A DNA stretch of 64,000 nt from Planctomycetota bacterium (GTDB lineage Bacteria > Planctomycetota > Planctomycetia > Planctomycetales > Planctomycetaceae): assembly GCA_003388505.1 (NCBI GenBank), contig QQVO01000059.1:62501-126500 (forward strand). Reading direction: 5' to 3'. The position numbers and the translations under genes were made by a program. This document shows positions 1-64,000 of the stretch, one piece after another; the stretch's first letter is position 1; every line of letters starts with the position of its first letter. The notes under the pieces are model-generated. The model had not been told where the DNA came from, searched no databases, and was given only the letters and a program-made list of their open reading frames with translations.

Positions 1-180
1 ATCCCTCAACCCCAGGAATCTGAATTGACGGACCCACACGTCTCGGTGTTCCCTCAAAAGGTTAGTTCCCCGGAGAATGCACCACAACGGCACAAAGAAC
101 ACCAGGAAGAGGCAGGGAGAGTGAACGAGGGAAGACTCAGCGGCTCGCTCGCCAATCGATTCAACGAGGCGCGGAGGCGT
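1..180. repeat. Intergenic stretch with a dispersed repeat copy
   Basis: No gene is visible here. Bases 5-36 (core CTCAACCCCAGGAATCTGAA followed by TTGACGGACC) recur at about 12022-12052 with few changes. The rest is purine-rich spacer before the stop codon of the oxidoreductase at 181. This copy lies downstream of a minus-strand gene end. Confidence 0.5.
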
Positions 181-1482
181 TCAAACCTCCCACCCCTTGC
201 GCATCGGGGGTTTGATGAGCGCATCCGCTTCCGGACAGTTGGTCGCGGTCATGTTTGGGCCGTCCCATTCGAGGACTCGTCCCATCCGGTAGGCGACGAC
301 GCCGGCGAGGATGAACTCCGTCATCCGCCCCCCATACTCGAAGTTGGAGAGCGTTTCGCCGCGCCCCTTGCAGGCTTCGATCCATTCGGCATGGTGGTGC
401 GCCGGGCGCGAGAACATCGGTTCAGGCGATTCGAGGTCTGCAAAGCGCTGCCGGGGAAAGAGGACCGTATCGCCCTTGGTGTGCGGGAACAGCAACTGTC
501 CCTCCTCGCCCATTATCAGCGAGCCTTGGGCGGGCAGTTCGACGTCGTCAATCATCTCGTAGGGGGGCGCCCACGAACCGTCGTACCAGGTGAGCCGGAC
601 CGGTGGCCGTTCGCCTCGCGCTGGAAACTCGTAGCGAACGACCAGGGCGGTCGGACTGCTTACGACATGTGGCGGAGGGCCGGCGGCGAGGATCGACGTC
701 GGATAATCCAGCTCAAGCGCCCAGCAGGGGGCGTCAATGATGTGGCAACCCATGTCGCCGAAGTTCCCCGATCCGAAGTCCCACCACCCGCGCCACGTAA
801 AGGGCAGGTAATCGGGATGATACGGCCGCTCAGCGGCCGGCCCGAGCCACAGGTTCCAATCGAGCGTCGGGGGAACGGGGGGCGATTCGGTCGGTCGGTC
901 TCCACCGGAGAACTGCTTGTTGGACCAGCAGATGACCTCGTGGACCGGACCGAGTTGGCCGGAGCGGACGATTTCGACCACCCGCCGCAAGCGATCGGTC
1001 GCGTGACTCTGGTTGCCCATCTGGGTGACGACGCCGGTCTCTCTCGCAACTTCCGCCATGCGCCGCGCTTCGTAGACCGAGTGCGCGAGCGGCTTTTCAC
1101 AGTACACGTGCCGGCCCGACTGCATCGCCGCCACCGCCGCCGGGGCGTGCGTATGGTCCGGCGTGCTCACGATCACGGCGTCCAGCTTTTCCTCGTCCAG
1201 CATGGCGCGATAATCGGAATACGTTGCAGCCGTGGAGTAGTCCGCGGCCGACTGGGCGAGTCGCTCCGAGTCGACGTCGCACAGCGCGACGATGTTTTCG
1301 GTTTCGCCGACGGCGTTCAGATTGGATCGGCCGCGGCCGCCCGCGCCGATCACACCCACATCGAGTTTCTCGTTTGCGGACCGGGCTTCGGACCAGACTG
1401 GCGTTCCTGCGGCGATCCAGGCGCCGACACTCACAGCGGATGCACGTTGAATGAATTGCCGCCGTGTGTGCCGTGTAAGCAT
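181..1482 (-). CDS. Gfo/Idh/MocA family oxidoreductase with Tat signal
   Basis: A 433-residue NAD(P)-dependent dehydrogenase-like protein of the Gfo/Idh/MocA family. The N-terminus has a twin-arginine motif (TRRQFIQRA, residues 6-14) and a hydrophobic stretch ending near WSEA, so export by the Tat pathway is predicted. A Rossmann nucleotide-binding motif GVIGAGGRGR follows at about residues 43-52. The family motif EKPLAHS (about residues 128-134) carries the conserved Lys, and the C-terminal half is the usual alpha/beta substrate domain. Planctomycetes carry many such exported paralogues, often linked to sugar or polyol oxidation; the substrate here cannot be told. It lies 241 bp downstream of holA on the same strand with no obvious functional link. 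The ATG start places the Tat motif at the correct position. Confidence 0.93.
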   Translation of the reverse strand: MLTRHTRRQFIQRASAVSVGAWIAAGTPVWSEARSANEKLDVGVIGAGGRGRSNLNAVGETENIVALCDVDSERLAQSAADYSTAATYSDYRAMLDEEKLDAVIVSTPDHTHAPAAVAAMQSGRHVYCEKPLAHSVYEARRMAEVARETGVVTQMGNQSHATDRLRRVVEIVRSGQLGPVHEVICWSNKQFSGGDRPTESPPVPPTLDWNLWLGPAAERPYHPDYLPFTWRGWWDFGSGNFGDMGCHIIDAPCWALELDYPTSILAAGPPPHVVSSPTALVVRYEFPARGERPPVRLTWYDGSWAPPYEMIDDVELPAQGSLIMGEEGQLLFPHTKGDTVLFPRQRFADLESPEPMFSRPAHHHAEWIEACKGRGETLSNFEYGGRMTEFILAGVVAYRMGRVLEWDGPNMTATNCPEADALIKPPMRKGWEV

Positions 1483-1723
1483 CGCAGTCCTCTGCGCTGA
1501 TGAACGATCCGTGAAAAATCGATGTGCGGCCCGTTCAGAACATGGGGCCGGCGAGTGTCAGCGAACGCTGTGCCCGCCCCGATGGAGCGGTTGTCGCTGA
1601 TCAAGCAAACGGAATCAAGTCTGAAAATCCGGCGTCGAAATCTTTGCGCGCACGGGGTGACAAATCGTCGAAAGACGGTTGACGTCCCGCTTCGGACGGC
1701 GCAGACCGAAGGCGGCGTTGTGC

Positions 1724-2740
1724 TCAGGATGCAGCCGGAACATGTCCGCTGAGTCTGAGCAGCAGTTGCTCCAGTTGCAGGCGGTTGCCGAGTCGCGAGC
1801 CTCCTTTCAGCGCCGCATCTGCGGCGAGCAGGAAGGCGAGAATGTGTTCCGCACGCGCTCTGCCGATCCGGCGCAGATAACGCTCCGAGGAGTCGATGTC
1901 GCGGGGGAACACGCCCGCGCTGCGCAGCGCGTTGTGGAGAGAGCCGCCTTGCCGCGACAACTCGGTCGCTTTCGCGTACTTTCGGAAGACGTAGTTGATT
2001 CCCCCCAGCAGTCGCTGCGGCGCTTCCCCGGCCGCAAGCAGCTTTGCGAGCGCGGCGAGCGCCTCGGCCGGTTGTCCGTCGCGTACGGCATCGGTCATCT
2101 TCCAGGTCGTTTCCGCACGCCATCCGCCGACGAGTGCACGCACATCGTCGACTTCAATCTTCGGTCGATCCCCGAGGTAAGCCGCGAGCTTGGCGATCTC
2201 CTGGGTCAGACTGGTGAGTCCCGTACCGGCCAACTCAGGGATCAGAACGGCCGCGTTCCGTGCAATCTGCTTGCCGTGGACGTTCCGGCACTGGTCGACG
2301 ATCCAATTCTGCAATCGAGCGCCTGTCAATTCCGTGCATTCCACCACAAGCCCGCCGTCCGCCAGTCTCTTCGCCAGCCGCGTATTTTTTCTCCAGGTCT
2401 TGACGTCCAGCAGCAGAACGGAGCGCGACGAAGGAGACTCGACGTAAGCTTCCAACGAGGGTCTGTGCTCAGAAATGAACTCATCGGCGCCGTCGACGAC
2501 CACCAGGCGGCGATTGCTGAACATCGACAGCGTCATCAACTCGTCGCGGACGGTGCGCCATTCCAGGCCGTCCGGGTCGAATCGCGTCAGGGAGACGTCG
2601 TCCTCGGGGTCTTCGCCCAAAACGCAGCGGCGGGTCGCATCACGAACGGCCGTTTTGAGTTGCGGTTCATCGCCGTGAACGACGATCACGGGCGAACCGC
2701 TGAGCCTGGCAGGGTTGTTCAGCAGGTCGGTCGCATGCAT
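1724..2740 (-). CDS. holA: DNA polymerase III delta subunit
   Basis: Clamp-loader subunit that opens the beta sliding clamp. The product begins MHATDLLNN and includes a VIVVHGDEPQLK segment matching the HolA N-terminal P-loop-like region (without a true Walker A). Mid-protein motifs follow, such as the LLLLDVKTWRKNT region, the LTQEIAKLAAY helix typical of delta domain III, and a C-terminal LEQLLLRLSG end. The reading frame is open upstream to 2803, but the ATG at 2740 fits the family length (338 residues) and avoids an extra N-terminal tail. It is divergent from the phosphohexomutase-like gene. The amino-acid pattern is that of a divergent planctomycete HolA, so sequence identity to model organisms is probably low. 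Confidence 0.85.
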   Translation of the reverse strand: MHATDLLNNPARLSGSPVIVVHGDEPQLKTAVRDATRRCVLGEDPEDDVSLTRFDPDGLEWRTVRDELMTLSMFSNRRLVVVDGADEFISEHRPSLEAYVESPSSRSVLLLDVKTWRKNTRLAKRLADGGLVVECTELTGARLQNWIVDQCRNVHGKQIARNAAVLIPELAGTGLTSLTQEIAKLAAYLGDRPKIEVDDVRALVGGWRAETTWKMTDAVRDGQPAEALAALAKLLAAGEAPQRLLGGINYVFRKYAKATELSRQGGSLHNALRSAGVFPRDIDSSERYLRRIGRARAEHILAFLLAADAALKGGSRLGNRLQLEQLLLRLSGHVPAAS

Positions 2741-2934
2741 CAGTTCTAAATCCGTTTCAACTGCGGCGTGGACGGCAAAGTCGCGCCCGCCCGCCTGCGT
2801 CAAACTGAAATTGACCAGGTCTTCCAGATTCGCCTAAATTCCCGTCCCCCGGTCGGTTTCCCAATAAGGCGCGGGACGAAGTTTTCTTCCTTGCCAACCC
2901 GATCCGGGCCGGAACCCAGCGAAGGAATCGACTC

Positions 2935-4287
2935 TTGGCGATCGAGCCGAGTCCGAGCATTAAAGCAGACGACTTCCCCGCAAGCGAGCGTGGGCAGCCG
3001 ACCGCCGCCATGGTGGGCGAGTATCTCTGTCCGGGAGAAGTCCATCCGATTTCGCGAGCGGTTCATTACGCGCGCCTGGCGGCTTTTTTCCCGAAATGCC
3101 GGGTCTGTGAGCATCGCCGGGAAACCGGTTCGTTGCCCCGGCAAATCGTCGAACGCATCGACCGCACACTGCACCGAGTGCCGCGTGAATCCCTGCTCAG
3201 CGGAGAGGGCGTTCGAGGCGCCTATCTGAACGAGATCGGTCCTCGCGAAATCGCACGATTCGCAGCGGCGTTCGCGGTGCAACTCTGGAAGCAGCGGCCG
3301 AAGCGCTGCTCGCTGGACGGGGCCGATTCGGTCCGCGAGGCTCGGCGGGCGGGGCCGGCTGTCGTCCTCGGACGAGACGGAAGACCATCCTCTCCCCGCC
3401 TGGTCGTTGAAGCGGCGGCCGCACTGCGCAGCATGGGGTGTCGGGTGATTGACGTCGGGATTGTGAGCGCTCCCTGTGTTGCGTTCGCCGTGAACCATCT
3501 GAGCGCCGCCGGCGGCATCCTGGTGACCGGCAGCGGATGTGGGCCGTCCATGAACGGTCTCGACTTCTGGGAGGCCGGAGCAATCCCGTGGTCGCAGCCG
3601 GGACGGCTTCAATCGGTCGAGGCGGAGAACCTCCCGCGTCCGACTCGTCAGGGCGGAGACCAACGGTCATTCCAGGCCGCGGTGCCGTACTCGGCGAGTT
3701 TGCTCAAGCACTTCCACGCGCTGCGTCCACTGCACATCGCGGTCGGTTGCGCGTCCGGGTTCGTCAGAGAGCAGTTCGAGAAGATCTTCGAGCAACTGCC
3801 CGGACGTGTGGAATTCGTCTCAGCATCCGTTGCGGACGACGTCGACAGGTCGCGGGCGCTGACGCTCGAACGAACGGCCTGCGTTGTTCGCGACCGTGGA
3901 ATGCACTGCGGCGCCGTCATTGACGATGATGCGCAGGCTTGCCGATTCCTCGATGAATCGGGGCGATTGATGCCGATTTCCGCTGTCGCGCTGCAGTTTG
4001 CACGGATCGCCCGCGAAGAATCGGAGTCTCCCGTTGTCGTTCTTGACGATTGTTTCAGCGCGGACTGGCCGGGGGAGGCGGCGCACGAAAGGTGTTCGGA
4101 TTCGACTCGTGAAGCGATGACACGTCACATGGCGGCGACAGCCGCCGATCTTGGAGCTGCGTCCAACGACCGGTACTGGATTCGCGATGATTACCCGGTC
4201 TGCGATGCAATCGTCACGACTGCACGCATTCTGCAGGTGCTCAGCCGCAGCGACCGCCCCTGCTCGGATTTGTTCCTCAACGGTTGA
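2935..4287 (+). CDS. Phosphohexomutase-like protein with degenerate active site
   Basis: About 450 residues, related to the alpha-D-phosphohexomutase (phosphomannomutase/phosphoglucomutase) superfamily. Domain 1 starts near residue 85; the segment VVLGRDGRPSSPRLVVEAAA and the following VIDVG are family-typical. The catalytic loop normally written TASHNP reads TGSGCGPSMNG: the Ser is kept but His-Asn-Pro is lost. The Mg-binding DGDGDR loop reads DDDAQACR. The protein ends after domain 3 (DYPVCDAIVTTARIL) and has no phosphate-binding domain 4 (RxSGTEP-type motif). An extra N-terminal region has Cys and His residues (CPGEVHP, CRVCEHR) that could hold a metal. The frame opens with TTG at 2935; an ATG at 3010 (MVGEYLC) is the alternative start. 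It is probably a non-catalytic or re-purposed family member. Confidence 0.75.
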   Translation: MAIEPSPSIKADDFPASERGQPTAAMVGEYLCPGEVHPISRAVHYARLAAFFPKCRVCEHRRETGSLPRQIVERIDRTLHRVPRESLLSGEGVRGAYLNEIGPREIARFAAAFAVQLWKQRPKRCSLDGADSVREARRAGPAVVLGRDGRPSSPRLVVEAAAALRSMGCRVIDVGIVSAPCVAFAVNHLSAAGGILVTGSGCGPSMNGLDFWEAGAIPWSQPGRLQSVEAENLPRPTRQGGDQRSFQAAVPYSASLLKHFHALRPLHIAVGCASGFVREQFEKIFEQLPGRVEFVSASVADDVDRSRALTLERTACVVRDRGMHCGAVIDDDAQACRFLDESGRLMPISAVALQFARIAREESESPVVVLDDCFSADWPGEAAHERCSDSTREAMTRHMAATAADLGAASNDRYWIRDDYPVCDAIVTTARILQVLSRSDRPCSDLFLNG

Positions 4288-4302
4288 AGCGGCCGCCGGC
4301 AA

Positions 4303-7300
4303 TCATTGCACGCCCTGGATTCCGCTCGAGCGTTCCAGGTTGACGTGCTTCTGTGAGGGAATGAACCGGATTTCCTGGCTGGGCAACCGCTTGGGGTCGT
4401 CGCCGGGGTTCTCCTGAAGGTAGATGCTCGCCTCACGTTTGCCCAGGCCTTTGAGGATGAACAACTCTTTCGCCTGATCGTAACTCAGCGTATCGGCGAC
4501 CGCCCGGAAGACCTTCCCTTCAAGTTCGCAGTGCCCGCTTCCGCGCATGACGGCGTAGTACTTGTCTTCCTCCGCGGTTTCATCGGTCTCTTCCTCCGCG
4601 CCGACCGTGCGGGGATGCAGGATGACGGAGAGTTTGTCGCATCCCAGCCACACGGCGTCGTCGGCGTTGGCCGCGTTTCCAGACAAGTCCTTCCGCTGAA
4701 ACGTTTCGTTCACGTTCTCCACGGGGGCATAGATCGCGCGCACGCGCCCGTGCAACTCGATCAGCCGATGCTGCGCATTGCCGGTGATCTTCTCGACGAA
4801 TTCAACGTTCGTGTAATCCCACTTCATTCGATCCGAATCGGCCGGCTGATTGGCCTGGGCAACCGCCTTAGGCGCGATGGAGATGCGCCGCTGGCCGCCG
4901 AGTGTCCAGTCATTGACGACGCCCGGTCCCAGACCTGCGAACTCGCCTGTCTGATGGTCGAATGTGAACTCGGCGAGCGTCGCTTTGCGGATCCCCGTCA
5001 GTCGGGTGCCGTCCCAGTCATAAAACTCAAGGCGCACTCCGTCACGGCAGGAAACCTGCGTCAACTGCGGTTGCTCTGAAACCGGTTCCGAATCGCTGAA
5101 GTCGATTTTTCGATCAATGTGGACGTCCATCTCTTCGCACCAAAGCCGGCTTTCGTCCAGCCGCAATTGCACCTCCCGGAGGAACTTCGCCGTCGTGCCG
5201 TCGAAGGTCATTCCTTCCTGCCAGAGGACGTCCATCAGCGAGATTTGATTCGAGTTGCCGTCTTGACCGGCAGTCGATCCGGACATCAGATTCGAGGCGA
5301 CGGGAAACTGAAGCATTCCCTTACCCACGACAGTCGCCAGGTTGTTGAACCGGTCGAGCCGCAGGTCGCTGCCCTCTAATTCGTACTCGCCTCTCCGCAA
5401 TTTGGCAGGCGATCCCGTCAGGTGGAGAACCTGATCCGCTCCGCCTCGGTTGATCAGGTGCATGCGAGATCCTGAGACCGCGACCGGCGACGCTTCACCC
5501 TCGCGATTCGGGTCGGGCAGATCCTGGCGTGTGAGCAGCACTGAGCCTTCGGCGGTTGCTTCGGCGACATTCATCGCCGAGTTCCGCGGATCCTGCACGA
5601 TCCGGACGTCGACCGATCGCGCCTGCACGATCCACGGGTTGTCCCGCGCCTGGGGCGTCTGGTCGCGATCCTGCAATCCAAACCCGCTTCCCCCGCGAGA
5701 CGATTCCGCGACGGCGCCCTCTTCAAAGCTGGCTTTCAGGCGACTGGTTTCGAGGTAGAACTGCGGCCCCTCCATCGTCACATTTCCCTGGGCCAGCGCA
5801 AACTTCAGCGGCAGCGCGTCGAGCGCGTCAGGGTCCAAACTGTCGATCAGCGCGTTTGGCTCGCCGGATCGGCGGCCGGCCGGCTCCGCGTCAAGCCATA
5901 AAGTAATCCGGTCGGCCAACATGCCCTGCCGCTCAGGTTGAATGACGCGGGCTGTACCGCTGACCTGAACGACCGTCAGGCCCGTTTGAGCGTCATTGGC
6001 CACGCGCAGCAGCTCCTTCCACGACGCTTGCAGCACCGGCGACCCGTCGTCCGGGTCGCTTTGCTCAAGTCGTCCGTCGCCTTCGCACACCAGCGACCGC
6101 TCGGACTTGTCCGTTCCGCGAAGCACGGTAATTCGCGGCGACATCAGTTTGGTGTCGTCCCGCTGCACGCGGACCGCCTCTTGATCGAGGAGCACCGCGG
6201 TGCCGGTCGCAGCCTGGTAATGCAGTTCATTCATGTTCGCGACCAAGCGGTGCTCGTCCGACTGGAGTGCGGCCTTGTCGCCGATCGCCCGCAGACGGCT
6301 GAATCTCATCCCTTCAAAGGGATTCTGCAATTCGTCGCGATCTTCCGATGTTGCGGATGCAAGTTGAACTTCAGCGGAGCCGTCGCCGCTCACGATGACT
6401 TCCGCTTCTTTTTCGAAGAAAAGTTCGAGCCAATCACAACTCAGTTGGTCAAATTCCCCGGTCTGGTCCGGACTTCCGGTCGGCCGCTCGACGAACACGT
6501 TCTCCTCAAAGCGGGCGATCTGCGCTGCGACGTCGTAAACGACGCCGCCGTCGCAGGTGACTCGGGCGCGGCCTGTTTTCAGGTTTCCTTTGTCGTCCTT
6601 CTCCTCGTACGTCAGGTTGAGCACGACGTCCCGTCGAAGCCGCATCCGCTCGACGCCGGAGACGCGCGGCATGTCCTTGCCCAGCACAGGTTCGTAACTG
6701 GGCGTGAAATCGATCTGGATGCCTTCCGCAGAGCCGTGCACGCTGTCTTTCTCCCCCTCGGCCGGACCGTACGCGAACGCGACGTGATAGTCGCTGTAGA
6801 GGTACGCGCCGTAGTCACCGTCCGGTTGATCACCGGGGCTGCTGTCCAGATGGCCGGCCTGCTCAGAGAACACAAAGTTCTCCCCCTCAATCGACAGGCC
6901 GTTCGGGCCGGAGACGACGACCGGACCGTCAATCGCGGCGGCGATTAGACGCCCGGGATTCTCGCTTCCGAACTCCAAACGGACGGGGTTCTCGAACTTC
7001 ACCCGGGCCGTCCGGCCGCGAATGACGTACGGTTCAGCATCCGGGTCTGCCGGGTCCGACCAGACCAGAGCGAACGGAGAGAACTGCACCCGATTTCCGA
7101 GCGAGTCGTCGACGATTTCGACCTTGCCGGTGTAAATGAAGACCTCTTCGTCCCGCTGGAAAACGAGGGGCGGGCTCTCTCCCCAGTCCTCCCCCGGCAG
7201 GACTTCCCGCGCCACCTCGAGCACAGACTCCGGGAGCGGATCGCGCGCGCCCAGATCGACAACGCGCGTCGGCTCGGCTTCCATCACCGTCAGGCGGTCG

Positions 7301-7374
7301 ATCCACTCCGCGTACACGCGATACGTGCAGAACAGGCAGACGCCCGTGACCACAGTCAGCCAGACTCGATTCAT
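4303..7374 (-). CDS. Large OstA/LptA-like LPS transport protein
   Basis: A protein of about 1023 residues with one N-terminal membrane anchor (VWLTVVTGVCLFCTYRVYA, residues 4-22). A long beta-rich exported part has repeated short strands such as GKVEIVDD, GDVVLNLTY-like and EGNVTMEG-like segments that resemble stacked OstA/LptA/LptC units. I infer that it sits at the inner membrane and extends into the periplasm as a bridge-like LPS carrier. The gene starts 33 bp after the kdsD stop on the same strand, and kdsD makes a Kdo precursor; in E. coli kdsD also sits just upstream of lptC-lptA. The start at 7374 has a GAGAGG ribosome site about 8 nt upstream; the frame is open to 7410 but that would overlap kdsD. 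The size is much larger than LptC or LptA (about 185 residues each). Confidence 0.7.
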   Translation of the reverse strand: MNRVWLTVVTGVCLFCTYRVYAEWIDRLTVMEAEPTRVVDLGARDPLPESVLEVAREVLPGEDWGESPPLVFQRDEEVFIYTGKVEIVDDSLGNRVQFSPFALVWSDPADPDAEPYVIRGRTARVKFENPVRLEFGSENPGRLIAAAIDGPVVVSGPNGLSIEGENFVFSEQAGHLDSSPGDQPDGDYGAYLYSDYHVAFAYGPAEGEKDSVHGSAEGIQIDFTPSYEPVLGKDMPRVSGVERMRLRRDVVLNLTYEEKDDKGNLKTGRARVTCDGGVVYDVAAQIARFEENVFVERPTGSPDQTGEFDQLSCDWLELFFEKEAEVIVSGDGSAEVQLASATSEDRDELQNPFEGMRFSRLRAIGDKAALQSDEHRLVANMNELHYQAATGTAVLLDQEAVRVQRDDTKLMSPRITVLRGTDKSERSLVCEGDGRLEQSDPDDGSPVLQASWKELLRVANDAQTGLTVVQVSGTARVIQPERQGMLADRITLWLDAEPAGRRSGEPNALIDSLDPDALDALPLKFALAQGNVTMEGPQFYLETSRLKASFEEGAVAESSRGGSGFGLQDRDQTPQARDNPWIVQARSVDVRIVQDPRNSAMNVAEATAEGSVLLTRQDLPDPNREGEASPVAVSGSRMHLINRGGADQVLHLTGSPAKLRRGEYELEGSDLRLDRFNNLATVVGKGMLQFPVASNLMSGSTAGQDGNSNQISLMDVLWQEGMTFDGTTAKFLREVQLRLDESRLWCEEMDVHIDRKIDFSDSEPVSEQPQLTQVSCRDGVRLEFYDWDGTRLTGIRKATLAEFTFDHQTGEFAGLGPGVVNDWTLGGQRRISIAPKAVAQANQPADSDRMKWDYTNVEFVEKITGNAQHRLIELHGRVRAIYAPVENVNETFQRKDLSGNAANADDAVWLGCDKLSVILHPRTVGAEEETDETAEEDKYYAVMRGSGHCELEGKVFRAVADTLSYDQAKELFILKGLGKREASIYLQENPGDDPKRLPSQEIRFIPSQKHVNLERSSGIQGVQ

Positions 7375-7406
7375 TGAGCACCCTCTCAGGGTGGGGCGGC
7401 AGGTCG

Positions 7407-8423
7407 TCAATCGCCCGGCTGTGAGGGCATCCAGCCGATGACGTCGGTGATGTCAATCAGTCCCACCGGGGAGCCATCGTCGGCGACGACCGGAATCTCG
7501 CTCAACTTGCGGCCGGAGAGCAGACCGACCACGTCGGCGAACGTCGCCGTCGGAGGCACGGTCAGCGGACTGCGCGTCATCACGTTCTTGATCGGCTGAT
7601 CCAGAGCGTCGTCGCGCCGCTTTTCGAGCAACCGGGCCAGATCGCTGTCTGTAAACAGGCCCGTGAGGCGGCCGCCGTCATCGACCAGCAACACCGCTCC
7701 GCTTCGTCGCCGTTCGCTCGCAAACGTTGTGAACACCTCGCGCACCGTTAAACCGGCGGATGCCACCCGGATCTGATCGCGGGGACGCATCGTCTCGGTG
7801 ACGGTTCGCAGCTTTTTTCCCAGGCTCCCTGCGGGATGAAACACGGCGAACTGCTCAGGCGTAAATCCCTTGATGCGACTCGCGACGAGAGCGAGGGCGT
7901 CTCCCACGGCGAGCATGGCCGTCGTGCTCGTCGACGGCGCCAGTCCCCAGGGGCAGGCTTCCTGCAGGCGGCCGAGTTGAATCGTAACGTCCGATTGGGC
8001 GGCCAGTCTGTTTCGGTCGGTCGACGTCACCGCGATGATCGGCACTTGCAACCGGGCCACCGTGGGCAGGATCGTGCAGATCTCCTCCGTCTCGCCGCTG
8101 TTGGAAAGGGCGATCAGCACGTCACTGGAATGCAGGCAACCAAGATCGCCGTGCACTCCCTCGGCGGGATGCAGGAAGTGAGATCGCGTCCCGGTGGACG
8201 AGAGCGTCGCCGCGATCTTCTGGCCGATCAGCCCCGCCTTTCCCATGCCGGTCACAACGGCGCGGCCTTTGCAATCGACAATCAGATCGACAGCGGTGCA
8301 GAAGGCTGCGTCCAGCCGCTGAGCCACGCTGTAAAGGGCGTCGGCCTCCTGGCGGACGATTTCCCGACCGCTGCGGAGTTGTTCAAAGGGTGTGTGGTGA
8401 ACGAGGCTCTCTGCGGCGGACAT
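7407..8423 (-). CDS. kdsD: D-arabinose 5-phosphate isomerase (KdsD/KpsF type)
   Basis: Converts ribulose 5-phosphate to arabinose 5-phosphate, the first committed step to Kdo for LPS. The 338-residue product has a SIS sugar-isomerase domain (about residues 45-180) with VTGMGKAGLIGQKIAATL, the diagnostic HPAEGVHGDLG and SNSGETEE. Two CBS domains follow (about 205-330), ending in the ITDVIGW motif. This order and length match KdsD/KpsF/GutQ. The ATG at 8423 was chosen over upstream in-frame codons because homologues begin just before this segment. It is followed directly by the OstA-like gene, which supports an LPS role rather than a glucitol role. Confidence 0.93.
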   Translation of the reverse strand: MSAAESLVHHTPFEQLRSGREIVRQEADALYSVAQRLDAAFCTAVDLIVDCKGRAVVTGMGKAGLIGQKIAATLSSTGTRSHFLHPAEGVHGDLGCLHSSDVLIALSNSGETEEICTILPTVARLQVPIIAVTSTDRNRLAAQSDVTIQLGRLQEACPWGLAPSTSTTAMLAVGDALALVASRIKGFTPEQFAVFHPAGSLGKKLRTVTETMRPRDQIRVASAGLTVREVFTTFASERRRSGAVLLVDDGGRLTGLFTDSDLARLLEKRRDDALDQPIKNVMTRSPLTVPPTATFADVVGLLSGRKLSEIPVVADDGSPVGLIDITDVIGWMPSQPGD

Positions 8424-8721
8424 GGGACACGCGATCCTTGCGTGAACAGGGCGGCGGCCGGACCGGAGCGCATTTCTTTCAGCCGTAGCGGTTCTGGCGG
8501 CGTGAAAACCCGGAGACAAAGGGCAAAACGCGACCAGACGTTGCGACGACGAAGCGCCCCTGGCACTTGGCCCCACCGCACCCGATGAGACAGGGTGGGC
8601 GAAAAAGGGGTGCGGAGTCTACGCAGTAAAGCGGCCGAGGTCAATCCGAGGTTGAGCCCGGTCTCGTCGTGTAACCCGTGTGTTGGTAATATGTTGCGCT
8701 GTGGCAATCCGCCGGCCTGGC
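8424..8721. other. Intergenic, no gene seen
   Basis: About 300 bp between the glycosyltransferase stop and the kdsD start. No coding frame with recognisable content, no convincing hairpin and no copy of the window's repeat families was seen. It presumably holds the kdsD promoter on the minus strand. Confidence 0.4.
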
Positions 8722-9846
8722 TCAGCCTTCCACGGGAACGGCCTCCGGCGATTCGATCCGGTTTTCTTTGAGGACTTCGCGGTACAGTTCTGCCGTCCGC
8801 TCCACCATGCGTGCGACCGGGAACTGCGTGCAGACCATGTCCCGCGCCGCTCGTCCGATTCGCCTCGCCCGGAGCGGATCGTCCAGCAATTCGATGATCC
8901 TGTCGGCAAGCATCTCGCTGTCCCGGGGCGGGACCAGTAGTCCGGTTTCGTTGTCGCTGACCACGCTGTACACGCCCCCCGACTTCGTCGCAATGACGGG
9001 GCGTCCGCGCACCATCGCTTCAAGCATCATCGTTCCCAGACCCTGCTTGAGCGACGGCAAAACGTAAATATCCATCGCCAGCAGAGAGCCTCCGACGTCC
9101 ATTTCTTCCGGAACAAAGGTGACGTGTTCTGTGATGCCGAGATCCCTAACCTGGCGACGCAGGTTCGATTCCTCGGGGCCGGCGCCGGCGATCAGAAATT
9201 CCGCCGTCGGGTGCGTCCGCAGGACGATCGCCGCCGCATCGACGAAGTACCGCAATCCCTTGGCCGCCTCGAGCGGTCCCGCCGTTCCGATGACGGGAAC
9301 CTGGTCCGGCTCGAGAACATCGTAGGATCGTTCATCAACGGCGGTTTCCACCCCGGAGTGAATGACGCTTACCCGCTCTGCCGGAATCTCCGTGCGGGTG
9401 ATGAGTTCCTGTCGTACGGAGTCGCTGACGGCCACAATCCGGCGGCACCATTTCCACTCGAAATGCAGCGTCTCGTTGCTTCCCAGATAGTCCTGCACCG
9501 AAACCACGTACGGCCGCTCGAGACGATACGCCAACCGCCGGCCGACCGTCAGCATTTTGCGCTGCTGGACGTGAATCAGATCGGGGGGATCCCGCATCAG
9601 ATCACGCGCGAGTTGCCACTGCACGATGCGGCCTGCGAGAGGGGACGTCAGGTACGGCAGTTCCCGAATCTCAAGGCCTTCCCGCTGGGCTTCCGGAATC
9701 AGGTGGGCGTCCGCGCAGCAGATCGCCGGCTGGACGCCGAAATCCGGAAGTCGTTGTGCGAGATTGAGGGTGTGCCGGGAACTCCCCCGGACGGCGAATC
9801 GGTCCGCCAGCAGCAGGACGTTGCATTCGCTTTGGGGTGATTTCAC
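8722..9846 (-). CDS. Glycosyltransferase family 4
   Basis: A 374-residue retaining glycosyltransferase of the GT-B fold. The C-terminal nucleotide-sugar half has GTAGPLEAAKGLRYFVDAA (phosphate-binding loop and helix), FLIAGAGPEE, the PSLKQGLGTMMLEAMVRGRPVIATKSGG region with the E-x7-E signature, and GLLVPPRDSEML. The N-terminal half contains LIHVQQRKML and VSVQDYLGSNE. The start codon is GTG at 9846 with a GAGAGG ribosome site 6 nt upstream. It probably acts at the cytoplasmic face of the membrane in surface polysaccharide synthesis; the sugar is not deducible. Its neighbours are kdsD and a repeat copy just upstream. Confidence 0.92.
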   Translation of the reverse strand: MKSPQSECNVLLLADRFAVRGSSRHTLNLAQRLPDFGVQPAICCADAHLIPEAQREGLEIRELPYLTSPLAGRIVQWQLARDLMRDPPDLIHVQQRKMLTVGRRLAYRLERPYVVSVQDYLGSNETLHFEWKWCRRIVAVSDSVRQELITRTEIPAERVSVIHSGVETAVDERSYDVLEPDQVPVIGTAGPLEAAKGLRYFVDAAAIVLRTHPTAEFLIAGAGPEESNLRRQVRDLGITEHVTFVPEEMDVGGSLLAMDIYVLPSLKQGLGTMMLEAMVRGRPVIATKSGGVYSVVSDNETGLLVPPRDSEMLADRIIELLDDPLRARRIGRAARDMVCTQFPVARMVERTAELYREVLKENRIESPEAVPVEG

Positions 9847-9886
9847 GTTCGCCTCTCAAGCCGCGCGGCAAAGTTCCGTGGGACTC

Positions 9887-10010
9887 ACGTGCAGAATCTA
9901 GTTGTCCTGCAGAAATTCATGCGCTGGCCCGTAGTGCACGCTGCCAGCGTGCGTCAACCGCCTCTGCGATCAGTGGGACGCACGCAAGGCTGCGTGCGCT
10001 ACGTGTTTAG
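9887..10010. repeat. Dispersed palindromic repeat, family A copy 1
   Basis: About 124 bp matching 54434-54557 at roughly 90% by eye and in the same orientation. The unit ends with two complementary arms, GTAGTGCACGC near 9931 and GCGTGCGCTAC near 9992, so the transcript could fold into a long stem with inner hairpins. Both copies lie just upstream of a minus-strand gene start. Confidence 0.85.
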
Positions 10011-10029
10011 ATCGGGGAGGCCGCGCCGT

Positions 10030-10731
10030 TCATGACGGCCGCGGTCGATCCCGCAGAGACTTGGGCGGTTGGAGGATTTCCTGCATCACGATGGCGTTTC
10101 GAATTCCGCCCGGCTGCCGGAGCGCGGCGAGCAGGAACGAGGCGGCCGTTCGCCGGTTGGAGGTTGTGGACACCTGGCCCATCGAACCGGTGGTCGTCGC
10201 GTCGTCTGCTGTGAACTCGCCCAGATGCGCCGAAACGGACGCGTCGACGCTGTGGGGCAGGTGCAGCGCCGCCTCGTTGGAGACGCGCTGCGCCATATGC
10301 GTCTGGAGATGTTGGGAGACTCCCTGCCCGAACTTTTCCTGTCCGGTCAGATGCCGCGACGAAATCTCCTGCCCCGGCCGCACCCTCGGTTTCTCAGCTC
10401 CAGGGGCCGGGCGCGGAGGAGGCCGACGCTGCGGCGGCGGTCGACGGGTGGGGCGGGGACGCTCGACGATCTCGATCTCATCAGCAGACAGCACTTCTTC
10501 CTTCTTCTGCCGGCGGCCTGTGGCTTCCTGTAGGAACTGATCGATCTCCTGCTGGACGCGGTCGTTTCGCGGGCGCGGCGCGCGTTGCGGACGCTGCCCG
10601 CGGGGGCGGCCCTGCGGAGGTTTCGCCTGATTGACCTGATTGATGATCCAACTGACGAACGAGATTGCGAGAAACGCCAGAAAGACGAGTCCGCCGAAAT
10701 CAAACGCCAGAACGAAAGGCACGCTGAACAT
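10030..10731 (-). CDS. Hypothetical membrane-anchored protein, third gene of nfeD-floA cluster
   Basis: A 233-residue protein of unknown function. Residues 4-30 form one hydrophobic helix (VPFVLAFDFGGLVFLAFLAI). A low-complexity Pro/Arg/Gln-rich linker follows (about residues 36-120, with RRPPPQRRPPPRP). The C-terminal portion is soluble and contains LLAALRQPGGIRNAIVMQEIL, the best candidate for a conserved interaction segment. It lies 123 bp downstream of floA on the same strand, and nfeD, floA and this gene form a likely transcription unit. I infer that it is a scaffold-associated partner of FloA. I do not recognise a named family. Confidence 0.75.
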   Translation of the reverse strand: MFSVPFVLAFDFGGLVFLAFLAISFVSWIINQVNQAKPPQGRPRGQRPQRAPRPRNDRVQQEIDQFLQEATGRRQKKEEVLSADEIEIVERPRPTRRPPPQRRPPPRPAPGAEKPRVRPGQEISSRHLTGQEKFGQGVSQHLQTHMAQRVSNEAALHLPHSVDASVSAHLGEFTADDATTTGSMGQVSTTSNRRTAASFLLAALRQPGGIRNAIVMQEILQPPKSLRDRPRPS

Positions 10732-10853
10732 TGAACACCCGTCTGGTCAGTGGCCCCAGAGGCGCCGCCGTTCGACCAGCAGCGGCGATTCGCGGGCGAA
10801 TTCTGCGGCGGCCGCACGCAGTGGGCCGCCACGATCTATGAGTGATCGGAGTT

Positions 10854-11918
10854 TCAGCCTCCACGGCCCCCCGCCGAGGCTCCGGGAGCGACCTCATCGC
10901 CGACGCCGGCGATTGCCTGTCGCATCTTCGTATCGGCCTGCACGTTCTGGAGCTGATAGTAGTCGAGCAAACCGATCCTGTTGTCACGAAACGCGCCGGC
11001 CACCGCCTTGGGAACCTCCGCTTCCGCGAGGACGACTTCGGCGCGGTTTTCCTGCGTCTTGGCAACCATTTCCTGCTCGCGCGCCGCCGCCGCCGCACGC
11101 CGCTGCTCGGCGCGAGCCTGGGCGACGCGCATGTCCGCCTCCGCCTGATCGGCCTGCAATCTCGCTCCAATGTTGTCTCCGACGTCGATGTCGGCGATGT
11201 CGATCGAGACAATCTCGAACGCGGTCTGCGCTTCGAGTCCCTGGTTGAGCACCGTCTGAGAGATCTTGTCGGGGTTTTCCAGGACGTCGGCATAGGAGGC
11301 GGTCGAGCCGATTGCCTGCACGATTCCCTGACCGACGCGGGCAATCACAGTTTCCTCAGTCGCTCCGCCGATCAGCTGTTGGATGTTGGTGCGGACCGTC
11401 ACTCGCGCGCGGGCGCGCAACTGGATCCCGTCTCCCGCGACGGCATCGAGCGTTCCCGCATTCTTCTTCGGGTCGGGACAATCGATCACCTTCGGATAGA
11501 CGCTTGTGCGGACCGCGTCCAGCACATCACGGCCGGCCAGATCGATCGCCTGGGCGACCTGCCAGTCCATGTCGAGTTTCGCCCGATGGGCCGCCACAAG
11601 CGAGCGGATGACCTTCAGAACATCGCCCCCCGCCAGATAGTGGGCTTCGAGAGCGCGGGTTGTGAGATTGGTGTAGTCGTCAGTCAATCGGCTCTGCACC
11701 GCCATGATCTTCGCGCGGGCGATCAGGGCCGGATTGACCTTCCGGATCGACATCATGACCAGGTTCGGGAAGGAGATCCCGGCCCGGGTCATCTTGCACT
11801 GGATCCAGAGGCTGAAGTAGCGGGCGAAGACGGCGAGAAAGATCAGCACGCCGACCGCGACGACAGCGATAAACCCCCACATGGGAAGGTCACCAGGCCC
11901 TTGTGCCAGCGTCTGCAT
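10854..11918 (-). CDS. floA: Flotillin-like protein FloA
   Basis: A 354-residue scaffold protein of functional membrane microdomains (YqfA/FloA family). One hydrophobic hairpin or transmembrane segment lies at residues 13-35 ([19 protein letters not shown]), followed by a PHB/SPFH-type domain ([44 protein letters not shown]). An Ala/Glu-rich coiled coil follows, built on the [17 protein letters not shown] region at about residues 262-300. Length and domain order match the family. The nfeD gene lies upstream on the same strand, the usual partner in bacteria. Confidence is high because long blocks are diagnostic. Confidence 0.96.
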
Positions 11919-12162
11919 CGATTCCTCACTCGTGCCCTGTCAGGGCTGTTTTCGGGGGTTGGCTGGACTGAAAATTCGCACCAAACCGTGCGGGATTCGT
12001 GCTCCCGTGAGAACCCCTCAACTCAACCCCAAGAATCTGAATGGACGGACCACTCGTCAATCTGCGGACGAATGGACGGTAAGGAGGAGCGCCGTGTCCG
12101 GTCGGCCGGCGCGCTGTGACGATCGCTCGCGCCGTGCGGTTCGACACGAACCCACTAGCGGT
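11919..12162. repeat. Intergenic region with repeat copy between nfeD and floA
   Basis: About 244 bp. Bases 12022-12056 repeat the motif seen at 5-36 (CTCAACCCC, then AAGAATCTGAATGGACGGAC). There is no gene. The spacing is wide for an nfeD-floA operon, so floA may have its own promoter here. Confidence 0.5.
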
Positions 12163-12762
12163 TTAACTCTGCGGAACATCGAAGTCAAGCGGGGGCGGAG
12201 TCGACGGGTCGTCGTCGTTCGCAGGTTCCGGCGCGTGGTCCTCGCGGGCGGCGAGGTCATCAAGGTCGTCGGACGGTTTGACCAACACTCGCGTTCCCCG
12301 CACGGCGACCACTTTCACCGGAGCGCCCTGATCGATCATCAGTCCTTCCGTGAACGCGTGCAACCGCTCACCGTCGACTTCCACCAGCCCGCCCGGCATC
12401 AAGCGGGTGATCGCCGTTCCGCGTTGCCCCACGAATCCCGAGAGATGCTCTTCCTCTCGCTGATACGGGGTGACGTCCTCGGGATCGGGCCCTGAGAGCA
12501 GAACGCGGTCCCCCATGCTGGTCTGGTCCAGCAGGTGGTACAGGCCGAACAGGATGCCCGGGATGAAGACGACCAGTGACGCGACGTACGTCCCGAAGTA
12601 CCACGGCATCCCCCACCAGGCTTTGTAGGCGCACCAGACCGACGCGGCGAACGATACCACGCACATCAGCAGGATCATGCCGCCCGAAGGAATGAATACC
12701 TCCGCGACAATCAGCCCGCAGCCGACGACGAACAGCAGAATCGCGAGGACTTCGAAGCTCAT
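12163..12762 (-). CDS. NfeD family membrane protein
   Basis: A 199-residue NfeD-like protein without the ClpP-type protease domain. The N-terminal half has three to four hydrophobic helices (LAILLFVVGCGLIVAEVFIP, MILLMCVVSFAASVWCAY, FGTYVASLVVFIPGILFGLY). The C-terminal soluble part contains the OB-fold NfeD core (GQRGTAITRLMPGGLVEVDGE and VKVVAVRGTRVLVKP). In this family the OB domain partners with flotillin/stomatin-type proteins, consistent with floA next in line. The ATG at 12762 is preferred over a TTG at 12783. The acidic C-terminal tail (DDDPSTPPPLDFDV) is family-variable. Confidence 0.92.
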   Translation of the reverse strand: MSFEVLAILLFVVGCGLIVAEVFIPSGGMILLMCVVSFAASVWCAYKAWWGMPWYFGTYVASLVVFIPGILFGLYHLLDQTSMGDRVLLSGPDPEDVTPYQREEEHLSGFVGQRGTAITRLMPGGLVEVDGERLHAFTEGLMIDQGAPVKVVAVRGTRVLVKPSDDLDDLAAREDHAPEPANDDDPSTPPPLDFDVPQS

Positions 12763-12956
12763 GAGACGCGTTTCCTGCGTCAAGGAGGGATCGCCGCAGA
12801 CAGCGATCTTCTTGCCCGAATTCTAGCTTGGACGGGCAATCAGACAACCAGGCGGCCACTGACGCCGCTCCCGCTGAAAGTTCCACACAACTCGGTTTCA
12901 ACCTGTCGAATTGGGGTCCGGCCCCGAGAAACCGGGCCCAGGGGATTCTCGAACAG

Positions 12957-13178
12957 GACACAGATTTCCGCGGACTTGGCGGATCAGCACGGATTTTGCG
13001 GGGTATTCCTCAAGAGGCGGCAGAGCCGAGGCCGCATCGATTCCGGCGCATGGCGTCAACACGCAAGAAACCAATCAGCGAAAATCGGTCCAATCCGTGG
13101 TCATCCGCGTTCCATTCGAGACTCTTGTGAAGCGAACTGAACGAGAGAACATTTCTCAGGAGTTGTGTGTAAGCGACA
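12957..13178. repeat. Dispersed repeat, family B copy 1
   Basis: A roughly 220 bp non-coding element resembling 37463-37690. The shared 3' half includes GAGACTCTTGTGAAGCGAAC and GAGTTGTGTGT, and the 5' part shares GCGGA-TTGGCGGATC-GCACGGAT-like text. It ends 19 bp from the stop of the sugar transferase on the minus strand. Confidence 0.8.
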
Positions 13179-13196
13179 GCGCCCCTCCCCGGCGTC

Positions 13197-14147
13197 CTAC
13201 AAGGCCCCGCTGCCGCTCAGCACGACGCGAATGGTCCGGAACAGGATCTTCACATCGTTCCACCAGCAGCAGTTTTGAAGATAGAGCAGGTCGAAGGCGA
13301 CTTTGCGGCGGAAACTCTCGATGTCGTTGTCGTAGCCGTTCACGATCTGCGCGACGCCCGTCAGTCCCGGCTTGAGCCCCAACCGGTCCAGATACTCGGG
13401 AATCTCTTCCGAAAGTTGCTCGATGAATTCCGGCCGCTCCGGACGCGGGCCGACCAGCGACATTTCACCCCGCAGGACGTTCCAGAGTTGCGGCAACTCG
13501 TCCAGGCGGGTCTTGCGCATCAACCGGCCGATCGGCGTCACGCGGGGATCTCCTTTCACGGCGAACTGAGCCCCGTTCTTTTCCGCGTCGTTCCGCATGG
13601 TCCGAAACTTGTAGAGGACGAAATGTCGTCCGTAGGACGCGTTCCCGCGCCGGTCCAGCCTCCGGAAACGCCGCTCGCCGACCCCTCCCGGCGGACCTTG
13701 GGCGGTTGTTCTTCTGTCGCGCTGCGGGCGACGAACATTCAGTCCCACTCGCGTCTGCTTGAAGATGACCGGTCCGGGCGAGGTCGCCTTGACCAGCAAT
13801 GCGGTCAGGATCATCACCGGCCAGAGGACGGCCAGCAACAGCGTCGCTCCCACAACGTCGACGATCCGTTTGAAGATGCGGGTCGCCGGCCGGAGGCACT
13901 GCACGTTGCGGCGGGGACGATCCAGATCGAGTTTGGTCAACCAGGGAACCTCCGGGATCCCGGCGCGGGCTGCGAACGACTCGACGTCGTCCAGTGCGGA
14001 TGCACGGTCCAGGTTCCGCTTCCATACAGACGACGCACGCCCGCTCTGACCGGAGAAGCCTGCGCGGACGCTGTTCGATGTCTCCATCGGGTGAACCTGG
14101 GTGGAAGTCAGTGACGCGGGCTGTCGTTGGCGCAGGCTGGCAGTCAT
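13197..14147 (-). CDS. Undecaprenyl-phosphate sugar transferase (WcaJ/PglC-like)
   Basis: An initiating sugar-1-phosphate transferase that loads the first sugar of a surface polysaccharide onto undecaprenyl phosphate. The 316-residue product has one membrane helix (residues 97-117) preceded by KRIVDVVG. It then has [13 protein letters not shown], the [11 protein letters not shown] motif (179-189) and a [25 protein letters not shown] block, which is the catalytic core of the bacterial sugar transferase family. A basic insertion of about 35 residues (138-172, rich in Arg and Gly) sits between the usual RVG and FxxYKFRTM segments; this is unusual. The start is ATG 14147, or possibly 14087; upstream in-frame sequence to 14534 overlaps the divergent protease gene and is not convincing. 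Confidence 0.93.
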
Positions 14148-14334
14148 GTCGCTCAATCCGGTTCGATCGTTTGTGATACGATACACGCTGCCGGAACGAG
14201 CGCACCGAAAATCCTGCGCATCCCCCGCCCGCTTCAACAATTCCGGGGCGCACTCGCGCGTCGTGACGGCCGGAGTGGTGTGTTGCCCGAAATCAACAAC
14301 AAGCAGCGTGTCACACTCCACACCGAGCCCTCTA

Positions 14335-14937
14335 TTGACGACGGAACCAGAGATCGACGCCCGGATTACGCAACCAGGAGGCCGGCCGTTCCAGATCCTG
14401 CTCATCGCTTCGACGCTCGCCGCGAGTTGGCTGGGAATGCAGATCGTCCATGAGGCGGGCCATGTGCTCGGCGCCTGGGCGACCGGGGGAACGGTGTTGG
14501 GGGTGGAACTCAAGCCGTGGTCGATTTCGCGCACCGACGTCTCGCCGAATCCTCATCCCCTCATTGAACGCTGGTCCGGACCGCTCGTGGGAGGAGTCGC
14601 CCCTTGTGCGGCGTGGTTGCTTGCGGTGGCCGCGCGAATTCGATGGGCCTACCTGCTCCGGTTCTTCGCCGGATTCTGTCTGGTTGCCAATGGCGCTTAC
14701 ATTGGGGCCGGGGTCGTCGCTCCGGTGGGAGACGCCGCCGATATCCTCAGAGAAATGCCGGCGAAGTGGCCGTTGGCGGCTTTCGGCGTGGTGACGATTC
14801 CACTGGGCTTCCTCCTGTGGAACGGTCAGGGGCCCCACTTCGGGCTCGGGACGGCGGATGGACAAGTCAATCGCCGGCACGCAGTCGCATGTCTCTGTGT
14901 CGTCACCGGCATCGTCCTCTCTGAGGTGGCGTTCTAA
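14335..14937 (+). CDS. M50-like membrane metalloprotease
   Basis: About 200 residues with four or more hydrophobic helices and the zinc motif VHEAGHVLG just after the first helix. A later segment NGAYIGAGVVAPVGDAADI contains a Pro and Asp where site-2-protease-like enzymes place their third metal ligand. The start is uncertain: the frame is open from 14101, with weak candidate starts at 14263 (GTG) and 14335 (TTG); the first 150 bp would overlap the divergent sugar transferase start. The function is probably intramembrane proteolysis or a degenerate relative; the substrate is unknown. Sampled codons look typical of the window. Confidence 0.7.
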   Translation: MTTEPEIDARITQPGGRPFQILLIASTLAASWLGMQIVHEAGHVLGAWATGGTVLGVELKPWSISRTDVSPNPHPLIERWSGPLVGGVAPCAAWLLAVAARIRWAYLLRFFAGFCLVANGAYIGAGVVAPVGDAADILREMPAKWPLAAFGVVTIPLGFLLWNGQGPHFGLGTADGQVNRRHAVACLCVVTGIVLSEVAF

Positions 14938-14964
14938 TCCCGACGACTCAGCGACGATCCCCCT

Positions 14965-14990
14965 CGTTCCCAAAGTTCCGTTCGGGAACG
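14965..14990. repeat. Short palindrome, family C copy 1
   Basis: CGTTCCC and GGGAACG arms enclose AAAGTTCCGTTC. It is very similar to 41036-41061 and 54610-54631. It sits between convergent genes (the M50-like gene and rarA), where it may serve as a bidirectional transcript end; no T-run follows. Confidence 0.75.
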
Positions 14991-15038
14991 AACCGAAAAC
15001 CGGCTTTCACCCGTACAGAAAACAGCGCCCGCGAAGAT

Positions 15039-16367
15039 TCAGTCAATGCTCTCACCCGTTCCGCGGCGTCGTCGAAGCTCTTCCAGACGGCGGCGAAACT
15101 CCGCTTCTTTCCCGCGATCGACCGGCCGATAGTATTCCTTCTCGACGCCCAGATAGTCCTGGTCGACCCAGCCCTCGTCGCCGTCGTGTGCGTACTGGTA
15201 CCCCTCGCCGTGCTCCAATCGCTTCGCGCCGGCGTAGTGCCGGTCCCGCAGATGATTCGGCACCGGGACGATGCGTTGATGCCGCACGTCATCCAGCGCC
15301 GCGTCGATCGCAGTGTACGAGGCGTTCGACTTGGGAGCGCAAGCAAGATAAGTCACCGCCTGTGAGAGGATGATCCGGCACTCCGGCATGCCGACGCGCT
15401 CCGTGGCCTGCGCGGCGGCATTGGCGACGAGCAGCGCCTGCGGGTCGGCGTTGCCGATATCCTCCGCAGCGGCGATCACGACCCGCCGTGCGATAAACCG
15501 TGGATCTTCACCCGCCTCCAGCATCCGCGCCAGCCAGTAGACCGCCGCATCGGGATCGCTGCCGCGGATGCTCTTGATGAACGCGCTGGCGACGTCGTAA
15601 TGCTGATCGCCGTCGGCGTCGTACAGGACCGCCTTCTTCTGAATCGATTCCTGGGCCACGGCCAGATCGAATACGGGCCAGTCCCCCTCGAGAGACCGCA
15701 CACCGATTTCCAGCGCCGACAGCGCCCGGCGTGCGTCGCCATCGCAGATTTCGGCAAGGAAGTTCAGCGCGTCTTCCTCGTAATCGACCGCACTCTCTCC
15801 GAGTCCGTGTTTCGGGTCAGAAACGGCCCGCCGCAGCAGGCCGAGAACGTCGTCCGATGACAACGGCCGAAACTCGAAGACCTGGCTGCGACTGACCAGC
15901 GCCGGCACGAGAGAAAAGAACGGGTTGGCCGTTGTGGCCCCGATCATCGCCACCACACCGTTCTCCACGTCCGGCAGGAGCACGTCCTGCTGCGTCTTGT
16001 TGAAGTGGTGGAGTTCATCGACGAACAGCAGTGTCCGCTCACCCGATGTCTCCAACCGTGCTCGGGCCTCTTCGAGCAGCCCGCGCAGTTCCTTCACACC
16101 GGCCGCGGCGGCGTTGAGCGCGCAGAACCGGGACTGCGTGTGGGTGGCGATGATCTCCGCGAGAGACGTCTTTCCCGTTCCGGGCGGACCGTAGAAGATG
16201 AGCGACCCGAGCCGGTCGGCCTGCAGCATGCGGCGCAGGAGTTTTCCTTCCCCCAGAAAGTGCTCCTGTCCGACGAATTCATCGAGCGTCCGCGGACGGA
16301 GCCTGGCCGCGAGAGGTCGCGCCTCGTCGCGATGCTGCTGCTCCTGCTGATCGAACAACCCCGCCAT
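15039..16367 (-). CDS. rarA: Replication-associated recombination protein A (AAA ATPase)
   Basis: A 442-residue RarA/MgsA/WRNIP1-type ATPase that acts at stalled replication forks. It has PLAARLRPRTLDEFVGQEHFLG at the N-terminus, Walker A (YGPPGTGKTSLAEI), and sensor/Walker B (TLLFVDELHHFNKTQQDVLLP). It also has the arginine-finger region GATTANPFFSLVPALVSRSQVFEF and a conserved C-terminal domain (RRVVIAAAEDIGNADPQALLVA, EGYQYAHD). Length and order match the family. It is divergent from the SDR gene with a 165 bp intergenic region. Confidence 0.97.
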   Translation of the reverse strand: MAGLFDQQEQQHRDEARPLAARLRPRTLDEFVGQEHFLGEGKLLRRMLQADRLGSLIFYGPPGTGKTSLAEIIATHTQSRFCALNAAAAGVKELRGLLEEARARLETSGERTLLFVDELHHFNKTQQDVLLPDVENGVVAMIGATTANPFFSLVPALVSRSQVFEFRPLSSDDVLGLLRRAVSDPKHGLGESAVDYEEDALNFLAEICDGDARRALSALEIGVRSLEGDWPVFDLAVAQESIQKKAVLYDADGDQHYDVASAFIKSIRGSDPDAAVYWLARMLEAGEDPRFIARRVVIAAAEDIGNADPQALLVANAAAQATERVGMPECRIILSQAVTYLACAPKSNASYTAIDAALDDVRHQRIVPVPNHLRDRHYAGAKRLEHGEGYQYAHDGDEGWVDQDYLGVEKEYYRPVDRGKEAEFRRRLEELRRRRGTGESID

Positions 16368-16532
16368 CCCCGTCCCTTGTAATTCACCGCTGGTCGAGTG
16401 TGACAGATTCTGAGCGGCCCGTCATGCGAGACCGCCAGCGGGCCGCACGATGTCCGGTCTCGTTTGCTCGCCGGGTCGTAAAGGGGGCGATACGATGAGC
16501 GGACGAGAACCCAGCAATCAATGAAGGCAGAG

Positions 16533-17363
16533 ATGTCCGACACGCGCTACGCGATCGTCACCGGAGCCGCTAGCGGATTGGGGCGGGCGATTGCAGTCCG
16601 CCTGGCACAAGACGGCTGGCATATCGCCGTCGCCGATGTGAACGAAACCGGCTCCGAAGAGACCGGGCGAATGGTTACGGAAGCCGGAAGCACCGCGCAG
16701 GTTGAGACGCTTGACGTCGGGGACGAGCAGCAGTGGGTCTCCCTTCGGGAACGGCTGCGCGCCGACTGGCCGCAGCTTGATCTGATTGTGAACAACGCCG
16801 GCGTCGTCGTGAGCGGCGCGGTCGGGCAGACGCCGATCGAGGATTGGGACTGGCTGCTCTCCATCAACCTGCGGGGGGTCATTCTGGGGTGCCACACGAT
16901 GGTCGACTGGCTGAAGGAGAATCCGCGTCGATCGCACGTCATGAACATGGCCTCGGTTGCGGGTCTCATCGCGCCTGCGAGAATGGGGGCCTACAACGTG
17001 GCCAAAGCAGGTGTCGTTTCGCTGTCGGAGACGCTGTACCAGGAACTGAAACGCGAGAACGTCGGCGTCACCGTGGTCTGTCCGTGGTTTGTCAAAACGA
17101 ATCTCCTTGAAACCGGACGATTCGCCGACACCAGGGAGAAGACGGCCGGCGCAGCGTTCATGGAGAATTCCTGGCTCACCGCGGAAAAGGTCGCCGACAA
17201 GGCGGTTCGCGGCATGTATCGCGGCAAACTGCACGTCGTGGTCGGTTTTCGGGCGAACCAGTTTTCCTCATGTAAACGGCACTTTCCGGGGATCTACTTT
17301 GCTCTGTCCGAGTGGACGCAGCGGCGGATTCTGGAGCCGATCTGGTCCCGCGGCACAAAGTAG
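16533..17363 (+). CDS. Short-chain dehydrogenase/reductase (SDR)
   Basis: A 276-residue classical SDR. Cofactor motif TGAASGLGRA lies at about residues 9-18, the NNAG motif lies mid-protein, and the catalytic Ser-Tyr-Lys set is seen in NMASVAGL and YNVAK. The start at 16533 (MSDTRYAIVTG) is preferred because AAGG lies 6-9 nt upstream and homologues begin this way; an ATG at 16521 is also in frame. A hydrophobic to basic C-terminus (FALSEWTQRRILEPIW) could associate with membranes. The substrate cannot be told from sequence. Confidence 0.9.
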   Translation: MSDTRYAIVTGAASGLGRAIAVRLAQDGWHIAVADVNETGSEETGRMVTEAGSTAQVETLDVGDEQQWVSLRERLRADWPQLDLIVNNAGVVVSGAVGQTPIEDWDWLLSINLRGVILGCHTMVDWLKENPRRSHVMNMASVAGLIAPARMGAYNVAKAGVVSLSETLYQELKRENVGVTVVCPWFVKTNLLETGRFADTREKTAGAAFMENSWLTAEKVADKAVRGMYRGKLHVVVGFRANQFSSCKRHFPGIYFALSEWTQRRILEPIWSRGTK

Positions 17364-17471
17364 TCCACTCGCTCCCCGCCGAGTGGACGTGCGACTTGCA
17401 GTTCGAGTCGCCGAGATGTTTTCGGGTGATGCGGCTCTGTGGTCCTCGGCCTTGCGATCTCTGAATCCGGC

Positions 17472-19094
17472 ATGTCCCTCCGAGTCAACAACCTGAGACT
17501 CCCGGTCGAACTGCCGGAGGCCCGTCTTCTTTCGGCGATCGCCCAGCGGCTTGGCGTGCAGACCGACGACATCGAGTCGTGGCGCATCCTTCGCAAGAGT
17601 CTCGACGCCCGTGCCCGGCGCGACCTGCAATTCGTCTATTCCGTCGTCGTCCGTCTTGCGGACGAGAAGTCGTCTGCGCAGCAACACTCGAACAGCGAAG
17701 TCTCGCCGTATCAGGCGGGGGAGTTTAACGATCCGCCGGCCGGCAAGCGGATCCTCGCAGAGCGTCCGGTGGTGGTCGGCTCAGGGCCGGCCGGGTTGCT
17801 GGCTGCCTACTATCTCGCGTTGCGCGGTTTCCGACCGCTGATTCTCGAGCGCGGCCGGCCCGTCAAGGAGCGGGTTCCCGCCATTCGCAGCTTCGACCGC
17901 GGCGGGCCCCACGATCCGGAGAACAACTATCTCTTCGGAGAAGGAGGAGCAGGCTGCTTCTCCGACGGCAAACTGACCTGCCGGATGAGCGGACCGGACG
18001 TCGATTGGGTTCTGGAATCATTCGTCAGGTGCGGCGGCAAGCCGTCAATCACCTATGAGCATCGCCCGCACCTGGGCAGCAACCGGCTGCCGCTGCTTTG
18101 CCGCAACTTTCGGCGTGAGATTGAACGCCACGGCGGGGAATACCGCTTTGGCTGCCGAATGGAGGGGATTGACCTTGCAGACGGGCGGATCAGGGGGTTG
18201 CAGACATCCGGCGGATATCTCAATGCGACTCACGTCGTGCTCGGCATCGGTCACAGCGCCCGCGACACGTACGAGATGCTGCATCGCACCGGAATTCCGA
18301 TGGAACCGAAGGCGTTTCAACTCGGGCTCCGCATCGAACAACCACAGGCGCAGGTGAACTGCTGGAAGTACGGCCGGGAAGAGTATCTGGACCTGTTGGG
18401 CGCGGCGGATTATTCGTTGGTTTCGAAGGGGCAGCGGGACGTCTACACGTTCTGTATGTGCGCCGGCGGGGTGGTCATCCCCAGCGTGTCGGAACCGGAG
18501 ATGTTCTGCAGCAACGGGATGAGCAACTCACGGCACGATACGCCCTTCGCCAACAGCGGCGTGATGATCACGCTGCAGCCCGAGGAATTCGGCAGCCGCC
18601 ATCCACTGGCCGGGGTCGAGCTTCAGCGCCGTTTCGAAGCGACGGCGTTTGCTCTCGGCAACCGGGACTATCTGGCTCCGATCCAGGCTGCGCGAGATTT
18701 CCTGCAACAGCGGGCTCCCTGTTCTGCAGACCGACTTCCCTCTTCCTACGAGCGGGGAACGCGACCGGCAGACCTGTCGCAGGTTCTCCCGCCGGTCGTG
18801 ATCGAAGCGATTCGAAAGGGTCTGCCGGTCTTCGATCGGCGCTGGAAAGGCGAATTCCTCAAAGACGCGACACTCACCGGCCCGGAAATGCGCGGAAGTT
18901 CGCCGGTTCGCATCGCCAGGGACCGCGAAACCCGCCAGACTCCCGGTTTTGACGGACTCTATCCGGTCGGAGAAGGCGCAGGCTATGCAGGCGGCATCGT
19001 CAGCGCCGCCGTCGACGGTCTGCGATCGGCGCGGGAGATCGTCCGCGAGTTTTCCCCCCTTGCTCAAGACGCCGCTGTAAGCTCACCCCTGTAG
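17472..19094 (+). CDS. FAD-dependent oxidoreductase (COG2509-type)
   Basis: A 540-residue FAD/NAD(P)-binding protein. It has a dinucleotide motif VVVGSGPAGLLAAYYLALRG (about residues 98-117), a second flavin contact region (ENNYLFGEGGAGCFSDGKLT), and a C-terminal FAD motif LYPVGEGAGYAGGIVSAAVDG. The N-terminal 90 residues form a small extra domain (LRVNNLRLPVELPE) typical of this uncharacterised family of electron-transfer flavoproteins. The ATG at 17472 was chosen because it begins that domain; the frame is open from 17439. It lies close downstream of the SDR gene. The reaction is unknown. Confidence 0.9.
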   Translation: MSLRVNNLRLPVELPEARLLSAIAQRLGVQTDDIESWRILRKSLDARARRDLQFVYSVVVRLADEKSSAQQHSNSEVSPYQAGEFNDPPAGKRILAERPVVVGSGPAGLLAAYYLALRGFRPLILERGRPVKERVPAIRSFDRGGPHDPENNYLFGEGGAGCFSDGKLTCRMSGPDVDWVLESFVRCGGKPSITYEHRPHLGSNRLPLLCRNFRREIERHGGEYRFGCRMEGIDLADGRIRGLQTSGGYLNATHVVLGIGHSARDTYEMLHRTGIPMEPKAFQLGLRIEQPQAQVNCWKYGREEYLDLLGAADYSLVSKGQRDVYTFCMCAGGVVIPSVSEPEMFCSNGMSNSRHDTPFANSGVMITLQPEEFGSRHPLAGVELQRRFEATAFALGNRDYLAPIQAARDFLQQRAPCSADRLPSSYERGTRPADLSQVLPPVVIEAIRKGLPVFDRRWKGEFLKDATLTGPEMRGSSPVRIARDRETRQTPGFDGLYPVGEGAGYAGGIVSAAVDGLRSAREIVREFSPLAQDAAVSSPL

Positions 19095-19142
19095 CCGGCC
19101 TCACTGAGGCCGGAACGAACCTGAATTCGTGCCCCCCGATCC

Positions 19143-19505
19143 ATGACCGTCCACCTGTTCATCTACGGCACACTCAAGCGCGGTCAACCGCGTCACGCGG
19201 CGCTGAGCCGACAGACGTTCGTCGCCGAGGTCCGCACGGCCCCGGCCTACCGCATGTTCAACGCCGGGACCTATCCGGCGCTGGTCGAAGCGGAGCAGGG
19301 CGTCGCCGTCGAAGGCGAATTGTGGGCCGTCAGCGAGACCTGCCTGCGTGAACTCGACGTAATCGAGGGCGTTGCAGAAAGACTGTACGCACGACGGCCC
19401 GTTCTGTTGCAGTCCCCGCACGACAATGTTGTCGCCGAAACGTATCTCTACCTGCAGAATATCGCCGGCTTCCGCGACTGCGGGTCGCGCTGGCGCGGCG
19501 CATAG
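19143..19505 (+). CDS. Gamma-glutamylcyclotransferase-like (GGCT/AIG2 fold)
   Basis: A 120-residue protein with the family opener LFIYGTLKRGQPRH (residues 5-18). A mid part (ALVEAEQGVAVEGELWAVSE) and the catalytic-type Glu in LDVIEGVAERLYAR follow, with a Tyr-rich end (VVAETYLYLQN). It is likely a cyclotransferase acting on gamma-glutamyl amines or peptides. It starts 48 bp after the flavoprotein gene on the same strand. Confidence 0.9.
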   Translation: MTVHLFIYGTLKRGQPRHAALSRQTFVAEVRTAPAYRMFNAGTYPALVEAEQGVAVEGELWAVSETCLRELDVIEGVAERLYARRPVLLQSPHDNVVAETYLYLQNIAGFRDCGSRWRGA

Positions 19506-20198
19506 ATCGCAATTCGTTTGGATTTCCTGAGTTCACTGGTTGACGGGGGGGTAGTCGCTGAATGGGGGCGGTTCAGATGTTTACAGGTCCACGCGTCGCT
19601 GCCGGCTGGGAGCCGTCGGGATCGAGTCGTACGCTGAAAGCGTACCACAGCAAAGCCAGGGATCAGCGAGCAACGCGAGCGTCATCCCTGGTCGTGAGTG
19701 CCTCAATCCCGGTGAACTCTGAAGGAGTTCCACAGTTTTTCCACCGGCTGTGGAACCCCGTTGGGGTTCCCGCGAACCTGTGGTCACGTGGACCGAGGGT
19801 GCGCTCCTGTCGTCGCGACCCTCGGCTTTGCTGTGCGACGCTTTCAGCGTCGTGTGTAATCGGTGCTCGAGATCACGAATCACGCTTCTCGAGTCGAGCG
19901 GCGCACAACCACGGCTCAAGCAGCACTGAACCTGCATATCACCCCCATTGAGCGACAACACCCCGGCTGACGACGCACGCCAACATCCGCTGTACGTGCA
20001 GTTCGATCCCGCAGTACAATGGAGGCGGCCGCTGGTCGCCGTTCGTGCAGTTGTCCTGTGAGACGAGGATCGCGAGCCTGCGGCCCGAACGGTCTCGATT
20101 CCATCAAAACACGAACCGTGTCAGATCGCAGCAACGAAGCTTCAGAACTTGGTATTCACATGTGACCGTTGGCATCGCCCCAATCGAAAGGAGTCCCC
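19506..20198. other. Long intergenic region with a cluster of hairpins
   Basis: About 690 bp with no conventional gene. The centre (19629-19852) holds a cluster of perfect short hairpins listed separately. The right end leads into the ribosome site of the selenoprotein gene at 20186-20192. A sequence GCAGTACAATGG near 20012 offers a possible -10 (TACAAT) without a good -35. Confidence 0.5.
19629..19852. repeat. Cluster of short hairpins inside an imperfect inverted repeat
   Basis: Outer arms (19631-19663 and 19819-19851) are imperfect inverted copies: ACGCTGAAAGCG...CACAGCAAAGCC against its reverse complement. Inside are GTACGCT-gaa-AGCGTAC (19629-19645), GAACTC-tgaag-GAGTTC, GTTCCACAG (19727-19735) with CTGTGGAAC (19748-19756), GGAACCCC-gtt-GGGGTTCC, and GACGCT-ttc-AGCGTC. 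Short 3-5 nt loops recur. Confidence 0.8.
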
Positions 20199-20411
20199 AT
20201 GCAGATTCGCATCACATACTGCAAAGAGTGAAACTACCGCCCCCAAGCCGCCGGTCTGGCGGACGCAATTCGTGACGACAAGGGCGTCGAGGCGGAACTG
20301 ATCCCGGGCGGAGGCGGGATCTTCGACGTCGAAGTCGACGGCCGGAGGGTCTACTCCAAATTCCAGACGGGACGATTTCCGGAGCACGAGGAAATCCTCG
20401 CGCAGCTCTGA
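20199..20411 (+). CDS. SelW-like selenoprotein (Rdx family) with in-frame UGA
   Basis: A 70-residue thioredoxin-like redox protein of the SelT/SelW/SelH (Rdx) family, encoded with TGA at 20229-20231 read as selenocysteine (residue 11). The N-terminus [20 protein letters not shown] gives the family CxxU redox motif right after beta strand 1. The second half carries [16 protein letters not shown] (39-54) and GRFPE (58-62), also diagnostic of the family. The frame is open apart from the TGA and ends at 20409-20411. A strong AAAGGAG ribosome site lies about 6 nt before the ATG. Nucleotides 20248-20262 form a SECIS-like hairpin. A conventional reading would stop after 10 codons or overlook the gene. 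No selA, selB, selC or selD is in this window. It is probably a cytosolic thiol/selenol redox protein. Confidence 0.9.
20248..20262 (+). promoter_or_regulatory. Putative bacterial SECIS element
   Basis: A perfect 5 bp stem CCGCC (20248-20252) and GGCGG (20258-20262) encloses the loop GGTCT (20253-20257). The loop begins 22 nt after the UGA. Known bacterial SECIS hairpins carry at least one G among the first two loop bases and lie roughly 16-37 nt after the UGA. The E. coli fdhF SECIS apical loop also contains GGUCU. It should recruit SelB. Confidence 0.8.
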
Positions 20412-20507
20412 GACGCTGAGTGAACCCGATTCGCCGCGAAGCCCGAGCGCAAGCGTCGACCTGGACGCAAGTTGGATCGCCGCAGGCACGGGACAACGCG
20501 GACGGTC

Positions 20508-20535
20508 TCGACCTGTCGAGCGAGTCGGCTATACT
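20508..20535 (+). promoter_or_regulatory. Candidate sigma70-type promoter for glgP
   Basis: TCGACC (20508-20513), a 16 nt spacer and TATACT (20530-20535) lie 163 bp upstream of the glgP start. The -10 matches 5 of 6 consensus bases and the -35 matches 4 of 6. The region between the selenoprotein stop and glgP is otherwise empty. Confidence 0.4.
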
Positions 20536-20697
20536 CTGCGAGCGCTTGCGATTTTGGCAGACGTCTTCCTGAGGCGCGCGGTCTTGCTCCGGGAACGGAG
20601 CGAGGCGGGGATTCCCTGGCTCGGCGGAAGCCGTATCGTCCCCGTCTGCGGAACCTTTTTGTGGCGCGCCCCCACCCACGTATGTGAATGGAACGGA

Positions 20698-22845
20698 ATG
20701 TCGAATCACAAAACGATTCACGAAAAACTGACCGACATCACCGGCAATCTCTGGTGGAGCTGGCAGCCCGAAGTGACGTCGATTTTTCGTGAAATCGACC
20801 CGGTTCTCTGGTCCGAACTGGCGCATAATCCGGTTCTTCTCCTGCGCGAGTACACGCCCGACAAGCTCGAAGTCCGCGCCCGCGAACTGGTGATGCATTC
20901 CAAAGTGAACGGGGCGTACCGCCGTTGGCAGGAGTACATGAAGTCGACCGATACCTGGGGCGACGTCCATGCCGGCGTGCTGGGACATCGGCCGGCGGCT
21001 TATTTCTCCGCCGAATTCGGCCTGCACGAGTCGCTGCGAATTTATTCGGGCGGCCTGGGGGTGCTCGCCGGCGACCACTTGAAAAGTGCGTCGGACCTCG
21101 GCATTCCCCTCGTCGCTGTCGGTCTGTTCTATCACGAAGGGTACTTTTCTCAGCGACTCGACCGCGACGGATGGCAGCAGGAGGACTACACCGTGGCCAC
21201 GCCGGCTGACCTGCCGCTGCGGGAAGCCGTCGGCACGGACGGGAAGCCGGTCGTCATCTCGGTCGACACCCGCAAAGGCAAGATCCACGCCCGCGTCTGG
21301 CGGATCGACGTCGGCCGCGTGCCGCTGTTCATGCTCGACACGAACATCGACCTCAACAGCGAAGAGGACCGCAAGCTGACCGCGCGGCTTTACGGCGGAG
21401 ATCACCGCACCCGCATCCGCCAGGAGGTGATGCTCGGCATCGGAGGCGTGCGAGCACTCACGGCGCTGGGCATCAATCCCCGCGTCGTGCACATGAATGA
21501 AGGACACTCCGCGTTCGCGCCTCTGGAAATCATCCGCATGCGGATGACGCACGACGACCTCTCGTTCGACGACGCCCTGCGCGAAACGGCCGCCGGAGGG
21601 GTCTTCACCACGCACACTCCCGTCCCGGCGGGCCACGACCGTTTTGAGGGAGGACTTGTCGAGGAGCATCTGGGACCGCTCGCCGACGAACTGGGGTTGA
21701 GTCACGACTCCTTCATGGGTCTCGGTCGCGTCGATCCCCACAACGCCTCCGAAGCATTCTGCATGACGGTCCTGGCGTTCAAGACCAGCCGGAGGGCGAA
21801 TGCCGTCTCCAATCTGCACGGCGTCGTCAGTCGGCGGATGTGGCGCAGTCTGTGGCCCTACCGCAGCGAAGAAGAAATCCCGATCGGCCACATCACCAAC
21901 GGCGTCCACGTCTCAACCTGGCTCGCGCCGCAGATCCGGTTCCTGTACGACCGCATGCTCCCCCCCAACTGGCACCTGCAGACCGGCCAACCGGAAGTCT
22001 GGGCCGGCTTCGAACGGGTCACTGCCGGCGAACTCTGGGAAACGCACCAGTCGCTCAAGTCGCGGCTGATCAACTATGCGCGGCGGAGACTCGTCAAAGC
22101 GGCCCAGAAGCAGGGTCTGAGCGACGAAGAGATCGCCGGCTTGCAGAACGTTCTCGATCCCAGGACGCTCCTGATCGGCTTCGCGCGCCGATTCGCACCT
22201 TACAAACGGGCCGACCTCGTGCTGCAGGACATCGACTTCCTGACCGAGATCTGTCATGCCGCAAACCGGCAGGTGCAATTCGTATTCGCCGGCAAGGCCC
22301 ATCCCGCCGACGATCACGGCAAGACGATCCTGCAGCGCGTCTCGCGGCTGAGCCAGGACGAGCGGTTCAAGGGGCGGATCGTCTTTCTGGAAGACTACGA
22401 CATGAATCTCGGCCGTCACCTGGTCCAGGGAGTCGACGTCTGGCTGAACAACCCCCGCCGGCCGCTCGAGGCCTCCGGAACGAGCGGACAGAAGGTCGTT
22501 CTCAACGGCGGCCTTAATCTCTCGATCCTCGATGGCTGGTGGGCGGAGGCCTTCGACGGAAAGAACGGATTCGCCATCGGGACCGGGCAAACGCACAAAG
22601 ACACCGAAGTGCAGGATCAGCGGGACGCCGAAGCGCTGATCCGCGTGTTGCGCGACGAGGTGATTCCGCTCTACTACGAGCGCGACGCCGACGAAATCCC
22701 GCAGGGCTGGATCACGCGGATGAAGCGCGCCGTCCGCACCCTGGGCTGGCGGTTCAACGCCGACCGCATGGTGATGGACTACGTCCGCGAGTGCTACATC
22801 CCCGCCGCCGGCAGCCTCTCCTGCGAAATGACCGTGATGCCCTGA
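20698..22845 (+). CDS. glgP: Alpha-glucan phosphorylase (GT35)
   Basis: A 715-residue phosphorylase that releases glucose 1-phosphate from alpha-glucans such as glycogen. It belongs to the shorter, non-classical GT35 group (AglP-like). Typical blocks include [35 protein letters not shown] near the N-terminus, [13 protein letters not shown] and [13 protein letters not shown]. Later come [29 protein letters not shown], and the PLP/active-site zone [19 protein letters not shown]. The ATG at 20698 ([11 protein letters not shown]) is preferred over the upstream open frame. HEAT lipoprotein follows directly. Confidence 0.97.
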
Positions 22846-22879
22846 GCCGGCCACGAGCGCCGCAAGATTCCGCGAGACG

Positions 22880-24223
22880 ATGAACGCGACGCACGAGCGA
22901 CGGAGAATCAACGACACCGCGACCTTACCGGTTTCTCGAAGTGTTCCACTGTGCGTTCTTCTGATCTCTGCGTGCAGTTTCGAATCTCCGGCACTTGAGT
23001 CAGCGCAGACCGTCCCCCGAGCCGCTGCGGACCCGGCCGGCGCCCGGAGCGTTGCTGCGAGCATGTTGGCAGAGCCGGAGACTTTGCCCGCTGCGACGCA
23101 TAAAGAGGAAGAGCAACAGTACCACGGGCGAACCCTCGCCGAGTGGCGGGTGCTCCTCAAGGAGGTGAGCTACGACGATCCCGCAATCTCCGAACTCGTT
23201 CCCGGACTGATCGCCATCGTCAAGGATCGCGAGCAAGCGCCCTGGTACAGCCGCCGGCAAGCCGCCGTCGCACTGGGCCGCATCGGCGAACCGGCCGTCA
23301 ACGCCGTGCCCGTGCTGACCGGGCTGCTCTCGGAAGAAGCGGCCGATTCGGGCGAATCGACGAAGTTGTGGACGATCAAGGCGCTGTCTCTCTTTGGACC
23401 ACTGGCCGCTGACGCGACGCCCGAATTGGTCCGCCTGCTCCAGGATCCCTCCCAACCTCCGCTCCCCAGGCTGGCGGCGGTTGAAGCGCTGGGCCGGATC
23501 GGCCCCGCCCATCCCGACGCCCTGCCGGCCGTCATCGAAGTCCTGGAGAACCCGGCGGAGGTCGAGGACGGCGAAGCGTTCAAACGCCGCGTGGCGGCTG
23601 CGGAAATCCTCGAACTCGTCGGAGAGAGCGCCGCGCCGGCGATTCCCGCCCTGCTGCGTGCCGCCGGAAATCAATCCGTGCTGCTGCGCCGGGCCGCCGT
23701 CAACACACTCGGAATGATCGGCCCCCCCGCCGAGCCTGCCGTCTCCACGCTCGTCGATTCGATGATTTTCGACGATTCGCAGGAAGTCCGCGATCTGGCG
23801 GCGGTCGCCCTGGGCCGAATCGGAGGTTCCGGAGAACAGGCGCTGGCGCAACTCCTCACAGATCCGGAAGTCGAAGTCCGACGCCGCGCCGCCGTCGGCC
23901 TCGACCAACTCACAGCGGCGTCCCCGGCAACGGTCCGGCAATTGAAAGCGGCGACCGACGACGACGCCCTCACCGTGCGGATCGCGGCCGCCCGAGCCTT
24001 GTGGACGGCGACCGCCGATTCGGAATTGGTCGTTCCTGTGGCGCTGCACGGCCTTACGGCCGAAGACCGGGAGACGCGGATGCAGGCCGTGCTGTTGCTC
24101 GAGCAGGTTGGCCGCAGCGCCCGCCCCTGGACGCCGGAACTGCTGGCACTTGCAGAGGATATGCAGGCGCACGTGCGCCAGGCCGCCCGCCGCGCCCTCC
24201 GCGCCGTGCAGCCAAATCAGTAG
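22880..24223 (+). CDS. HEAT-repeat lipoprotein
   Basis: A 447-residue protein with an N-terminal signal peptide and lipobox (LLISACSF, Cys at residue 32), then ten or more HEAT-like repeats from about residue 95 on. Repeats carry recurring LGRIGEPAVNAVP, LGRIGPAHPDALP and LGMIGPPAEPAVS text, in which pairs of helices are marked by a Pro-Ala turn. It should be anchored to a membrane and act as a protein-interaction scaffold. It starts 34 bp after glgP, so it may be co-transcribed, but no enzymatic role can be assigned. Confidence 0.88.
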   Translation: MNATHERRRINDTATLPVSRSVPLCVLLISACSFESPALESAQTVPRAAADPAGARSVAASMLAEPETLPAATHKEEEQQYHGRTLAEWRVLLKEVSYDDPAISELVPGLIAIVKDREQAPWYSRRQAAVALGRIGEPAVNAVPVLTGLLSEEAADSGESTKLWTIKALSLFGPLAADATPELVRLLQDPSQPPLPRLAAVEALGRIGPAHPDALPAVIEVLENPAEVEDGEAFKRRVAAAEILELVGESAAPAIPALLRAAGNQSVLLRRAAVNTLGMIGPPAEPAVSTLVDSMIFDDSQEVRDLAAVALGRIGGSGEQALAQLLTDPEVEVRRRAAVGLDQLTAASPATVRQLKAATDDDALTVRIAAARALWTATADSELVVPVALHGLTAEDRETRMQAVLLLEQVGRSARPWTPELLALAEDMQAHVRQAARRALRAVQPNQ

Positions 24224-24311
24224 TTCCTCCACGCGCCGTGCGCCGCTTGCGTACAATGGGACAGTCGTCCAGACTGACGATTGCCACAGATTCAGTGCGA
24301 CGGGAGGCCCA

Positions 24312-24812
24312 ATGCGCGGTCCGGGGATGCGGCTTGACTACGACATGCGGCGGACATGGCGCTGTCCCGCCTGCGGTTCGGAACGAAAGGCCGGCGGCCG
24401 GGTCACATCGCTCCCGTGCCGTTGTTCCGGGGACGAGGTCTGGATGAAGTTGATCGAAGTCCGGCGGTGGCGTCCCCCCGACCCCAAGCCGATCGACCCC
24501 TACGTCGATTTCGAGTTCTCGGAGGAAGAGGCCGCTCCGGAACCGAAACCGGCGCCCATTGTCACACCCCCGGAGGAACCGCAGGACAATGTCGTTGCGC
24601 CTTCCCCGGCGTCTGAGTCGCCCGCAGAATCCGAAGCCGTCGAACCATCCCCAGCCGTCGAAACGAACGAGACACCGCCGGAGCAGTCGCCGGTTTCAAC
24701 ATCCGGTGAAACAGCCCAGGAGCCGGACTCGGGCAAGCGCAACCGAAAGAAACGTCGCGGACGCTCGCGCCGGGGGCGAAGCAAAGGGCGGGGCGACTCG
24801 TCCCAAACGTAA
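24312..24812 (+). CDS. Zinc-ribbon protein with basic C-terminal tail
   Basis: A 166-residue hypothetical protein. The start is at 24312 (MRGPGMRLDYDMRRTWRC) with GGGAGG about 5 nt upstream. Residues around 18-40 form a likely zinc ribbon (CPACG and CRC). The middle is acidic and Pro/Glu-rich (PEPKPAPIV, EPSPAVETNE) and the C-terminal 25 residues are very basic (KRNRKKRRGRSRRGRSKGRG), suggesting nucleic-acid or ribosome contact. A TACAAT sequence lies near 24252. It is 88 bp upstream of the VWA gene; joint transcription is possible. Confidence 0.75.
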   Translation: MRGPGMRLDYDMRRTWRCPACGSERKAGGRVTSLPCRCSGDEVWMKLIEVRRWRPPDPKPIDPYVDFEFSEEEAAPEPKPAPIVTPPEEPQDNVVAPSPASESPAESEAVEPSPAVETNETPPEQSPVSTSGETAQEPDSGKRNRKKRRGRSRRGRSKGRGDSSQT

Positions 24813-24911
24813 CGCGTACGCCGATCGCTGTTGTCGATATGACGGTGTAACAACACGGCAACAAACGGCGAGCACACGACCAGCCGCCGGCGGCGGAAGA
24901 CAGGCAACCCC

Positions 24912-26084
24912 ATGCCCGAATTTGAATACTCACGTTACGACGGCACTGAAGAGTTCTCTCCGCAGTCGGCCGACTCACTGTTCGACGAATTCTCGCAATA
25001 CCTGATGGAGTATGGCGAGGATGTCCTGGAGAACCTCGAACTGTGGCAGGAAGAACATCCCGACGTGATCGAAATGCTGCTCCGCCGCGGATTGATCGAG
25101 CAGGATCGTGAGGGCCGGTTCCGCGTCACGCCCCGCGGAATTCGCCGCGTCGAGAACAAGGCCTTGCAGGCGCTCTTCGACGTCCGGAATCGGGACAAGC
25201 TGGGCCGGCACGACACCGAATTTCGCGGCAGCGGCCAGACACTGCACGAGGAATCGAAGCCCTACGAGTTCGGCGACCCCGTTAGCAACCTGAATCTGCA
25301 CGAGACGCTGCGCAACGCCCTCCATCGCCGGCAATCTTCGGCAGCCGATGCGAATCAGGAAAAGTCCTCGCAGCGCGCCGCAATCGACGTCGGCGAAGAG
25401 GACTTCGTCGTCCACGACACGGAGTACCAGACAGCCTGCGCGACCGTCGTGCTCCTCGATATGTCAGGCAGCATGGGTCGTTATGGGAAATTCGGGGCGG
25501 CCAAGAGCGTTTGCATGGCGCTGCAATCGCTGATTCGCAGCCGCTATCAGCAGGACTGGTTGCAGGTCGTTGGGTTCTACACCTACGCCAGTCCGCTCAG
25601 CCAGCGCGACCTGCTGTACGCGGCACCCAAGCAGGTGAGCATCTTCGACCCTCGCGTGCGGCTGAAGATCAGCCTCGACCATCCTCCCGGCCGCGTGCCC
25701 GAGCACTTCACGAATATTCACGCCGGACTGCAGTTCGCCCGCCGGCTGCTCGGCCGGCAACCGGCCGCCAACAAGCAGATCATTATCGTGACCGACGGGG
25801 AACCGACCGCCCACGTCGAAGGCCGCAATCTGGTTCTGGTCTACCCACCCGCCGAAAAGACGGCCCGAATCACCCTCTCCGAGGCGAAACGCTGCGCCGA
25901 CGAGGGCATTCACATCTCCAGCTTCGCCCTCATCGAGGACTACTTCTACCTCGAACTGGCCAATTTCGTGGAGCGCCTCGCGCAGGTCACCGGCGGCGTC
26001 AGCGCGACCTGCAATGCCCAGGACATGGGCAACATGGTCGTCCAGAGCTTCATCGGCGGCCGTCGCAAGCGAACCAGAATGTAG
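24912..26084 (+). CDS. VWA-domain protein (COG4867-like)
   Basis: A 390-residue protein with an N-terminal helical region (EYSRYDGTEEFSPQSADSLF; RGLIEQDREGRFRVTPRG). The C-terminal von Willebrand A domain carries a complete MIDAS opening (VVLLDMSGSMGRYG, about residues 178-192) and IVTDGEPTAHVEG. This matches the COG4867 group, whose members often pair with MoxR/magnesium-chelatase-like AAA ATPases. No such ATPase lies within this window next to it. Role in metal insertion or complex assembly is inference. Confidence 0.9.
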   Translation: MPEFEYSRYDGTEEFSPQSADSLFDEFSQYLMEYGEDVLENLELWQEEHPDVIEMLLRRGLIEQDREGRFRVTPRGIRRVENKALQALFDVRNRDKLGRHDTEFRGSGQTLHEESKPYEFGDPVSNLNLHETLRNALHRRQSSAADANQEKSSQRAAIDVGEEDFVVHDTEYQTACATVVLLDMSGSMGRYGKFGAAKSVCMALQSLIRSRYQQDWLQVVGFYTYASPLSQRDLLYAAPKQVSIFDPRVRLKISLDHPPGRVPEHFTNIHAGLQFARRLLGRQPAANKQIIIVTDGEPTAHVEGRNLVLVYPPAEKTARITLSEAKRCADEGIHISSFALIEDYFYLELANFVERLAQVTGGVSATCNAQDMGNMVVQSFIGGRRKRTRM

Positions 26085-26117
26085 CGGCCGCACAACATCC
26101 GGGCGAGCGGGGCGGCG

Positions 26118-26801
26118 TTAGCCCGCCGATACTTCCGAGCCGCCAGCGACCTCTCTGGCATCCGAAACGCACCGAAAAACCACAACCGACAACAGCGACC
26201 CCACCACCGGTGCGACGACATACACCCACTGATGTTCGCCCAGTTTCCCGCTGACGAAAGCAGGGCCGAGCGAACGCGCCGGATTCATCGACGCCCCCGA
26301 CACCGGACCGCCGAAGAGCGCCTCAAAGGCGATCACCGCTCCGATGGCGGCCCCGGCCATAATCCCTTTCTCTTTGGCCCCGCTCGATACGCACAGAATG
26401 ACGAACATCAGGATCGCGGTCAGCAGCACTTCCAGAGCAAACGACTGTCCCGCCGACCCGGTCGGCAGCGTCGCCCCCAAAGTCGGATGCGCGCCGAAGA
26501 TCGCACGCAGGCTCACCGCCGCCAGCGTCGCCCCGATCAGTTGCGCGGCGATGTACGGCGCAATGTCCCGCCCGTCGAATCGCCGCGCCGCCCAGAAACC
26601 GACCGTGACCGCCGGATTGATGTGCGCCCCGGAGATGTCTCCCACAGCGTAAATCACCGCCATCACGACCAGCCCGAATGTCAGTGCAATCCCGACGTGC
26701 GTAACGGCCCCGTCATGCAGATCGTTGACGACGACGGCCCCGCAACCGATGACGACAAGGATGTACGTGCCGATCAGTTCGGAACAGAAGCGTTTCCTCA
26801 T
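26118..26801 (-). CDS. Aquaporin/MIP family channel
   Basis: A 227-residue six-helix channel with both NPA loops: GAHINPAV (loop B) and GASMNPARS (loop E). The loop E context GGPVSGASMNPARSLGPA resembles plant NIP-type and some archaeal members more than E. coli AqpZ or GlpF. It is likely a water or small neutral solute channel in the cytoplasmic membrane; metalloid passage is possible but not shown. It is convergent with the VWA gene. Confidence 0.93.
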   Translation of the reverse strand: MRKRFCSELIGTYILVVIGCGAVVVNDLHDGAVTHVGIALTFGLVVMAVIYAVGDISGAHINPAVTVGFWAARRFDGRDIAPYIAAQLIGATLAAVSLRAIFGAHPTLGATLPTGSAGQSFALEVLLTAILMFVILCVSSGAKEKGIMAGAAIGAVIAFEALFGGPVSGASMNPARSLGPAFVSGKLGEHQWVYVVAPVVGSLLSVVVFRCVSDAREVAGGSEVSAG

Positions 26802-27022
26802 CAGGTCGTCCTGGCATGCGGGGCAGACCGCTCAGCCCGGATGCAACGCGGGATCAGGGCGAACGGCGATGGCCGGTACGATGTCAGAAACAACCCGCTC
26901 ACGCAATTCCGCGCGATGCCTCCGCAAAGAAGCAGGGTCCGTTGTGCGGACCACGAGCAAAATTCGACGGTCCCGAGACCCAACCAACGACGCGTCAGCG
27001 ATTGGAATCTCTTGACCCTCGA

Positions 27023-27466
27023 CTATCGACTCTCGCCCCCCAGCGCCGCCAGGTTCACTTCGCTCACCTGACCGTTGAGTGTCCAGAGGTCGTACAGCCA
27101 GCCGATGAGGAACAGGCCGCCGGTGACCAGCCAGAGCAGACCGGTGAGCCATTTGCCGAGATAGAACCGGTGCACGCCGAACGCTCCCAGGAACGTGAGC
27201 AGCAGCCAGGCGACGTTGTAGTCGATCGGCCCCGGCACATACCGCCGCTCCGCCCGGGCGTGCATGCCGGGGATCAGAAACAGGTCGACCACCCAGCCGA
27301 TGAGGAACAGCCCCCCCGTAACGAACCAGATCGTCCCGGTGATCTGTTTGCCGAAATAGAAGCGGTGCATCCCCAGAAACCCGAACAGCCAGCAAAGGTA
27401 GCCGATCAGGATGCTGTGAGTGTCGTCGGTCCGCACGCGCGGAGTATTCGCAGGTTCGCTCGCCAT
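27023..27466 (-). CDS. Double TM2-domain membrane protein
   Basis: A 147-residue protein with two tandem TM2 domains. Each has a Leu/Phe-rich helix, the HRFYFGK / HRFYLGK turn, and then a WFVTGGLFLIGWVVDL / WLVTGGLFLIGWLYDL helix. The two halves are clearly internal duplicates. TM2 proteins are small membrane proteins of unknown mechanism. Nothing in the flanks suggests a partner. Confidence 0.92.
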   Translation of the reverse strand: MASEPANTPRVRTDDTHSILIGYLCWLFGFLGMHRFYFGKQITGTIWFVTGGLFLIGWVVDLFLIPGMHARAERRYVPGPIDYNVAWLLLTFLGAFGVHRFYLGKWLTGLLWLVTGGLFLIGWLYDLWTLNGQVSEVNLAALGGESR

Positions 27467-27629
27467 GTTCGGGCATCCTTCCTTCGCGGATTCTCAGTGG
27501 GCTCGTTCTTCATGTCGTTCGTCGAACATCTCCCAATCTTACGCAATTTCACGTCCCCGGCGAGCCGCGCGGCGTCAGCCCGCGGATGGAGTCGAGCAAG
27601 ACACCACACCTGCTCGCCGATCTCTCCCG

Positions 27630-29471
27630 TCAGATAACCCCATGCAGCGCCCCGCCGGGCGCTCCGAGTGCGTCGACCCGCCGCGCAACGGCGGCGTCCG
27701 GTACGAGCGGCGGCGCGTGATGCGGCTTGATACGGGCGTCAATCACCAGCGGCCCGCTGCAACCCCAGTGCTTTTCCTCGGTGAACGCGCCTGCACCGTC
27801 TATGTCGGCGGCCGGATTCGAACGGGTGAACGTTACCCACAGGAAGTTCTGCAACGATCTCGCCGCAAACTCACTGTCGTCCACAAGCACGATGAGAGGA
27901 AAAGACCGCAACGCCTGGCTCTCGTCCAGAAACCGGCAGAACCGCCGCAAAGACTCGGCGGGGGATGACCCTTCACGACTCACCTCCGGTCCCTCAACGG
28001 CGACGACTCCGGGAAGTGCAACGCGCGGATTCCCGAACCGCTCAGGCAGCGGCAACTCCGAGTCAAGTTCCGTCGGTAATTGCCGCCTGGCCCTGCCGGC
28101 GGCCGCAATCGCCAGTTTCGATCCCTGGTTGAATCCGCTGCCTGAATAATCAAGCGTGTCGATCGTCGTCCGGGTTTGAAAGTGCAAATCACGCGTCCAG
28201 TCGACGCGCTCCAGCAGGTGTCGCAGAACAGCCGCCTCGTCCTGGACGTTCAGTTCCGGATCGTCTTCACCGGCGACGATCAGCAAATACTTCGCCAGCG
28301 ACAACTGGCCCTGACCCAGTATGGCGTTCGCCTGTGTGAGCAACTCCTGCGGAGTCCGCTCCGAGGCGTACGGCACATATCGCTCGCTGCCGATCGCCAG
28401 CAGCAGGGGATGCACTCCCGCCGCGTCGACCGCATGCACCCCCTTCACGCCCGGGAGGACCGTGGGAATCACCGGCCCGGTGATCTCGTGGATCAGGTCG
28501 CCGAACGCCGTGTCCTCTTGGGGCGGGCGGCCCACGACCGTGAACGGCCAGACGGCGCCGGCACGATGATAGACTCTCTCCACGTTCAGCACCGGGAAAT
28601 CATGCACCAGGCTGTAGTAGCCGAGGTGGTCGCCGAACGGCCCCTCGGGAAGTTGCCGCTCCGGGTCGATTGTCCCCGTGATACAGAAGTCGGCGTCGAC
28701 CGCAATCGGCAGCGAGTCGTTTCGTCGCGCCATTCGCACACGACGGCCGCCTAAAGCCCCTGCGAAAGTCAGTTCCGATAAGCCTTCCGGCAGCGGCATC
28801 ACGGCCGCCAGCGTCAGGGCGGGCGGTCCGCCGACGAAGATGTTCACCCGAAACCGAACCCCTTTCGCAATCGCAGCAGCGTGGTGGACTCCGATGCTGC
28901 GATGAATTTGATAGTGCATTCCCACCTGCAGCCCGGCGGTGTATTCGCCCCCTGACAACTGGACGCGGTACATCCCCAGGTTCGAGCGCGGCCAGCCCGG
29001 AGCGGAAGCATCTTCGGTGTAGACGGCGGGCAGCGTGATGAACGCCCCGCCGTCGTCCGGCCAGCACTGCACCTGCGGCAGCTCCGGAATCGTCGTCTCG
29101 TGCTCCAGAACGGGCCCGCGTGAGACGAATTTCGGCCGCATCGCCCAGGCGGTCGGAAACGCCCGTGCGGCGCGCAGCGGACTTCGCAGCGCCTCCATCG
29201 GGTCGGCTTTGAGTTCCACCAGCCGGTGTACCATCTCCAGTGTGTCGCGGAACAGGAACTTCGCGCGCTCCAATGTCCCGAACAGGTTGCTGACCATTGG
29301 GAACCGGCAACCCCGCACCCGTTCATACAGAATCGCCGGACCGCCCGCTTCAAACACCCGGCGATGGATCTCGGCAGCCTCCAGATACGGATCGACCTCC
29401 TGCGCAATCCGCACCAGCCGCCCGGCGCGGTCGAGATCGTTGATGCAGTCTGTCAGATTGCGGTAGCCCAT
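27630..29471 (-). CDS. UbiD family decarboxylase
   Basis: A 613-residue enzyme of the UbiD prenylated-FMN decarboxylase family. It has the N-terminal YRNLTDCINDLDRAGRLVRI block, GGPAILYERVRG, and the family HLGYYSLVHDFPVLNVERV and VTGRPPQEDTAFGD-like segments (here VVGRPPQEDTAF). It also has ILGQGQLSLAKYLLIV and DLHFQTRTTIDTLDYSGSG. The ATG at 29471 gives a family-typical start; the frame is open to 29528. The usual length is about 490-500; this one has extra C-terminal sequence (PLIVLVDDSEFAARSLQNFLWV region). Substrate unknown; no UbiX seen in the window. Confidence 0.93.
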   Translation of the reverse strand: MGYRNLTDCINDLDRAGRLVRIAQEVDPYLEAAEIHRRVFEAGGPAILYERVRGCRFPMVSNLFGTLERAKFLFRDTLEMVHRLVELKADPMEALRSPLRAARAFPTAWAMRPKFVSRGPVLEHETTIPELPQVQCWPDDGGAFITLPAVYTEDASAPGWPRSNLGMYRVQLSGGEYTAGLQVGMHYQIHRSIGVHHAAAIAKGVRFRVNIFVGGPPALTLAAVMPLPEGLSELTFAGALGGRRVRMARRNDSLPIAVDADFCITGTIDPERQLPEGPFGDHLGYYSLVHDFPVLNVERVYHRAGAVWPFTVVGRPPQEDTAFGDLIHEITGPVIPTVLPGVKGVHAVDAAGVHPLLLAIGSERYVPYASERTPQELLTQANAILGQGQLSLAKYLLIVAGEDDPELNVQDEAAVLRHLLERVDWTRDLHFQTRTTIDTLDYSGSGFNQGSKLAIAAAGRARRQLPTELDSELPLPERFGNPRVALPGVVAVEGPEVSREGSSPAESLRRFCRFLDESQALRSFPLIVLVDDSEFAARSLQNFLWVTFTRSNPAADIDGAGAFTEEKHWGCSGPLVIDARIKPHHAPPLVPDAAVARRVDALGAPGGALHGVI

Positions 29472-29733
29472 CGGGGCGCCAGTTCCGCCTGCCTGTGCGT
29501 GATGGAATCTCCGGCGAGCAGAGCACAACCGGAGTCACGCCGCTCTGCTCGAAAGTCGGTCTGCTCTTTGAGCGGGATTATAGGACGTACATAGCGGCCC
29601 GCCATGACCCGCGCGTCGCGATCTTCCGGGCAGCAGGAACGATATTCTCAGTGACGGGCACCGGCGCTAGAATCTCCGGCCGCTTGAATATGAATCGTCA
29701 GAGTCAAGACGCTCGAAAGCTCGACCGTTCCGC

Positions 29734-30939
29734 ATGGACTGGACCCGCCTGCTGCTGTTCGCCCTCCTGTCAGCCGGCAATGCCGAACTGATGGTCGTGC
29801 TGGTCAACCGTCTCCATGCGCTCCCCATTCCTTGCCGAACACTCCGCCACGTCAGACATTTGCACGACCTCCTGATCCCCGGTTTCCCGCTGCTGCTGGT
29901 CTGGTGCCTCGGCTTCCGCGGGCCGCAGTTGCTGGTCGGCGGAAACTGGTCCGACGTACCGCTGGGCTGGACCGTCTACCTTGCACTCTGCGCTCTCGGA
30001 GTCCTCAGCCTGTTGTCGTCCGTGATTCGTCACCTCTTCCGCCGCGCGCCGGCGACGTTGCTCTCCAATCATACTCGCCTCGTCGATGTCGCAGACGAAT
30101 TGGGAACCCCGCCGATCGGCGACGGTCCGTTCCGCTGGCTGATTCGCGTTCCCGGAAACCAGGTCTTCGAAATCAGCGTCGCGACCAAGCATCTCACGCT
30201 TCCGCGCCTGCCACGGGAGTGGAACGGCCTGTCCATTCTGCATTTGAGCGATTGGCACTTCATCGGCACAATCGACAAGCCGTTCTTCGAACGCGCGTCC
30301 GAACTGGCCTCCGAACAGAACGTCGACCTCATTGTCTTCACCGGCGATCTACTTGATGAACAGGATCTCGCCGCCTGGATTCCCGGCACCCTGGGCTCGC
30401 TGTCCGCCCCGCTCGGGTGCTGCTTCATCCTCGGTAACCACGACTGGTACCTCGACCATCGTGCGATTTCCGCGGCGCTCCAGCAGCAGGGCTGGGTCGA
30501 CGTGATGGGCCGCGTCGCTTCCATCAACCATCGTGGGCGACGCCTCTTGGTCGGCGGGACCGCTGCGCCGTGGATCGGCGATCACCCCGATTTCTCCGCA
30601 GCCGCGCGAGACGCTCACTCAAACCCGGCCCTCCGCGACTTTCGCCTGCTGCTCAGCCACACTCCCGACCATCTCAGGTGGGCGCAGTCCGAGGACGTCG
30701 ATCTGATGCTGGCCGGTCACAACCACGGGGGACAGGTCGTCCTCCCGCTGATCGGTCCGGTCTACTCACCCAGCCTCACCGGATGCCGTTTCGCGGGGGG
30801 CCTGTTCGAAGACTCTCCCACAGTCCTGCACGTTTCCCGCGGCCTCTCGGGCCGGCACCCGCTGAGAATCAACTGCCGCCCCGAAATCACCAAAATCGTC
30901 CTGCACTCGCCCGAACCGGGATCGAATTCCGCGGGATGA
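29734..30939 (+). CDS. Membrane-anchored metallophosphoesterase
   Basis: A 401-residue protein with three or four N-terminal hydrophobic helices (residues 4-22, 44-65, 75-100) and a cytoplasmic or periplasmic calcineurin-like domain. Motifs in order: ILHLSDWHF (D-x-H), VFTGDLLDEQD (GDxxD), LGNHDWY (GNHD), LLSHTPD and LAGHNHGGQV (GHxH). The N-terminal helices with a C-terminal phosphoesterase match the YkuE/LpxG-like arrangement. A lipid-phosphate role is possible but unproved. Confidence 0.92.
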   Translation: MDWTRLLLFALLSAGNAELMVVLVNRLHALPIPCRTLRHVRHLHDLLIPGFPLLLVWCLGFRGPQLLVGGNWSDVPLGWTVYLALCALGVLSLLSSVIRHLFRRAPATLLSNHTRLVDVADELGTPPIGDGPFRWLIRVPGNQVFEISVATKHLTLPRLPREWNGLSILHLSDWHFIGTIDKPFFERASELASEQNVDLIVFTGDLLDEQDLAAWIPGTLGSLSAPLGCCFILGNHDWYLDHRAISAALQQQGWVDVMGRVASINHRGRRLLVGGTAAPWIGDHPDFSAAARDAHSNPALRDFRLLLSHTPDHLRWAQSEDVDLMLAGHNHGGQVVLPLIGPVYSPSLTGCRFAGGLFEDSPTVLHVSRGLSGRHPLRINCRPEITKIVLHSPEPGSNSAG

Positions 30940-31296
30940 GGGCGTCCCTTGCACATTCCAACGCAACGGGGCAAAGACTCGACACAATGAAAGGTGTGAA
31001 GGGCGGCTGACATCGAGATCGCGCACGGCCGGATAACAGGCACGATTCTCAATTCCACAGTTCCGAATCTGTGAAACATTCGCCTGACGGTAGAGCCCGC
31101 GTCCGGTTTGTGAATTCCCTCTCCAGGCTTCTTTGCGGCCCTTTGCCTCTCAGCGCCTTTGCGTTGAAAACCTCGTGCGGCGAACTGCGGCCTTCACTCG
31201 CCTCGCTGAACTGTTGAATTTCCCCGTGAAGTTGGTACAGAATACGCCGATTGCTCAGTCCCTTCTATCGACACCACGATCCAAGGAGCATCTCTC
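30940..31296. other. Intergenic, includes repeat-like text
   Basis: About 357 bp. Bases near 31128-31168 (CTTCTTTGCGGCCCTTTGCC then TCTCAGCGCCTTTGCGTTGAA) look like a copy of a CTC/CGC-rich dispersed repeat also found near 45869 and 47296. No gene is apparent apart from the miniprotein that follows. Confidence 0.4.
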
Positions 31297-31389
31297 ATGG
31301 AAATCGGTAGTCCCATGTATTTCGTGGTTCTGGCAGTCTTGCTGATCGCTGCGATCGGAGCGTTCATGTTCTTCAAAAACAAGTCCTGA
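31297..31389 (+). CDS. 30-residue single-pass membrane miniprotein
   Basis: Translates as MEIGSPMYFVVLAVLLIAAI followed by GAFMFFKNKS. One strongly hydrophobic helix (residues 7-26) is followed by a positive C-terminal end. AAGGAG lies 9 nt upstream of the ATG, and stop TGA is at 31387-31389. Its size and membrane topology resemble bacterial small membrane regulators. It is too short for ordinary gene calls. Function unknown; no close paralogue in the window. Confidence 0.7.
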   Translation: MEIGSPMYFVVLAVLLIAAIGAFMFFKNKS

Positions 31390-31545
31390 ACTCCGTCTGC
31401 ATTGCTGCCGCGACGGGCGGCTGCGAGCTTCATCTCGCCCGCCCTTGAGGCGCCGGTCGACGAGCGCGAATCGCTCGGGGGCCTCCCTGATGTCCCCGAT
31501 GACGATGTGTGCGCACTATTCCCGTTTTCGCGTTCAGGGTGACAC

Positions 31546-31959
31546 ATGAAAGACAGCGACCGCATCGTCCGATCCGACGACGAGTGGCGCCAGCAGCTCA
31601 CGCCGGAGCAGTACCGCGTCTGCCGGCGGAAAGGGACGGAACGCGCCTTTACCGGCGAGTACCACGACTGCAAGCAGGCCGGCGTTTACCACTGCGTCGG
31701 TTGCGGCGCGCCCCTGTTTCGTTCCGAGGCAAAGTTCGATTCCGGCACCGGCTGGCCCAGTTTCTGGCAACCGGCCGACGAAAACAGCGTCGAAACCGAA
31801 GAAGACCGCAGTCTCTTCATGCGGCGCACCGAGGTCCATTGCCGCCGCTGCGGATCGCACCTCGGTCACGTCTTCACGGACGGCCCGGAGCCCACCGGCC
31901 TCCGGTATTGCATTAACTCCGTCTCCCTGAAGCTCGACGCCGACTCGCCTGCGGAATAA
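31546..31959 (+). CDS. msrB: Peptide-methionine (R)-S-oxide reductase
   Basis: A 137-residue MsrB that reduces the R-form of methionine sulfoxide. The N-terminal [23 protein letters not shown] matches the family. Two zinc-binding CxxC pairs are visible (CVGCG and CRRCG), with the SGTGWPSFW and [21 protein letters not shown] blocks. The catalytic residue is Cys (RYCINS), not Sec. No MsrA is adjacent. Confidence 0.97.
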
Positions 31960-32016
31960 CCCCAGGCCGACCGGCCGCGTCCGCCGGGTCTCGCGAGAAG
32001 TGAGAGCGCACAGGCC

Positions 32017-35000
32017 TCAATGATTCTCGGCTCTGGCGGCCCGCCACAGCAGCAGCGCCGTCAACCCGCCCAGCACGAACACCCCGGCGATCGTCAACGT
32101 CCAGAGCAGCAGCCGGTGCTCTTCCGACCAGGGAAGCTGCGGGGCGGTCGGTCCCGTGAAGTACGGGTTCGGTTCAACTCTCCCCAGTGATGCGGCCGCG
32201 GGAGGTTGATCCGGCTCGATGGCGGCGATCGTTTGCTTCAGGTCATACTGCGGAGCAGCCAATTCCGGGTCTCCCGCATAAACGGCGATCTCCGCGCCGG
32301 GGAACTCCAGTTCGCGCCGCCGGCAAATCAACCACCGTTCCACGGTTAACGCGGTGACGCGTTCAACCCGCAGCGGCCGATCGTCACCGTTCTCGATCAC
32401 GGCCCGCACGTATCGCCCGCGTCGCTCGCTGTAGCGGGCTGTGTCGTCCACCGCCGGTTCGCGTCCCGGGCGAGAGATCCGGTACGCTGCAAAGGAAGCC
32501 AAGGCCCGCCAACGGGTCTCTGCGGGGTCTGCTTTCAACTCGTCCGCAATCTCGAGCCGCACCGGACGGTAATAATCGCCGTTGTAGTCGAACTCAAATC
32601 GCAGCGCATCGGTCGGGATGCGGTCGTAACCGACGTCGACGATCACCATCGTCTGCTTCGTCTCAGGATCGAGTCGCCGTTCGAGGATCTCCGTCGGCAA
32701 CTCTCGTCGCGGCGCGAGAACCTCGTTCCGGTCGGCGACCATTGCACCGTCGATCTGAAGCGGCTCGGCTCCGTCGTTTTCGATGACCACCTTGTAATAG
32801 CGAAAGACGCTGCGGGGAAACCGAACCCTCTTTACCCGCAGCCGATGGGCGCCGCGCGTGCGATCCAGGAGATAGCCGTCGGAAGTCAGTTCCGCCCACC
32901 GCTCCGCATCGCGGCGATCAGCTCCGAAGACGGTCACCGCTCGCTCAAAATTGTGTTCCGTCGGGGAGACGTTCACCACGATTTCCCGAATCGGCTCCGA
33001 GGCCGAACCGACGTCCAGGAGCAACTGGGTCTCGCCCTCGATCTCGGAGAGGTTCAACAGCGGAATCTCCCGCTCGGTGACCTCAATCACGTCGACCGGC
33101 CGGTGCAGGACAAACGGGACGTCCGCGTGTCGCTCGCCCCCCCTTTCCACCGCGATTATGCGCACATCCCCCATGTCGTCGCGGGTCACGCCGTACAATT
33201 CGGGTGGAACCGGCAACCGGACGAGTCCCGTCGCATCCGCCTCCGGCAGGGTGTCCGGGATCGACCAGCGATAGGCGAGAGTATGCAACGGATCGACAGG
33301 CCGGGGATCGTCTGCGAGAACTGCGCCGGAACCCGCTCCCAGCAGCAACCCGCCCGCCAGTAACGCCGCGGAGGCCGTCAACCACTCCCGAATTCGCCCC
33401 TGATACCGTCGATAAAAGAACGACACCAACATCAGCGCCACCCCCAGCGAGCCGAAGGCGACCCACTTCCACGCCTCAGACACGTGAAACACGTCGTACA
33501 GGAAAACCTTCCCCGCCGTGAGCACGAACAGCGCCAACGCCAGAATCCGCACCACGCCCGACCGATAGTAGATCCCGGCAACGATCGTTCCGATGGCGTA
33601 CGCCAGCCAGACGATCGTGATCGACAGCGCCGTCCACGTTTTCCAGTCGTGAATCACGCCCTGGGCGTAAGTCTCAGTCGTCAGCATCGCGAGTCCCGTC
33701 AGGTGGGCGAAGACTCCCAGCAGTCCCGCCATCGAGAGCGGACCGGCGATCGCTTCGCTCTCCGAATCATCGCGATCCCTCCGCAAAAACAGCACAGCTC
33801 CGAAGATGGCCGCACCCATCGCGGAGAGAAATCCGACGCCGCGCGGGTTCATGAGCGGCAGACGCCAGATGCCGGGAATCGCGCCGTGTCCGCTCAATCG
33901 GTGCCACTCCGAACGCCAGTCAATCAGCGTGCCCCCCAGCGACGCCAGCAACAGCAGCGCAACCAGCGCGAAGAGGCCCAGTCCTACACGATTGAGCCAC
34001 TCCGGCCCCACGCGAACCGCCGTCACCAGCAACATGGCCGCCGCCAGCGCCGTCCACACGGTAAACAACCCGACCAGTGTCGGGCCGATCCAGTCGTAAC
34101 GGTAACCGAGCACGAACGTCTCGACGATCATCATTCCCAACAACGTCATCGGCACGAGCGCCGTCAGCCATCCCGCAGTCAGGGATGACTCTCGGAGAAG
34201 CACCGACGTCGCCTCACTGTCGCGGCGGCGTCGATACTCCCATGCCAGAATCGCCATCACCAGCGCGCTCGCCAGGAAGCTGAACGAGCGACCGTTGAAC
34301 ACGTCGGTCCAGGATGGTTCGTCTGCAGCTTGCGACCCTTCGGCCTCAATCACGCGTGACGGCATCACGTCGACGGCAATCGGGTCAACACGCCTAAAGC
34401 GCGTCTGGAACGACCCGGGATGGTCGAATGTCTGCACGGAGTAGAAAACGAGAATCAACTGCACCACCGCCAGCAGGCCGAAACCGGCCCACTGCAGTTT
34501 CGGTTGACCGAATCTCAGCCCCAGTTCCACCAGCAGCAGACTCTCCGCCGCCCACGCAATCGCGATCCAATGCCCCGTCAACTGCAATGGAATCGCGACC
34601 GTCAGAAACGACGCTGCAATCCCCGCCAGACAGACAATGACCGGTTTCCCCGAGGGATTCCGTGACAGTTGCAGCATCGCCAGCCCCAGGTACGAACCAG
34701 CCAGCCCCACCGCCATCAGCCCGTGCCACGCGGAGAAATCCGACTTCGTCACGCCGTAAAGCGCGATGAAGTACACCACCGGCGTCGCCAGCATCAGCAC
34801 AAAGTCACCCGGCTTCGCCGGCAAGCGTTTGAGCGTGTTATGCCACACGCCCAGCAGGGCAAACAGCAGGAAGAACGCCGTCATCAGTATGATCGTGCTC
34901 GTCAGCTTCTCCGGTTGGTAATGCTCCCTGAACCAGCCCAGCCACATCAGCAGCGTGAACCCGAACGCCGTCAACTGCAGCGGCTGCCACTTGCGGAAAC

Positions 35001-35856
35001 TCGCGATTCCAAGCACGCCCAGATCGAGCAGGAAGATGTAGGAGAACAGTTCCCACTGCCGGTCGGCGCCGGTGGACAGCATGATCGGCGTCAGGAAGCC
35101 GCCGATGAGTCCAATGATCGCCGTCGGCTGCGAATGGAAAATCGTCGAGAACGCCAGCACGGCAACCGTCACCACGGCCATTCCGGCGAATGCCGGACCG
35201 ATGCTGATCAAGCCGTAGAAGTCATGCGCCGCAAACAGCGAGAAATAGAGCACCCCCGCCGCCGCCCCCGCCAGCGCCTGACCCTGCCACCGATAGTCCT
35301 GCAGCATGGCGTATGCGGCGCCCGCGAATGCGAACATTCCGATTACGATTCCAATCACGACGCGCCCCGTGGGCCCGAGCACTTCGGTGTCAATCGCGTA
35401 CTTGAACCCGTATCCGGCACAGAGAATCAGAGCGATCGCACCCGCCCAACCGAGCCAGCGACCTGCCAGAATTTCCTCAATCGAAGAGGAACCGCCCGTT
35501 TCAACCTCTTCCGCGGATCTTGGTTTCGGAGCGGACGGGCGCTCCCGATCCGCCATCCCTCCTTCGTCGCCTCTCCGCGATATCGCCACTTGCTCGCTCG
35601 CACGCCGCCGGGGAGGTTGGACGACTTCGATGTCCGCCGGATCGACGAACGATTCGGCTTCCTTCGTCGGCGTGGAAGTTTCAGCCGCGCGGGATCGTCG
35701 CCCCGCCTGGATCGGCCCCTGACGCAGAGACTTGATCTCGTCCCGCAGCCGATTGACCCGCCCCCACAGCACAGCGATCAGAATCACCGGCAGGAGGAAC
35801 CAGATCAGCCCGCAGGTTCCCAGCGCCAGAAATAGAATCTGTTCAAAATCAGCCAT
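32017..35856 (-). CDS. Giant polytopic membrane protein, DUF2339-like with DUF3999-like C-terminus
   Basis: A 1279-residue protein. Residues 1-30 form a first helix and residues 32-125 a charged linker. About 20 hydrophobic helices then run to residue 870 (DUF2339-like text: WLGWAGAIALILCAGYGFKYAI, MLQDYRWQGQALAGAAAG, IGLIGGFLTPIM). The C-terminal part (from about 880 to 1240) is soluble and begins WSIPDTLPEADATGLVRLPVP with a final single helix; it resembles DUF3999. In other bacteria the two are separate neighbouring genes, so this seems to be a fusion. Function unknown. The start is ATG 35856. Confidence 0.8.
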   Translation of the reverse strand: MADFEQILFLALGTCGLIWFLLPVILIAVLWGRVNRLRDEIKSLRQGPIQAGRRSRAAETSTPTKEAESFVDPADIEVVQPPRRRASEQVAISRRGDEGGMADRERPSAPKPRSAEEVETGGSSSIEEILAGRWLGWAGAIALILCAGYGFKYAIDTEVLGPTGRVVIGIVIGMFAFAGAAYAMLQDYRWQGQALAGAAAGVLYFSLFAAHDFYGLISIGPAFAGMAVVTVAVLAFSTIFHSQPTAIIGLIGGFLTPIMLSTGADRQWELFSYIFLLDLGVLGIASFRKWQPLQLTAFGFTLLMWLGWFREHYQPEKLTSTIILMTAFFLLFALLGVWHNTLKRLPAKPGDFVLMLATPVVYFIALYGVTKSDFSAWHGLMAVGLAGSYLGLAMLQLSRNPSGKPVIVCLAGIAASFLTVAIPLQLTGHWIAIAWAAESLLLVELGLRFGQPKLQWAGFGLLAVVQLILVFYSVQTFDHPGSFQTRFRRVDPIAVDVMPSRVIEAEGSQAADEPSWTDVFNGRSFSFLASALVMAILAWEYRRRRDSEATSVLLRESSLTAGWLTALVPMTLLGMMIVETFVLGYRYDWIGPTLVGLFTVWTALAAAMLLVTAVRVGPEWLNRVGLGLFALVALLLLASLGGTLIDWRSEWHRLSGHGAIPGIWRLPLMNPRGVGFLSAMGAAIFGAVLFLRRDRDDSESEAIAGPLSMAGLLGVFAHLTGLAMLTTETYAQGVIHDWKTWTALSITIVWLAYAIGTIVAGIYYRSGVVRILALALFVLTAGKVFLYDVFHVSEAWKWVAFGSLGVALMLVSFFYRRYQGRIREWLTASAALLAGGLLLGAGSGAVLADDPRPVDPLHTLAYRWSIPDTLPEADATGLVRLPVPPELYGVTRDDMGDVRIIAVERGGERHADVPFVLHRPVDVIEVTEREIPLLNLSEIEGETQLLLDVGSASEPIREIVVNVSPTEHNFERAVTVFGADRRDAERWAELTSDGYLLDRTRGAHRLRVKRVRFPRSVFRYYKVVIENDGAEPLQIDGAMVADRNEVLAPRRELPTEILERRLDPETKQTMVIVDVGYDRIPTDALRFEFDYNGDYYRPVRLEIADELKADPAETRWRALASFAAYRISRPGREPAVDDTARYSERRGRYVRAVIENGDDRPLRVERVTALTVERWLICRRRELEFPGAEIAVYAGDPELAAPQYDLKQTIAAIEPDQPPAAASLGRVEPNPYFTGPTAPQLPWSEEHRLLLWTLTIAGVFVLGGLTALLLWRAARAENH

Positions 35857-36149
35857 CGCGTGGTCCGGGGCGATTGATCGAGGGTCGTCTCTTCACCGGC
35901 GGGAACGCTTTCAGAATATAACGTGTTCGACAGGAACCGGCTCAGGCGCGGCGGCAGACGCCCCACCGGCATGCGGGAATCTCCCGGGTCCGCACGATGC
36001 CCGATCGCGAAAACCCTCAGGCGGAGACTTGACGTGCGCGCCGTCAATCGTCATAAGGGCTGTTTCCCGATTGTGTTACGGGTTTGCGGCGCCGTCGGCA
36101 GCCGGTTGCTCGGCGACGTCGCAAACAAGCAATATGGAGACCGCCCAGA

Positions 36150-36761
36150 ATGGGTCGCTACACCGGGCCCAAGGCCCGCATTAACCGCCGGCTAGGATTT
36201 CAAATCTACGAGAACGCCGGGGCCATCCGCGCCATGGAGCGGAAGCCCGATCCGCCCGGGATGGTGACCCGTCGCCGCGGGAAGCAGTCGATCTACGCGC
36301 TGGCGCTGATCGAAAAGCAGAAGATCAAATTCTACTACGGGTTTCGCGAGCAGCAGTTGCGGAAGTATTTCGCCAAGGCGCGGAGGCTGAAGGGCAACAC
36401 CGGTGAGCACCTCATGTTGCTCTGCGAGCGGCGACTCGACAACGTCGTCCGTCGCGCCGGCTTCGCTTTGACGCGGCCCCAGGCCCGCCAGGGAATCGTC
36501 CACGGACACTTCCAGCTTAACGGTCGAACCGTGCGACGACCGTCGATTCAGGTCCGCGCCGGAGACGTCATCACCGTCAAGAATCGTCCCAACCTGAAGA
36601 AGCTCTACCAGGAACTCGTGGAATCCGGCGGAGACCCCGGCTGCAACTGGATTTCGCGCGACAGCGACGAACTCAAGGCCGTCGTGACGTCTCTGCCGGG
36701 AATGGACGACGTCAGTCTTCCCGTCGACGTCGGCCAGGTTGTCGCGTTCTTGTCCCGGTAG
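36150..36761 (+). CDS. rpsD: 30S ribosomal protein S4
   Basis: A 203-residue S4, a primary 16S rRNA-binding protein that starts assembly of the 30S subunit. Begins MGRYTGPKARINRRLG and lacks the zinc Cys motif of the C+ form. It has KIKFYYGFREQQLRKYFAKA and an S4 RNA-binding domain (LCERRLDNVVRRAGFALTRPQARQGIVHGHF). The start at 36150 is preferred; the frame upstream is open to 36084. It lies 6 bp upstream of adk rather than in an rpsM-rpsK-rpoA operon, a displaced arrangement. Confidence 0.97.
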   Translation: MGRYTGPKARINRRLGFQIYENAGAIRAMERKPDPPGMVTRRRGKQSIYALALIEKQKIKFYYGFREQQLRKYFAKARRLKGNTGEHLMLLCERRLDNVVRRAGFALTRPQARQGIVHGHFQLNGRTVRRPSIQVRAGDVITVKNRPNLKKLYQELVESGGDPGCNWISRDSDELKAVVTSLPGMDDVSLPVDVGQVVAFLSR

Positions 36762-36766
36762 GAATC

Positions 36767-37456
36767 ATGGAGCCAGCGACAGCCTCGAAATCGTCTCAGA
36801 CGCGCGCAAGAGGCAGATCGATGCAACAGGCTCCGTACCCATACCCGGCCGCGCTGATCTTCGGCGTGCCGGGAGCCGGGAAGGGGACGCAGGGCGACAT
36901 CCTCCGCCACGTTCCCGGTTTCTTCCACGTCTCCAGCGGCGTCGTCTTTCGCAAACTCGACCCGCAGTCGCCCGACGGACGCTCAGCCCGCGAGTACATC
37001 AGCCGCGGTGAACTCGTCCCCGACGACATGACCATCCGCCTCTTCTCCGATCACCTCGAAGCAGAGAGAACGTCCGGACGGTTCGATCCCGCAAACGATC
37101 TGCTGCTGCTCGACGGAATCCCCCGCAACCTGACGCAACAGGAGTTGCTCAAGCAATACGTCGACGTCCGGCTCGTGCTGCACCTCGTCTGCCGCGACAA
37201 GGAAGCGATGATCGAGCGCATCAAGCGCCGCGCCCGGATCGAGAATCGGGACGACGACGCCAGCGAGGCGATTACCCGCAAACGATTCGAGATCTACGAT
37301 CGCGAAACCGTCCCCGTCCTCGCGGGCTACCCCGATTCGATCATTCGGGGGATCGAATCCAGCATGACGCAGGCCGAGGTTCTTCTGGAATGCCTCGAAG
37401 CTCTGGTGCCGGTCTTCAAGGAATGCATGCCGCGAGATCTTGCGGCGGCAACCTGA
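36767..37456 (+). CDS. adk: Adenylate kinase-like nucleoside monophosphate kinase
   Basis: A 229-residue P-loop kinase. GVPGAGKGTQ is at about residues 33-42. DGIPRNLTQQELL matches the NMP-binding DGFPRTxxQ region. RDDDASEAITRKRFEIYDRETVPVL matches the adenylate kinase RxDDxxExxxxR signature after a short LID without zinc Cys. The family converts AMP and ATP to two ADP. An alternative start at 36821 (MQQAPYP) is preceded by AGAGG. Directly follows rpsD by 5 bp. Confidence 0.9.
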   Translation: MEPATASKSSQTRARGRSMQQAPYPYPAALIFGVPGAGKGTQGDILRHVPGFFHVSSGVVFRKLDPQSPDGRSAREYISRGELVPDDMTIRLFSDHLEAERTSGRFDPANDLLLLDGIPRNLTQQELLKQYVDVRLVLHLVCRDKEAMIERIKRRARIENRDDDASEAITRKRFEIYDRETVPVLAGYPDSIIRGIESSMTQAEVLLECLEALVPVFKECMPRDLAAAT

Positions 37457-37814
37457 GATTGAATAGACCGCGGATTTGACGGATGCGGCGGATCGGCACG
37501 GATTCGACCTTATCTTCCTGAGCAAGAGGAAACGCAGAGAGCACGGCGATCCAGCCGTTATTGGTCTGCACACTCGGAAATCGAATCAGCGAAAATCCGT
37601 TCAATCCGCGCTGATCCGCGTTCCAATCGAGACTCTTGTGAAGCGAACTGATCGAGAGAAGATTGCTCAGGAGTTGTGTGTCAACGACAGACCCGCAGGG
37701 GAGCGCTCGAACCGGTAACGGCGACCACCTCGACTCCCCTCCCGTCTCCGTCGTACACGATCGGCACGAACGACTCGATTCCGCGCAGCCACTCACGGTA
37801 TCATCGTTCTTGAG
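37457..37814. repeat. Intergenic with dispersed repeat family B copy 2
   Basis: Bases 37463-37690 match 12957-13178. The best-conserved part is 37616-37688 with GAGACTCTTGTGAAGCGAAC and GAGTTGTGTGT. No gene is seen before the rhomboid start. Confidence 0.8.
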
Positions 37815-39056
37815 ATGGTCCTGACGCCGATCACCACTGACGCACCGATCTACCATTGGCCGCGCGCGACCGTCGGGCTCATTGTCGCGAATGTCTTTGT
37901 CTTCCTGCTCGTCGAGAGCGGCGTCTGCGGTCCCTTCCCGGAAATCGTCGCCAGATACGGCCTGACCCACGGCCAGGGCCCGCAGCCGTTGCAATGGATC
38001 ACCTCCAACTTTCTCCACGCCAATGCGGTCCACCTGGCCGGCAACATGTTGTTCCTGTGGGGCTTCGGGCTCGTCGTGGAAGGCAAGATCGGCTGGCGGG
38101 CGTTCTTGAGCCTCTACCTCCTGATGGGAGCGCTCGAGTGCGCGATCGAACAGGTCTCCTTCCCCGGTGTGTCAGGCGCTTCATTCGGAGCGTCGGCTGT
38201 CATATTCGGACTCATGGCCATCGCTCTGGTGTGGGCCCCGAAGAATGATCTTGTCGTCGGCTATTGGCTGCCCGGCATCGGGGTGGGAACGTTCGATGTG
38301 TCGATCCTCACGTTCTCGTTGATCGTTGTGACGATGCAGGGACTGCTGTTGTGGTGGATTGCCTCCACGTCCGAATTGTTCCTCAGCAGTCCGCTCCTGC
38401 ATTTGCTGGGCGCTCTGCTCGGCCTGATCGTCGGCGCGGTCATGTGGCGCTGCGGTTGGGTCGACTGCGAAGGTTGGGATTTGTTCTCGGTGCTGCTGGG
38501 CAAGCAGCCTCAACCCGTTGCCAGCGATTCGTACATCCCGGTCGTCGAACGCCCGGTCGCCGAACGACCCGACGCGCATCCGAAACGGGATCGTCCCGAA
38601 TCGAATGGCGCGATGAATCCGGAGACCGGCGTCGCGCGGCACAAAGCCAGGTGCATTCGTCGAGTACGCGCCCTGCTCGACAAGGGCCGTCCGCTCGACG
38701 CCTGCAACGCGTTGCGGGAAACTCAGCATGTTCTCGACCGTTGGACGCTCCCGCGCGCCGATCACGTGCGGCTGGCCCAGTCGCTGCAAGAGTCCGGCCA
38801 CTGCCACGAAGCCGTGGCGCTCTGGGAAGAATATGTCGCAGAGCATCCCGAAGACTCCGACCCGATCCGGATCGAGGCGGCCGAAATGATGGTGAATCAA
38901 CAATCCCGGCCCCATGCCGCCATTCGAATCCTGAAGCCCGTCGACTCCACAGGACTGCACCCCGAACTCCATAGCCGGCGGGCCGCAATTCTGCGCCGCG
39001 CCGCCGAATTGATCGAACAGGGCGCTGTCGAGTTCGCGGACCGTCCGAGGGGTTAG
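37815..39056 (+). CDS. Rhomboid-type serine protease with C-terminal helical domain
   Basis: A 413-residue protein with six or seven hydrophobic helices in the first 220 residues. It carries HLAGNMLFLWGFG (oxyanion Asn/His region), the catalytic-Ser loop SGASFGASAVIFGLM, and a later helix with His (LLHLLGALLGLIVG). Residues 260-413 are a soluble helical region with TPR-like spacing (KGRPLDACNALRETQHVL; LAQSLQESGHCHEAVALWEEYV). It ends 54 bp before a sigma factor gene; joint transcription is likely. Confidence 0.9.
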   Translation: MVLTPITTDAPIYHWPRATVGLIVANVFVFLLVESGVCGPFPEIVARYGLTHGQGPQPLQWITSNFLHANAVHLAGNMLFLWGFGLVVEGKIGWRAFLSLYLLMGALECAIEQVSFPGVSGASFGASAVIFGLMAIALVWAPKNDLVVGYWLPGIGVGTFDVSILTFSLIVVTMQGLLLWWIASTSELFLSSPLLHLLGALLGLIVGAVMWRCGWVDCEGWDLFSVLLGKQPQPVASDSYIPVVERPVAERPDAHPKRDRPESNGAMNPETGVARHKARCIRRVRALLDKGRPLDACNALRETQHVLDRWTLPRADHVRLAQSLQESGHCHEAVALWEEYVAEHPEDSDPIRIEAAEMMVNQQSRPHAAIRILKPVDSTGLHPELHSRRAAILRRAAELIEQGAVEFADRPRG

Positions 39057-39110
39057 CTTCGGCAGTCGCATCCGGTGCGATACGTCCAGACTCAATTCGC
39101 AGAGGAACAG

Positions 39111-39761
39111 ATGGCTGAAACCGACCCGGCCCTGGTGGAACAGGTCAAAGCGGGAAGTCGCGACGCGCTCGCTGAGTTCATTGCGCAGAGCGAGCGGCAA
39201 CTCACGGCCTACATCGAACGCATGATGAGCGACTCCCTCCGCCGCAAAGTGGAACCGGGCGACATTCTGCAGGAGGTCACGGTGAGCGCCCTCAGTGCGC
39301 TCGACTCGGTCGATCTGACCCGTCAGAACCCCTTCGGCTGGCTCTGCCAGCAGGCGGAACGCCGGATCATCGATGCGCATCGGCACCACTTCGGAGCGCA
39401 GAAAAGATCTGCCTCACGGGAAGTTCCCCTGCAAGCGCGATCCGGCGCGGACGATCCGGGGGGCGGCATCGCCGACTTGCTGGCCGCCAGCCTGACCACC
39501 CCCAGCGCCGCGGTCTCCCGTCAGCAGAAAGAGTTTCACATGCTCGAAGCCCTCTCCGCACTTCCGGAAGAGAGCCGCGAAGCGCTCCGCATGCGCTATA
39601 TGGAGCATCTCCCGAGCAAGGAAATCGCACAGCGGCTCGGAAAGACCGACGGCGCAGTCCGCGTCATGGTCACCCGTTCCCTCCAGAAACTTCAGGATAT
39701 CCTGGCACAGAATTCCGACTTCCAGACCCTCGTCGCCCAGCAGCGGAAGAAGGAAGCCTGA
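39111..39761 (+). CDS. RNA polymerase sigma factor (sigma-70 family, ECF-like)
   Basis: A 216-residue sigma factor. Region 2 is seen in VEPGDILQEVTVSALSAL with the NPFGWLCQQAERRIIDAHR tail. Region 4 helix-turn-helix is LPEESREALRMRYMEHLPSK then EIAQRLGKTDGAVRVMVTRSL. The start at 39111 has AGAGGA about 6 nt upstream and gives a normal N-terminus. It follows a rhomboid protease; a small protein at 50650 has an anti-sigma-like N-terminus but is far away. Confidence 0.93.
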   Translation: MAETDPALVEQVKAGSRDALAEFIAQSERQLTAYIERMMSDSLRRKVEPGDILQEVTVSALSALDSVDLTRQNPFGWLCQQAERRIIDAHRHHFGAQKRSASREVPLQARSGADDPGGGIADLLAASLTTPSAAVSRQQKEFHMLEALSALPEESREALRMRYMEHLPSKEIAQRLGKTDGAVRVMVTRSLQKLQDILAQNSDFQTLVAQQRKKEA

Positions 39762-39897
39762 CAGCCTGTTGCAAATGGCGGTCACCGAACCGAACACCGG
39801 CCTTCCAGAACGGGTGCATTGCAGCGCCCCGTCGTCCCAACGAGGGGGCGAGCCGCCGGGCGTCAGCCGGCGGTTGCGTCCCTTCAGGTCCAACTCT

Positions 39898-40926
39898 TCA
39901 CTGCACCGCAACGACTTCCCCGATGACCACCGGCGATTCCGTCTTGCCGATCAGATCACAAACTGTCTCCACAGACTCCTCCCGAACAACCAGCACCAGC
40001 CCGACGCCCATGTTGAACACGCGGTACATCTCATCGTCGGCGATGTTTCCCAGCTTCTGAATCCAATCGAAGACCGGCGGAATCGTCCACGCACCGCGCT
40101 CAATGGACAGACCGCATCCCTCGGGAAGAATCCGGCCGACGTTCTCTTCCAGGCCTCCGCCGGTGATGTGCGCGATGCCCGCGACCGCCGGGCGGATCGC
40201 GTCATTTCCCAGCAGTTCCGAAATCAGCCCGGCGTAAATCTTCGTCGGCGTCAGCAGCGCCTCGCCGACGGACGCCCCCAACTCGGGAACCTGATCGTCA
40301 ACGCTCAGCCCGCCAGCCTCAAACACCGCCTTCCGCGCCAGCGAGTAACCGTTTGAATGCAGACCTGACGACGGAATCCCGATCAGTCGGTCGCCGGGCC
40401 GAATCGCCCCCCCGTCAACCAGTTTCGTACGTTCGACCACTCCGACGCAGAATCCCGCCAGATCGAAATCACCCGGACGGTAAAGCCCCGGCATGACCGC
40501 CGTCTCGCCTCCCAGCAGTGCCGTCCCGGCTTCCCGACAGCCCGTCGCGACCCCCTGCACCAGAGCCGAAATCAATGCCGGATTGTCTTCGGCGACGGCC
40601 AAGTAATCGAGAAAGAACAGCGGCTCCGCGCCGACGCACAAACAATCGTTGACGCACATCGCGACCAGATCGATGCCGATCGTGTCAAACCGCTGCGCGA
40701 GCTGCGCGACGCGAATCTTCGTACCGACGCCGTCCGTGCCGGAGACCAGGACCGGGTCCGCGTAACTCCGCCCATCCCCCAGCAGTCGAAACAGTCCGGC
40801 GAAGCCCCCTTCGAGAGGCAACACCCGCGGCCCGTGCGTCGCCGCCATCATCGCAGGCAGCTTCTGCATCGCCCGTTGGTATTCGTCCAGATCGACGCCG
40901 GCGTCTTTGTACGTGAGTGACGGCAT
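39898..40926 (-). CDS. purM: Phosphoribosylformylglycinamidine cyclo-ligase
   Basis: A 342-residue AIR synthetase, fifth step of purine synthesis. Typical blocks: LTYKDAGVDLDEYQ, SGTDGVGTKIRVAQ, DLVAMCVNDCLCVGAEPLFFLDY, LLGGETAVMPGLY, and GIAHITGGGLEENVGRILPEG. The start at 40926 (MPSLTYKDAG) was chosen by similarity; the frame is open to 40953. Confidence 0.97.
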   Translation of the reverse strand: MPSLTYKDAGVDLDEYQRAMQKLPAMMAATHGPRVLPLEGGFAGLFRLLGDGRSYADPVLVSGTDGVGTKIRVAQLAQRFDTIGIDLVAMCVNDCLCVGAEPLFFLDYLAVAEDNPALISALVQGVATGCREAGTALLGGETAVMPGLYRPGDFDLAGFCVGVVERTKLVDGGAIRPGDRLIGIPSSGLHSNGYSLARKAVFEAGGLSVDDQVPELGASVGEALLTPTKIYAGLISELLGNDAIRPAVAGIAHITGGGLEENVGRILPEGCGLSIERGAWTIPPVFDWIQKLGNIADDEMYRVFNMGVGLVLVVREESVETVCDLIGKTESPVVIGEVVAVQ

Positions 40927-40995
40927 GCGAGTCAGCCTGCTGCTCGAATTCAATTCCGGAAATACCCAGCGCGGCCGTTCGCCGCAAACATCGCG

Positions 40996-41018
40996 GCCGA
41001 CTCGCTCTGCGAGTCGGC
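40996..41018. repeat. Perfect 10 bp hairpin
   Basis: GCCGACTCGC and GCGAGTCGGC enclose TCT. A related sequence, CCGACTCG-CTCCGT-CGAGTCGG, is at 47085-47106. It lies between acpS and purM on the minus strand and may terminate or stabilise transcripts. Confidence 0.6.
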
Positions 41019-41035
41019 TTCCTCGTGATCTTCCT

Positions 41036-41061
41036 CATTCCCAAACTTCCGTTCGGGAACG
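41036..41061. repeat. Short palindrome, family C copy 2
   Basis: CATTCCC (41036-41042) and GGGAACG (41055-41061) around AAACTTCCGTTC. It matches 14965-14990 and 54610-54631 and is adjacent to the perfect hairpin at 40996. Confidence 0.7.
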
Positions 41062-41077
41062 CGCCCCGCCTCTCCAA

Positions 41078-41473
41078 TCAGCCCGTACGCGCCGTGTGCT
41101 GAACGGCGATGGCCGTGGCCGTGGCGTAGCTTCTGCAATGGGAGATCGTGATAAAGACCTCGTCGATCCCCAACCGCTCCGCGGCGTCCGCAGCGCCCGA
41201 CTTCAGGCTGATCTGCGGCTGCCCGTTTCGTTTGTTCACGACTTCGATGTCCTGAAAACCCACCCCCCGCGTCATCCCCGTACCCAGCGTCTTCATCACA
41301 GACTCTTTCGCGGCCCAGCGACCGGCGTAATGCTGAATCGCCTCGCGGCGACGCTGGCAATAGCGAATTTCCTGTTCGGTGAACACCCGCTGCAGAAACA
41401 GCTCTCCGTGCCGTTCGATCATCTGACCGATCCGCACCGTCTCGATAATGTCCGTCCCGAGTCCGACAATCAC
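41078..41473 (-). CDS. acpS: Holo-[acyl-carrier-protein] synthase
   Basis: A 131-residue phosphopantetheinyl transferase that activates acyl carrier protein. It has IVGLGTDIIE with the metal-binding Asp, LFLQRVFTEQE, and RWAAKESVMKTLGTG with the conserved Glu. ISHCRSYATATAI follows. Its start overlaps the stop of the upstream gene by 4 bp, consistent with translational coupling. Confidence 0.95.
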   Translation of the reverse strand: MIVGLGTDIIETVRIGQMIERHGELFLQRVFTEQEIRYCQRRREAIQHYAGRWAAKESVMKTLGTGMTRGVGFQDIEVVNKRNGQPQISLKSGAADAAERLGIDEVFITISHCRSYATATAIAVQHTARTG

Positions 41474-42057
41474 GGATCAACTCTCTCGTCTTCACCCAGA
41501 GGGGCTCTTTTGTCGTCTACCTCAATCGCAGACCGCATCCCTCGCCGCGCCCCCCACGCTCCGGCCAGGCCCGCCAGCGCCAGTTCCACCCCCCAGACGA
41601 TCTCCGGCCAGGGGGGTCCGTACCAGCCCAGAGCCGAGATGCGCGCTGCCAGATAGTCGCTGAAGCCGGGCTCCAGACGGAGTCGATGCTGCTGCAATTG
41701 CTGAGGACGCGAGCGGCCGTCGCGCATCCCTTCCAGCAATCGCATCCCCGCCAACTCTTCCGGATTCTCTTGTACTCTTTGCCGGGCCCGGGCTTCAAGC
41801 TGCGCGAAGTTCAATCGGGCGATGTTCGCCGGCCCCGCAATCACCAGCAGCGGCGCACCGAGGAGAACCAGTCGCGGATGCCGGATTTCGAGTTCCCCCG
41901 CCAGCCGGCCCATCGCCCAACCCGCGCCCCCTCCGAACACAACCGAGAACAGGAACAGTAACCGCGTTCGTTCGGGAGCATGCGCCAGCATTGTGGACAG
42001 CAGGAGAACACCTGCGGCAGAGATCGTTAACCAACCGACAGCGCGACGAAGCATCAC
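41470..42057 (-). CDS. Hypothetical membrane protein upstream of acpS
   Basis: A 195-residue protein with three N-terminal hydrophobic helices (about residues 8-25, 31-50, 60-77), a soluble loop (ARARQRVQENPEELAGMRLL) and a C-terminal helix (VWGVELALAGLAGAWGARRG). Function not recognised. It overlaps acpS by 4 bp and follows trpS by about 10 bp. Confidence 0.75.
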   Translation of the reverse strand: MMLRRAVGWLTISAAGVLLLSTMLAHAPERTRLLFLFSVVFGGGAGWAMGRLAGELEIRHPRLVLLGAPLLVIAGPANIARLNFAQLEARARQRVQENPEELAGMRLLEGMRDGRSRPQQLQQHRLRLEPGFSDYLAARISALGWYGPPWPEIVWGVELALAGLAGAWGARRGMRSAIEVDDKRAPLGEDERVDP

Positions 42058-42067
42058 CGTTGTTCCA

Positions 42068-43045
<978 letters not shown>

Positions 43046-43221
43046 GATGCAGACGTTGAAAACTGAATTTCAGGGACCGTCGATCGGAACTCGCACGTCG
43101 CCGGGACGTTTCATCCGCAGCACACGCCGCCGGCGTCGTCGTCGCTTCCACTCGATCGCGCGGCGCAACACGATTCACCGACCCGAGCGCGGAACATCCG
43201 ACGCCGTCGTCATCCCCCAGG

Positions 43222-44133
43222 TCAGGAAGCTTTCAACGTTCCGACGAGATCGACGACGCGCTCGCATCCTTCCGCGTCGACGGTCTTTTCCAATTCCTCC
43301 ACCAGTGCGCTGGAGAGGCCGGGATTGTAGAAATTCGCAGTGCCAATTTGAACGGCGCTCGCTCCGGCGACGAGAAACTCCATCACATCGTCGATCGATT
43401 GGATCCCCCCGATCCCGATCACCGGAACCGGCACGCTCTGGGCCACCTGCCACACGCACCGCAAAGCCAGCGGCTTGATCGCCGGGCCGCTGAGTCCGCC
43501 GATGCGATTCCCCAGCACCGGCGTTCGCCGTCGCCAGTCGATCGCCATTCCCTGAAACGTATTCACCAGCGAAACGGCGTCCGCCCCCGCTTCCGCCGCC
43601 GCCGCCGCGACGGTCGTGATGTTCGTCACGTTCGGCGTCAGCTTCGCGATGACGGGTAATTCGCACGCCCCGCGAACGGCCGCCACCACCTCGTAGGTCA
43701 ACGTCGGATCGGTGCCGTAGTCCACGCCGCCGCTGACGTTCGGGCAGGAGATGTTCAACTCCAGCCCCGCAAGTCGCTGGAATTCGCCGAGGCGACGCGC
43801 CATCTCGACAAACTCATCCGTGTTGCGCCCCGCGATGTTGGCGATCACCGCCGTTTCCAGCGTCAGCAGATAACCCAGATGCTTCTCGATGAACGCCTCG
43901 AGGCCGTCGTTGTCGAGGCCGATCGAATTGAGCATTCCCGAGGCGGTTTCGACCGTTCGCGGCGGTCGATTTCCCATCCGCGGCAGCGGCGTAATCGTCT
44001 TGGGGATCACACCCCCGATGCGCCCGAAATCGACGTACGCCGCCATCTCCCTGGCATATCCGAACGTCCCGGAAGCGACGAGGATCGGATTCCGGAGCGA
44101 GAGCCGATTGAGAGTGACTCGCAGGTCAGCCAT
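43222..44133 (-). CDS. pyrD: Dihydroorotate dehydrogenase, class 1B
   Basis: A 303-residue catalytic subunit that oxidises dihydroorotate to orotate in pyrimidine synthesis. It has [22 protein letters not shown], and the catalytic Cys in [13 protein letters not shown]. It also has [20 protein letters not shown] and [11 protein letters not shown]. The Cys active base indicates class 1, and the length and NPI..SGTFG text indicate 1B, which normally needs PyrK; no pyrK is seen here. Confidence 0.95.
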
Positions 44134-44482
44134 TCAGAAAAACCGGACAGGTCGCTGCGCATGCGACTCCGGAAGGCGTCCACCCGCCGGAGCCCGAGCG
44201 CGGCGCAGGCTGCGCCGCTCGCTCAAACTCCCGGCATCCTATCGGTCGGCCACGGTCCGGGCAATCGGCCGTGCGCGAAGGCGAGCCTCGCCGACCGTTC
44301 GCGATCAGCCGGCCGCATCGTCGGGCCCGCGACGACAGCCCTGAGAAGGCACTCTTGGCTCCTCCAGGCTGAATTGACGGGTGCCACTGGCTCCGCCAGT
44401 GCGAACCAGAAACGACGTCGACTCCGCGATGCACTGGCAAAGCCAGTGGCACCCAACCCGTCAACTCAGGATTGAACAAGCG
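44134..44482. other. Intergenic, ends in a double-hairpin repeat
   Basis: About 350 bp without a gene. The right third holds the inverted repeat at 44374-44464 described next. Confidence 0.4.
44374..44464. repeat. Double hairpin inverted repeat
   Basis: The left arm TTGACGGGTGCCACTGGC and the right arm GCCAGTGGCACCCAACCCGT then CAA are reverse complements except for a 5 nt insertion. Each arm also forms its own hairpin (CACTGGC-tcc-GCCAGTG; GCACTGGC-aaa-GCCAGTGG). The element sits just downstream of the small lipoprotein-like gene. Confidence 0.85.
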
Positions 44483-44701
44483 CTAGATCACGCCGCCGTG
44501 CGTTCGGTACGGAGTGGCGTAGTCCGGCGCTTCCAGGAACCAGACTCGCTCCCAGATCTCCGTCGCGTGCCGGTAGCTTTCCGACGTATAGATCAATTCC
44601 CGCGTTCGAATGTCGGGATTCGCGTTCCAGATCGGAACGATACAGCCGCTCTGCACCGAAATCGACGCGGCCAGAATGCCGAGAATCATGAGCTTTCGCA
44701 T
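44483..44701 (-). CDS. Small exported protein, possible lipoprotein
   Basis: A 72-residue protein. A hydrophobic leader (MRKLMILGILAASISVQSGC) ends at Cys; the -3 residue is Gln rather than the usual Leu, so lipidation is uncertain. Mature part contains YTSESYRHATEIWERVWFLE and a C-terminal YATPYRTHGGVI. I do not recognise a named family, but the end pattern may be conserved in related bacteria. Confidence 0.7.
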   Translation of the reverse strand: MRKLMILGILAASISVQSGCIVPIWNANPDIRTRELIYTSESYRHATEIWERVWFLEAPDYATPYRTHGGVI

Positions 44702-45025
44702 GCTTCAACTCCGGTGACCGGGCGGCGGGGGAACGCAGACTGCGAACCGACCGACGGTCGAAATTTGAATGAATGGTCTCGTCAGGTCCGGAAACGGAAT
44801 TCGAGGTCGATCGCGCACGCGACCGGCCGACGATCCGCTGCGAGCCGGCCGGCCCACGACGAATCGCGTTCATTCCGCGCAGCACGACGGTTTACCCGTC
44901 CGCCGGGCGGTCAAACGAATCTGGGTTGGATGGAGGTCAAAACTGTCGCTGAGAAGCGACTGAGGGAGGGGACGTACGCTCTTGCACAATCCGTTCGACG
45001 TCTGAGGAACGTCTGAGGATGGCAG

Positions 45026-45460
45026 TCAGTGTGTGAATCCGGTCGATGAGGGCTGCTGGACTCCCTGCGGGGCAACGCTGCCCGGCGATGGGATGTTCGC
45101 CGGAGGTGTTGTCGGCGTATGGGTTTCCGTGGGTTGCTGCGGCTGAGCCTCGGACGAAGCAGACTGCTCCGCACTCTCCAGGGCCAACACCCGCTCTTCC
45201 ATTTCCTTACCGGGCTTGAACGTCACGACATACTTCTCGGCGACATTCACCTTTTCGCCCGTCCGCGGATTGCGGGCCTTTCGGGCGGCCCGTTTCTTGA
45301 CTTCGAAGACTCCAAAGTTCCGGAGTTCGATCCGATGGTCGGGATCGTTCACCAGTGTCTCGATAATGGCCTCAAACGTCTTCTGGACAATCTCCTTCGT
45401 CTTGAGCTGTGTCAGCCCGCACTCTTCGGAGATGGTCTTGACGATTTCCTTCTTTGTCAC
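45026..45460 (-). CDS. HU-like DNA-binding protein with Pro/Gln-rich tail
   Basis: A nucleoid protein of the HU/IHF family: [56 protein letters not shown], and [14 protein letters not shown], about 95 residues. A tail of about 45 residues rich in Ser, Pro, Gln and Thr follows ([20 protein letters not shown]), which normal HU lacks. The start is most likely GTG at 45460 with GGGAGGGTGA upstream; the frame is open to 45649 but that part is leader RNA. A promoter and a hairpin lie upstream. Confidence 0.9.
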
Positions 45461-45484
45461 CGGCTCACCCTCCCACCGAAGTCT

Positions 45485-45518
45485 ACATCGGAGGGCTGCA
45501 AAAAAGCACCTCCGATGT
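45485..45518 (-). promoter_or_regulatory. Hairpin in the HU leader
   Basis: CATCGGAGG (45486-45494) and CCTCCGATG (45509-45517) make a perfect 9 bp stem around a T-rich (minus strand) loop with a further TGC/GCA pair. It lies between the predicted promoter and the GTG start, so it would be in the mRNA leader, about 15 nt before the ribosome site. A regulatory role is inference. Confidence 0.6.
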
Positions 45519-45534
45519 GGGGTCGAACGCCTCA

Positions 45535-45564
45535 ACTTTAGTGACAACACCAACTTACTGTCAA
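45535..45564 (-). promoter_or_regulatory. Promoter for the HU gene
   Basis: On the minus strand: TTGACA (45559-45564), an 18 nt spacer and TAAAGT (45535-45540). The -35 is a perfect consensus hexamer; the -10 matches 4 of 6. Confidence 0.6.
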
Positions 45565-45902
45565 GGTGTGTCCGCAGGCGACGACTTCCGGTGTCTGGGC
45601 GGCTTTTGCCCGACTCGCGCAACACATTCCCAGATTTGACCTTACGCACACAGGCCGTGCGCTGCGGATCTCCACTGGAGCAGTGCCTCCCGAGTCGGGA
45701 TGTAAGTTTCTATTTTCAAACAATTTGCGATACGAACAGGCGCAAGAATCAAGCCGGTTGCGAATCTCCTCTCCTGATATCGGTCCGCTACCTGCCGCAA
45801 CATCAGAAGAATCGGCAGAATCGCTACCGTTTGTCAGGATTCCCGACCTGCCGCCGCGGATCTCACCATGAAACTCCGTGACTCCGCGGTGAATAATGCG
45901 GG
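45565..45902. other. Intergenic, repeat-like text at right end
   Basis: About 340 bp with no gene. Bases 45869-45905 (ACTCCGTGACTCCGCGGTGA then ATAATGCGG) share text with 47296-47334 and, in reverse, with the repeats near 58160 and 59570. Confidence 0.4.
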
Positions 45903-46328
45903 TCAGGAGAACCGGGAACTGAGCAACTCGATTTCCTCCACGCCGATCACTTCCCCGGTTCCGATCCCCGGGCACGTCTTCCCGGTCTCCTCCCACGACT
46001 CCCGCGATTCCAGATTCGATCCCCAGAACGGCCAGGTTTGGCACTGCACCGGCCGAACCGGGTAAATCCGGCACTTGCGAGTTCGCGGGTCGAAAAACGT
46101 GCAGTCGCCGTTGGCATACTCATTCAGAGAGACCCGCTTCCCCACCGGCCGGGTATGCAGCAGCCGAACCTCCCCGGTGGAAACGCCCAGATACTCCGCA
46201 ATCTGGGAAATCGCTTCCGCGTCCACCCAGACGTAGCCGGGAGCGCCGGTACAGCAGTTTCCACACTGCGTGCAGGAAAAGCACAGACCCTTCTTATACC
46301 ATCGATCGCCGCGTCGATTATCACTCAT
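45903..46328 (-). CDS. YkgJ-family cysteine cluster protein
   Basis: A 141-residue protein with the signature [20 protein letters not shown] (residues 14-33) and a second Cys group ([20 protein letters not shown] then VQCQTWPFW). It has the metal- or Fe-S-binding Cys pattern of the UPF0153/YkgJ family. Function not established. It is upstream of the HU gene on the same strand but separated by intergenic repeat text. Confidence 0.92.
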
Positions 46329-46706
46329 TCGTCACTGACCTGCATCGCTCACACAAAAGGAGGGCCTCGACCCTCGGTTCCGGGTTCCGCTGGCGGCGCT
46401 CACACGCGGTCGACAGTTCGCAAGGTTGCCGAGAATCCGCTGAGCTGGACTGTAACAGTCAACATGGTCGCTCAAAAGACTCCGATGACAACGGTTGCGC
46501 GGCGGTCGACCGCGGGACATCGGGCCGCAATTCGATCCTCGATTCCACGGAACAGCCTGCACAACCGGATTCATCAAGCAGTTGCGCGCGAATCTGAAGA
46601 GTTGTGCCGCGGCGAGAGAATCCGTCATGGCGAGATCTCACCCCCTCAACCGACCATAGGAGGAGCAAGAACAGGCCGATTCTGCGAGTCCATGGGAGGA
46701 TGGGAC
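46329..46706. other. Intergenic, csrA upstream region
   Basis: About 378 bp, no gene recognised. GGGAGGA about 7 nt before the csrA start is the ribosome site. The spacer contains GAGGGCCTCGACCCTCG near 46363 (short palindrome). Confidence 0.4.
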
Positions 46707-46919
46707 ATGTTGGTTCTCAGCCGTAAGCAAGACGAGAAGATTATTATCGGCGATTCCATCAAGCTGATGGTGATCTCCATCCAGGGCGACAAGGTGCGAC
46801 TGGGCATCGAAGCCCCCAAGCATGTCTCGATCCATCGCGAAGAAGTCTATCAGGCGATTCAGCGCGAGCGAACGGAGCAAGGCGCATCCGACCAGCCGCA
46901 GTCCAACAGCTCCATCTAG
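46707..46919 (+). CDS. csrA: Carbon storage regulator CsrA
   Basis: A 70-residue post-transcriptional regulator that binds GGA in mRNA leaders. [20 protein letters not shown] and [22 protein letters not shown] are family blocks, including the RNA-binding LGIEAP and HREE segments. The upstream frame is open from 46038 but has no family content; the ATG at 46707 has GGGAGGA before it. No flagellar genes lie nearby. Confidence 0.97.
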
Positions 46920-47416
46920 CGCATTGCACTCAACGGCAACGGTCTAGGCAGACTGAGTGGCCGCAACGAACAACGCAAACGCGCCTGAATGCCGCAATGA
47001 CCGAGTGCCTTTGGCACAAGTTCTGGTTGTTCTTCGAGTCTCGCACCAATGACGCCCAGCGCGGCCTCCGCCGCAACAACGTAGCCGACTCGCTCCGTCG
47101 AGTCGGATGCCCACGGCGTGGGGTCTGTTGCACGCGCAATCTGCTCACGGCGCGAAGATTTCCACCGTTAGTATTACAGAGTGCACGGAGGGCAGGAGTT
47201 ACAACGGTTTCGCTCCTGTGTTCACGACGACTCCCTGAATTCCTCTCAATCGACCAGTCCGGCGGCAAGCAGGCGTTCATCACACAACCCGATGAAATTC
47301 CTCCGTGTCTCCGCGCCTCCGTGGTGAATAATCCGGACTGGCACAGTTCGCTCTCGCCTGCTGCTCAGGAAAAACCGGCTTCAGCAGTCGACATCCGGAT
47401 TCGCAATGAGGCGCTT
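46920..47416. other. Intergenic between csrA and GNAT gene
   Basis: About 500 bp. It holds a CCGACTCG hairpin at 47085-47106 and a CTCCGTG-type repeat at 47296-47334 (CTCCGTGTCTCCGCGCCTCC). No gene seen. Confidence 0.4.
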
Positions 47417-48385
47417 CTATTCGTTTCGAACGTAAACGATGCCAGTGTCGACCTGTTCGAATCCCGCCGACTGAATCACCTTCCAGGCCGTCTCGTTCTC
47501 CTGGGGGGAGTGGATTTCGGCGACGTCGACCAGTTCCTGCTTCAGCCGCCGCATCACGCCGAGTAGGAGCGCCTGCCCGTATCCCTGGCCGCGGAGCGAG
47601 GTCTCCACAGACACATCCACCAGGCCGATCGCTCGTTGCTTCCAGACCGGTTCGTATTGTTCGAGGCCGATCACCGTGACTGCGGCAATCGGCTCCCCTG
47701 CGTTCTTCCGGACCAGGCGGAATCGCAACAGGTCGATTCCCGCCGATTCCCAGCGACCGAAGTGAGTGTACCACCACCAGGTCGGATCCAACGGGCGGGG
47801 CACCACGATCAATTCCGTCTCACGACGAATCGTCGCCAGTCGCAGGTTCATCGGATCGGGCTTCGCGCCCAGTCGCCTCTGAAAAACTCCGTGCTGCGGA
47901 CCGGCCGAGTAGTTCAAACTCTCGAAGAAGGGTCGTGCGTTCGGGTCCGATTCCAGAAACCCGGAGGGCCGCGTCCCGCCGTACAGCCCGAAGAAAAAGG
48001 GATCCCATCCCGGCGCCGGCCCCGCCCTCATCTCCGTCGCGCCGCGGCTGAGCAGGTACTCTTCAGACTTCCGCACCAGCGCGGCGCCGACCCCCAGTCG
48101 ACGAAAATCGGGGTGCACCATCACCGCGCAGATAACGCCTCGCGATCTGTCGAGCCGGGATTGATCGTCGCTGCAGCCGAAGCCGGCGTGAGCGAAACCG
48201 ATCACCCGGCCTCCTTCGCAGGCCAGCGTCAGTCCTTCGGGATCGAAGAACTGCTGGGAGAATATGAAGAGTTCGAGAGCCTCTGTACCGCCCGGTTGGG
48301 CCGCGCCGCGCCCCAGCCCGCACTCCTGCCACAGCCTCAGGATCTGAGGCGGATCGGTGTTGCGGAAGGTCCGGTACTCGATCAC
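47417..48385 (-). CDS. Tandem GNAT N-acetyltransferase
   Basis: A 322-residue protein with two GNAT folds. Domain 1 (about 1-165) has VMVHPDFRRLGVGAALVRKSEEYL for acetyl-CoA binding. Domain 2 (about 170-322) has VDVSVETSLRGQGYGQALLLGV and ends AWKVIQSAGFEQVDTGIVY. Both keep the RxxGxG/A type loop. Mycothiol synthase (MshD) is also a tandem GNAT, but there is no other evidence for that role. Substrate unknown. Confidence 0.9.
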   Translation of the reverse strand: MIEYRTFRNTDPPQILRLWQECGLGRGAAQPGGTEALELFIFSQQFFDPEGLTLACEGGRVIGFAHAGFGCSDDQSRLDRSRGVICAVMVHPDFRRLGVGAALVRKSEEYLLSRGATEMRAGPAPGWDPFFFGLYGGTRPSGFLESDPNARPFFESLNYSAGPQHGVFQRRLGAKPDPMNLRLATIRRETELIVVPRPLDPTWWWYTHFGRWESAGIDLLRFRLVRKNAGEPIAAVTVIGLEQYEPVWKQRAIGLVDVSVETSLRGQGYGQALLLGVMRRLKQELVDVAEIHSPQENETAWKVIQSAGFEQVDTGIVYVRNE

Positions 48386-48446
48386 TGAGACTGCTTTTTT
48401 CCAAGCGCCCCCGACGTCTCCACGAGCGCGATCGACCGTCGGATGC

Positions 48447-49409
48447 CTATTTTCTGCCGACGACTCGCCTGACGGCCTCGACGATTCTCTCCGAAGTCAG
48501 TCCGTACTTCTCCAGCAATCCGGCCGGATCGCCGCTTTCGGCATAGACGTCGCCGACATCCACAAATTCCATCGGGACGGGCGCCAATGCCGCCGCCGTC
48601 TGGGCCACCACCGATCCCAGCCCCCCGTGATGCAGGTGTTCCTCGGCGACAACGATCGCCCCCGTCTCCCGGGCGGCCGCGGCCACCGCCGCCTCGTCGA
48701 CTGGTTTGACGGTGTGCATGTCGAGCACGCGCACGTCGTGTCCCTCTTCGGCCAATGTCGCGGCCGCATCCAGGGCGCCCGCCACCATCAATCCGTTCGC
48801 GATGATCGTCGCGTGTCCGCCATCGCGTAGAGTGATCGCCTTGCCCAGTTCGAACTCGATCCCGTCTGTATAGATGTCAGCCACCTTGCCCCGTCCGACT
48901 CGCAGGTAGGTGGGCCCCTGATGCTCGATCACCGCTCGCGTGGCAGCCGCCGTGCAGGCCGCGTCGGACGGCACAACGACAGTCACGCCCGGCAGGGAGC
49001 ACGCCAATGCCACGTCCTCAATCCCCATCTGCGAGGGTCCGTCTTCCCCAATCGAAATCCCCGCATGGGATCCGACGAGTTTCACGTTCATCTCCGGAAA
49101 CGCCACCGACATTCGGATCTGATCGAATGCGTTGTCCAGCAGAAAGCAGGCGAAACTGGCAACCACCGGAATCTTGCCGCACGCGGCCAACCCTCCGGCA
49201 ATGCTCACCATGTTGCTCTCGGCAATCCCTACGTTGAATGCGCGGCCTGGGTGTTCCAGCGCAAACGGCTCCGTGCGCGTCGAGTTTCCAACATCCGCAT
49301 CAACCGTCACAATCTCCGGACGCTTCCCGCCCAGTTCACACAACGTCTCACCGAATGCGTCCCGAGTCGCTTTTCCCAGCGTCAGACCTGCAGTTTCTCC
49401 GAGGTACAT
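48447..49409 (-). CDS. Transketolase C-terminal subunit
   Basis: A 320-residue protein with the pyrimidine-binding and C-terminal domains of transketolase. Features: GKATRDAFGETLCELG, IVTVDADVGNSTRTEPFAL, FNVGIAESNMVSIAGGLAA, FACFLLDNAFDQIRMSVAF. GSHAGISIGEDGPSQMGIED and a transketolase C-domain (DMHTVKPVDEAAVAAAARET) follow. The start at 49409 is preferred over 49472. It is downstream of the N-terminal subunit gene by about 195 bp. Confidence 0.95.
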   Translation of the reverse strand: MYLGETAGLTLGKATRDAFGETLCELGGKRPEIVTVDADVGNSTRTEPFALEHPGRAFNVGIAESNMVSIAGGLAACGKIPVVASFACFLLDNAFDQIRMSVAFPEMNVKLVGSHAGISIGEDGPSQMGIEDVALACSLPGVTVVVPSDAACTAAATRAVIEHQGPTYLRVGRGKVADIYTDGIEFELGKAITLRDGGHATIIANGLMVAGALDAAATLAEEGHDVRVLDMHTVKPVDEAAVAAAARETGAIVVAEEHLHHGGLGSVVAQTAAALAPVPMEFVDVGDVYAESGDPAGLLEKYGLTSERIVEAVRRVVGRK

Positions 49410-49604
49410 AGTCGTCTTTCTGCGAAACAATCCGCCAAAACCCGCCGGCGTTTCGATCGAACAGGCCGGCATCCTGACCTATGAGCTGCGCCGTCGTCGC
49501 GGTCATAGCGCTTTGCAAATCAGTGTTGGTGATCTGTCTCGCGGATTCTCGTCCTCGACAGTCCAAACACCGTTCGACGCGGACACATGGTAGAGCAATT
49601 TGCT

Positions 49605-50441
49605 CTAGCCGGACAGATGAGCCAACGCTTTCTCGGCGAGATCTTCCGGCAACGGCTTGCCGTGAAAATTGAGGTCGCCGGTCGTCTCCAGCACCGGCAG
49701 AATGCCGTAACCTTTCCTGGTGTTTGCGACAATCGCCGTCGGCTGATCCTTGACGTCCCGGGCGGCCCCCAACGCGTCAACGACTTCCTCCATCTGGTTG
49801 CCGTCAATCGTCTGCACATGCCAGCCGAACGAATTGATCTTGCCGGCCAGATCACCCAAGTCCAGCACGTCCTCCGTTGCTCCCGTCTGCTGGTATCCGT
49901 TGCGATCAATGATCGCCGTGAGGTTGCCCAGTTTGTATTTGTCGGCCGCTGCGAACGCCTCCCAGACCTGCCCCTCGCCCGACTCGCCGTCGCCCAGCAT
50001 GACGTAAACGTGATACCCGGCGTTGTCCATCCGGCCTGCCAGCGCATGCCCGATGCCGATCGACAGCCCTTGCCCCAGCGACCCGGTGGAAGCTTCAATC
50101 CCCGGCAGCCGCTTCATGTTGGGATGCCCTTCCCACGGACTGCCCAGCTTCCGCAGCGTCATAATGTCGTCGACCGAAAAGTACCCCGCTTCCGCCATCG
50201 CGGAATAGAGCACCGGGCAGGCGTGCCCTTTGCTCAGGATGAACCGGTCCCGGCCCGGATCCTTCGGATTGGCCGGATCGTATTTCATGAATCCGCCGAA
50301 GTAGAGAGCCGTGACAACGTCTGTCGCGGAGAGACTGCTTGTCGGATGGCCGCTGCCGGCCTCCGTCGTGATCCGGATGATCAGCTTGCGGATCTCGTTG
50401 GCCTTCGCCTTAAGTTCCGCCAGGTTCAATGCTTTTGGCAC
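49605..50441 (-). CDS. Transketolase N-terminal subunit
   Basis: A 278-residue TPP-binding half. IRKLIIRITTEAGSGHPTSS, DRFILSKGHACPVLYSAMAE, TGSLGQGLSIGIGHALAG and MLGDGESGEGQVWEA (GDG..N-type TPP motif) are present. With the gene at 48447 it makes a two-subunit transketolase, a class seen in many bacteria and archaea and linked to sugar-phosphate interconversion. The physiological substrate is uncertain. Confidence 0.95.
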   Translation of the reverse strand: MPKALNLAELKAKANEIRKLIIRITTEAGSGHPTSSLSATDVVTALYFGGFMKYDPANPKDPGRDRFILSKGHACPVLYSAMAEAGYFSVDDIMTLRKLGSPWEGHPNMKRLPGIEASTGSLGQGLSIGIGHALAGRMDNAGYHVYVMLGDGESGEGQVWEAFAAADKYKLGNLTAIIDRNGYQQTGATEDVLDLGDLAGKINSFGWHVQTIDGNQMEEVVDALGAARDVKDQPTAIVANTRKGYGILPVLETTGDLNFHGKPLPEDLAEKALAHLSG

Positions 50442-50649
50442 GTTCGGTCCTTTGAGATGAACGGTCGCTGCGGACGAGAGGGCGCTGGTATGCTAACGGC
50501 GGCGAAAAACAGTCGCAACCAAGGCGATTTTCGTGATCCTGCACGGAGAAATCGCCGTTGCGTGAACAAACCCGATTCATCCGAAGACCGCCGGCCTCAC
50601 GGCGGTCCCTTGAGACGGCCGCAACGTGACGGGCCTTGGAGAAAGACGC

Positions 50650-51057
50650 ATGCCTGACGAGTCTCGGACAGACGCCGAATTGCTCGCCTACCTCGACGAG
50701 ATGCTCCCGGCCGAACGCTCCGCTGAGGTCGAGCGAGAACTGAGAGACTCCCCTTCTCTTCGTCAGCGGGCGTCGCTCCTCGCCCGCCGGCGGGATCAGG
50801 GCGGGCACACCATCGGGGAAATCTGGCGGCGGGAGCGGCTCAGTTGCCTCTCGCGAAGCCAGTTAGGCAGCTACCTGCTCGGAGCTCTCGACAACGCACA
50901 GGCCGACTACGTCGATTTCCACATTCGCACGATCGGCTGCCGCATCTGCGCCGCCAACCTGCAGGATCTGCAGGCTTCGCAACAGGTCGACGGCGCAACT
51001 CGGCAGCGACGCCGCCGGTTCTTTGAGTCGTCCGCCGGCCGGCTCCGATCGCGCTAA
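50650..51057 (+). CDS. Hypothetical protein with anti-sigma-like N-terminus
   Basis: A 135-residue soluble protein. TDAELLAYLDEMLPAERSAE resembles the helical end of anti-sigma/zinc-finger proteins but lacks the HxxxC Cys pair there. A later segment IGCRICAANLQDLQ contains two Cys. Basic C-terminus (RQRRRRFF). No transmembrane helix. A regulatory role is only suggested. It is convergent with the YfcE-like gene. Confidence 0.65.
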   Translation: MPDESRTDAELLAYLDEMLPAERSAEVERELRDSPSLRQRASLLARRRDQGGHTIGEIWRRERLSCLSRSQLGSYLLGALDNAQADYVDFHIRTIGCRICAANLQDLQASQQVDGATRQRRRRFFESSAGRLRSR

Positions 51058-51064
51058 CGGAGAG

Positions 51065-51553
51065 TCACCCTTCGACAATCACGAACCGAACGTCCAGCGA
51101 CCCGAGGTCGACCATCGCGAGCGTATGCGGGACAGCCCGGTAAAGCGCTCCCGGATTCAGCACCACCGTTCGCCCCTCCGTGTGGGTTTCGTGTTCGTGA
51201 GTATGACCGTAACAGACCAGATCATAATTCTGGCTGTCGATGGCTTCCCGAAACGCTCTGTGATCGTCGCTGTGCAAGAGCGCGATCCGTCGGTCTCCCA
51301 GTTCAATCTCGCCGAAGCGGCCATGGCAGAACTGGCCCGCTTCCTCCGCCGCGGCTCGCAGGACGGCCCGGTCGTGATCGACATTCCCGAACACGAAATG
51401 CGTCGGCCAGCCGGCGAACAGCGGGATCACCTCCGGCGACCCGATGTCCCCGCAATGCAGCACCACCTCCGGCTGCTCGTCGACCAATCGCCGGATCGCA
51501 GCCATGGTGTTTCCAACGCGCCCGTGAGTGTCGCTGACAACGGCAATTCGCAT
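51065..51553 (-). CDS. YfcE/MJ0936-type metallophosphodiesterase
   Basis: A 162-residue calcineurin-like phosphodiesterase. VVSDTHGR, VVLHCGDIGSPEV, VFGNVDHD, LLHSDDH and VCYGHTHEHET make the five motifs. The start at 51553 was chosen because it begins with the first strand; the frame is open to 51649. It follows the PQQ-propeller gene by about 15 bp. Confidence 0.93.
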   Translation of the reverse strand: MRIAVVSDTHGRVGNTMAAIRRLVDEQPEVVLHCGDIGSPEVIPLFAGWPTHFVFGNVDHDRAVLRAAAEEAGQFCHGRFGEIELGDRRIALLHSDDHRAFREAIDSQNYDLVCYGHTHEHETHTEGRTVVLNPGALYRAVPHTLAMVDLGSLDVRFVIVEG

Positions 51554-51567
51554 AGCTCGATGGGTTC

Positions 51568-53022
51568 TCAACCACGGAGGTCGTAGCAGACGATCGAGTC
51601 TTTCATCCGCACGACCAGCAAGCCGTCGCTGATCGCCGGCGACGTACACCGCAGCGTCCCGTGACGGCCGACGTGTTTCTGCATCAGCTCTTCTGCCTCC
51701 GCGGAGTTTTCCGCTTCTGCGTCAATTTTCAGGATGCGGCGGAATGTCTCTTCCCCGGCCATCAGGTGGGATTCATCGAAACTCGCCACGTAGAGCGGAT
51801 CGAACTCTTCCGGCGAGGCCCGCAGGCAGGTCAACGTACCATAGGCGTAATAGACCTTCCCGTCGGCCGCGATGGGGGACGAATACTGAGCCTGGCTGAG
51901 ATCGAGATAGTCCGACCAGGCCGCCTCCCCGGTTTCCAGATCAACGCATGCAATTCGCGTCTCGCCCTGAACGTACACGTACCCGTCCACGACGACGGGA
52001 CTGCTCCCTTTGTCCTGGATGCCGCGATACTTCCAGAGTTCTTCCGCTCCGTCGTCACTCAATGCGTAGCAGCGGACTCCGGCGGCCCGGTTGTTTCCAT
52101 AGGTAATCAGCCGGTCGCCGACCACGACCGGGGTGGAGTGTCCCGCGCCCGATTTCACGCTCCATTTCTCACTGCCGTCGACCGGGTCGAAACAGGCCGT
52201 GCGTCCGCCGCGCACGTTCACGATGACGTAGTTCTTCGTCTCACCGGTCCAGAGCACCGGACTCGAATGCGTCCCATGCGTGGCCTCGGCGTCGCCTTCC
52301 CACAAGATGTCGCCGCTCTCCGCTTCGAGACCGAACAGATGGTCCGCCATGACGATCACGTGCTTTCCGTCGACGACGATCGAAGACTGCATGTATTCGT
52401 CACGAAATTCGCCCGGCAGGCGTGACGACCAGGTCTCGTCGCCCGTCTCCGCATCGAAGCATCGCACGAGACGGCCGGCGCCCAGAATGTAAACCTTTCC
52501 GCCCAAAACGGTCGGGGAGCCCGACTGGGGAAACCGGGTGTAGACCGACTCGGACCGGTTGGTCCAGACTTCTTCCCCCGTCTCGGCGTCGAGACAATAC
52601 ACAAACTCACGGTAAGCAAACGCCTTCGCCCGCTCTTCGTCTTCGTCTCTCCGCTTCTTCTCGTACTCCTCGTATTCTTCATCGCTCATTCCGACCCGCT
52701 TGTCGGGCGGAAGCCACGGGAATTCCCGTTCCCCCAGTTCCCGAACCTTCTCTTTGCTGTGGGCGAACAGATACACCTTCCCGTCCGCCACGACCGGCGA
52801 GCCCCAGCCGCCGTCTCCTCCGGACGGAACAGGCCCGCTGACCCACAACGGTTCGAGTCCATCGTCCGGCAACGAAGTGATCAGGTCAGGCGATTGCCGC
52901 GCCACGCCGTCCCGCTGCGACCCCCGCCACTGGTTCCAATCAGAGAACGCGCCGGACGGTCGACTCAAGACGGCGACGGCCAGCACGAGCACCGGCGTGG
53001 AGAGTTTCAGAATCGATTGCAT
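51568..53022 (-). CDS. Exported PQQ-type beta-propeller protein
   Basis: A 484-residue protein. An N-terminal signal peptide (LKLSTPVLVLAVAVLSRPSGAFS) is followed by PQQ-like beta-propeller repeats, each with a Trp-containing strand such as WGSPVVADGKVYLFAH, FVYCLDAETGEEVWTNRS and RIACVDLETGEAAWSDYLDL. The first part starts WNQWRGSQRDGVA as in related exported proteins of this phylum. The start at 53022 gives the signal peptide; the frame is open to 53133. Function unknown. Confidence 0.88.
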   Translation of the reverse strand: MQSILKLSTPVLVLAVAVLSRPSGAFSDWNQWRGSQRDGVARQSPDLITSLPDDGLEPLWVSGPVPSGGDGGWGSPVVADGKVYLFAHSKEKVRELGEREFPWLPPDKRVGMSDEEYEEYEKKRRDEDEERAKAFAYREFVYCLDAETGEEVWTNRSESVYTRFPQSGSPTVLGGKVYILGAGRLVRCFDAETGDETWSSRLPGEFRDEYMQSSIVVDGKHVIVMADHLFGLEAESGDILWEGDAEATHGTHSSPVLWTGETKNYVIVNVRGGRTACFDPVDGSEKWSVKSGAGHSTPVVVGDRLITYGNNRAAGVRCYALSDDGAEELWKYRGIQDKGSSPVVVDGYVYVQGETRIACVDLETGEAAWSDYLDLSQAQYSSPIAADGKVYYAYGTLTCLRASPEEFDPLYVASFDESHLMAGEETFRRILKIDAEAENSAEAEELMQKHVGRHGTLRCTSPAISDGLLVVRMKDSIVCYDLRG

Positions 53023-53125
53023 GTCTCTTCTCAGCGAAGTTTGTGGATGAATGCAGGGGATCACTTCCGCCAGTATAGTCAGGCAGAAATCGGGAACGAC
53101 AGGTACGTTGCCTGCCGTTTTATTT

Positions 53126-54316
53126 TCAATCACCGATCGCCGTGCGCTTCAGGGCGGCCTCTGCGATCGCGGCCGCCAGTGCGGAGACCACTTCGTCCGG
53201 ATGCTGGGCCGTGACGGAGACCCGCAATCGCGCCGTTTCGCGGGGAACGGTCGGCGGACGGATGCAGCCTGTCAGGAACCCCTGTTCCTCCAGCCGCGCC
53301 GCGACCTCGGTGCAGCGCCTGGAATCCCCGAGAATCACCGGAACAATCGGCCCGCGCGATTTCGGAGGCACTTCGATTCCATTGGCCGCCAACTGCGATC
53401 GCAGTTGACCGGATTTCTCTGCCAGGCCTTCGCGCCGCTGTGGCTCATTCTCGATGATGTCCAAAGCGGCGCAAGCGGCCGCGCACATTGCGGGGGTGAG
53501 GGCCGTGGAGAACATCTGCGTGCGGGCGCCGTTCCAAAGCCAATCGATCAAGTCACGGCTGCCGGTGACGAATCCGCCCTGCGCTCCGATCGCCTTGCTG
53601 AGCGTCCCGGTGCGGATCAGGTTCCGGTTCTCCACGCCAAGCTCTTCGGCCGCGCCGCGGCCTGAATGTCCGAAGACGCCTGTGCCGTGCGCTTCGTCGA
53701 CGAGCAGCATGGCGGCGTGCCGCTCCGCTGCGTCGCACAGTTCGGGCAGCGGGGCGAGGTCGCCATCCATGCTGAACACACCGTCGGTCACGATCAGACA
53801 ACGCCGGGCTGTCGCATGTTTGGCCAGTTCGCGATCGAGCCGATCGACGTCGGCATGCGGATAGACGCGGAACCGCGCGCCCGAGAGGCGGCAGCCGTCG
53901 ACGAGACAGGCGTGGCTGAGGCGGTCGCAGAGGACGACGTCGCCCTCGCCGACCAGTGCGCCGATCGTTCCGACGTTGGCGGCGTAGCCGGACGGGAACA
54001 GAATTGCCGCCTCCGCTCCCTCGAACGCGGCCAGTCGCGATTCGAGTCGTTCGTGCCACTCTGTGCGACCGCACACCAGGGCACTGGCTCGGGCACCTGT
54101 TCCGTGTGAACTGCTGCCCGACCGGGCCGCTTCAATCACGCGGGGGTCGTTGGCCAGATTGAGGTAGTCATTACTCGAGAAATCCCAGAGCGTACGGCCG
54201 TCGACTTCACAGCGTCCGCCGCCCAGCGACCGGACCACCCGTTGCCGGCGGCGCAGTCCGGCTGCGTCGAGTGACGACAGTTCATCAGCCAGCCAGTCGA
54301 GCGGGGAGTGGGACAT
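53126..54316 (-). CDS. bioF: 8-amino-7-oxononanoate synthase
   Basis: A 396-residue PLP enzyme of biotin synthesis that joins pimeloyl thioester and alanine. It has VDGRTLWDFSSNDYLNLAND, SSHGTGARASALVCGRTEWHE, ILFPSGYAANVGTIGALVGEGD and VDEAHGTGVFGHSGRGAAEE. The PLP Lys region RTGTLSKAIGAQGGFV follows. ATG at 54316. No other bio genes are nearby; related alpha-oxoamine synthases cannot be excluded completely. Confidence 0.92.
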   Translation of the reverse strand: MSHSPLDWLADELSSLDAAGLRRRQRVVRSLGGGRCEVDGRTLWDFSSNDYLNLANDPRVIEAARSGSSSHGTGARASALVCGRTEWHERLESRLAAFEGAEAAILFPSGYAANVGTIGALVGEGDVVLCDRLSHACLVDGCRLSGARFRVYPHADVDRLDRELAKHATARRCLIVTDGVFSMDGDLAPLPELCDAAERHAAMLLVDEAHGTGVFGHSGRGAAEELGVENRNLIRTGTLSKAIGAQGGFVTGSRDLIDWLWNGARTQMFSTALTPAMCAAACAALDIIENEPQRREGLAEKSGQLRSQLAANGIEVPPKSRGPIVPVILGDSRRCTEVAARLEEQGFLTGCIRPPTVPRETARLRVSVTAQHPDEVVSALAAAIAEAALKRTAIGD

Positions 54317-54433
54317 GAGCGGACACAGGAGGGGAAAGGGGCACAGAAGGAAACGAAGGGAAGGAAGAGTGAGTTCCGCAGGGTCGTGGAACGGAAAACC
54401 GGGTCGCGAATCTGTTCGGTCCTTGTGCGACTA

Positions 54434-54557
54434 ACGTGCAGGACTTTGTTGTCCTGCGCAAATTCATGCGCTGGTCCGTAGCGCACGCTGCGAGCGTGCG
54501 TCAACCGCCTCTGCGATCAGCGGTACGCACGCAAGGCTGCGTGCGCTACGTGGTTGA
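54434..54557. repeat. Dispersed palindromic repeat, family A copy 2
   Basis: Matches 9887-10010. Outer arms GTAGCGCACGC (about 54478) and GCGTGCGCTAC (about 54539) are perfect complements; inner hairpins lie in between. It lies upstream of bioF, paralleling copy 1 upstream of the glycosyltransferase. Confidence 0.85.
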
Positions 54558-54609
54558 GTTGCGGGGTGACGTCATCAGCGGTGGACTCCTATGTCAACGC
54601 GATATTCCT

Positions 54610-54631
54610 CGTTCCCAAACTTCTGTTTGGG
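54610..54631. repeat. Short palindrome, family C copy 3
   Basis: CGTTCCCAAACTTCTGTTTGGG is a variant of the element at 14965 and 41036. The inner stem CCCAAA/TTTGGG is intact. Confidence 0.6.
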
Positions 54632-54678
54632 CACAAGGTTAGGTTGGGTCGGGGGTGTACGAAGCCAGGAGTGGTCGC

Positions 54679-55857
54679 TCATGTCAGGGAGATGTCGTGG
54701 TTGCTGAGGCGTTCGTAGCCGTCGTTGGTGATGAGGTAGTTGTGTTCGATCCGCATCCCGCCGATGCCTGCCTGATAGATGCCCGGTTCGAGTGTGACGA
54801 CGTCGCCGGCGACGAGTTCGTCGTCGCTTTCGGGGACGAGGATTGGCGGTTCGGGGTGAGCGAGACCGATTCCGTGCCCGGCGTGGTGCGGGAGGGGGGG
54901 ATAGCCGGCGTCTTCAAACGGGCGGGAGACGGAGGCGTAGACGTCGCGTGCGGCCGCGCCGGCGGTGAGAACTTCTTCTCCGGCCCGCATGGCGGCCTCG
55001 CAGAGTTCGAACAGCATCACCTGCGGATCGGTGGGCTTGCCGACCGCCAGCGTGTTGGTGAAGTCGCTGCGATAGCCGTCCAGGACGATCGAGTAGTCGA
55101 GGATGAAGAGTTCCCCTGCGGCGAGGACGTGGTCGGTCGGCAGGCCGCCTGCTTTGGGAACTTCGGGGCTCGTGCCGCGGAAGTCGCCGTAGACGAGCGC
55201 GGGCCGGCCGGCCTCCAGCAGGGCGGCTTTCTGCACTTCGCAATAGACTTCGTGTTCGCTGACGCCGGGACGAACGACCTCCCGCAGCCGGGCCTGGCCG
55301 GCGTCTCCGGCCCGCATGCACTGTTTGAGGAGTTCAATCTCGTCGGGTTCCTTGTGGCGGCGGAGTCGGCGGAGGATCGTGCCGAGATCGAGTTCGTCGT
55401 TGCCGTTGTCTTGTGAGTGATCCGCCTCCCTCTCGGCGTACGACTCGCGTTGCACGTCGAGGGCCATCCAGGCGGAGACGGGGAGCCACTCGGCCTCGAT
55501 GAGGCCGGGGCGTTCGCGCAGTTCGTCGGCGATGCGGCGGACGGCGGCGATGAGGGCGTGGTCGCGGTTGCGGACCGAATGCTTGTGGTCGTACCACTCC
55601 TCGACGATTTCGCGGTCGATGTACGGCTCGTGCGCGGCCGAGCGGAGGGCGAAGTTGTCGGCCAGCAGCGTCGCGCGGCCCGACCGTTCGAGGAGCAGCA
55701 GTCCCCGCTCGAAGCCGGAGAAGCTGAGCGGCTCGACCCAGAAGTTCGCCAGGTACTGGACGTGCCGGGGATCGGCGACGAGGACCCAGTCGGCGATTTC
55801 GGGGATCGAGTTCCAGAGACGTTGGCGTCGCGCCAGGCAGCCTTCTTCAGTCAACAT
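54679..55857 (-). CDS. M24 family Xaa-Pro peptidase
   Basis: A 392-residue metallopeptidase. The N-terminal creatinase-like domain (1-160) is followed by the pita-bread domain with metal ligands: ILDYSIVLDGYRSDFTNT (two Asp), HHAGHGIGLAHPE (His), TLEPGIYQAG (Glu) and MRIEHNYLI (Glu). It likely cleaves N-terminal residues before Pro or acts on related amides. Not adjacent to a transporter. Confidence 0.93.
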   Translation of the reverse strand: MLTEEGCLARRQRLWNSIPEIADWVLVADPRHVQYLANFWVEPLSFSGFERGLLLLERSGRATLLADNFALRSAAHEPYIDREIVEEWYDHKHSVRNRDHALIAAVRRIADELRERPGLIEAEWLPVSAWMALDVQRESYAEREADHSQDNGNDELDLGTILRRLRRHKEPDEIELLKQCMRAGDAGQARLREVVRPGVSEHEVYCEVQKAALLEAGRPALVYGDFRGTSPEVPKAGGLPTDHVLAAGELFILDYSIVLDGYRSDFTNTLAVGKPTDPQVMLFELCEAAMRAGEEVLTAGAAARDVYASVSRPFEDAGYPPLPHHAGHGIGLAHPEPPILVPESDDELVAGDVVTLEPGIYQAGIGGMRIEHNYLITNDGYERLSNHDISLT

Positions 55858-56399
55858 TCCGAATCGACTCCAGTTGCATGTTCAGGGGGCAGTGCGATGA
55901 TATCGGACGGTGCGCTGCTGCAAAACAGCAGCGCGGCGGATGGCTGGTGGCTGGTGGCGGTCGGTTGCGCGGGAGGGTTGTGGTTTTGGGGGTGGGCTTC
56001 GGAACTGGCTGAAGGGTTGCAGAGTTGGATGGGGGGTTTTTGCGGGAGATATGGCAACCGTGCAACTCTTCAGGGTTTTTCGTGTGCCGGTATGGGTTGT
56101 CGGAATTCGGAATGAGGAACGCGGATTGTGGTTGCGCGGGCGGGTGGGTTGAATCGGTTGGGACATTGTGTGGCGTCGGTGTGGGGGAGCGGGTTTGAGG
56201 TGGGGGATTCTGTAAGTATCGTGGGGGGGTGCGCGGGTTGGCTGTTGGCTGGTGGCTGATGGCAGTTGTCGGTCATCGGTTGTCGGTTTTTGGTTGAGCC
56301 GGGTGCCGCTGTTGGCTTGTCCAGCGATTCGGGTCGACTACGCGTTTCAGCCAGGGCGTTTGACGGTTCGATGGTTGCGTTTCCCGTGAAGTCCGCATT
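55858..56399. repeat. G-rich intergenic region with heptamer repeats
   Basis: No gene. The plus strand is strongly G/T-rich (for example GGGTTGTGGTTTTGGGGGTG). At 56238-56300 eight imperfect 7-mers run in tandem: TTGGCTG, TTGGCTG, GTGGCTG, ATGGCAG, TTGTCGG, TCATCGG, TTGTCGG, TTTTTGG. A shorter run is near 55938. Confidence 0.7.
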
Positions 56400-56936
56400 A
56401 TGAGATTGCGTATTGTTCGCTCGCCCGGAGTTACGTGGGTCGGATTCATTGGTGAACATACGCCCTTCTTGCGTCGATCAAAACGCTTACTGCAGGCAAA
56501 GTTGCTGTTCTACTGGCTGGGATACGGAGCGTTCGTTGTCCTCCTGATGATGGGGGAGTTTGCAGCCGCAAACATGCTCGGTCTTGTGCTCGTGGTCTTT
56601 CGGTGGTTGTCTCCACCGAGAATACCGCCCGTTGTGTCGAGCGTGCGAAAGCCGTTACGGCTCGTTGCCCCGCCACTCTTGGTCTGTCTGATTTGGTTGT
56701 GGATTGGAGTTCCCGTGCAGCTTTTTCTGCATGTGCTATGCGTCACGGCGGTGTTCACGCTCATCGGCGGAGCCGGTCTGGCGTACCTAGACGTCCTGAG
56801 ATTCTTCGACGCGGCCGTCTACATGCGGTTCTCGGGAAAGTCGTCACAGGTCCTGAACAAGACAATCGAGGACGTGCGTGCGAAGATGGAATCCGAGGGA
56901 AGAGAGTTCAATTACCGAGAGCGAGACACGGACTGA
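56400..56936 (+). CDS. Hypothetical membrane protein
   Basis: A 178-residue protein with three hydrophobic helices (about residues 35-55, 57-70, and 90-125) and a soluble C-terminus (NKTIEDVRAKMESEGREFNY). Contains paired charged ends typical of an inner-membrane protein. No named family. Base use is less GC-rich than the neighbouring NHL gene. Confidence 0.65.
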   Translation: MRLRIVRSPGVTWVGFIGEHTPFLRRSKRLLQAKLLFYWLGYGAFVVLLMMGEFAAANMLGLVLVVFRWLSPPRIPPVVSSVRKPLRLVAPPLLVCLIWLWIGVPVQLFLHVLCVTAVFTLIGGAGLAYLDVLRFFDAAVYMRFSGKSSQVLNKTIEDVRAKMESEGREFNYRERDTD

Positions 56937-56984
56937 ACGCCGTTCACAAGATCGCTTGACTCGACATAGAAAGCGTTACACCGA

Positions 56985-58094
56985 ATGTACTGGAACAACA
57001 TCCTGCGATTCCGTTTGCAGGCCGCTGTGCTCTGCGGTCTGGTCTGCCTGACTTGTCGCACCGCCAGCGCAGGTGAAGTTCGTACCATTGCCGGGACGGG
57101 GGTGGAGGAGCGGAGCGGGGATGGGGGGCCGGCGGTCGAAGCGGGTGTCGGGGGGCCGTTCGGGGTGGTCGTTGGTCCCGACGGAGGGGTGTACGTCTGC
57201 GAAATCACCGGGCACGTGGTCCGCCGGATCGATCTGGAATCGGGCACGATCGACACCGTCGTCGGGACGGGTGAGCCGGGGTACTCGGGGGACGGTGGGC
57301 CGGCGACCGAGGCGGAGGTTGAAGAGCCTTACGAAGTGCGGTTCGACGCGGACGGACACATGTTCTTTGTCGACATGACGCAGAACGTGGTGCGACGGGT
57401 CGATGCGGAGACCGGGATCATCACGACGGTGGCGGGCAGCGGGGAGTTGGGGTTCTCCGGCGACGGGGGGCCGGCCGTGCAGGCGCAACTGAACCGGCCG
57501 CATTCGATCTGCCTCGATGACGAGGGACACCTCTATATCTGCGACATCGGCAACCACCGGGTGCGGGTGGTGGACCTGGAAGCGGGGACGATCGACACGT
57601 TCGCCGGGACGGGAGAGAAGAAGCCGACGCCGGACGGCGCGGCGATTGATGGGACGCCGCTGAACGGGCCGCGGGCGCTCGATTTCGACGGGGAGAGTTC
57701 GCTCTATCTGGCGCTGCGGGAAGGGAACGCGGTGTACCGGATCGATCTGGAGTCGCGCACGCTGCACCACCTGGCGGGGACGGGGAAGTCCGGCTACACG
57801 GGCGACGGGGGGGATGCGAAGGAGGCGGAACTCTCGGGCCCGAAGGGGATCGCGCTCGGTCCGGAGGGGGACGTCTACCTGGCCGATACGGAAAGCCACA
57901 CGATTCGGGTTATTCACAAAGCGACGGGGACGATTGAGACGCTGGTGGGTGACGGGATGCTGGGGGACGGCCCCGATGGGAACGCGCTCAAGTGCCGGCT
58001 GGCTCGGCCGCACGGGGTGTTCGTGGATGAGGCGGGGCGGGTGTATATCGGGGACAGTTCAAATCACAAGGTGCGGGTGTGGCGCGGAGAGTGA
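56985..58094 (+). CDS. Exported NHL-repeat protein
   Basis: A 369-residue protein with a signal peptide (RLQAAVLCGLVCLTCRTASA, cleaved near residue 30). NHL-type beta-propeller repeats follow, each with VRTIAGTG, GDGGPA and GxVYVxD segments (e.g. GYSGDGGPATEAEV, GFSGDGGPAVQAQL, GYTGDGGDAKEAEL). Likely a six-bladed propeller in the periplasm. Third codon positions are unusually G-rich compared with the rest of the window. Confidence 0.88.
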   Translation: MYWNNILRFRLQAAVLCGLVCLTCRTASAGEVRTIAGTGVEERSGDGGPAVEAGVGGPFGVVVGPDGGVYVCEITGHVVRRIDLESGTIDTVVGTGEPGYSGDGGPATEAEVEEPYEVRFDADGHMFFVDMTQNVVRRVDAETGIITTVAGSGELGFSGDGGPAVQAQLNRPHSICLDDEGHLYICDIGNHRVRVVDLEAGTIDTFAGTGEKKPTPDGAAIDGTPLNGPRALDFDGESSLYLALREGNAVYRIDLESRTLHHLAGTGKSGYTGDGGDAKEAELSGPKGIALGPEGDVYLADTESHTIRVIHKATGTIETLVGDGMLGDGPDGNALKCRLARPHGVFVDEAGRVYIGDSSNHKVRVWRGE

Positions 58095-58114
58095 GGCGTT
58101 CTGCCGGGTTAATC

Positions 58115-58231
58115 ACACAGAAGGGAACAAAGGAAACGAAGAGGATTGGCGGTGAGAGGGTTTCTCGCGGAGGCGCGGAGCCGCGGAGAGTGGACGGGGC
58201 GGGGCTGGCGAGGTCGGGCCACGGCCGGCCT
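58115..58231. repeat. Direct repeat F, left copy
   Basis: About 117 bp; matches 59531-59645 at roughly 95% by eye. Contains GGAACAAAGGAAACGAAGAG and GGCGCGGAGCCGCGGAGAGT. It lies downstream of the NHL gene and beside the TPR gene end. Confidence 0.85.
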
Positions 58232-58298
58232 TCATTTGATGCCGTTGCGGGGCGTGCCGCCTGGCCCGTTGCAGCGGTTTGTGGGCCAGCCTCCAGCT

Positions 58299-59393
58299 TT
58301 ACTCAACCTGTTCGCGATGATAGGGCTTGCCGGCTTCGTACAGTTCGAGACGCGAGCGGAAGTCGTCCTTGTCCGAGTCGTCCGCAAGTTCGATGGCCTT
58401 GCGCTGCGACTCAACGGCCCTGTCGAATTCACCATTCTCCGCATACGCCGCGGCGAGCGTTCCGTAGCTGTATGGTTTCTTCCAGGCCGACAATTTTCCA
58501 GCAGCTTGGGCGAATTCCACAGCGCGCTCACCATCGCGGAATTCTTCGTCGGGACACGTCGCGAGTAGCCACGCGAAGTTGTTGAGTGCATCCGTGTAGA
58601 GGGGAGCGAGGCGGAGCGCTTCCAGGTAATCATCGGTCGCCTGCTTGAAGTTGCCCTTCTTTTCGCTCGCAGAGGCTCGGTTGTAATAGGTCGGCGCGTA
58701 GTCCGGATTGAGTTCCAGCGCCTTGTCGTAATCGGCAATCGCCTTGTCGTAGTCGCCGCGGCTCGACAATGAAGCTCCACGGCTGTGGAAGTAGATGAAA
58801 TTCCTGGGATCTCTCTGGATCGCTTCGTCGTAGTCTTCGACGGCACGGTCATAGTCGCGCTGATAGGCCCGCGCGAGTCCGCGACTGAACCAGAAATGTG
58901 ACTCGCCGGGATCAAGCCGAATTGCTTCGGTGTAATCGGCGATCGCTCCGTCCAGATCGCCAAGCCTGTGACGAGAGACGCCGCGATCACTCCAGAAACG
59001 CGCCTGTTGCGGGTCGAGTCGGATCGCTTCGTTGAAATCCTCGATCGAACGCTCGAGTTTGCCTTCGTGCGACCATGCCAACCCCCGCGCGTTGAAATCA
59101 ACTGCGGTGGGATCGGCTTCGATGGCCTTCGTGAAATACTCGATGGAACCCTCGATCGCGATCACGTCGTCCGCGCTGATCCACGCTCTCTGGTGTTTCC
59201 ACTCGACGAGAAACGAACCACGTTCGACGCGTAGGATTCTGAACTGAGTTCCGCGGACGACTGCGGCGACGCGTTGGCCGTCTGATGTCAGCTTCGCTTC
59301 CGGCGCAGCGGTGACTGTGATGAAGTCCCCCACTTCTTGAGCCGAAGCGGTCGAAGCAAATATGCCGATGGCTGTCGCGATGGTTCGGACCAT
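58299..59393 (-). CDS. Exported TPR-repeat protein
   Basis: A 364-residue protein. Signal peptide (TIATAIGIFASTASA, residues 4-18), an SH3-like small beta domain (about 20-80), then six or more TPR units (AIEADPTAVDFNARGLAWSH; AIRLDPQQARFWSDRGVSRH; ALELNPDYAPTYYNRASASE). Likely a periplasmic scaffold. The gene and its flanks show a less G-rich plus strand than the surroundings, and it is bounded by direct repeats. Confidence 0.85.
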   Translation of the reverse strand: MVRTIATAIGIFASTASAQEVGDFITVTAAPEAKLTSDGQRVAAVVRGTQFRILRVERGSFLVEWKHQRAWISADDVIAIEGSIEYFTKAIEADPTAVDFNARGLAWSHEGKLERSIEDFNEAIRLDPQQARFWSDRGVSRHRLGDLDGAIADYTEAIRLDPGESHFWFSRGLARAYQRDYDRAVEDYDEAIQRDPRNFIYFHSRGASLSSRGDYDKAIADYDKALELNPDYAPTYYNRASASEKKGNFKQATDDYLEALRLAPLYTDALNNFAWLLATCPDEEFRDGERAVEFAQAAGKLSAWKKPYSYGTLAAAYAENGEFDRAVESQRKAIELADDSDKDDFRSRLELYEAGKPYHREQVE

Positions 59394-59530
59394 GACCGCA
59401 TTCCTCGTTTATTGGTCGTTGTCTGAGCAAACTCCATTTCACAGGTGCGAGCGCCGGATTACAAGAATCGTGAGACCCGATCTCCCACGCGTCCGTCGTC
59501 TGCTGCACGGCATTGGCAGTCGGCTCAAGT

Positions 59531-59645
59531 TCACAGAAGGGAACAAAGGAAACGAAGAGGATTGGCGGTGAGGGGTTTCTCGCGGGGGCGCGGAGCCGCG
59601 GAGAGTGGACGGGGCGGGGAACTGGCGAGGTCGGGCCACGGCCGT
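59531..59645. repeat. Direct repeat F, right copy
   Basis: See left copy at 58115-58231. Same orientation, about 1.4 kb apart, enclosing the TPR gene. Confidence 0.85.
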
Positions 59646-59687
59646 TCCGGGGCGTGCCGTCCGTTTGGCGGCAATCCATTCGACGCC

Positions 59688-60263
59688 CTAATGCGGATGT
59701 GCGTTCGCCCAGTCGTCAAATCCCTTGACCGGTTCATCGGTCTTGAGATTGATTCCGATGACTGAGAAGTCACCCCCAGCTTCGTAGACTTTTGCCCAAT
59801 CTTCTGCTGAGAATGGGTACGGCCAATCGTTTCCCTGCTCGATTGTGGCGCCCGGGCGGCCATCGCTGCCGTAGTGATGAATTGACCGCACTTCGATCAG
59901 ATAGAACTTCGGTTCTCCCGTCACTTCTCCCCTCGTGCTCGATTCAATTCTCACGGGAACCTGCATCGTCAATTGATATCTGCCGCCGAAGTATGCTTCT
60001 GCGTGCCAAGTGCTGACAGAGTTGCGACCGGTGTACTTGATGGAATGGCGGCAGTCGTCGAACAGTTCTTCCATTTGCCGCGCGGGCTCGATCTGTGCGA
60101 CTCCATTGGCTGCGAATTCCTGGTGGCCGAGGACGGAGAGGTTGCCGAGGCCGATGTAGAACCCGAAGTAGATGAGGAACCACGCCGCCACAATCAGGAG
60201 TGGGATGCCCACAGCGAGCACAGGGATGGAGATCAGACAGATTATCAGTTTCCGGTTCTTCAT
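59688..60263 (-). CDS. Hypothetical membrane-anchored protein
   Basis: A 191-residue protein with one N-terminal helix (residues 6-36, LIICLISIPVLAVGIPLLIV then AAWFLIYFGF) and a soluble exported domain with WHAEAYFGGRYQLTMQVPV and IEVRSIHHYGSDGRPGATI. Not assigned to a family. No clear operon partner. Confidence 0.65.
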   Translation of the reverse strand: MKNRKLIICLISIPVLAVGIPLLIVAAWFLIYFGFYIGLGNLSVLGHQEFAANGVAQIEPARQMEELFDDCRHSIKYTGRNSVSTWHAEAYFGGRYQLTMQVPVRIESSTRGEVTGEPKFYLIEVRSIHHYGSDGRPGATIEQGNDWPYPFSAEDWAKVYEAGGDFSVIGINLKTDEPVKGFDDWANAHPH

Positions 60264-60373
60264 TTCGTGAATTCAACCGCATTCAGACGATTGATTTAAC
60301 CGGTTGACCGCTTCTCGCGGGGCAATATGCCCGTGCACGACCTGGCCAGATCCAGCCCGGTCTCCCGATCAGT

Positions 60374-61372
60374 TCAATCTGCATCGGTTGCATTCAGCAG
60401 CGTGGCGATCTCGCGTAGCAGTTCGGTCAGGCCTTGGCCGGTGGCGGCGGAGATCTGGTGGATGGGTTTGTTGAGTTCTTCGGAGAGGAGTTGAGCGCAG
60501 GCGGGGGCGTCGGGGAGTTCGGATTTGGAGACGGCGACGATTTCGGGCCGGGCGGCGAGGGACTCGTCGTAGAGGCGGAGTTCGCCCTTGATCTGGTGGT
60601 AGTTTTCGATGGGATCGGTCTGGTCCATGGGGGCGGGTTCGACGAGGTGGACGAGAATTCTGGTGCGCTGGATGTGCTTGAGGAACTCGTGTCCGAGGCC
60701 GACGCCGTCGTGGGCGCCTTCGATGAGGCCGGGGATGTCGGCCATGACGAATTCGAAATCGTAGCCGACGCGGACCATGCCGAGGTTGGGGTACTTGGTG
60801 GTGAAGGGGTAGTTGGCGATCTCGGGGCGGGCGGCAGAGAGGCGGCTGAGGAGCGTGCTCTTGCCGGCGTTCGGTTTGCCGATGACGCCGACGTCGGCGA
60901 TCAGCTTGAGTTCGAGGAGGAGGTTTCGTTCTTCGCCCTGCTCGCCGTGGTCGAACTCGCGGGGGGCCTGGTGGGTGGCGGTGGCGAAGCGTTTGTTGCC
61001 GCGGCCCCCTTTGCCGCCGTGGGCGACGATGATCTGGTCTCCGTCCTCGGCGAGGTCTTTGAGGATGAAGTCGCGGTCGGTGTCTTTGACGAGGGTTCCG
61101 GGCGGGACGAGGATGACGGCGTCTTCGCCGCTCTTGCCGGTCTTGAGGGAACCTTGGCCGGCGGCTCCGTGTTCGGCTTTCCAGTGGCGGTGGCCGACGA
61201 TGTTGGCGAGGCTGCCGAGGTTTCTGTCGGCGCGGACGACGATGTTGCCGCCGTTGCCGCCGTCGCCGCCGTCGGGCCCGCCGCGAGGGATGTACTTCTC
61301 GCGGCGGAAGCTGACGCAGCCGTCACCTCCGTCTCCGGCCCGGCAGTAGATTTCGACGCGGTCGATGAACAT
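60374..61372 (-). CDS. obg: GTPase Obg
   Basis: A 332-residue ribosome-associated GTPase. The glycine-rich Obg fold (MFIDRVEIYCRAGDGGDGCV; YIPRGGPDGGDGGNGG) occupies about residues 1-157. G-domain motifs GKPNAGKSTLL, DIPGLIEGAHDGVGLGHEFL and the G4-type SKSELPDAP follow. The C-terminal OCT domain of some homologues is absent, as in several bacteria. Confidence 0.97.
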   Translation of the reverse strand: MFIDRVEIYCRAGDGGDGCVSFRREKYIPRGGPDGGDGGNGGNIVVRADRNLGSLANIVGHRHWKAEHGAAGQGSLKTGKSGEDAVILVPPGTLVKDTDRDFILKDLAEDGDQIIVAHGGKGGRGNKRFATATHQAPREFDHGEQGEERNLLLELKLIADVGVIGKPNAGKSTLLSRLSAARPEIANYPFTTKYPNLGMVRVGYDFEFVMADIPGLIEGAHDGVGLGHEFLKHIQRTRILVHLVEPAPMDQTDPIENYHQIKGELRLYDESLAARPEIVAVSKSELPDAPACAQLLSEELNKPIHQISAATGQGLTELLREIATLLNATDAD

Positions 61373-61560
61373 GGAGGGGGTAGTTTTCAGTCGTCAGTTA
61401 TCAGTATTCAGTGGAGAGATAGTCAACGCGTTGTGACGAAGGAGTGACGAATGACGACGTGGGTCGGTGGTGGATCGAATAGGACGCGGATTTACGCGGG
61501 TTGGGCGGATTGCCGCTGAGGGCTTCGAGGCAGTGGTTGAACATACAGGACGGGAAGTTG
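61373..61560. repeat. Intergenic with heptamer and repeat B-like text
   Basis: Bases 61386-61411 are a four-unit heptamer run (TTTTCAG, TCGTCAG, TTATCAG, TATTCAG). Bases 61474-61515 look like a shortened copy of repeat family B (ACGCGGATTTACGCGG then TTGGGCGGATTGCCG). Confidence 0.6.
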
Positions 61561-62316
61561 TCAGTTTTCAGTTGTCGGTTTCTGCTGGATTGGCCGCGTA
61601 GCATGTGCGAGAACATCGAGGATGCTATCCGCGTCGCATCCGTAGATGCCGGAGCTTGTCGCCGAGTTCAGTTCGATCGCTCCCCAGCCTCGATTCTTGA
61701 TATAGCCGACATCCAATACGACAGCAGACGGGACGTCAACGGCCGCGTCATTCAGCAGTTGTTCGGCAAATTTTCGTGCTGCACAAATCTCCGCCTCGTC
61801 CGCGACGAAACCAACCGATTCGAGCAGGATGCCCTCGCGCAGATAGGGTGAGAGGGTAATGACGCGCCGGTCCAATACAAAGCAGCGAAATTCGATCACC
61901 CACTCAACCGGATCCGCAACGAGCACTTGCGCCTGTTCCGGGATGTGCGAGGGCAAGGCAAGGCCTGAATCGTAGACTCGGGCTTCGAATGACTTGTCGT
62001 TCGGAGGCTTTACGAATTGTGGATGTCTGGCATCCCTTGCTTTGCCCATCGTTGTGAAACGAATCCAACGCTGAGCATACTCCCCGGGTAAGTTGGCCAA
62101 CCAGTCGAGTGACGGTTCGACAAGTTGAACACCGAGCAGGCTCGCAACAGCCGCTGCATAGACTTCTTCCGTATAGAGCACATACGGCGGCGGTCCAATT
62201 GTTTCCGGTAGAGTCGGGCCGCGATGTCGATCGATTTCCCAGTCACGTGCAATGGCAGCGCGCCAAAGTCTCTGCGTGTCGGCGCATGCTCTCGATGTCA
62301 GAATCAATGTCGACAT
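61561..62316 (-). CDS. ATP-grasp-like protein (DUF4343-like)
   Basis: A 251-residue protein. The segment VEWVIEFRCFVLDRRVITLS then PYLREG, and AVVLDVGYIKNRGWGAIELN then SATSSGIYGCD, resemble the ATP-grasp C-terminal half with acidic metal ligands (D..ELN). The N-terminal part has RGPTLPETIGPPPYVLYTEE. Likely an ATP-dependent ligase acting on an unknown carboxylate. Not in an operon with a peptide or natural-product gene. Confidence 0.7.
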   Translation of the reverse strand: MSTLILTSRACADTQRLWRAAIARDWEIDRHRGPTLPETIGPPPYVLYTEEVYAAAVASLLGVQLVEPSLDWLANLPGEYAQRWIRFTTMGKARDARHPQFVKPPNDKSFEARVYDSGLALPSHIPEQAQVLVADPVEWVIEFRCFVLDRRVITLSPYLREGILLESVGFVADEAEICAARKFAEQLLNDAAVDVPSAVVLDVGYIKNRGWGAIELNSATSSGIYGCDADSILDVLAHATRPIQQKPTTEN

Positions 62317-62439
62317 GTTCGCACAACGTGTTCCAACTTACGCGTCATGTTACCGATTGTTCAAACCAACGATGGAGTGGTAAATGGACGGGCAATGACC
62401 ACCAACTGAAAACTGAGAACCTACAACTGACAACGCGCC

Positions 62440-64000
62440 TCACACTCCATGTTGAGTGTGCGGTTCTCGGCCGGCGCCGTTGGCGGCGGTGGCTTTGTTT
62501 AAGGCCTGGAGGTAGGCGCGGGCGCTGGCTTCGATGACGTCGGTGCTGACGCCTTTGCCGTGGTAGGTGCGGCCGCCGTGTTCGATTTCGACGGAGACTT
62601 CGCCGAGGGCGTCCTTTCCTCCGGAGACGCTGTGGACGTTGTACTCCTGCAGGCGGGCGGTGAGTTCGGTGATGCGTTCGAGGCAGCGAAAGACGGCGTC
62701 GACCGGTCCGTCGCCGGTGGAGGCGTCCTGGATTCGGCGGCCGTCTTCGTGGGTGAGTTCGAGGGTTGCGGTGGGGATGGTTCCGGTGCCGCCGAAGACG
62801 TGGAAGGCGGTCAGCTTCCAGTCTTCGGGGATGTGGTGGCTGCGGTTTTCGACGAGGGCGACGATGTCTGCGTCGTAGACGTCCTTCTTTTTGTCGGCGA
62901 GCGCGATGAAGTCTTCGAAGACGGCCTGCAATGTCTGCTCTTCGAGTTGGTAGCCGAGTGACGTGACGCGGTCGCGGAAGGCGTGTCGTCCGCTGTGTTT
63001 GCCGAGGACGAGGTTCGTGCCGACGAAGCCGACGTCGTCGGGCCGCATGATTTCGTAGGTGGTGCGTTCCTGAAGCATGCCGTGCTGATGGATGCCGGCT
63101 TCGTGGGCGAAGGCGTTCTGACCGACGATGGCCTTGTTGCGCTGGACCTTCATGCCGGTGATGTTGGAGACGAGGCGGCTGGTGGGAAAGAGTTTCGTGG
63201 TGTTGATGTTTGTTGTGACGCCGTAGACGTCCTGGCGGGTGCGGAGCGCCATGATGATTTCTTCGAGGGCGGCGTTGCCGGCGCGTTCGCCGAGGCCGTT
63301 GATGGTGCACTCGACCTGGCGCGCTCCGGCGTCGACTGCGGCGAGGCTGTTGGCGACGGCGAGGCCGAGGTCGTTGTGGCAGTGCGTGCTGATGACGGCG
63401 CGCTCGATGTTGGGGACGTTGTCTTTCAGGTACTTGATCACGTCATAGAAATGGTTCGGCGTGGCGTAGCCGACGGTGTCGGGGATGTTGACGGTGGTGG
63501 CTCCGGCTTCGATGGTGCGTTCGACGACTTCGGCGAGGAAGTCGAGTTCTGTGCGGGCTGCGTCTTCGGGCGAGAATTCGACGTCGGGGGTGGTGATGTC
63601 GGGCCGGGCCGCCATCTTATCGCAGGCGAGTTTGACCATCTCGACGGCGCGGCGGAGGATTTCCTCCTTGGCCATCTTGAGTTTGAACTCGCGGTGGATG
63701 GCGCTGGTGGCGAGGAAGACGTGCAAGCGGACATTCTCGGCGTCTTCGAGAGCGCCCCAGGCGCGTTCGATGTCTTCCGGTCGGCAGCGGGCGAGGCCGC
63801 AGATGGTGGTGCGGTCGCCGTAGGCGCGGGCGACTTTCTGGACGGCGTGGAAGTCGCCGGGGGAGGCGATGGGGAAGCCGGCTTCGATGACGTCGACGCC
63901 GAGATCGACGAGGGCCTTGGCGACTTCGAGTTTCTCGTCGACCGACATGCTGCAGCCGGGGGACTGTTCGCCGTCGCGGAGGGTTGTATCAAAGATCGTA
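62440..64000 (-). CDS. leuA: 2-isopropylmalate synthase (partial at window end)
   Basis: The first step of leucine synthesis. The frame continues beyond position 63948 to the window edge as [16 protein letters not shown] followed by MSVDEKLEV, so the N-terminus is cut off. At least 519 residues are present. It has [20 protein letters not shown] and [12 protein letters not shown] for the catalytic TIM barrel, plus a C-terminal leucine-response domain ([40 protein letters not shown]). The ATG at 63948 is internal, not the start. Confidence 0.96.

Follow-up and report, generated by a model that had tools for sequence, protein, structure and literature searches.

The window, that is, the full 64,000-nucleotide stretch of planctomycete DNA analysed here, carries on its forward strand a short gene whose frame opens with the ATG at 20199 and whose coding part (20199-20408) yields a protein of 70 amino acids when the TGA at 20229-20231 is translated as selenocysteine (Sec, U) (Table 1). 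Under translation table 11 the frame is broken by this TGA. A sequence-only reading of the window had singled out the frame running through YCKE-(UGA)-NYRPQAAG and later segments including GRFPE, with an AAAGGAG ribosome site ahead of the ATG; the letters are exact and the site is present, and translation bears out the further claim that this TGA is the sole in-frame stop before 20409. That reading passed over the fact that the gene also ends with a TGA, at 20409. No sigma-70-like promoter was detected upstream of the gene in a promoter scan, and an Rfam scan of the whole window returned no match at the gathering level.

Table 1. Features of the selW-like locus (positions in the window)
Feature	Position	Strand	Basis
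Shine-Dalgarno-like AAAGGAG	20187..20193	+	Sequence; 5 nt upstream of the ATG
selW-like selenoprotein gene, 70 aa, predicted Sec at residue 11, terminator TGA	20199..20411	+	Sequence, profile matches, predicted fold
TGC, Cys8 of the CxxU motif	20220..20222	+	TGC or TGT in every homologue
TGA, predicted to be read as selenocysteine (U11)	20229..20231	+	Same codon in homologues; TGC in the Cys orthologue
Predicted bacterial SECIS, upper stem-loop CCGCC-GGUCU-GGCGG	20248..20262	+	Comparative: loop conservation, stem covariation
TGA, true terminator of the selW-like gene	20409..20411	+	Next in-frame stop after 20229; TGA terminator in 30/65 sequences

An intergenic inverted repeat, recognised by eye, lies upstream of the gene at about 19632-19658 and 19824-19855 (ACGCTGAAAGCGT..CACAGCAAAGCC and a near reverse complement) and is possibly a dispersed repeat. 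A further inverted repeat, CGAGGAAATCCTCG (about 20387-20401), lies close to where the gene ends; when folded it is much more stable than its synonymous recodings (z -5.5), but it is followed by no T-run and gives a weak signal in homologues.

The 70-residue product, of roughly 7.6 kDa, is a member of the Rdx/SelW-like family with a thioredoxin-like fold. Membership of the Rdx domain family (PF10262), which had been proposed from the letters of the frame, is borne out by a match with an E value of 9.3e-18 (64.7 bits against a Pfam cut-off of 22.6), and the product also matches TIGR02174 (57.2 bits, cut-off 34.2) and, slightly over the cut-off of 88, NF041051 (SelT/SelW/SelH family (seleno)protein; 90 bits). 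The selW-like gene is the only Rdx match in the 6.78-Mb genome. Sequence relatives in the PDB include C17orf37/MIEN1, Atu0228 and bacterial SelW-related proteins, with mouse SelW matched weakly. The AlphaFold model of the product, built with 24 homologues, has a pLDDT of 96.9 and comprises a strand (residues 3-8), a helix (14-28), three further strands and two C-terminal helices. Its nearest structures are the SelW-related 2fa8, 2obk and 2oka (rmsd about 1.1-1.7 Å), with 2fa8 superposing at a TM score of 0.89-0.92 (rmsd 1.1 Å); across 2fa8, 2obk, 2oka and 3dex the fold is the same as that of the window protein (rmsd 1.0-1.7 Å), whereas the chains of the Rdx proteins of solved structure are longer and 2fa8 and 2oka, as aligned, have CxxC in place of CxxU. 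The motif of the read-through product, C8-K-E-U11, occupies the usual CxxU position of the SelT/SelW/SelH family, as had been supposed, with C8 at the end of strand 1 and U11 in the following loop of the model.

CxxU selenoproteins pass through a thiol/selenol cycle via a selenenyl-sulfide. With its minimal thioredoxin-like fold and C8-x-x-U11 lying between the first strand and first helix, the predicted product would cycle between the reduced CxxU form and an intramolecular selenenyl-sulfide; by analogy, thiol/selenol redox activity is its most likely function. There is a modest chance that the Sec protein is made and serves some other purpose, for example as a scaffold or a selenium carrier: none of the genes flanking its own (coding for a FAD-dependent protein, GGACT, glycogen phosphorylase and others) was conserved within the fetched flanks of the homologues, so that no operon or partner can be inferred and no neighbour hints at a pathway. 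The thioredoxin-like fold argues against such a role, as do the Cys and Sec columns of the CxxU motif, which are invariant in the subfamily alignment, as would be expected of a redox centre.

The distribution of the redox protein among relatives was surveyed with PF10262 in 150 genomes from the family of the window organism. SelW-like genes with one in-frame TGA are encoded in 35 of the 150, a result confirmed with the subfamily's own profile, and in an apparent 36th genome (G131) the gene is seemingly split over two contigs. The selA gene, above cut-off in 65 of the 150 genomes, accompanies the UGA form in all 35 cases and occurs in 30 of the 115 others (Fisher p 1.6e-16, only indicative since the genomes are not independent). 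A scan of GTDB contigs returned 44 loci, and all of those covering the site have the TGA with a Cys three residues earlier; by their record names they derive from Planctomycetota, Deltaproteobacteria, Gammaproteobacteria, KSB1, Calditrichota, Dehalococcoidales, Polyangiaceae and other groups. The UGA at the position of codon 11 is common to 65 distinct sequences from many phyla. The homologues thus keep the CxxU/C pattern that the sequence-only reading expected of a selenoprotein, with Cys in one case, the close orthologue of genome G067 (CRQCSY), where a TGC stands at the Sec codon and no stop is present; this is a natural Sec/Cys exchange, such as a selenoprotein should show. More distant Rdx proteins contain CxxC. 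With UGA kept in 35 family genomes against only one Cys orthologue, it may tentatively be suggested that the compact 70-residue SelW subfamily is Sec-dependent, its role being poorly served by Cys and the gene usually being lost when the Sec pathway is, although we hold this to be somewhat less probable than the contrary. A second, divergent Rdx gene, also with one in-frame TGA, was observed in two relatives (G050:C172:3077-3280 and G035:C190:820-999).

Downstream of the UGA, a predicted SECIS hairpin pairs 20248-20252 with 20258-20262 (+20 to +34, with numbering from the U of the UGA) and presents the loop GGUCU at +25 to +29, with GU at +26/+27. Bacterial SECIS elements carry a G in the apical loop at about 16-37 nt after the UGA (the rule applied by bSECISearch), and the window element has both the loop G and the distance typical of bacterial selenoproteins; its GGUCU loop is like the one in the fdhF SECIS of E. 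coli. When folded alone the window hairpin is no more stable than its dinucleotide shuffles (single-sequence folding, z about 0), so that comparative analysis was needed, and it is from this that support for the hairpin derives. Among the distinct sequences the loop G (+26) is present in 65/65 and the U (+27) in 61/65, while the stem pairs +24/+30, +23/+31 and +21/+33 vary on both sides (C-G, G-C, U-A and others). The paired fraction in register is 0.83 across the 65 unselected sequences, against 0.59 or less at any slide from -8 to +8. A covariation score of 0.447, against 0.125 when shuffled, was obtained with 25 sequences hand-picked for diversity, a set from which many stems with A.C mismatches were left out; some relatives have such a mismatch or another loop size. 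When the genes are recoded with synonymous codons, only the segment between +13 and about +42 folds clearly better than the recoded versions (mean z about -1.3; next lowest segment -0.6). Taken across the homologues, these patterns point to a covarying bacterial SECIS hairpin placed as expected after the UGA.

The genome (98.8% complete, 78 contigs) also encodes the pathway by which such a codon would be decoded. The genes selA, selB, selC and selD, which the sequence-only reading expected to find, are all present: one tRNA, with a score of 66.5 bits against the tRNA-Sec model, is called tRNA-Sec with anticodon UCA by ARAGORN, and selB (340 bits), selA (529 bits) and an oxidoreductase::selD fusion (282 bits for the SelD part, cut-off 125) lie consecutively on one contig (C33). 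In this fusion (L093:7840-10350) SelD is located behind an NADH-dehydrogenase-like FAD domain (pyridine-nucleotide oxidoreductase, TIGR03169, 368 bits). The conservation of the frame past the UGA would also be expected if the code were changed and UGA stood for Trp or another ordinary amino acid. We give this a very small probability, since this complete set of Sec genes is present, the adjoining genes are open under table 11, the aligned Cys form speaks for Sec rather than Trp, and the selW-like gene itself terminates in UGA, as do 29 more of the 65 sequences; the use of UGA as both Sec codon and terminator within one gene argues against a general change of code and is what SECIS-dependent decoding predicts. 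Interruption under table 11 would also fit a SelW homologue that a nonsense mutation in codon 11 had turned into a pseudogene. This reading is scarcely credible: it is refuted by the 65 distinct sequences from various phyla that all have a TGA at this codon, together with the conserved protein beyond the codon and the covarying hairpin.

It is therefore almost certain that the gene at 20199-20411 stands alone and encodes a small selenoprotein of the SelW-like (Rdx) family, the UGA at 20229 being decoded as Sec. In the cell, SelA and SelD would make Sec-tRNA-Sec, which SelB would deliver to the ribosome at this UGA; the hairpin about 20 nt downstream would assist, and translation would run on to the second UGA at 20409.

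Further selenoproteins were sought in the genome by searching a few families. A second candidate was observed at locus L096 (contig C1:390017-390415, minus strand; TGA at about C1:390301), where an open frame behind HEAT-like repeats encodes a Prx-like domain (AhpC-TSA, E 3.5e-27) with the motif T-U-P-V-C, followed downstream by a SECIS-like hairpin with the loop AGUU. UxxC Prx-like selenoproteins are already known. No UGA-bearing formate dehydrogenase was found in a search of the molybdopterin family.

SelW-like CxxU selenoproteins are an established bacterial family according to the parts of PMC1794560 considered here, and are given in the corresponding parts of PMC2398784 as the most abundant selenoprotein family in the Global Ocean Sampling data (427 Sec and 56 Cys forms). 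As described in those parts, the family shares the Rdx domain, the CxxU motif and the Sec position with the window protein, which is a planctomycete member with nothing essential to set it apart; the same parts report no planctomycete SelW-like protein. In the Epsilonproteobacteria, SelW genes are reported to have been missed by annotation (PMC4607533), and translation through the UGA of Campylobacter jejuni SelW (CJnc60) is supported by ribosome profiling and proteomics (PMC11955535). NF041051, whose cut-off the window protein exceeds, is named SelTWH_Campy. C. jejuni SelW is one of the nearest known counterparts of the window protein; it is from another phylum and has 80 residues rather than 70. 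The planctomycetes P1 and P2 from Porphyra have been described as carrying a full set of Sec-insertion genes together with several predicted selenoproteins, of which the main text of PMC4807772 names fdhA and fmdB and not SelW.

The selW-like gene is thus real and was correctly read from raw sequence, and it belongs to an already known family. SelW-like selenoproteins are among the best known in bacteria and the gene will not surprise a specialist, nor does it alter the general picture of bacterial selenoproteins. A gene finder taking every TGA as a stop would cut it after codon 10. Its recognition documents the use of Sec in this planctomycete family and provides a clean comparative set for the evolution of the SECIS element, comprising 65 sequences and one Cys exchange.

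Follow-up and report, generated by a model that had tools for sequence, protein, structure and literature searches.

In Escherichia coli, SelB-GTP carrying Sec-tRNA-Sec binds the SECIS hairpin and is in competition with RF2 for the UGA codon (PMC4513850, PMC8659212), while the ribosome occludes approximately 11 nt downstream (PMC4513850). The constrained sites of the fdhF SECIS are G23-U24 in the loop and a bulged U17 (PMC8659212). A general bacterial consensus, developed by Zhang and Gladyshev and restated in PMC13188914, comprises a loop of 3–9 nt, an upper stem of at least 4 bp, a G in the first two loop positions, a spacing of 16–37 nt, an energy limit of −7.5 kcal/mol, and the pattern N1-G-[G|U]-N-N2, with N1 and N2 pairing. 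SelW-like proteins form a known, widespread family of bacterial selenoproteins (PMC1794560, PMC2398784) with Sec at the CxxU position (PMC2398784), and in Epsilonproteobacteria the SelW SECIS is a 5/6-bp apical hairpin a few nucleotides after the UGA, in genes that annotation often misses (PMC4607533).

Our analysis concerns a gene of this family in a planctomycete window, the whole stretch of 64,000 nucleotides that was analyzed (Table 1). The gene shares with described bacterial SelW-like selenoproteins the Rdx domain, a CxxU motif with the predicted Sec at the second redox position, and a putative SECIS directly after the UGA, and differs from them in being a planctomycete member and a short, 70-residue form. 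Likened by description, it also resembles the epsilonproteobacterial genes (PMC4607533) in its apical hairpin after the UGA and in having escaped annotation, albeit in a different phylum. A search of the available literature found no paper on this planctomycete gene. SelW-like genes and their SECIS hairpins are already well known (PMC1794560, PMC2398784, PMC4607533), and the gene adds a member to them.

Table 1. Features of the SelW-like locus, in window coordinates
Feature	Position	Strand	Basis
Probable ribosome-binding site, AAAGGAG, 5 nt before the ATG	20187..20193	+	Sequence; inference
SelW/Rdx-like selenoprotein gene (predicted), 70 residues	20199..20411	+	Matches to Pfam Rdx PF10262, NCBIfam NF041051 and TIGR02174
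CxxU redox motif, codons TGC AAA GAG TGA	20220..20231	+	Alignment: C-x-x-U/C in 36 UGA and 14 Cys homologues
In-frame UGA, predicted selenocysteine codon	20229..20231	+	UGA at the same codon in homologues class-wide and in other phyla
Probable bacterial SECIS hairpin, stem CCGCC/GGCGG	20248..20262	+	Conservation and covariation in homologues
Third-position synonymous pair	20249..20261	+	Covaries C-G/U-A/G-C/A-U
Apical loop GGUCU	20253..20257	+	RGUYU in relatives; R-U can close a GUY triloop
Terminal TGA stop	20409-20411	+	

The gene and its selenocysteine machinery

Translation of the TGA at 20229-20231 as Sec yields a 70-residue protein whose family matches extend across that codon: 64.7 bits to Pfam Rdx PF10262 (cut-off 22.6), 57.2 bits to TIGR02174 (cut-off 34.2), and 90 bits to NCBIfam NF041051 (cut-off 88). 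Among solved structures, its best relatives are Rdx/SelW-type proteins. Ordinary open reading frame calling breaks the gene at codon 11, and it is missing from the standard listing. Upstream lies a 34-nt inverted repeat (19631-19664 and 19817-19850), 85% complementary with its arms 152 nt apart.

Alongside the Rdx domain and CxxU motif of the protein, its host encodes SelA, SelB, SelD, and tRNA-Sec. Matches to selA (528 bits), selB (340 bits over two neighbouring stretches), and selD (285 bits) adjoin one another on contig C33, and a tRNA-Sec with anticodon TCA (66.5 bits) is found on contig C22. A further match, on contig C14, fell exactly at the tRNA-Sec cut-off (47 bits) and was rejected as a tRNA-Leu. 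The selB-selA-selD cluster encodes SelD as a fusion, preceded by a pyridine-nucleotide-disulphide oxidoreductase domain (G000:C33, L207:4340-6850). Across 150 genomes of the same family, selA occurs in 65; these include all 35 of the 35 genomes with a UGA-containing Rdx gene, versus 30 of the 115 others (Fisher p = 1.6e-16, relatedness being ignored).

A search of the host genome (G000) for Fdh-alpha returned nothing above the cut-off and pointed to a UGA-containing gene resembling FmdB/FwdB, subunit B of formylmethanofuran dehydrogenase (G000:C18:140888-142138, L214), with the in-frame UGA before HGPTEIAAQ (HGP motif). Its hairpin, CCGCCC-AGUU-GGGUGG, is conserved in 20 relatives apart from small synonymous changes, and the AGUU-loop structure resembles that of the SelW-like gene, a resemblance that we counted for the SECIS reading. 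Sec-containing FmdB has been reported in Planctomycetes (PMC4807772), and from its sequence this gene likely encodes a second selenoprotein of the genome. A UGA-containing FmdB-like gene also occurs in a genome, 86% complete, that gave no selA match at the threshold used (G005:C198:540-1793, L264), possibly due to a missing contig. Two SelW-like genes, from two species under one genus code (L194, G329:C222; L195, G345:C121), carry two in-frame UGAs in the motif YUAMUGYEP; in this UxxU arrangement the partner Cys appears to be Sec as well. A possible in-frame TAG was reported for G121.

Position and folding of the hairpin

The hairpin consists of CCGCC (20248-20252), the loop GGTCT (20253-20257), and GGCGG (20258-20262), in frame with the UGA, and its codons GCC GCC GGT CTG GCG specify Ala-Ala-Gly-Leu-Ala, followed by (Asp). 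Its sequence, its coordinates, and its location inside a coding sequence, here recognized as the SelW-like gene, thus stand as recorded in a first-pass annotation of this DNA. The distance of 22 nt from the UGA given there holds when counted to the first loop base, given that 16 nt intervene before the stem, which begins at 17 nt, and 21 nt before the loop. The same annotation had held the spacing and the G at the loop start to fit the bacterial SECIS rule, and they do: the 21-nt spacing lies in the 16–37 nt range, and there is a G in the first two loop positions. With the consensus the hairpin further shares a 5-nt loop, a 5-bp stem, the R-G-U-Y-U pattern, whose R and final U are predicted to close the loop in the consensus fold, an energy of −8.2 kcal/mol (limit −7.5), and retention of stem and loop in Sec homologues; no tested feature differs.

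The comparison with E. coli fdhF is more qualified. GGUCU had been cited as part of its apical loop, and the motif does occur, but the loop proper is GGUC, closed by an A-U pair that takes up the final U of the motif (PMC8659212). In the fetched gene, GGUCU lies at +19 (+22 in the planctomycete gene) within the fold GGU-U-GCA[GGUC]UGC-ACC. In both genes the stem-loop is part of the coding sequence, and G23-U24 aligns with G20254-U20255. Unlike the E. coli element, with its A-U-closed GGUC loop and bulged U17, the planctomycete stem is continuous, or in relatives carries a 1x1 mismatch at 20250-20260, and has no bulged U; all four bases occur in column 20250, where U is never obligatory.

Folded in isolation, the 47 nt from 20229 to 20275 are unremarkable (z = 0.26 against dinucleotide shuffles). 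A bSECIS-like hairpin of equal quality arises somewhere in range in 26% of synonymous recodings, and the same five pairs return in 20%. The minimum free energy structure pairs an upstream CCGCC (20237-20241) with GGCGG at 20258-20262 (probability approximately 0.54), leaving the hairpin at 20248-20262 a probability of 0.37; this value rises to 0.99 when the first 13 nt are occluded, a removal that mimics a ribosome with the UGA in its A site. The fold-energy comparison put forward in the first-pass annotation therefore fails on the single sequence, which is no better than shuffled or synonymously recoded controls, and the case for a SECIS rests on conservation. A scan of the window against Rfam at gathering thresholds gave no match and carries no evidential weight.

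Covariation among homologues and competing readings

We gathered 143 homologues with the UGA (127 distinct sequences), which come from the family and the class and also from other phyla, represented among others by records of Desulfuromonadaceae, Syntrophaceae, Myxococcales, Peptococcaceae, Chloroflexi, and Limisphaerales. The region from the UGA through the hairpin was aligned by codon position, ungapped. The alignment bears out the compensatory changes and loop conservation for which the first-pass annotation had proposed to look: synonymous positions of the stem covary, and the GU of the loop persists. Pair 20249-20261 is formed in 125 of 127 sequences (98%; CG 99, UA 9, GC 8, UG 5, AU 2, GU 2), pair 20251-20259 in all 127 (CG 62, UA 39, UG 26), and pair 20252-20258 in 126 (99%), with pair 20250-20260 tolerating mismatches (paired in 112). 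For the two pairs that join codon third positions, synonymous codon resampling predicts only 30% pairing at 20249-20261 and 45% at 20252-20258. Sliding the 3' strand by 1–3 nt lowers pairing from 93% to 14–59%. In the loop, G20254 never varies, and 125 of the 127 retain U20255 despite its being a codon third position; third-position entropy is 0.42, 0.13, and 0.22 bits at codons 7–9 after the UGA and 1.5–1.9 bits at codons 11–20. RNAalifold, unprompted, recovers the hairpin together with an R-U pair that closes a GUY triloop. With the hairpin codons left out of the tree, pair 20249-20261 underwent at least 21 state changes (18 and 17 for the separate sides), a count that is only indicative because the tree is weakly supported; independent contrasts on this tree of 60–70-residue proteins number 2 on well-supported branches and 16 on all.

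Cys homologues present a different picture. Pair 20249-20261, the diagnostic one, survives in 4 of 19 distinct sequences, the loop GU is not maintained, and partition-function calculations give the hairpin a probability close to zero, a contrast that partly reflects protein divergence because most Cys homologues belong to other Rdx subfamilies. In the nearest of them (L071, G067:C23:43463-43672) the loop is AGCCU and the pair is broken, in a genome that has selA; its sequence likely records a Sec-to-Cys change with a decayed hairpin.

Could the hairpin be a by-product of a conserved Ala-Ala-Gly/Ser-Leu-Ala segment and GC-rich codon bias, without function as RNA? The z-score near zero and the ease with which synonymous recodings restore the five pairs favor this view, but it does not predict third-position pairs that pass through four Watson-Crick types while pairing in 98% of cases against 30% expected, a collapse of third-position entropy exactly at the loop, or the absence of the hairpin from Cys homologues. 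We regard it as refuted by the synonymous-site covariation and give it a very small residual probability. Equally improbable is that the true element is the alternative fold of 20237-20241 with 20258-20262: it is the preferred structure of the free 47-mer, but the upstream CCGCC is missing from most homologues, the proximal pairing holds in 93% of cells, and the proximal hairpin dominates once the ribosome-covered bases are removed.

Still less credible are two explanations that deny the UGA its role as a Sec codon. That it is a true stop, or that the gene has decayed or been misassembled so that the downstream frame is untranslated, accords with the end of the called frame at codon 11, but 36 family-level loci, and more than 100 in total, retain the UGA together with a conserved downstream protein, and the genome has sel genes. 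Decoding as another amino acid, for example by Cys or Trp suppression, with a hairpin that only slows the ribosome, is an explanation that has nothing specific in its favor and to which we give no more weight, considering the strict association with selA, the selB, selD, and tRNA-Sec genes of the host, and a CxxU position at which SelW-like proteins are known to carry Sec (PMC2398784). The gene family, the sel machinery, the covariation of the stem, and the conservation of the loop GU together support the original SECIS reading, and we consider it highly probable (roughly 0.96), judging from sequence comparison, that the hairpin at 20248-20262 is a bacterial SECIS for Sec insertion at the UGA of the SelW-like gene.

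Proposed mechanism and implications

We propose the following model for the decoding of this mRNA, in which SelB binding, Sec insertion, and the redox function of the product are inferred by analogy with E. coli. With a ribosome at the UGA, the entry channel would cover roughly the next 11 nt, preventing the competing upstream pairing, and the stem-loop, whose first base is 17 nt past the UGA, would stay folded just outside. SelB-GTP with Sec-tRNA-Sec would then recognize G20254-U20255 in the loop and, tethered at the ribosome, bring Sec into the A site instead of RF2. The ribosome would go on to translate the hairpin region and stop at the TGA at 20409, producing a 70-residue CxxU thiol/selenol redox protein.

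What is the relevance of the missing bulge? It is conceivable, though we think it rather unlikely, that SelB of this lineage reads a SECIS subclass without the bulged U17, defined by a short stem and a closed GU(Y) triloop, in which case the loop GU alone would carry SelB recognition. That such a subclass tolerates the 1x1 mismatch three pairs below the loop in many relatives is a similarly tentative proposal. The 127-sequence alignment, with its synonymous covariation, offers a clean data set on the requirements of bacterial SelB, which, as far as these sequences indicate, apparently are a loop G-U and a paired stem, with no bulged U. For the organism, a SelW-like gene broken at its UGA by routine annotation is restored, and predicted SelW-like selenoproteins with such a SECIS prove to be widespread in its class and present in other phyla.
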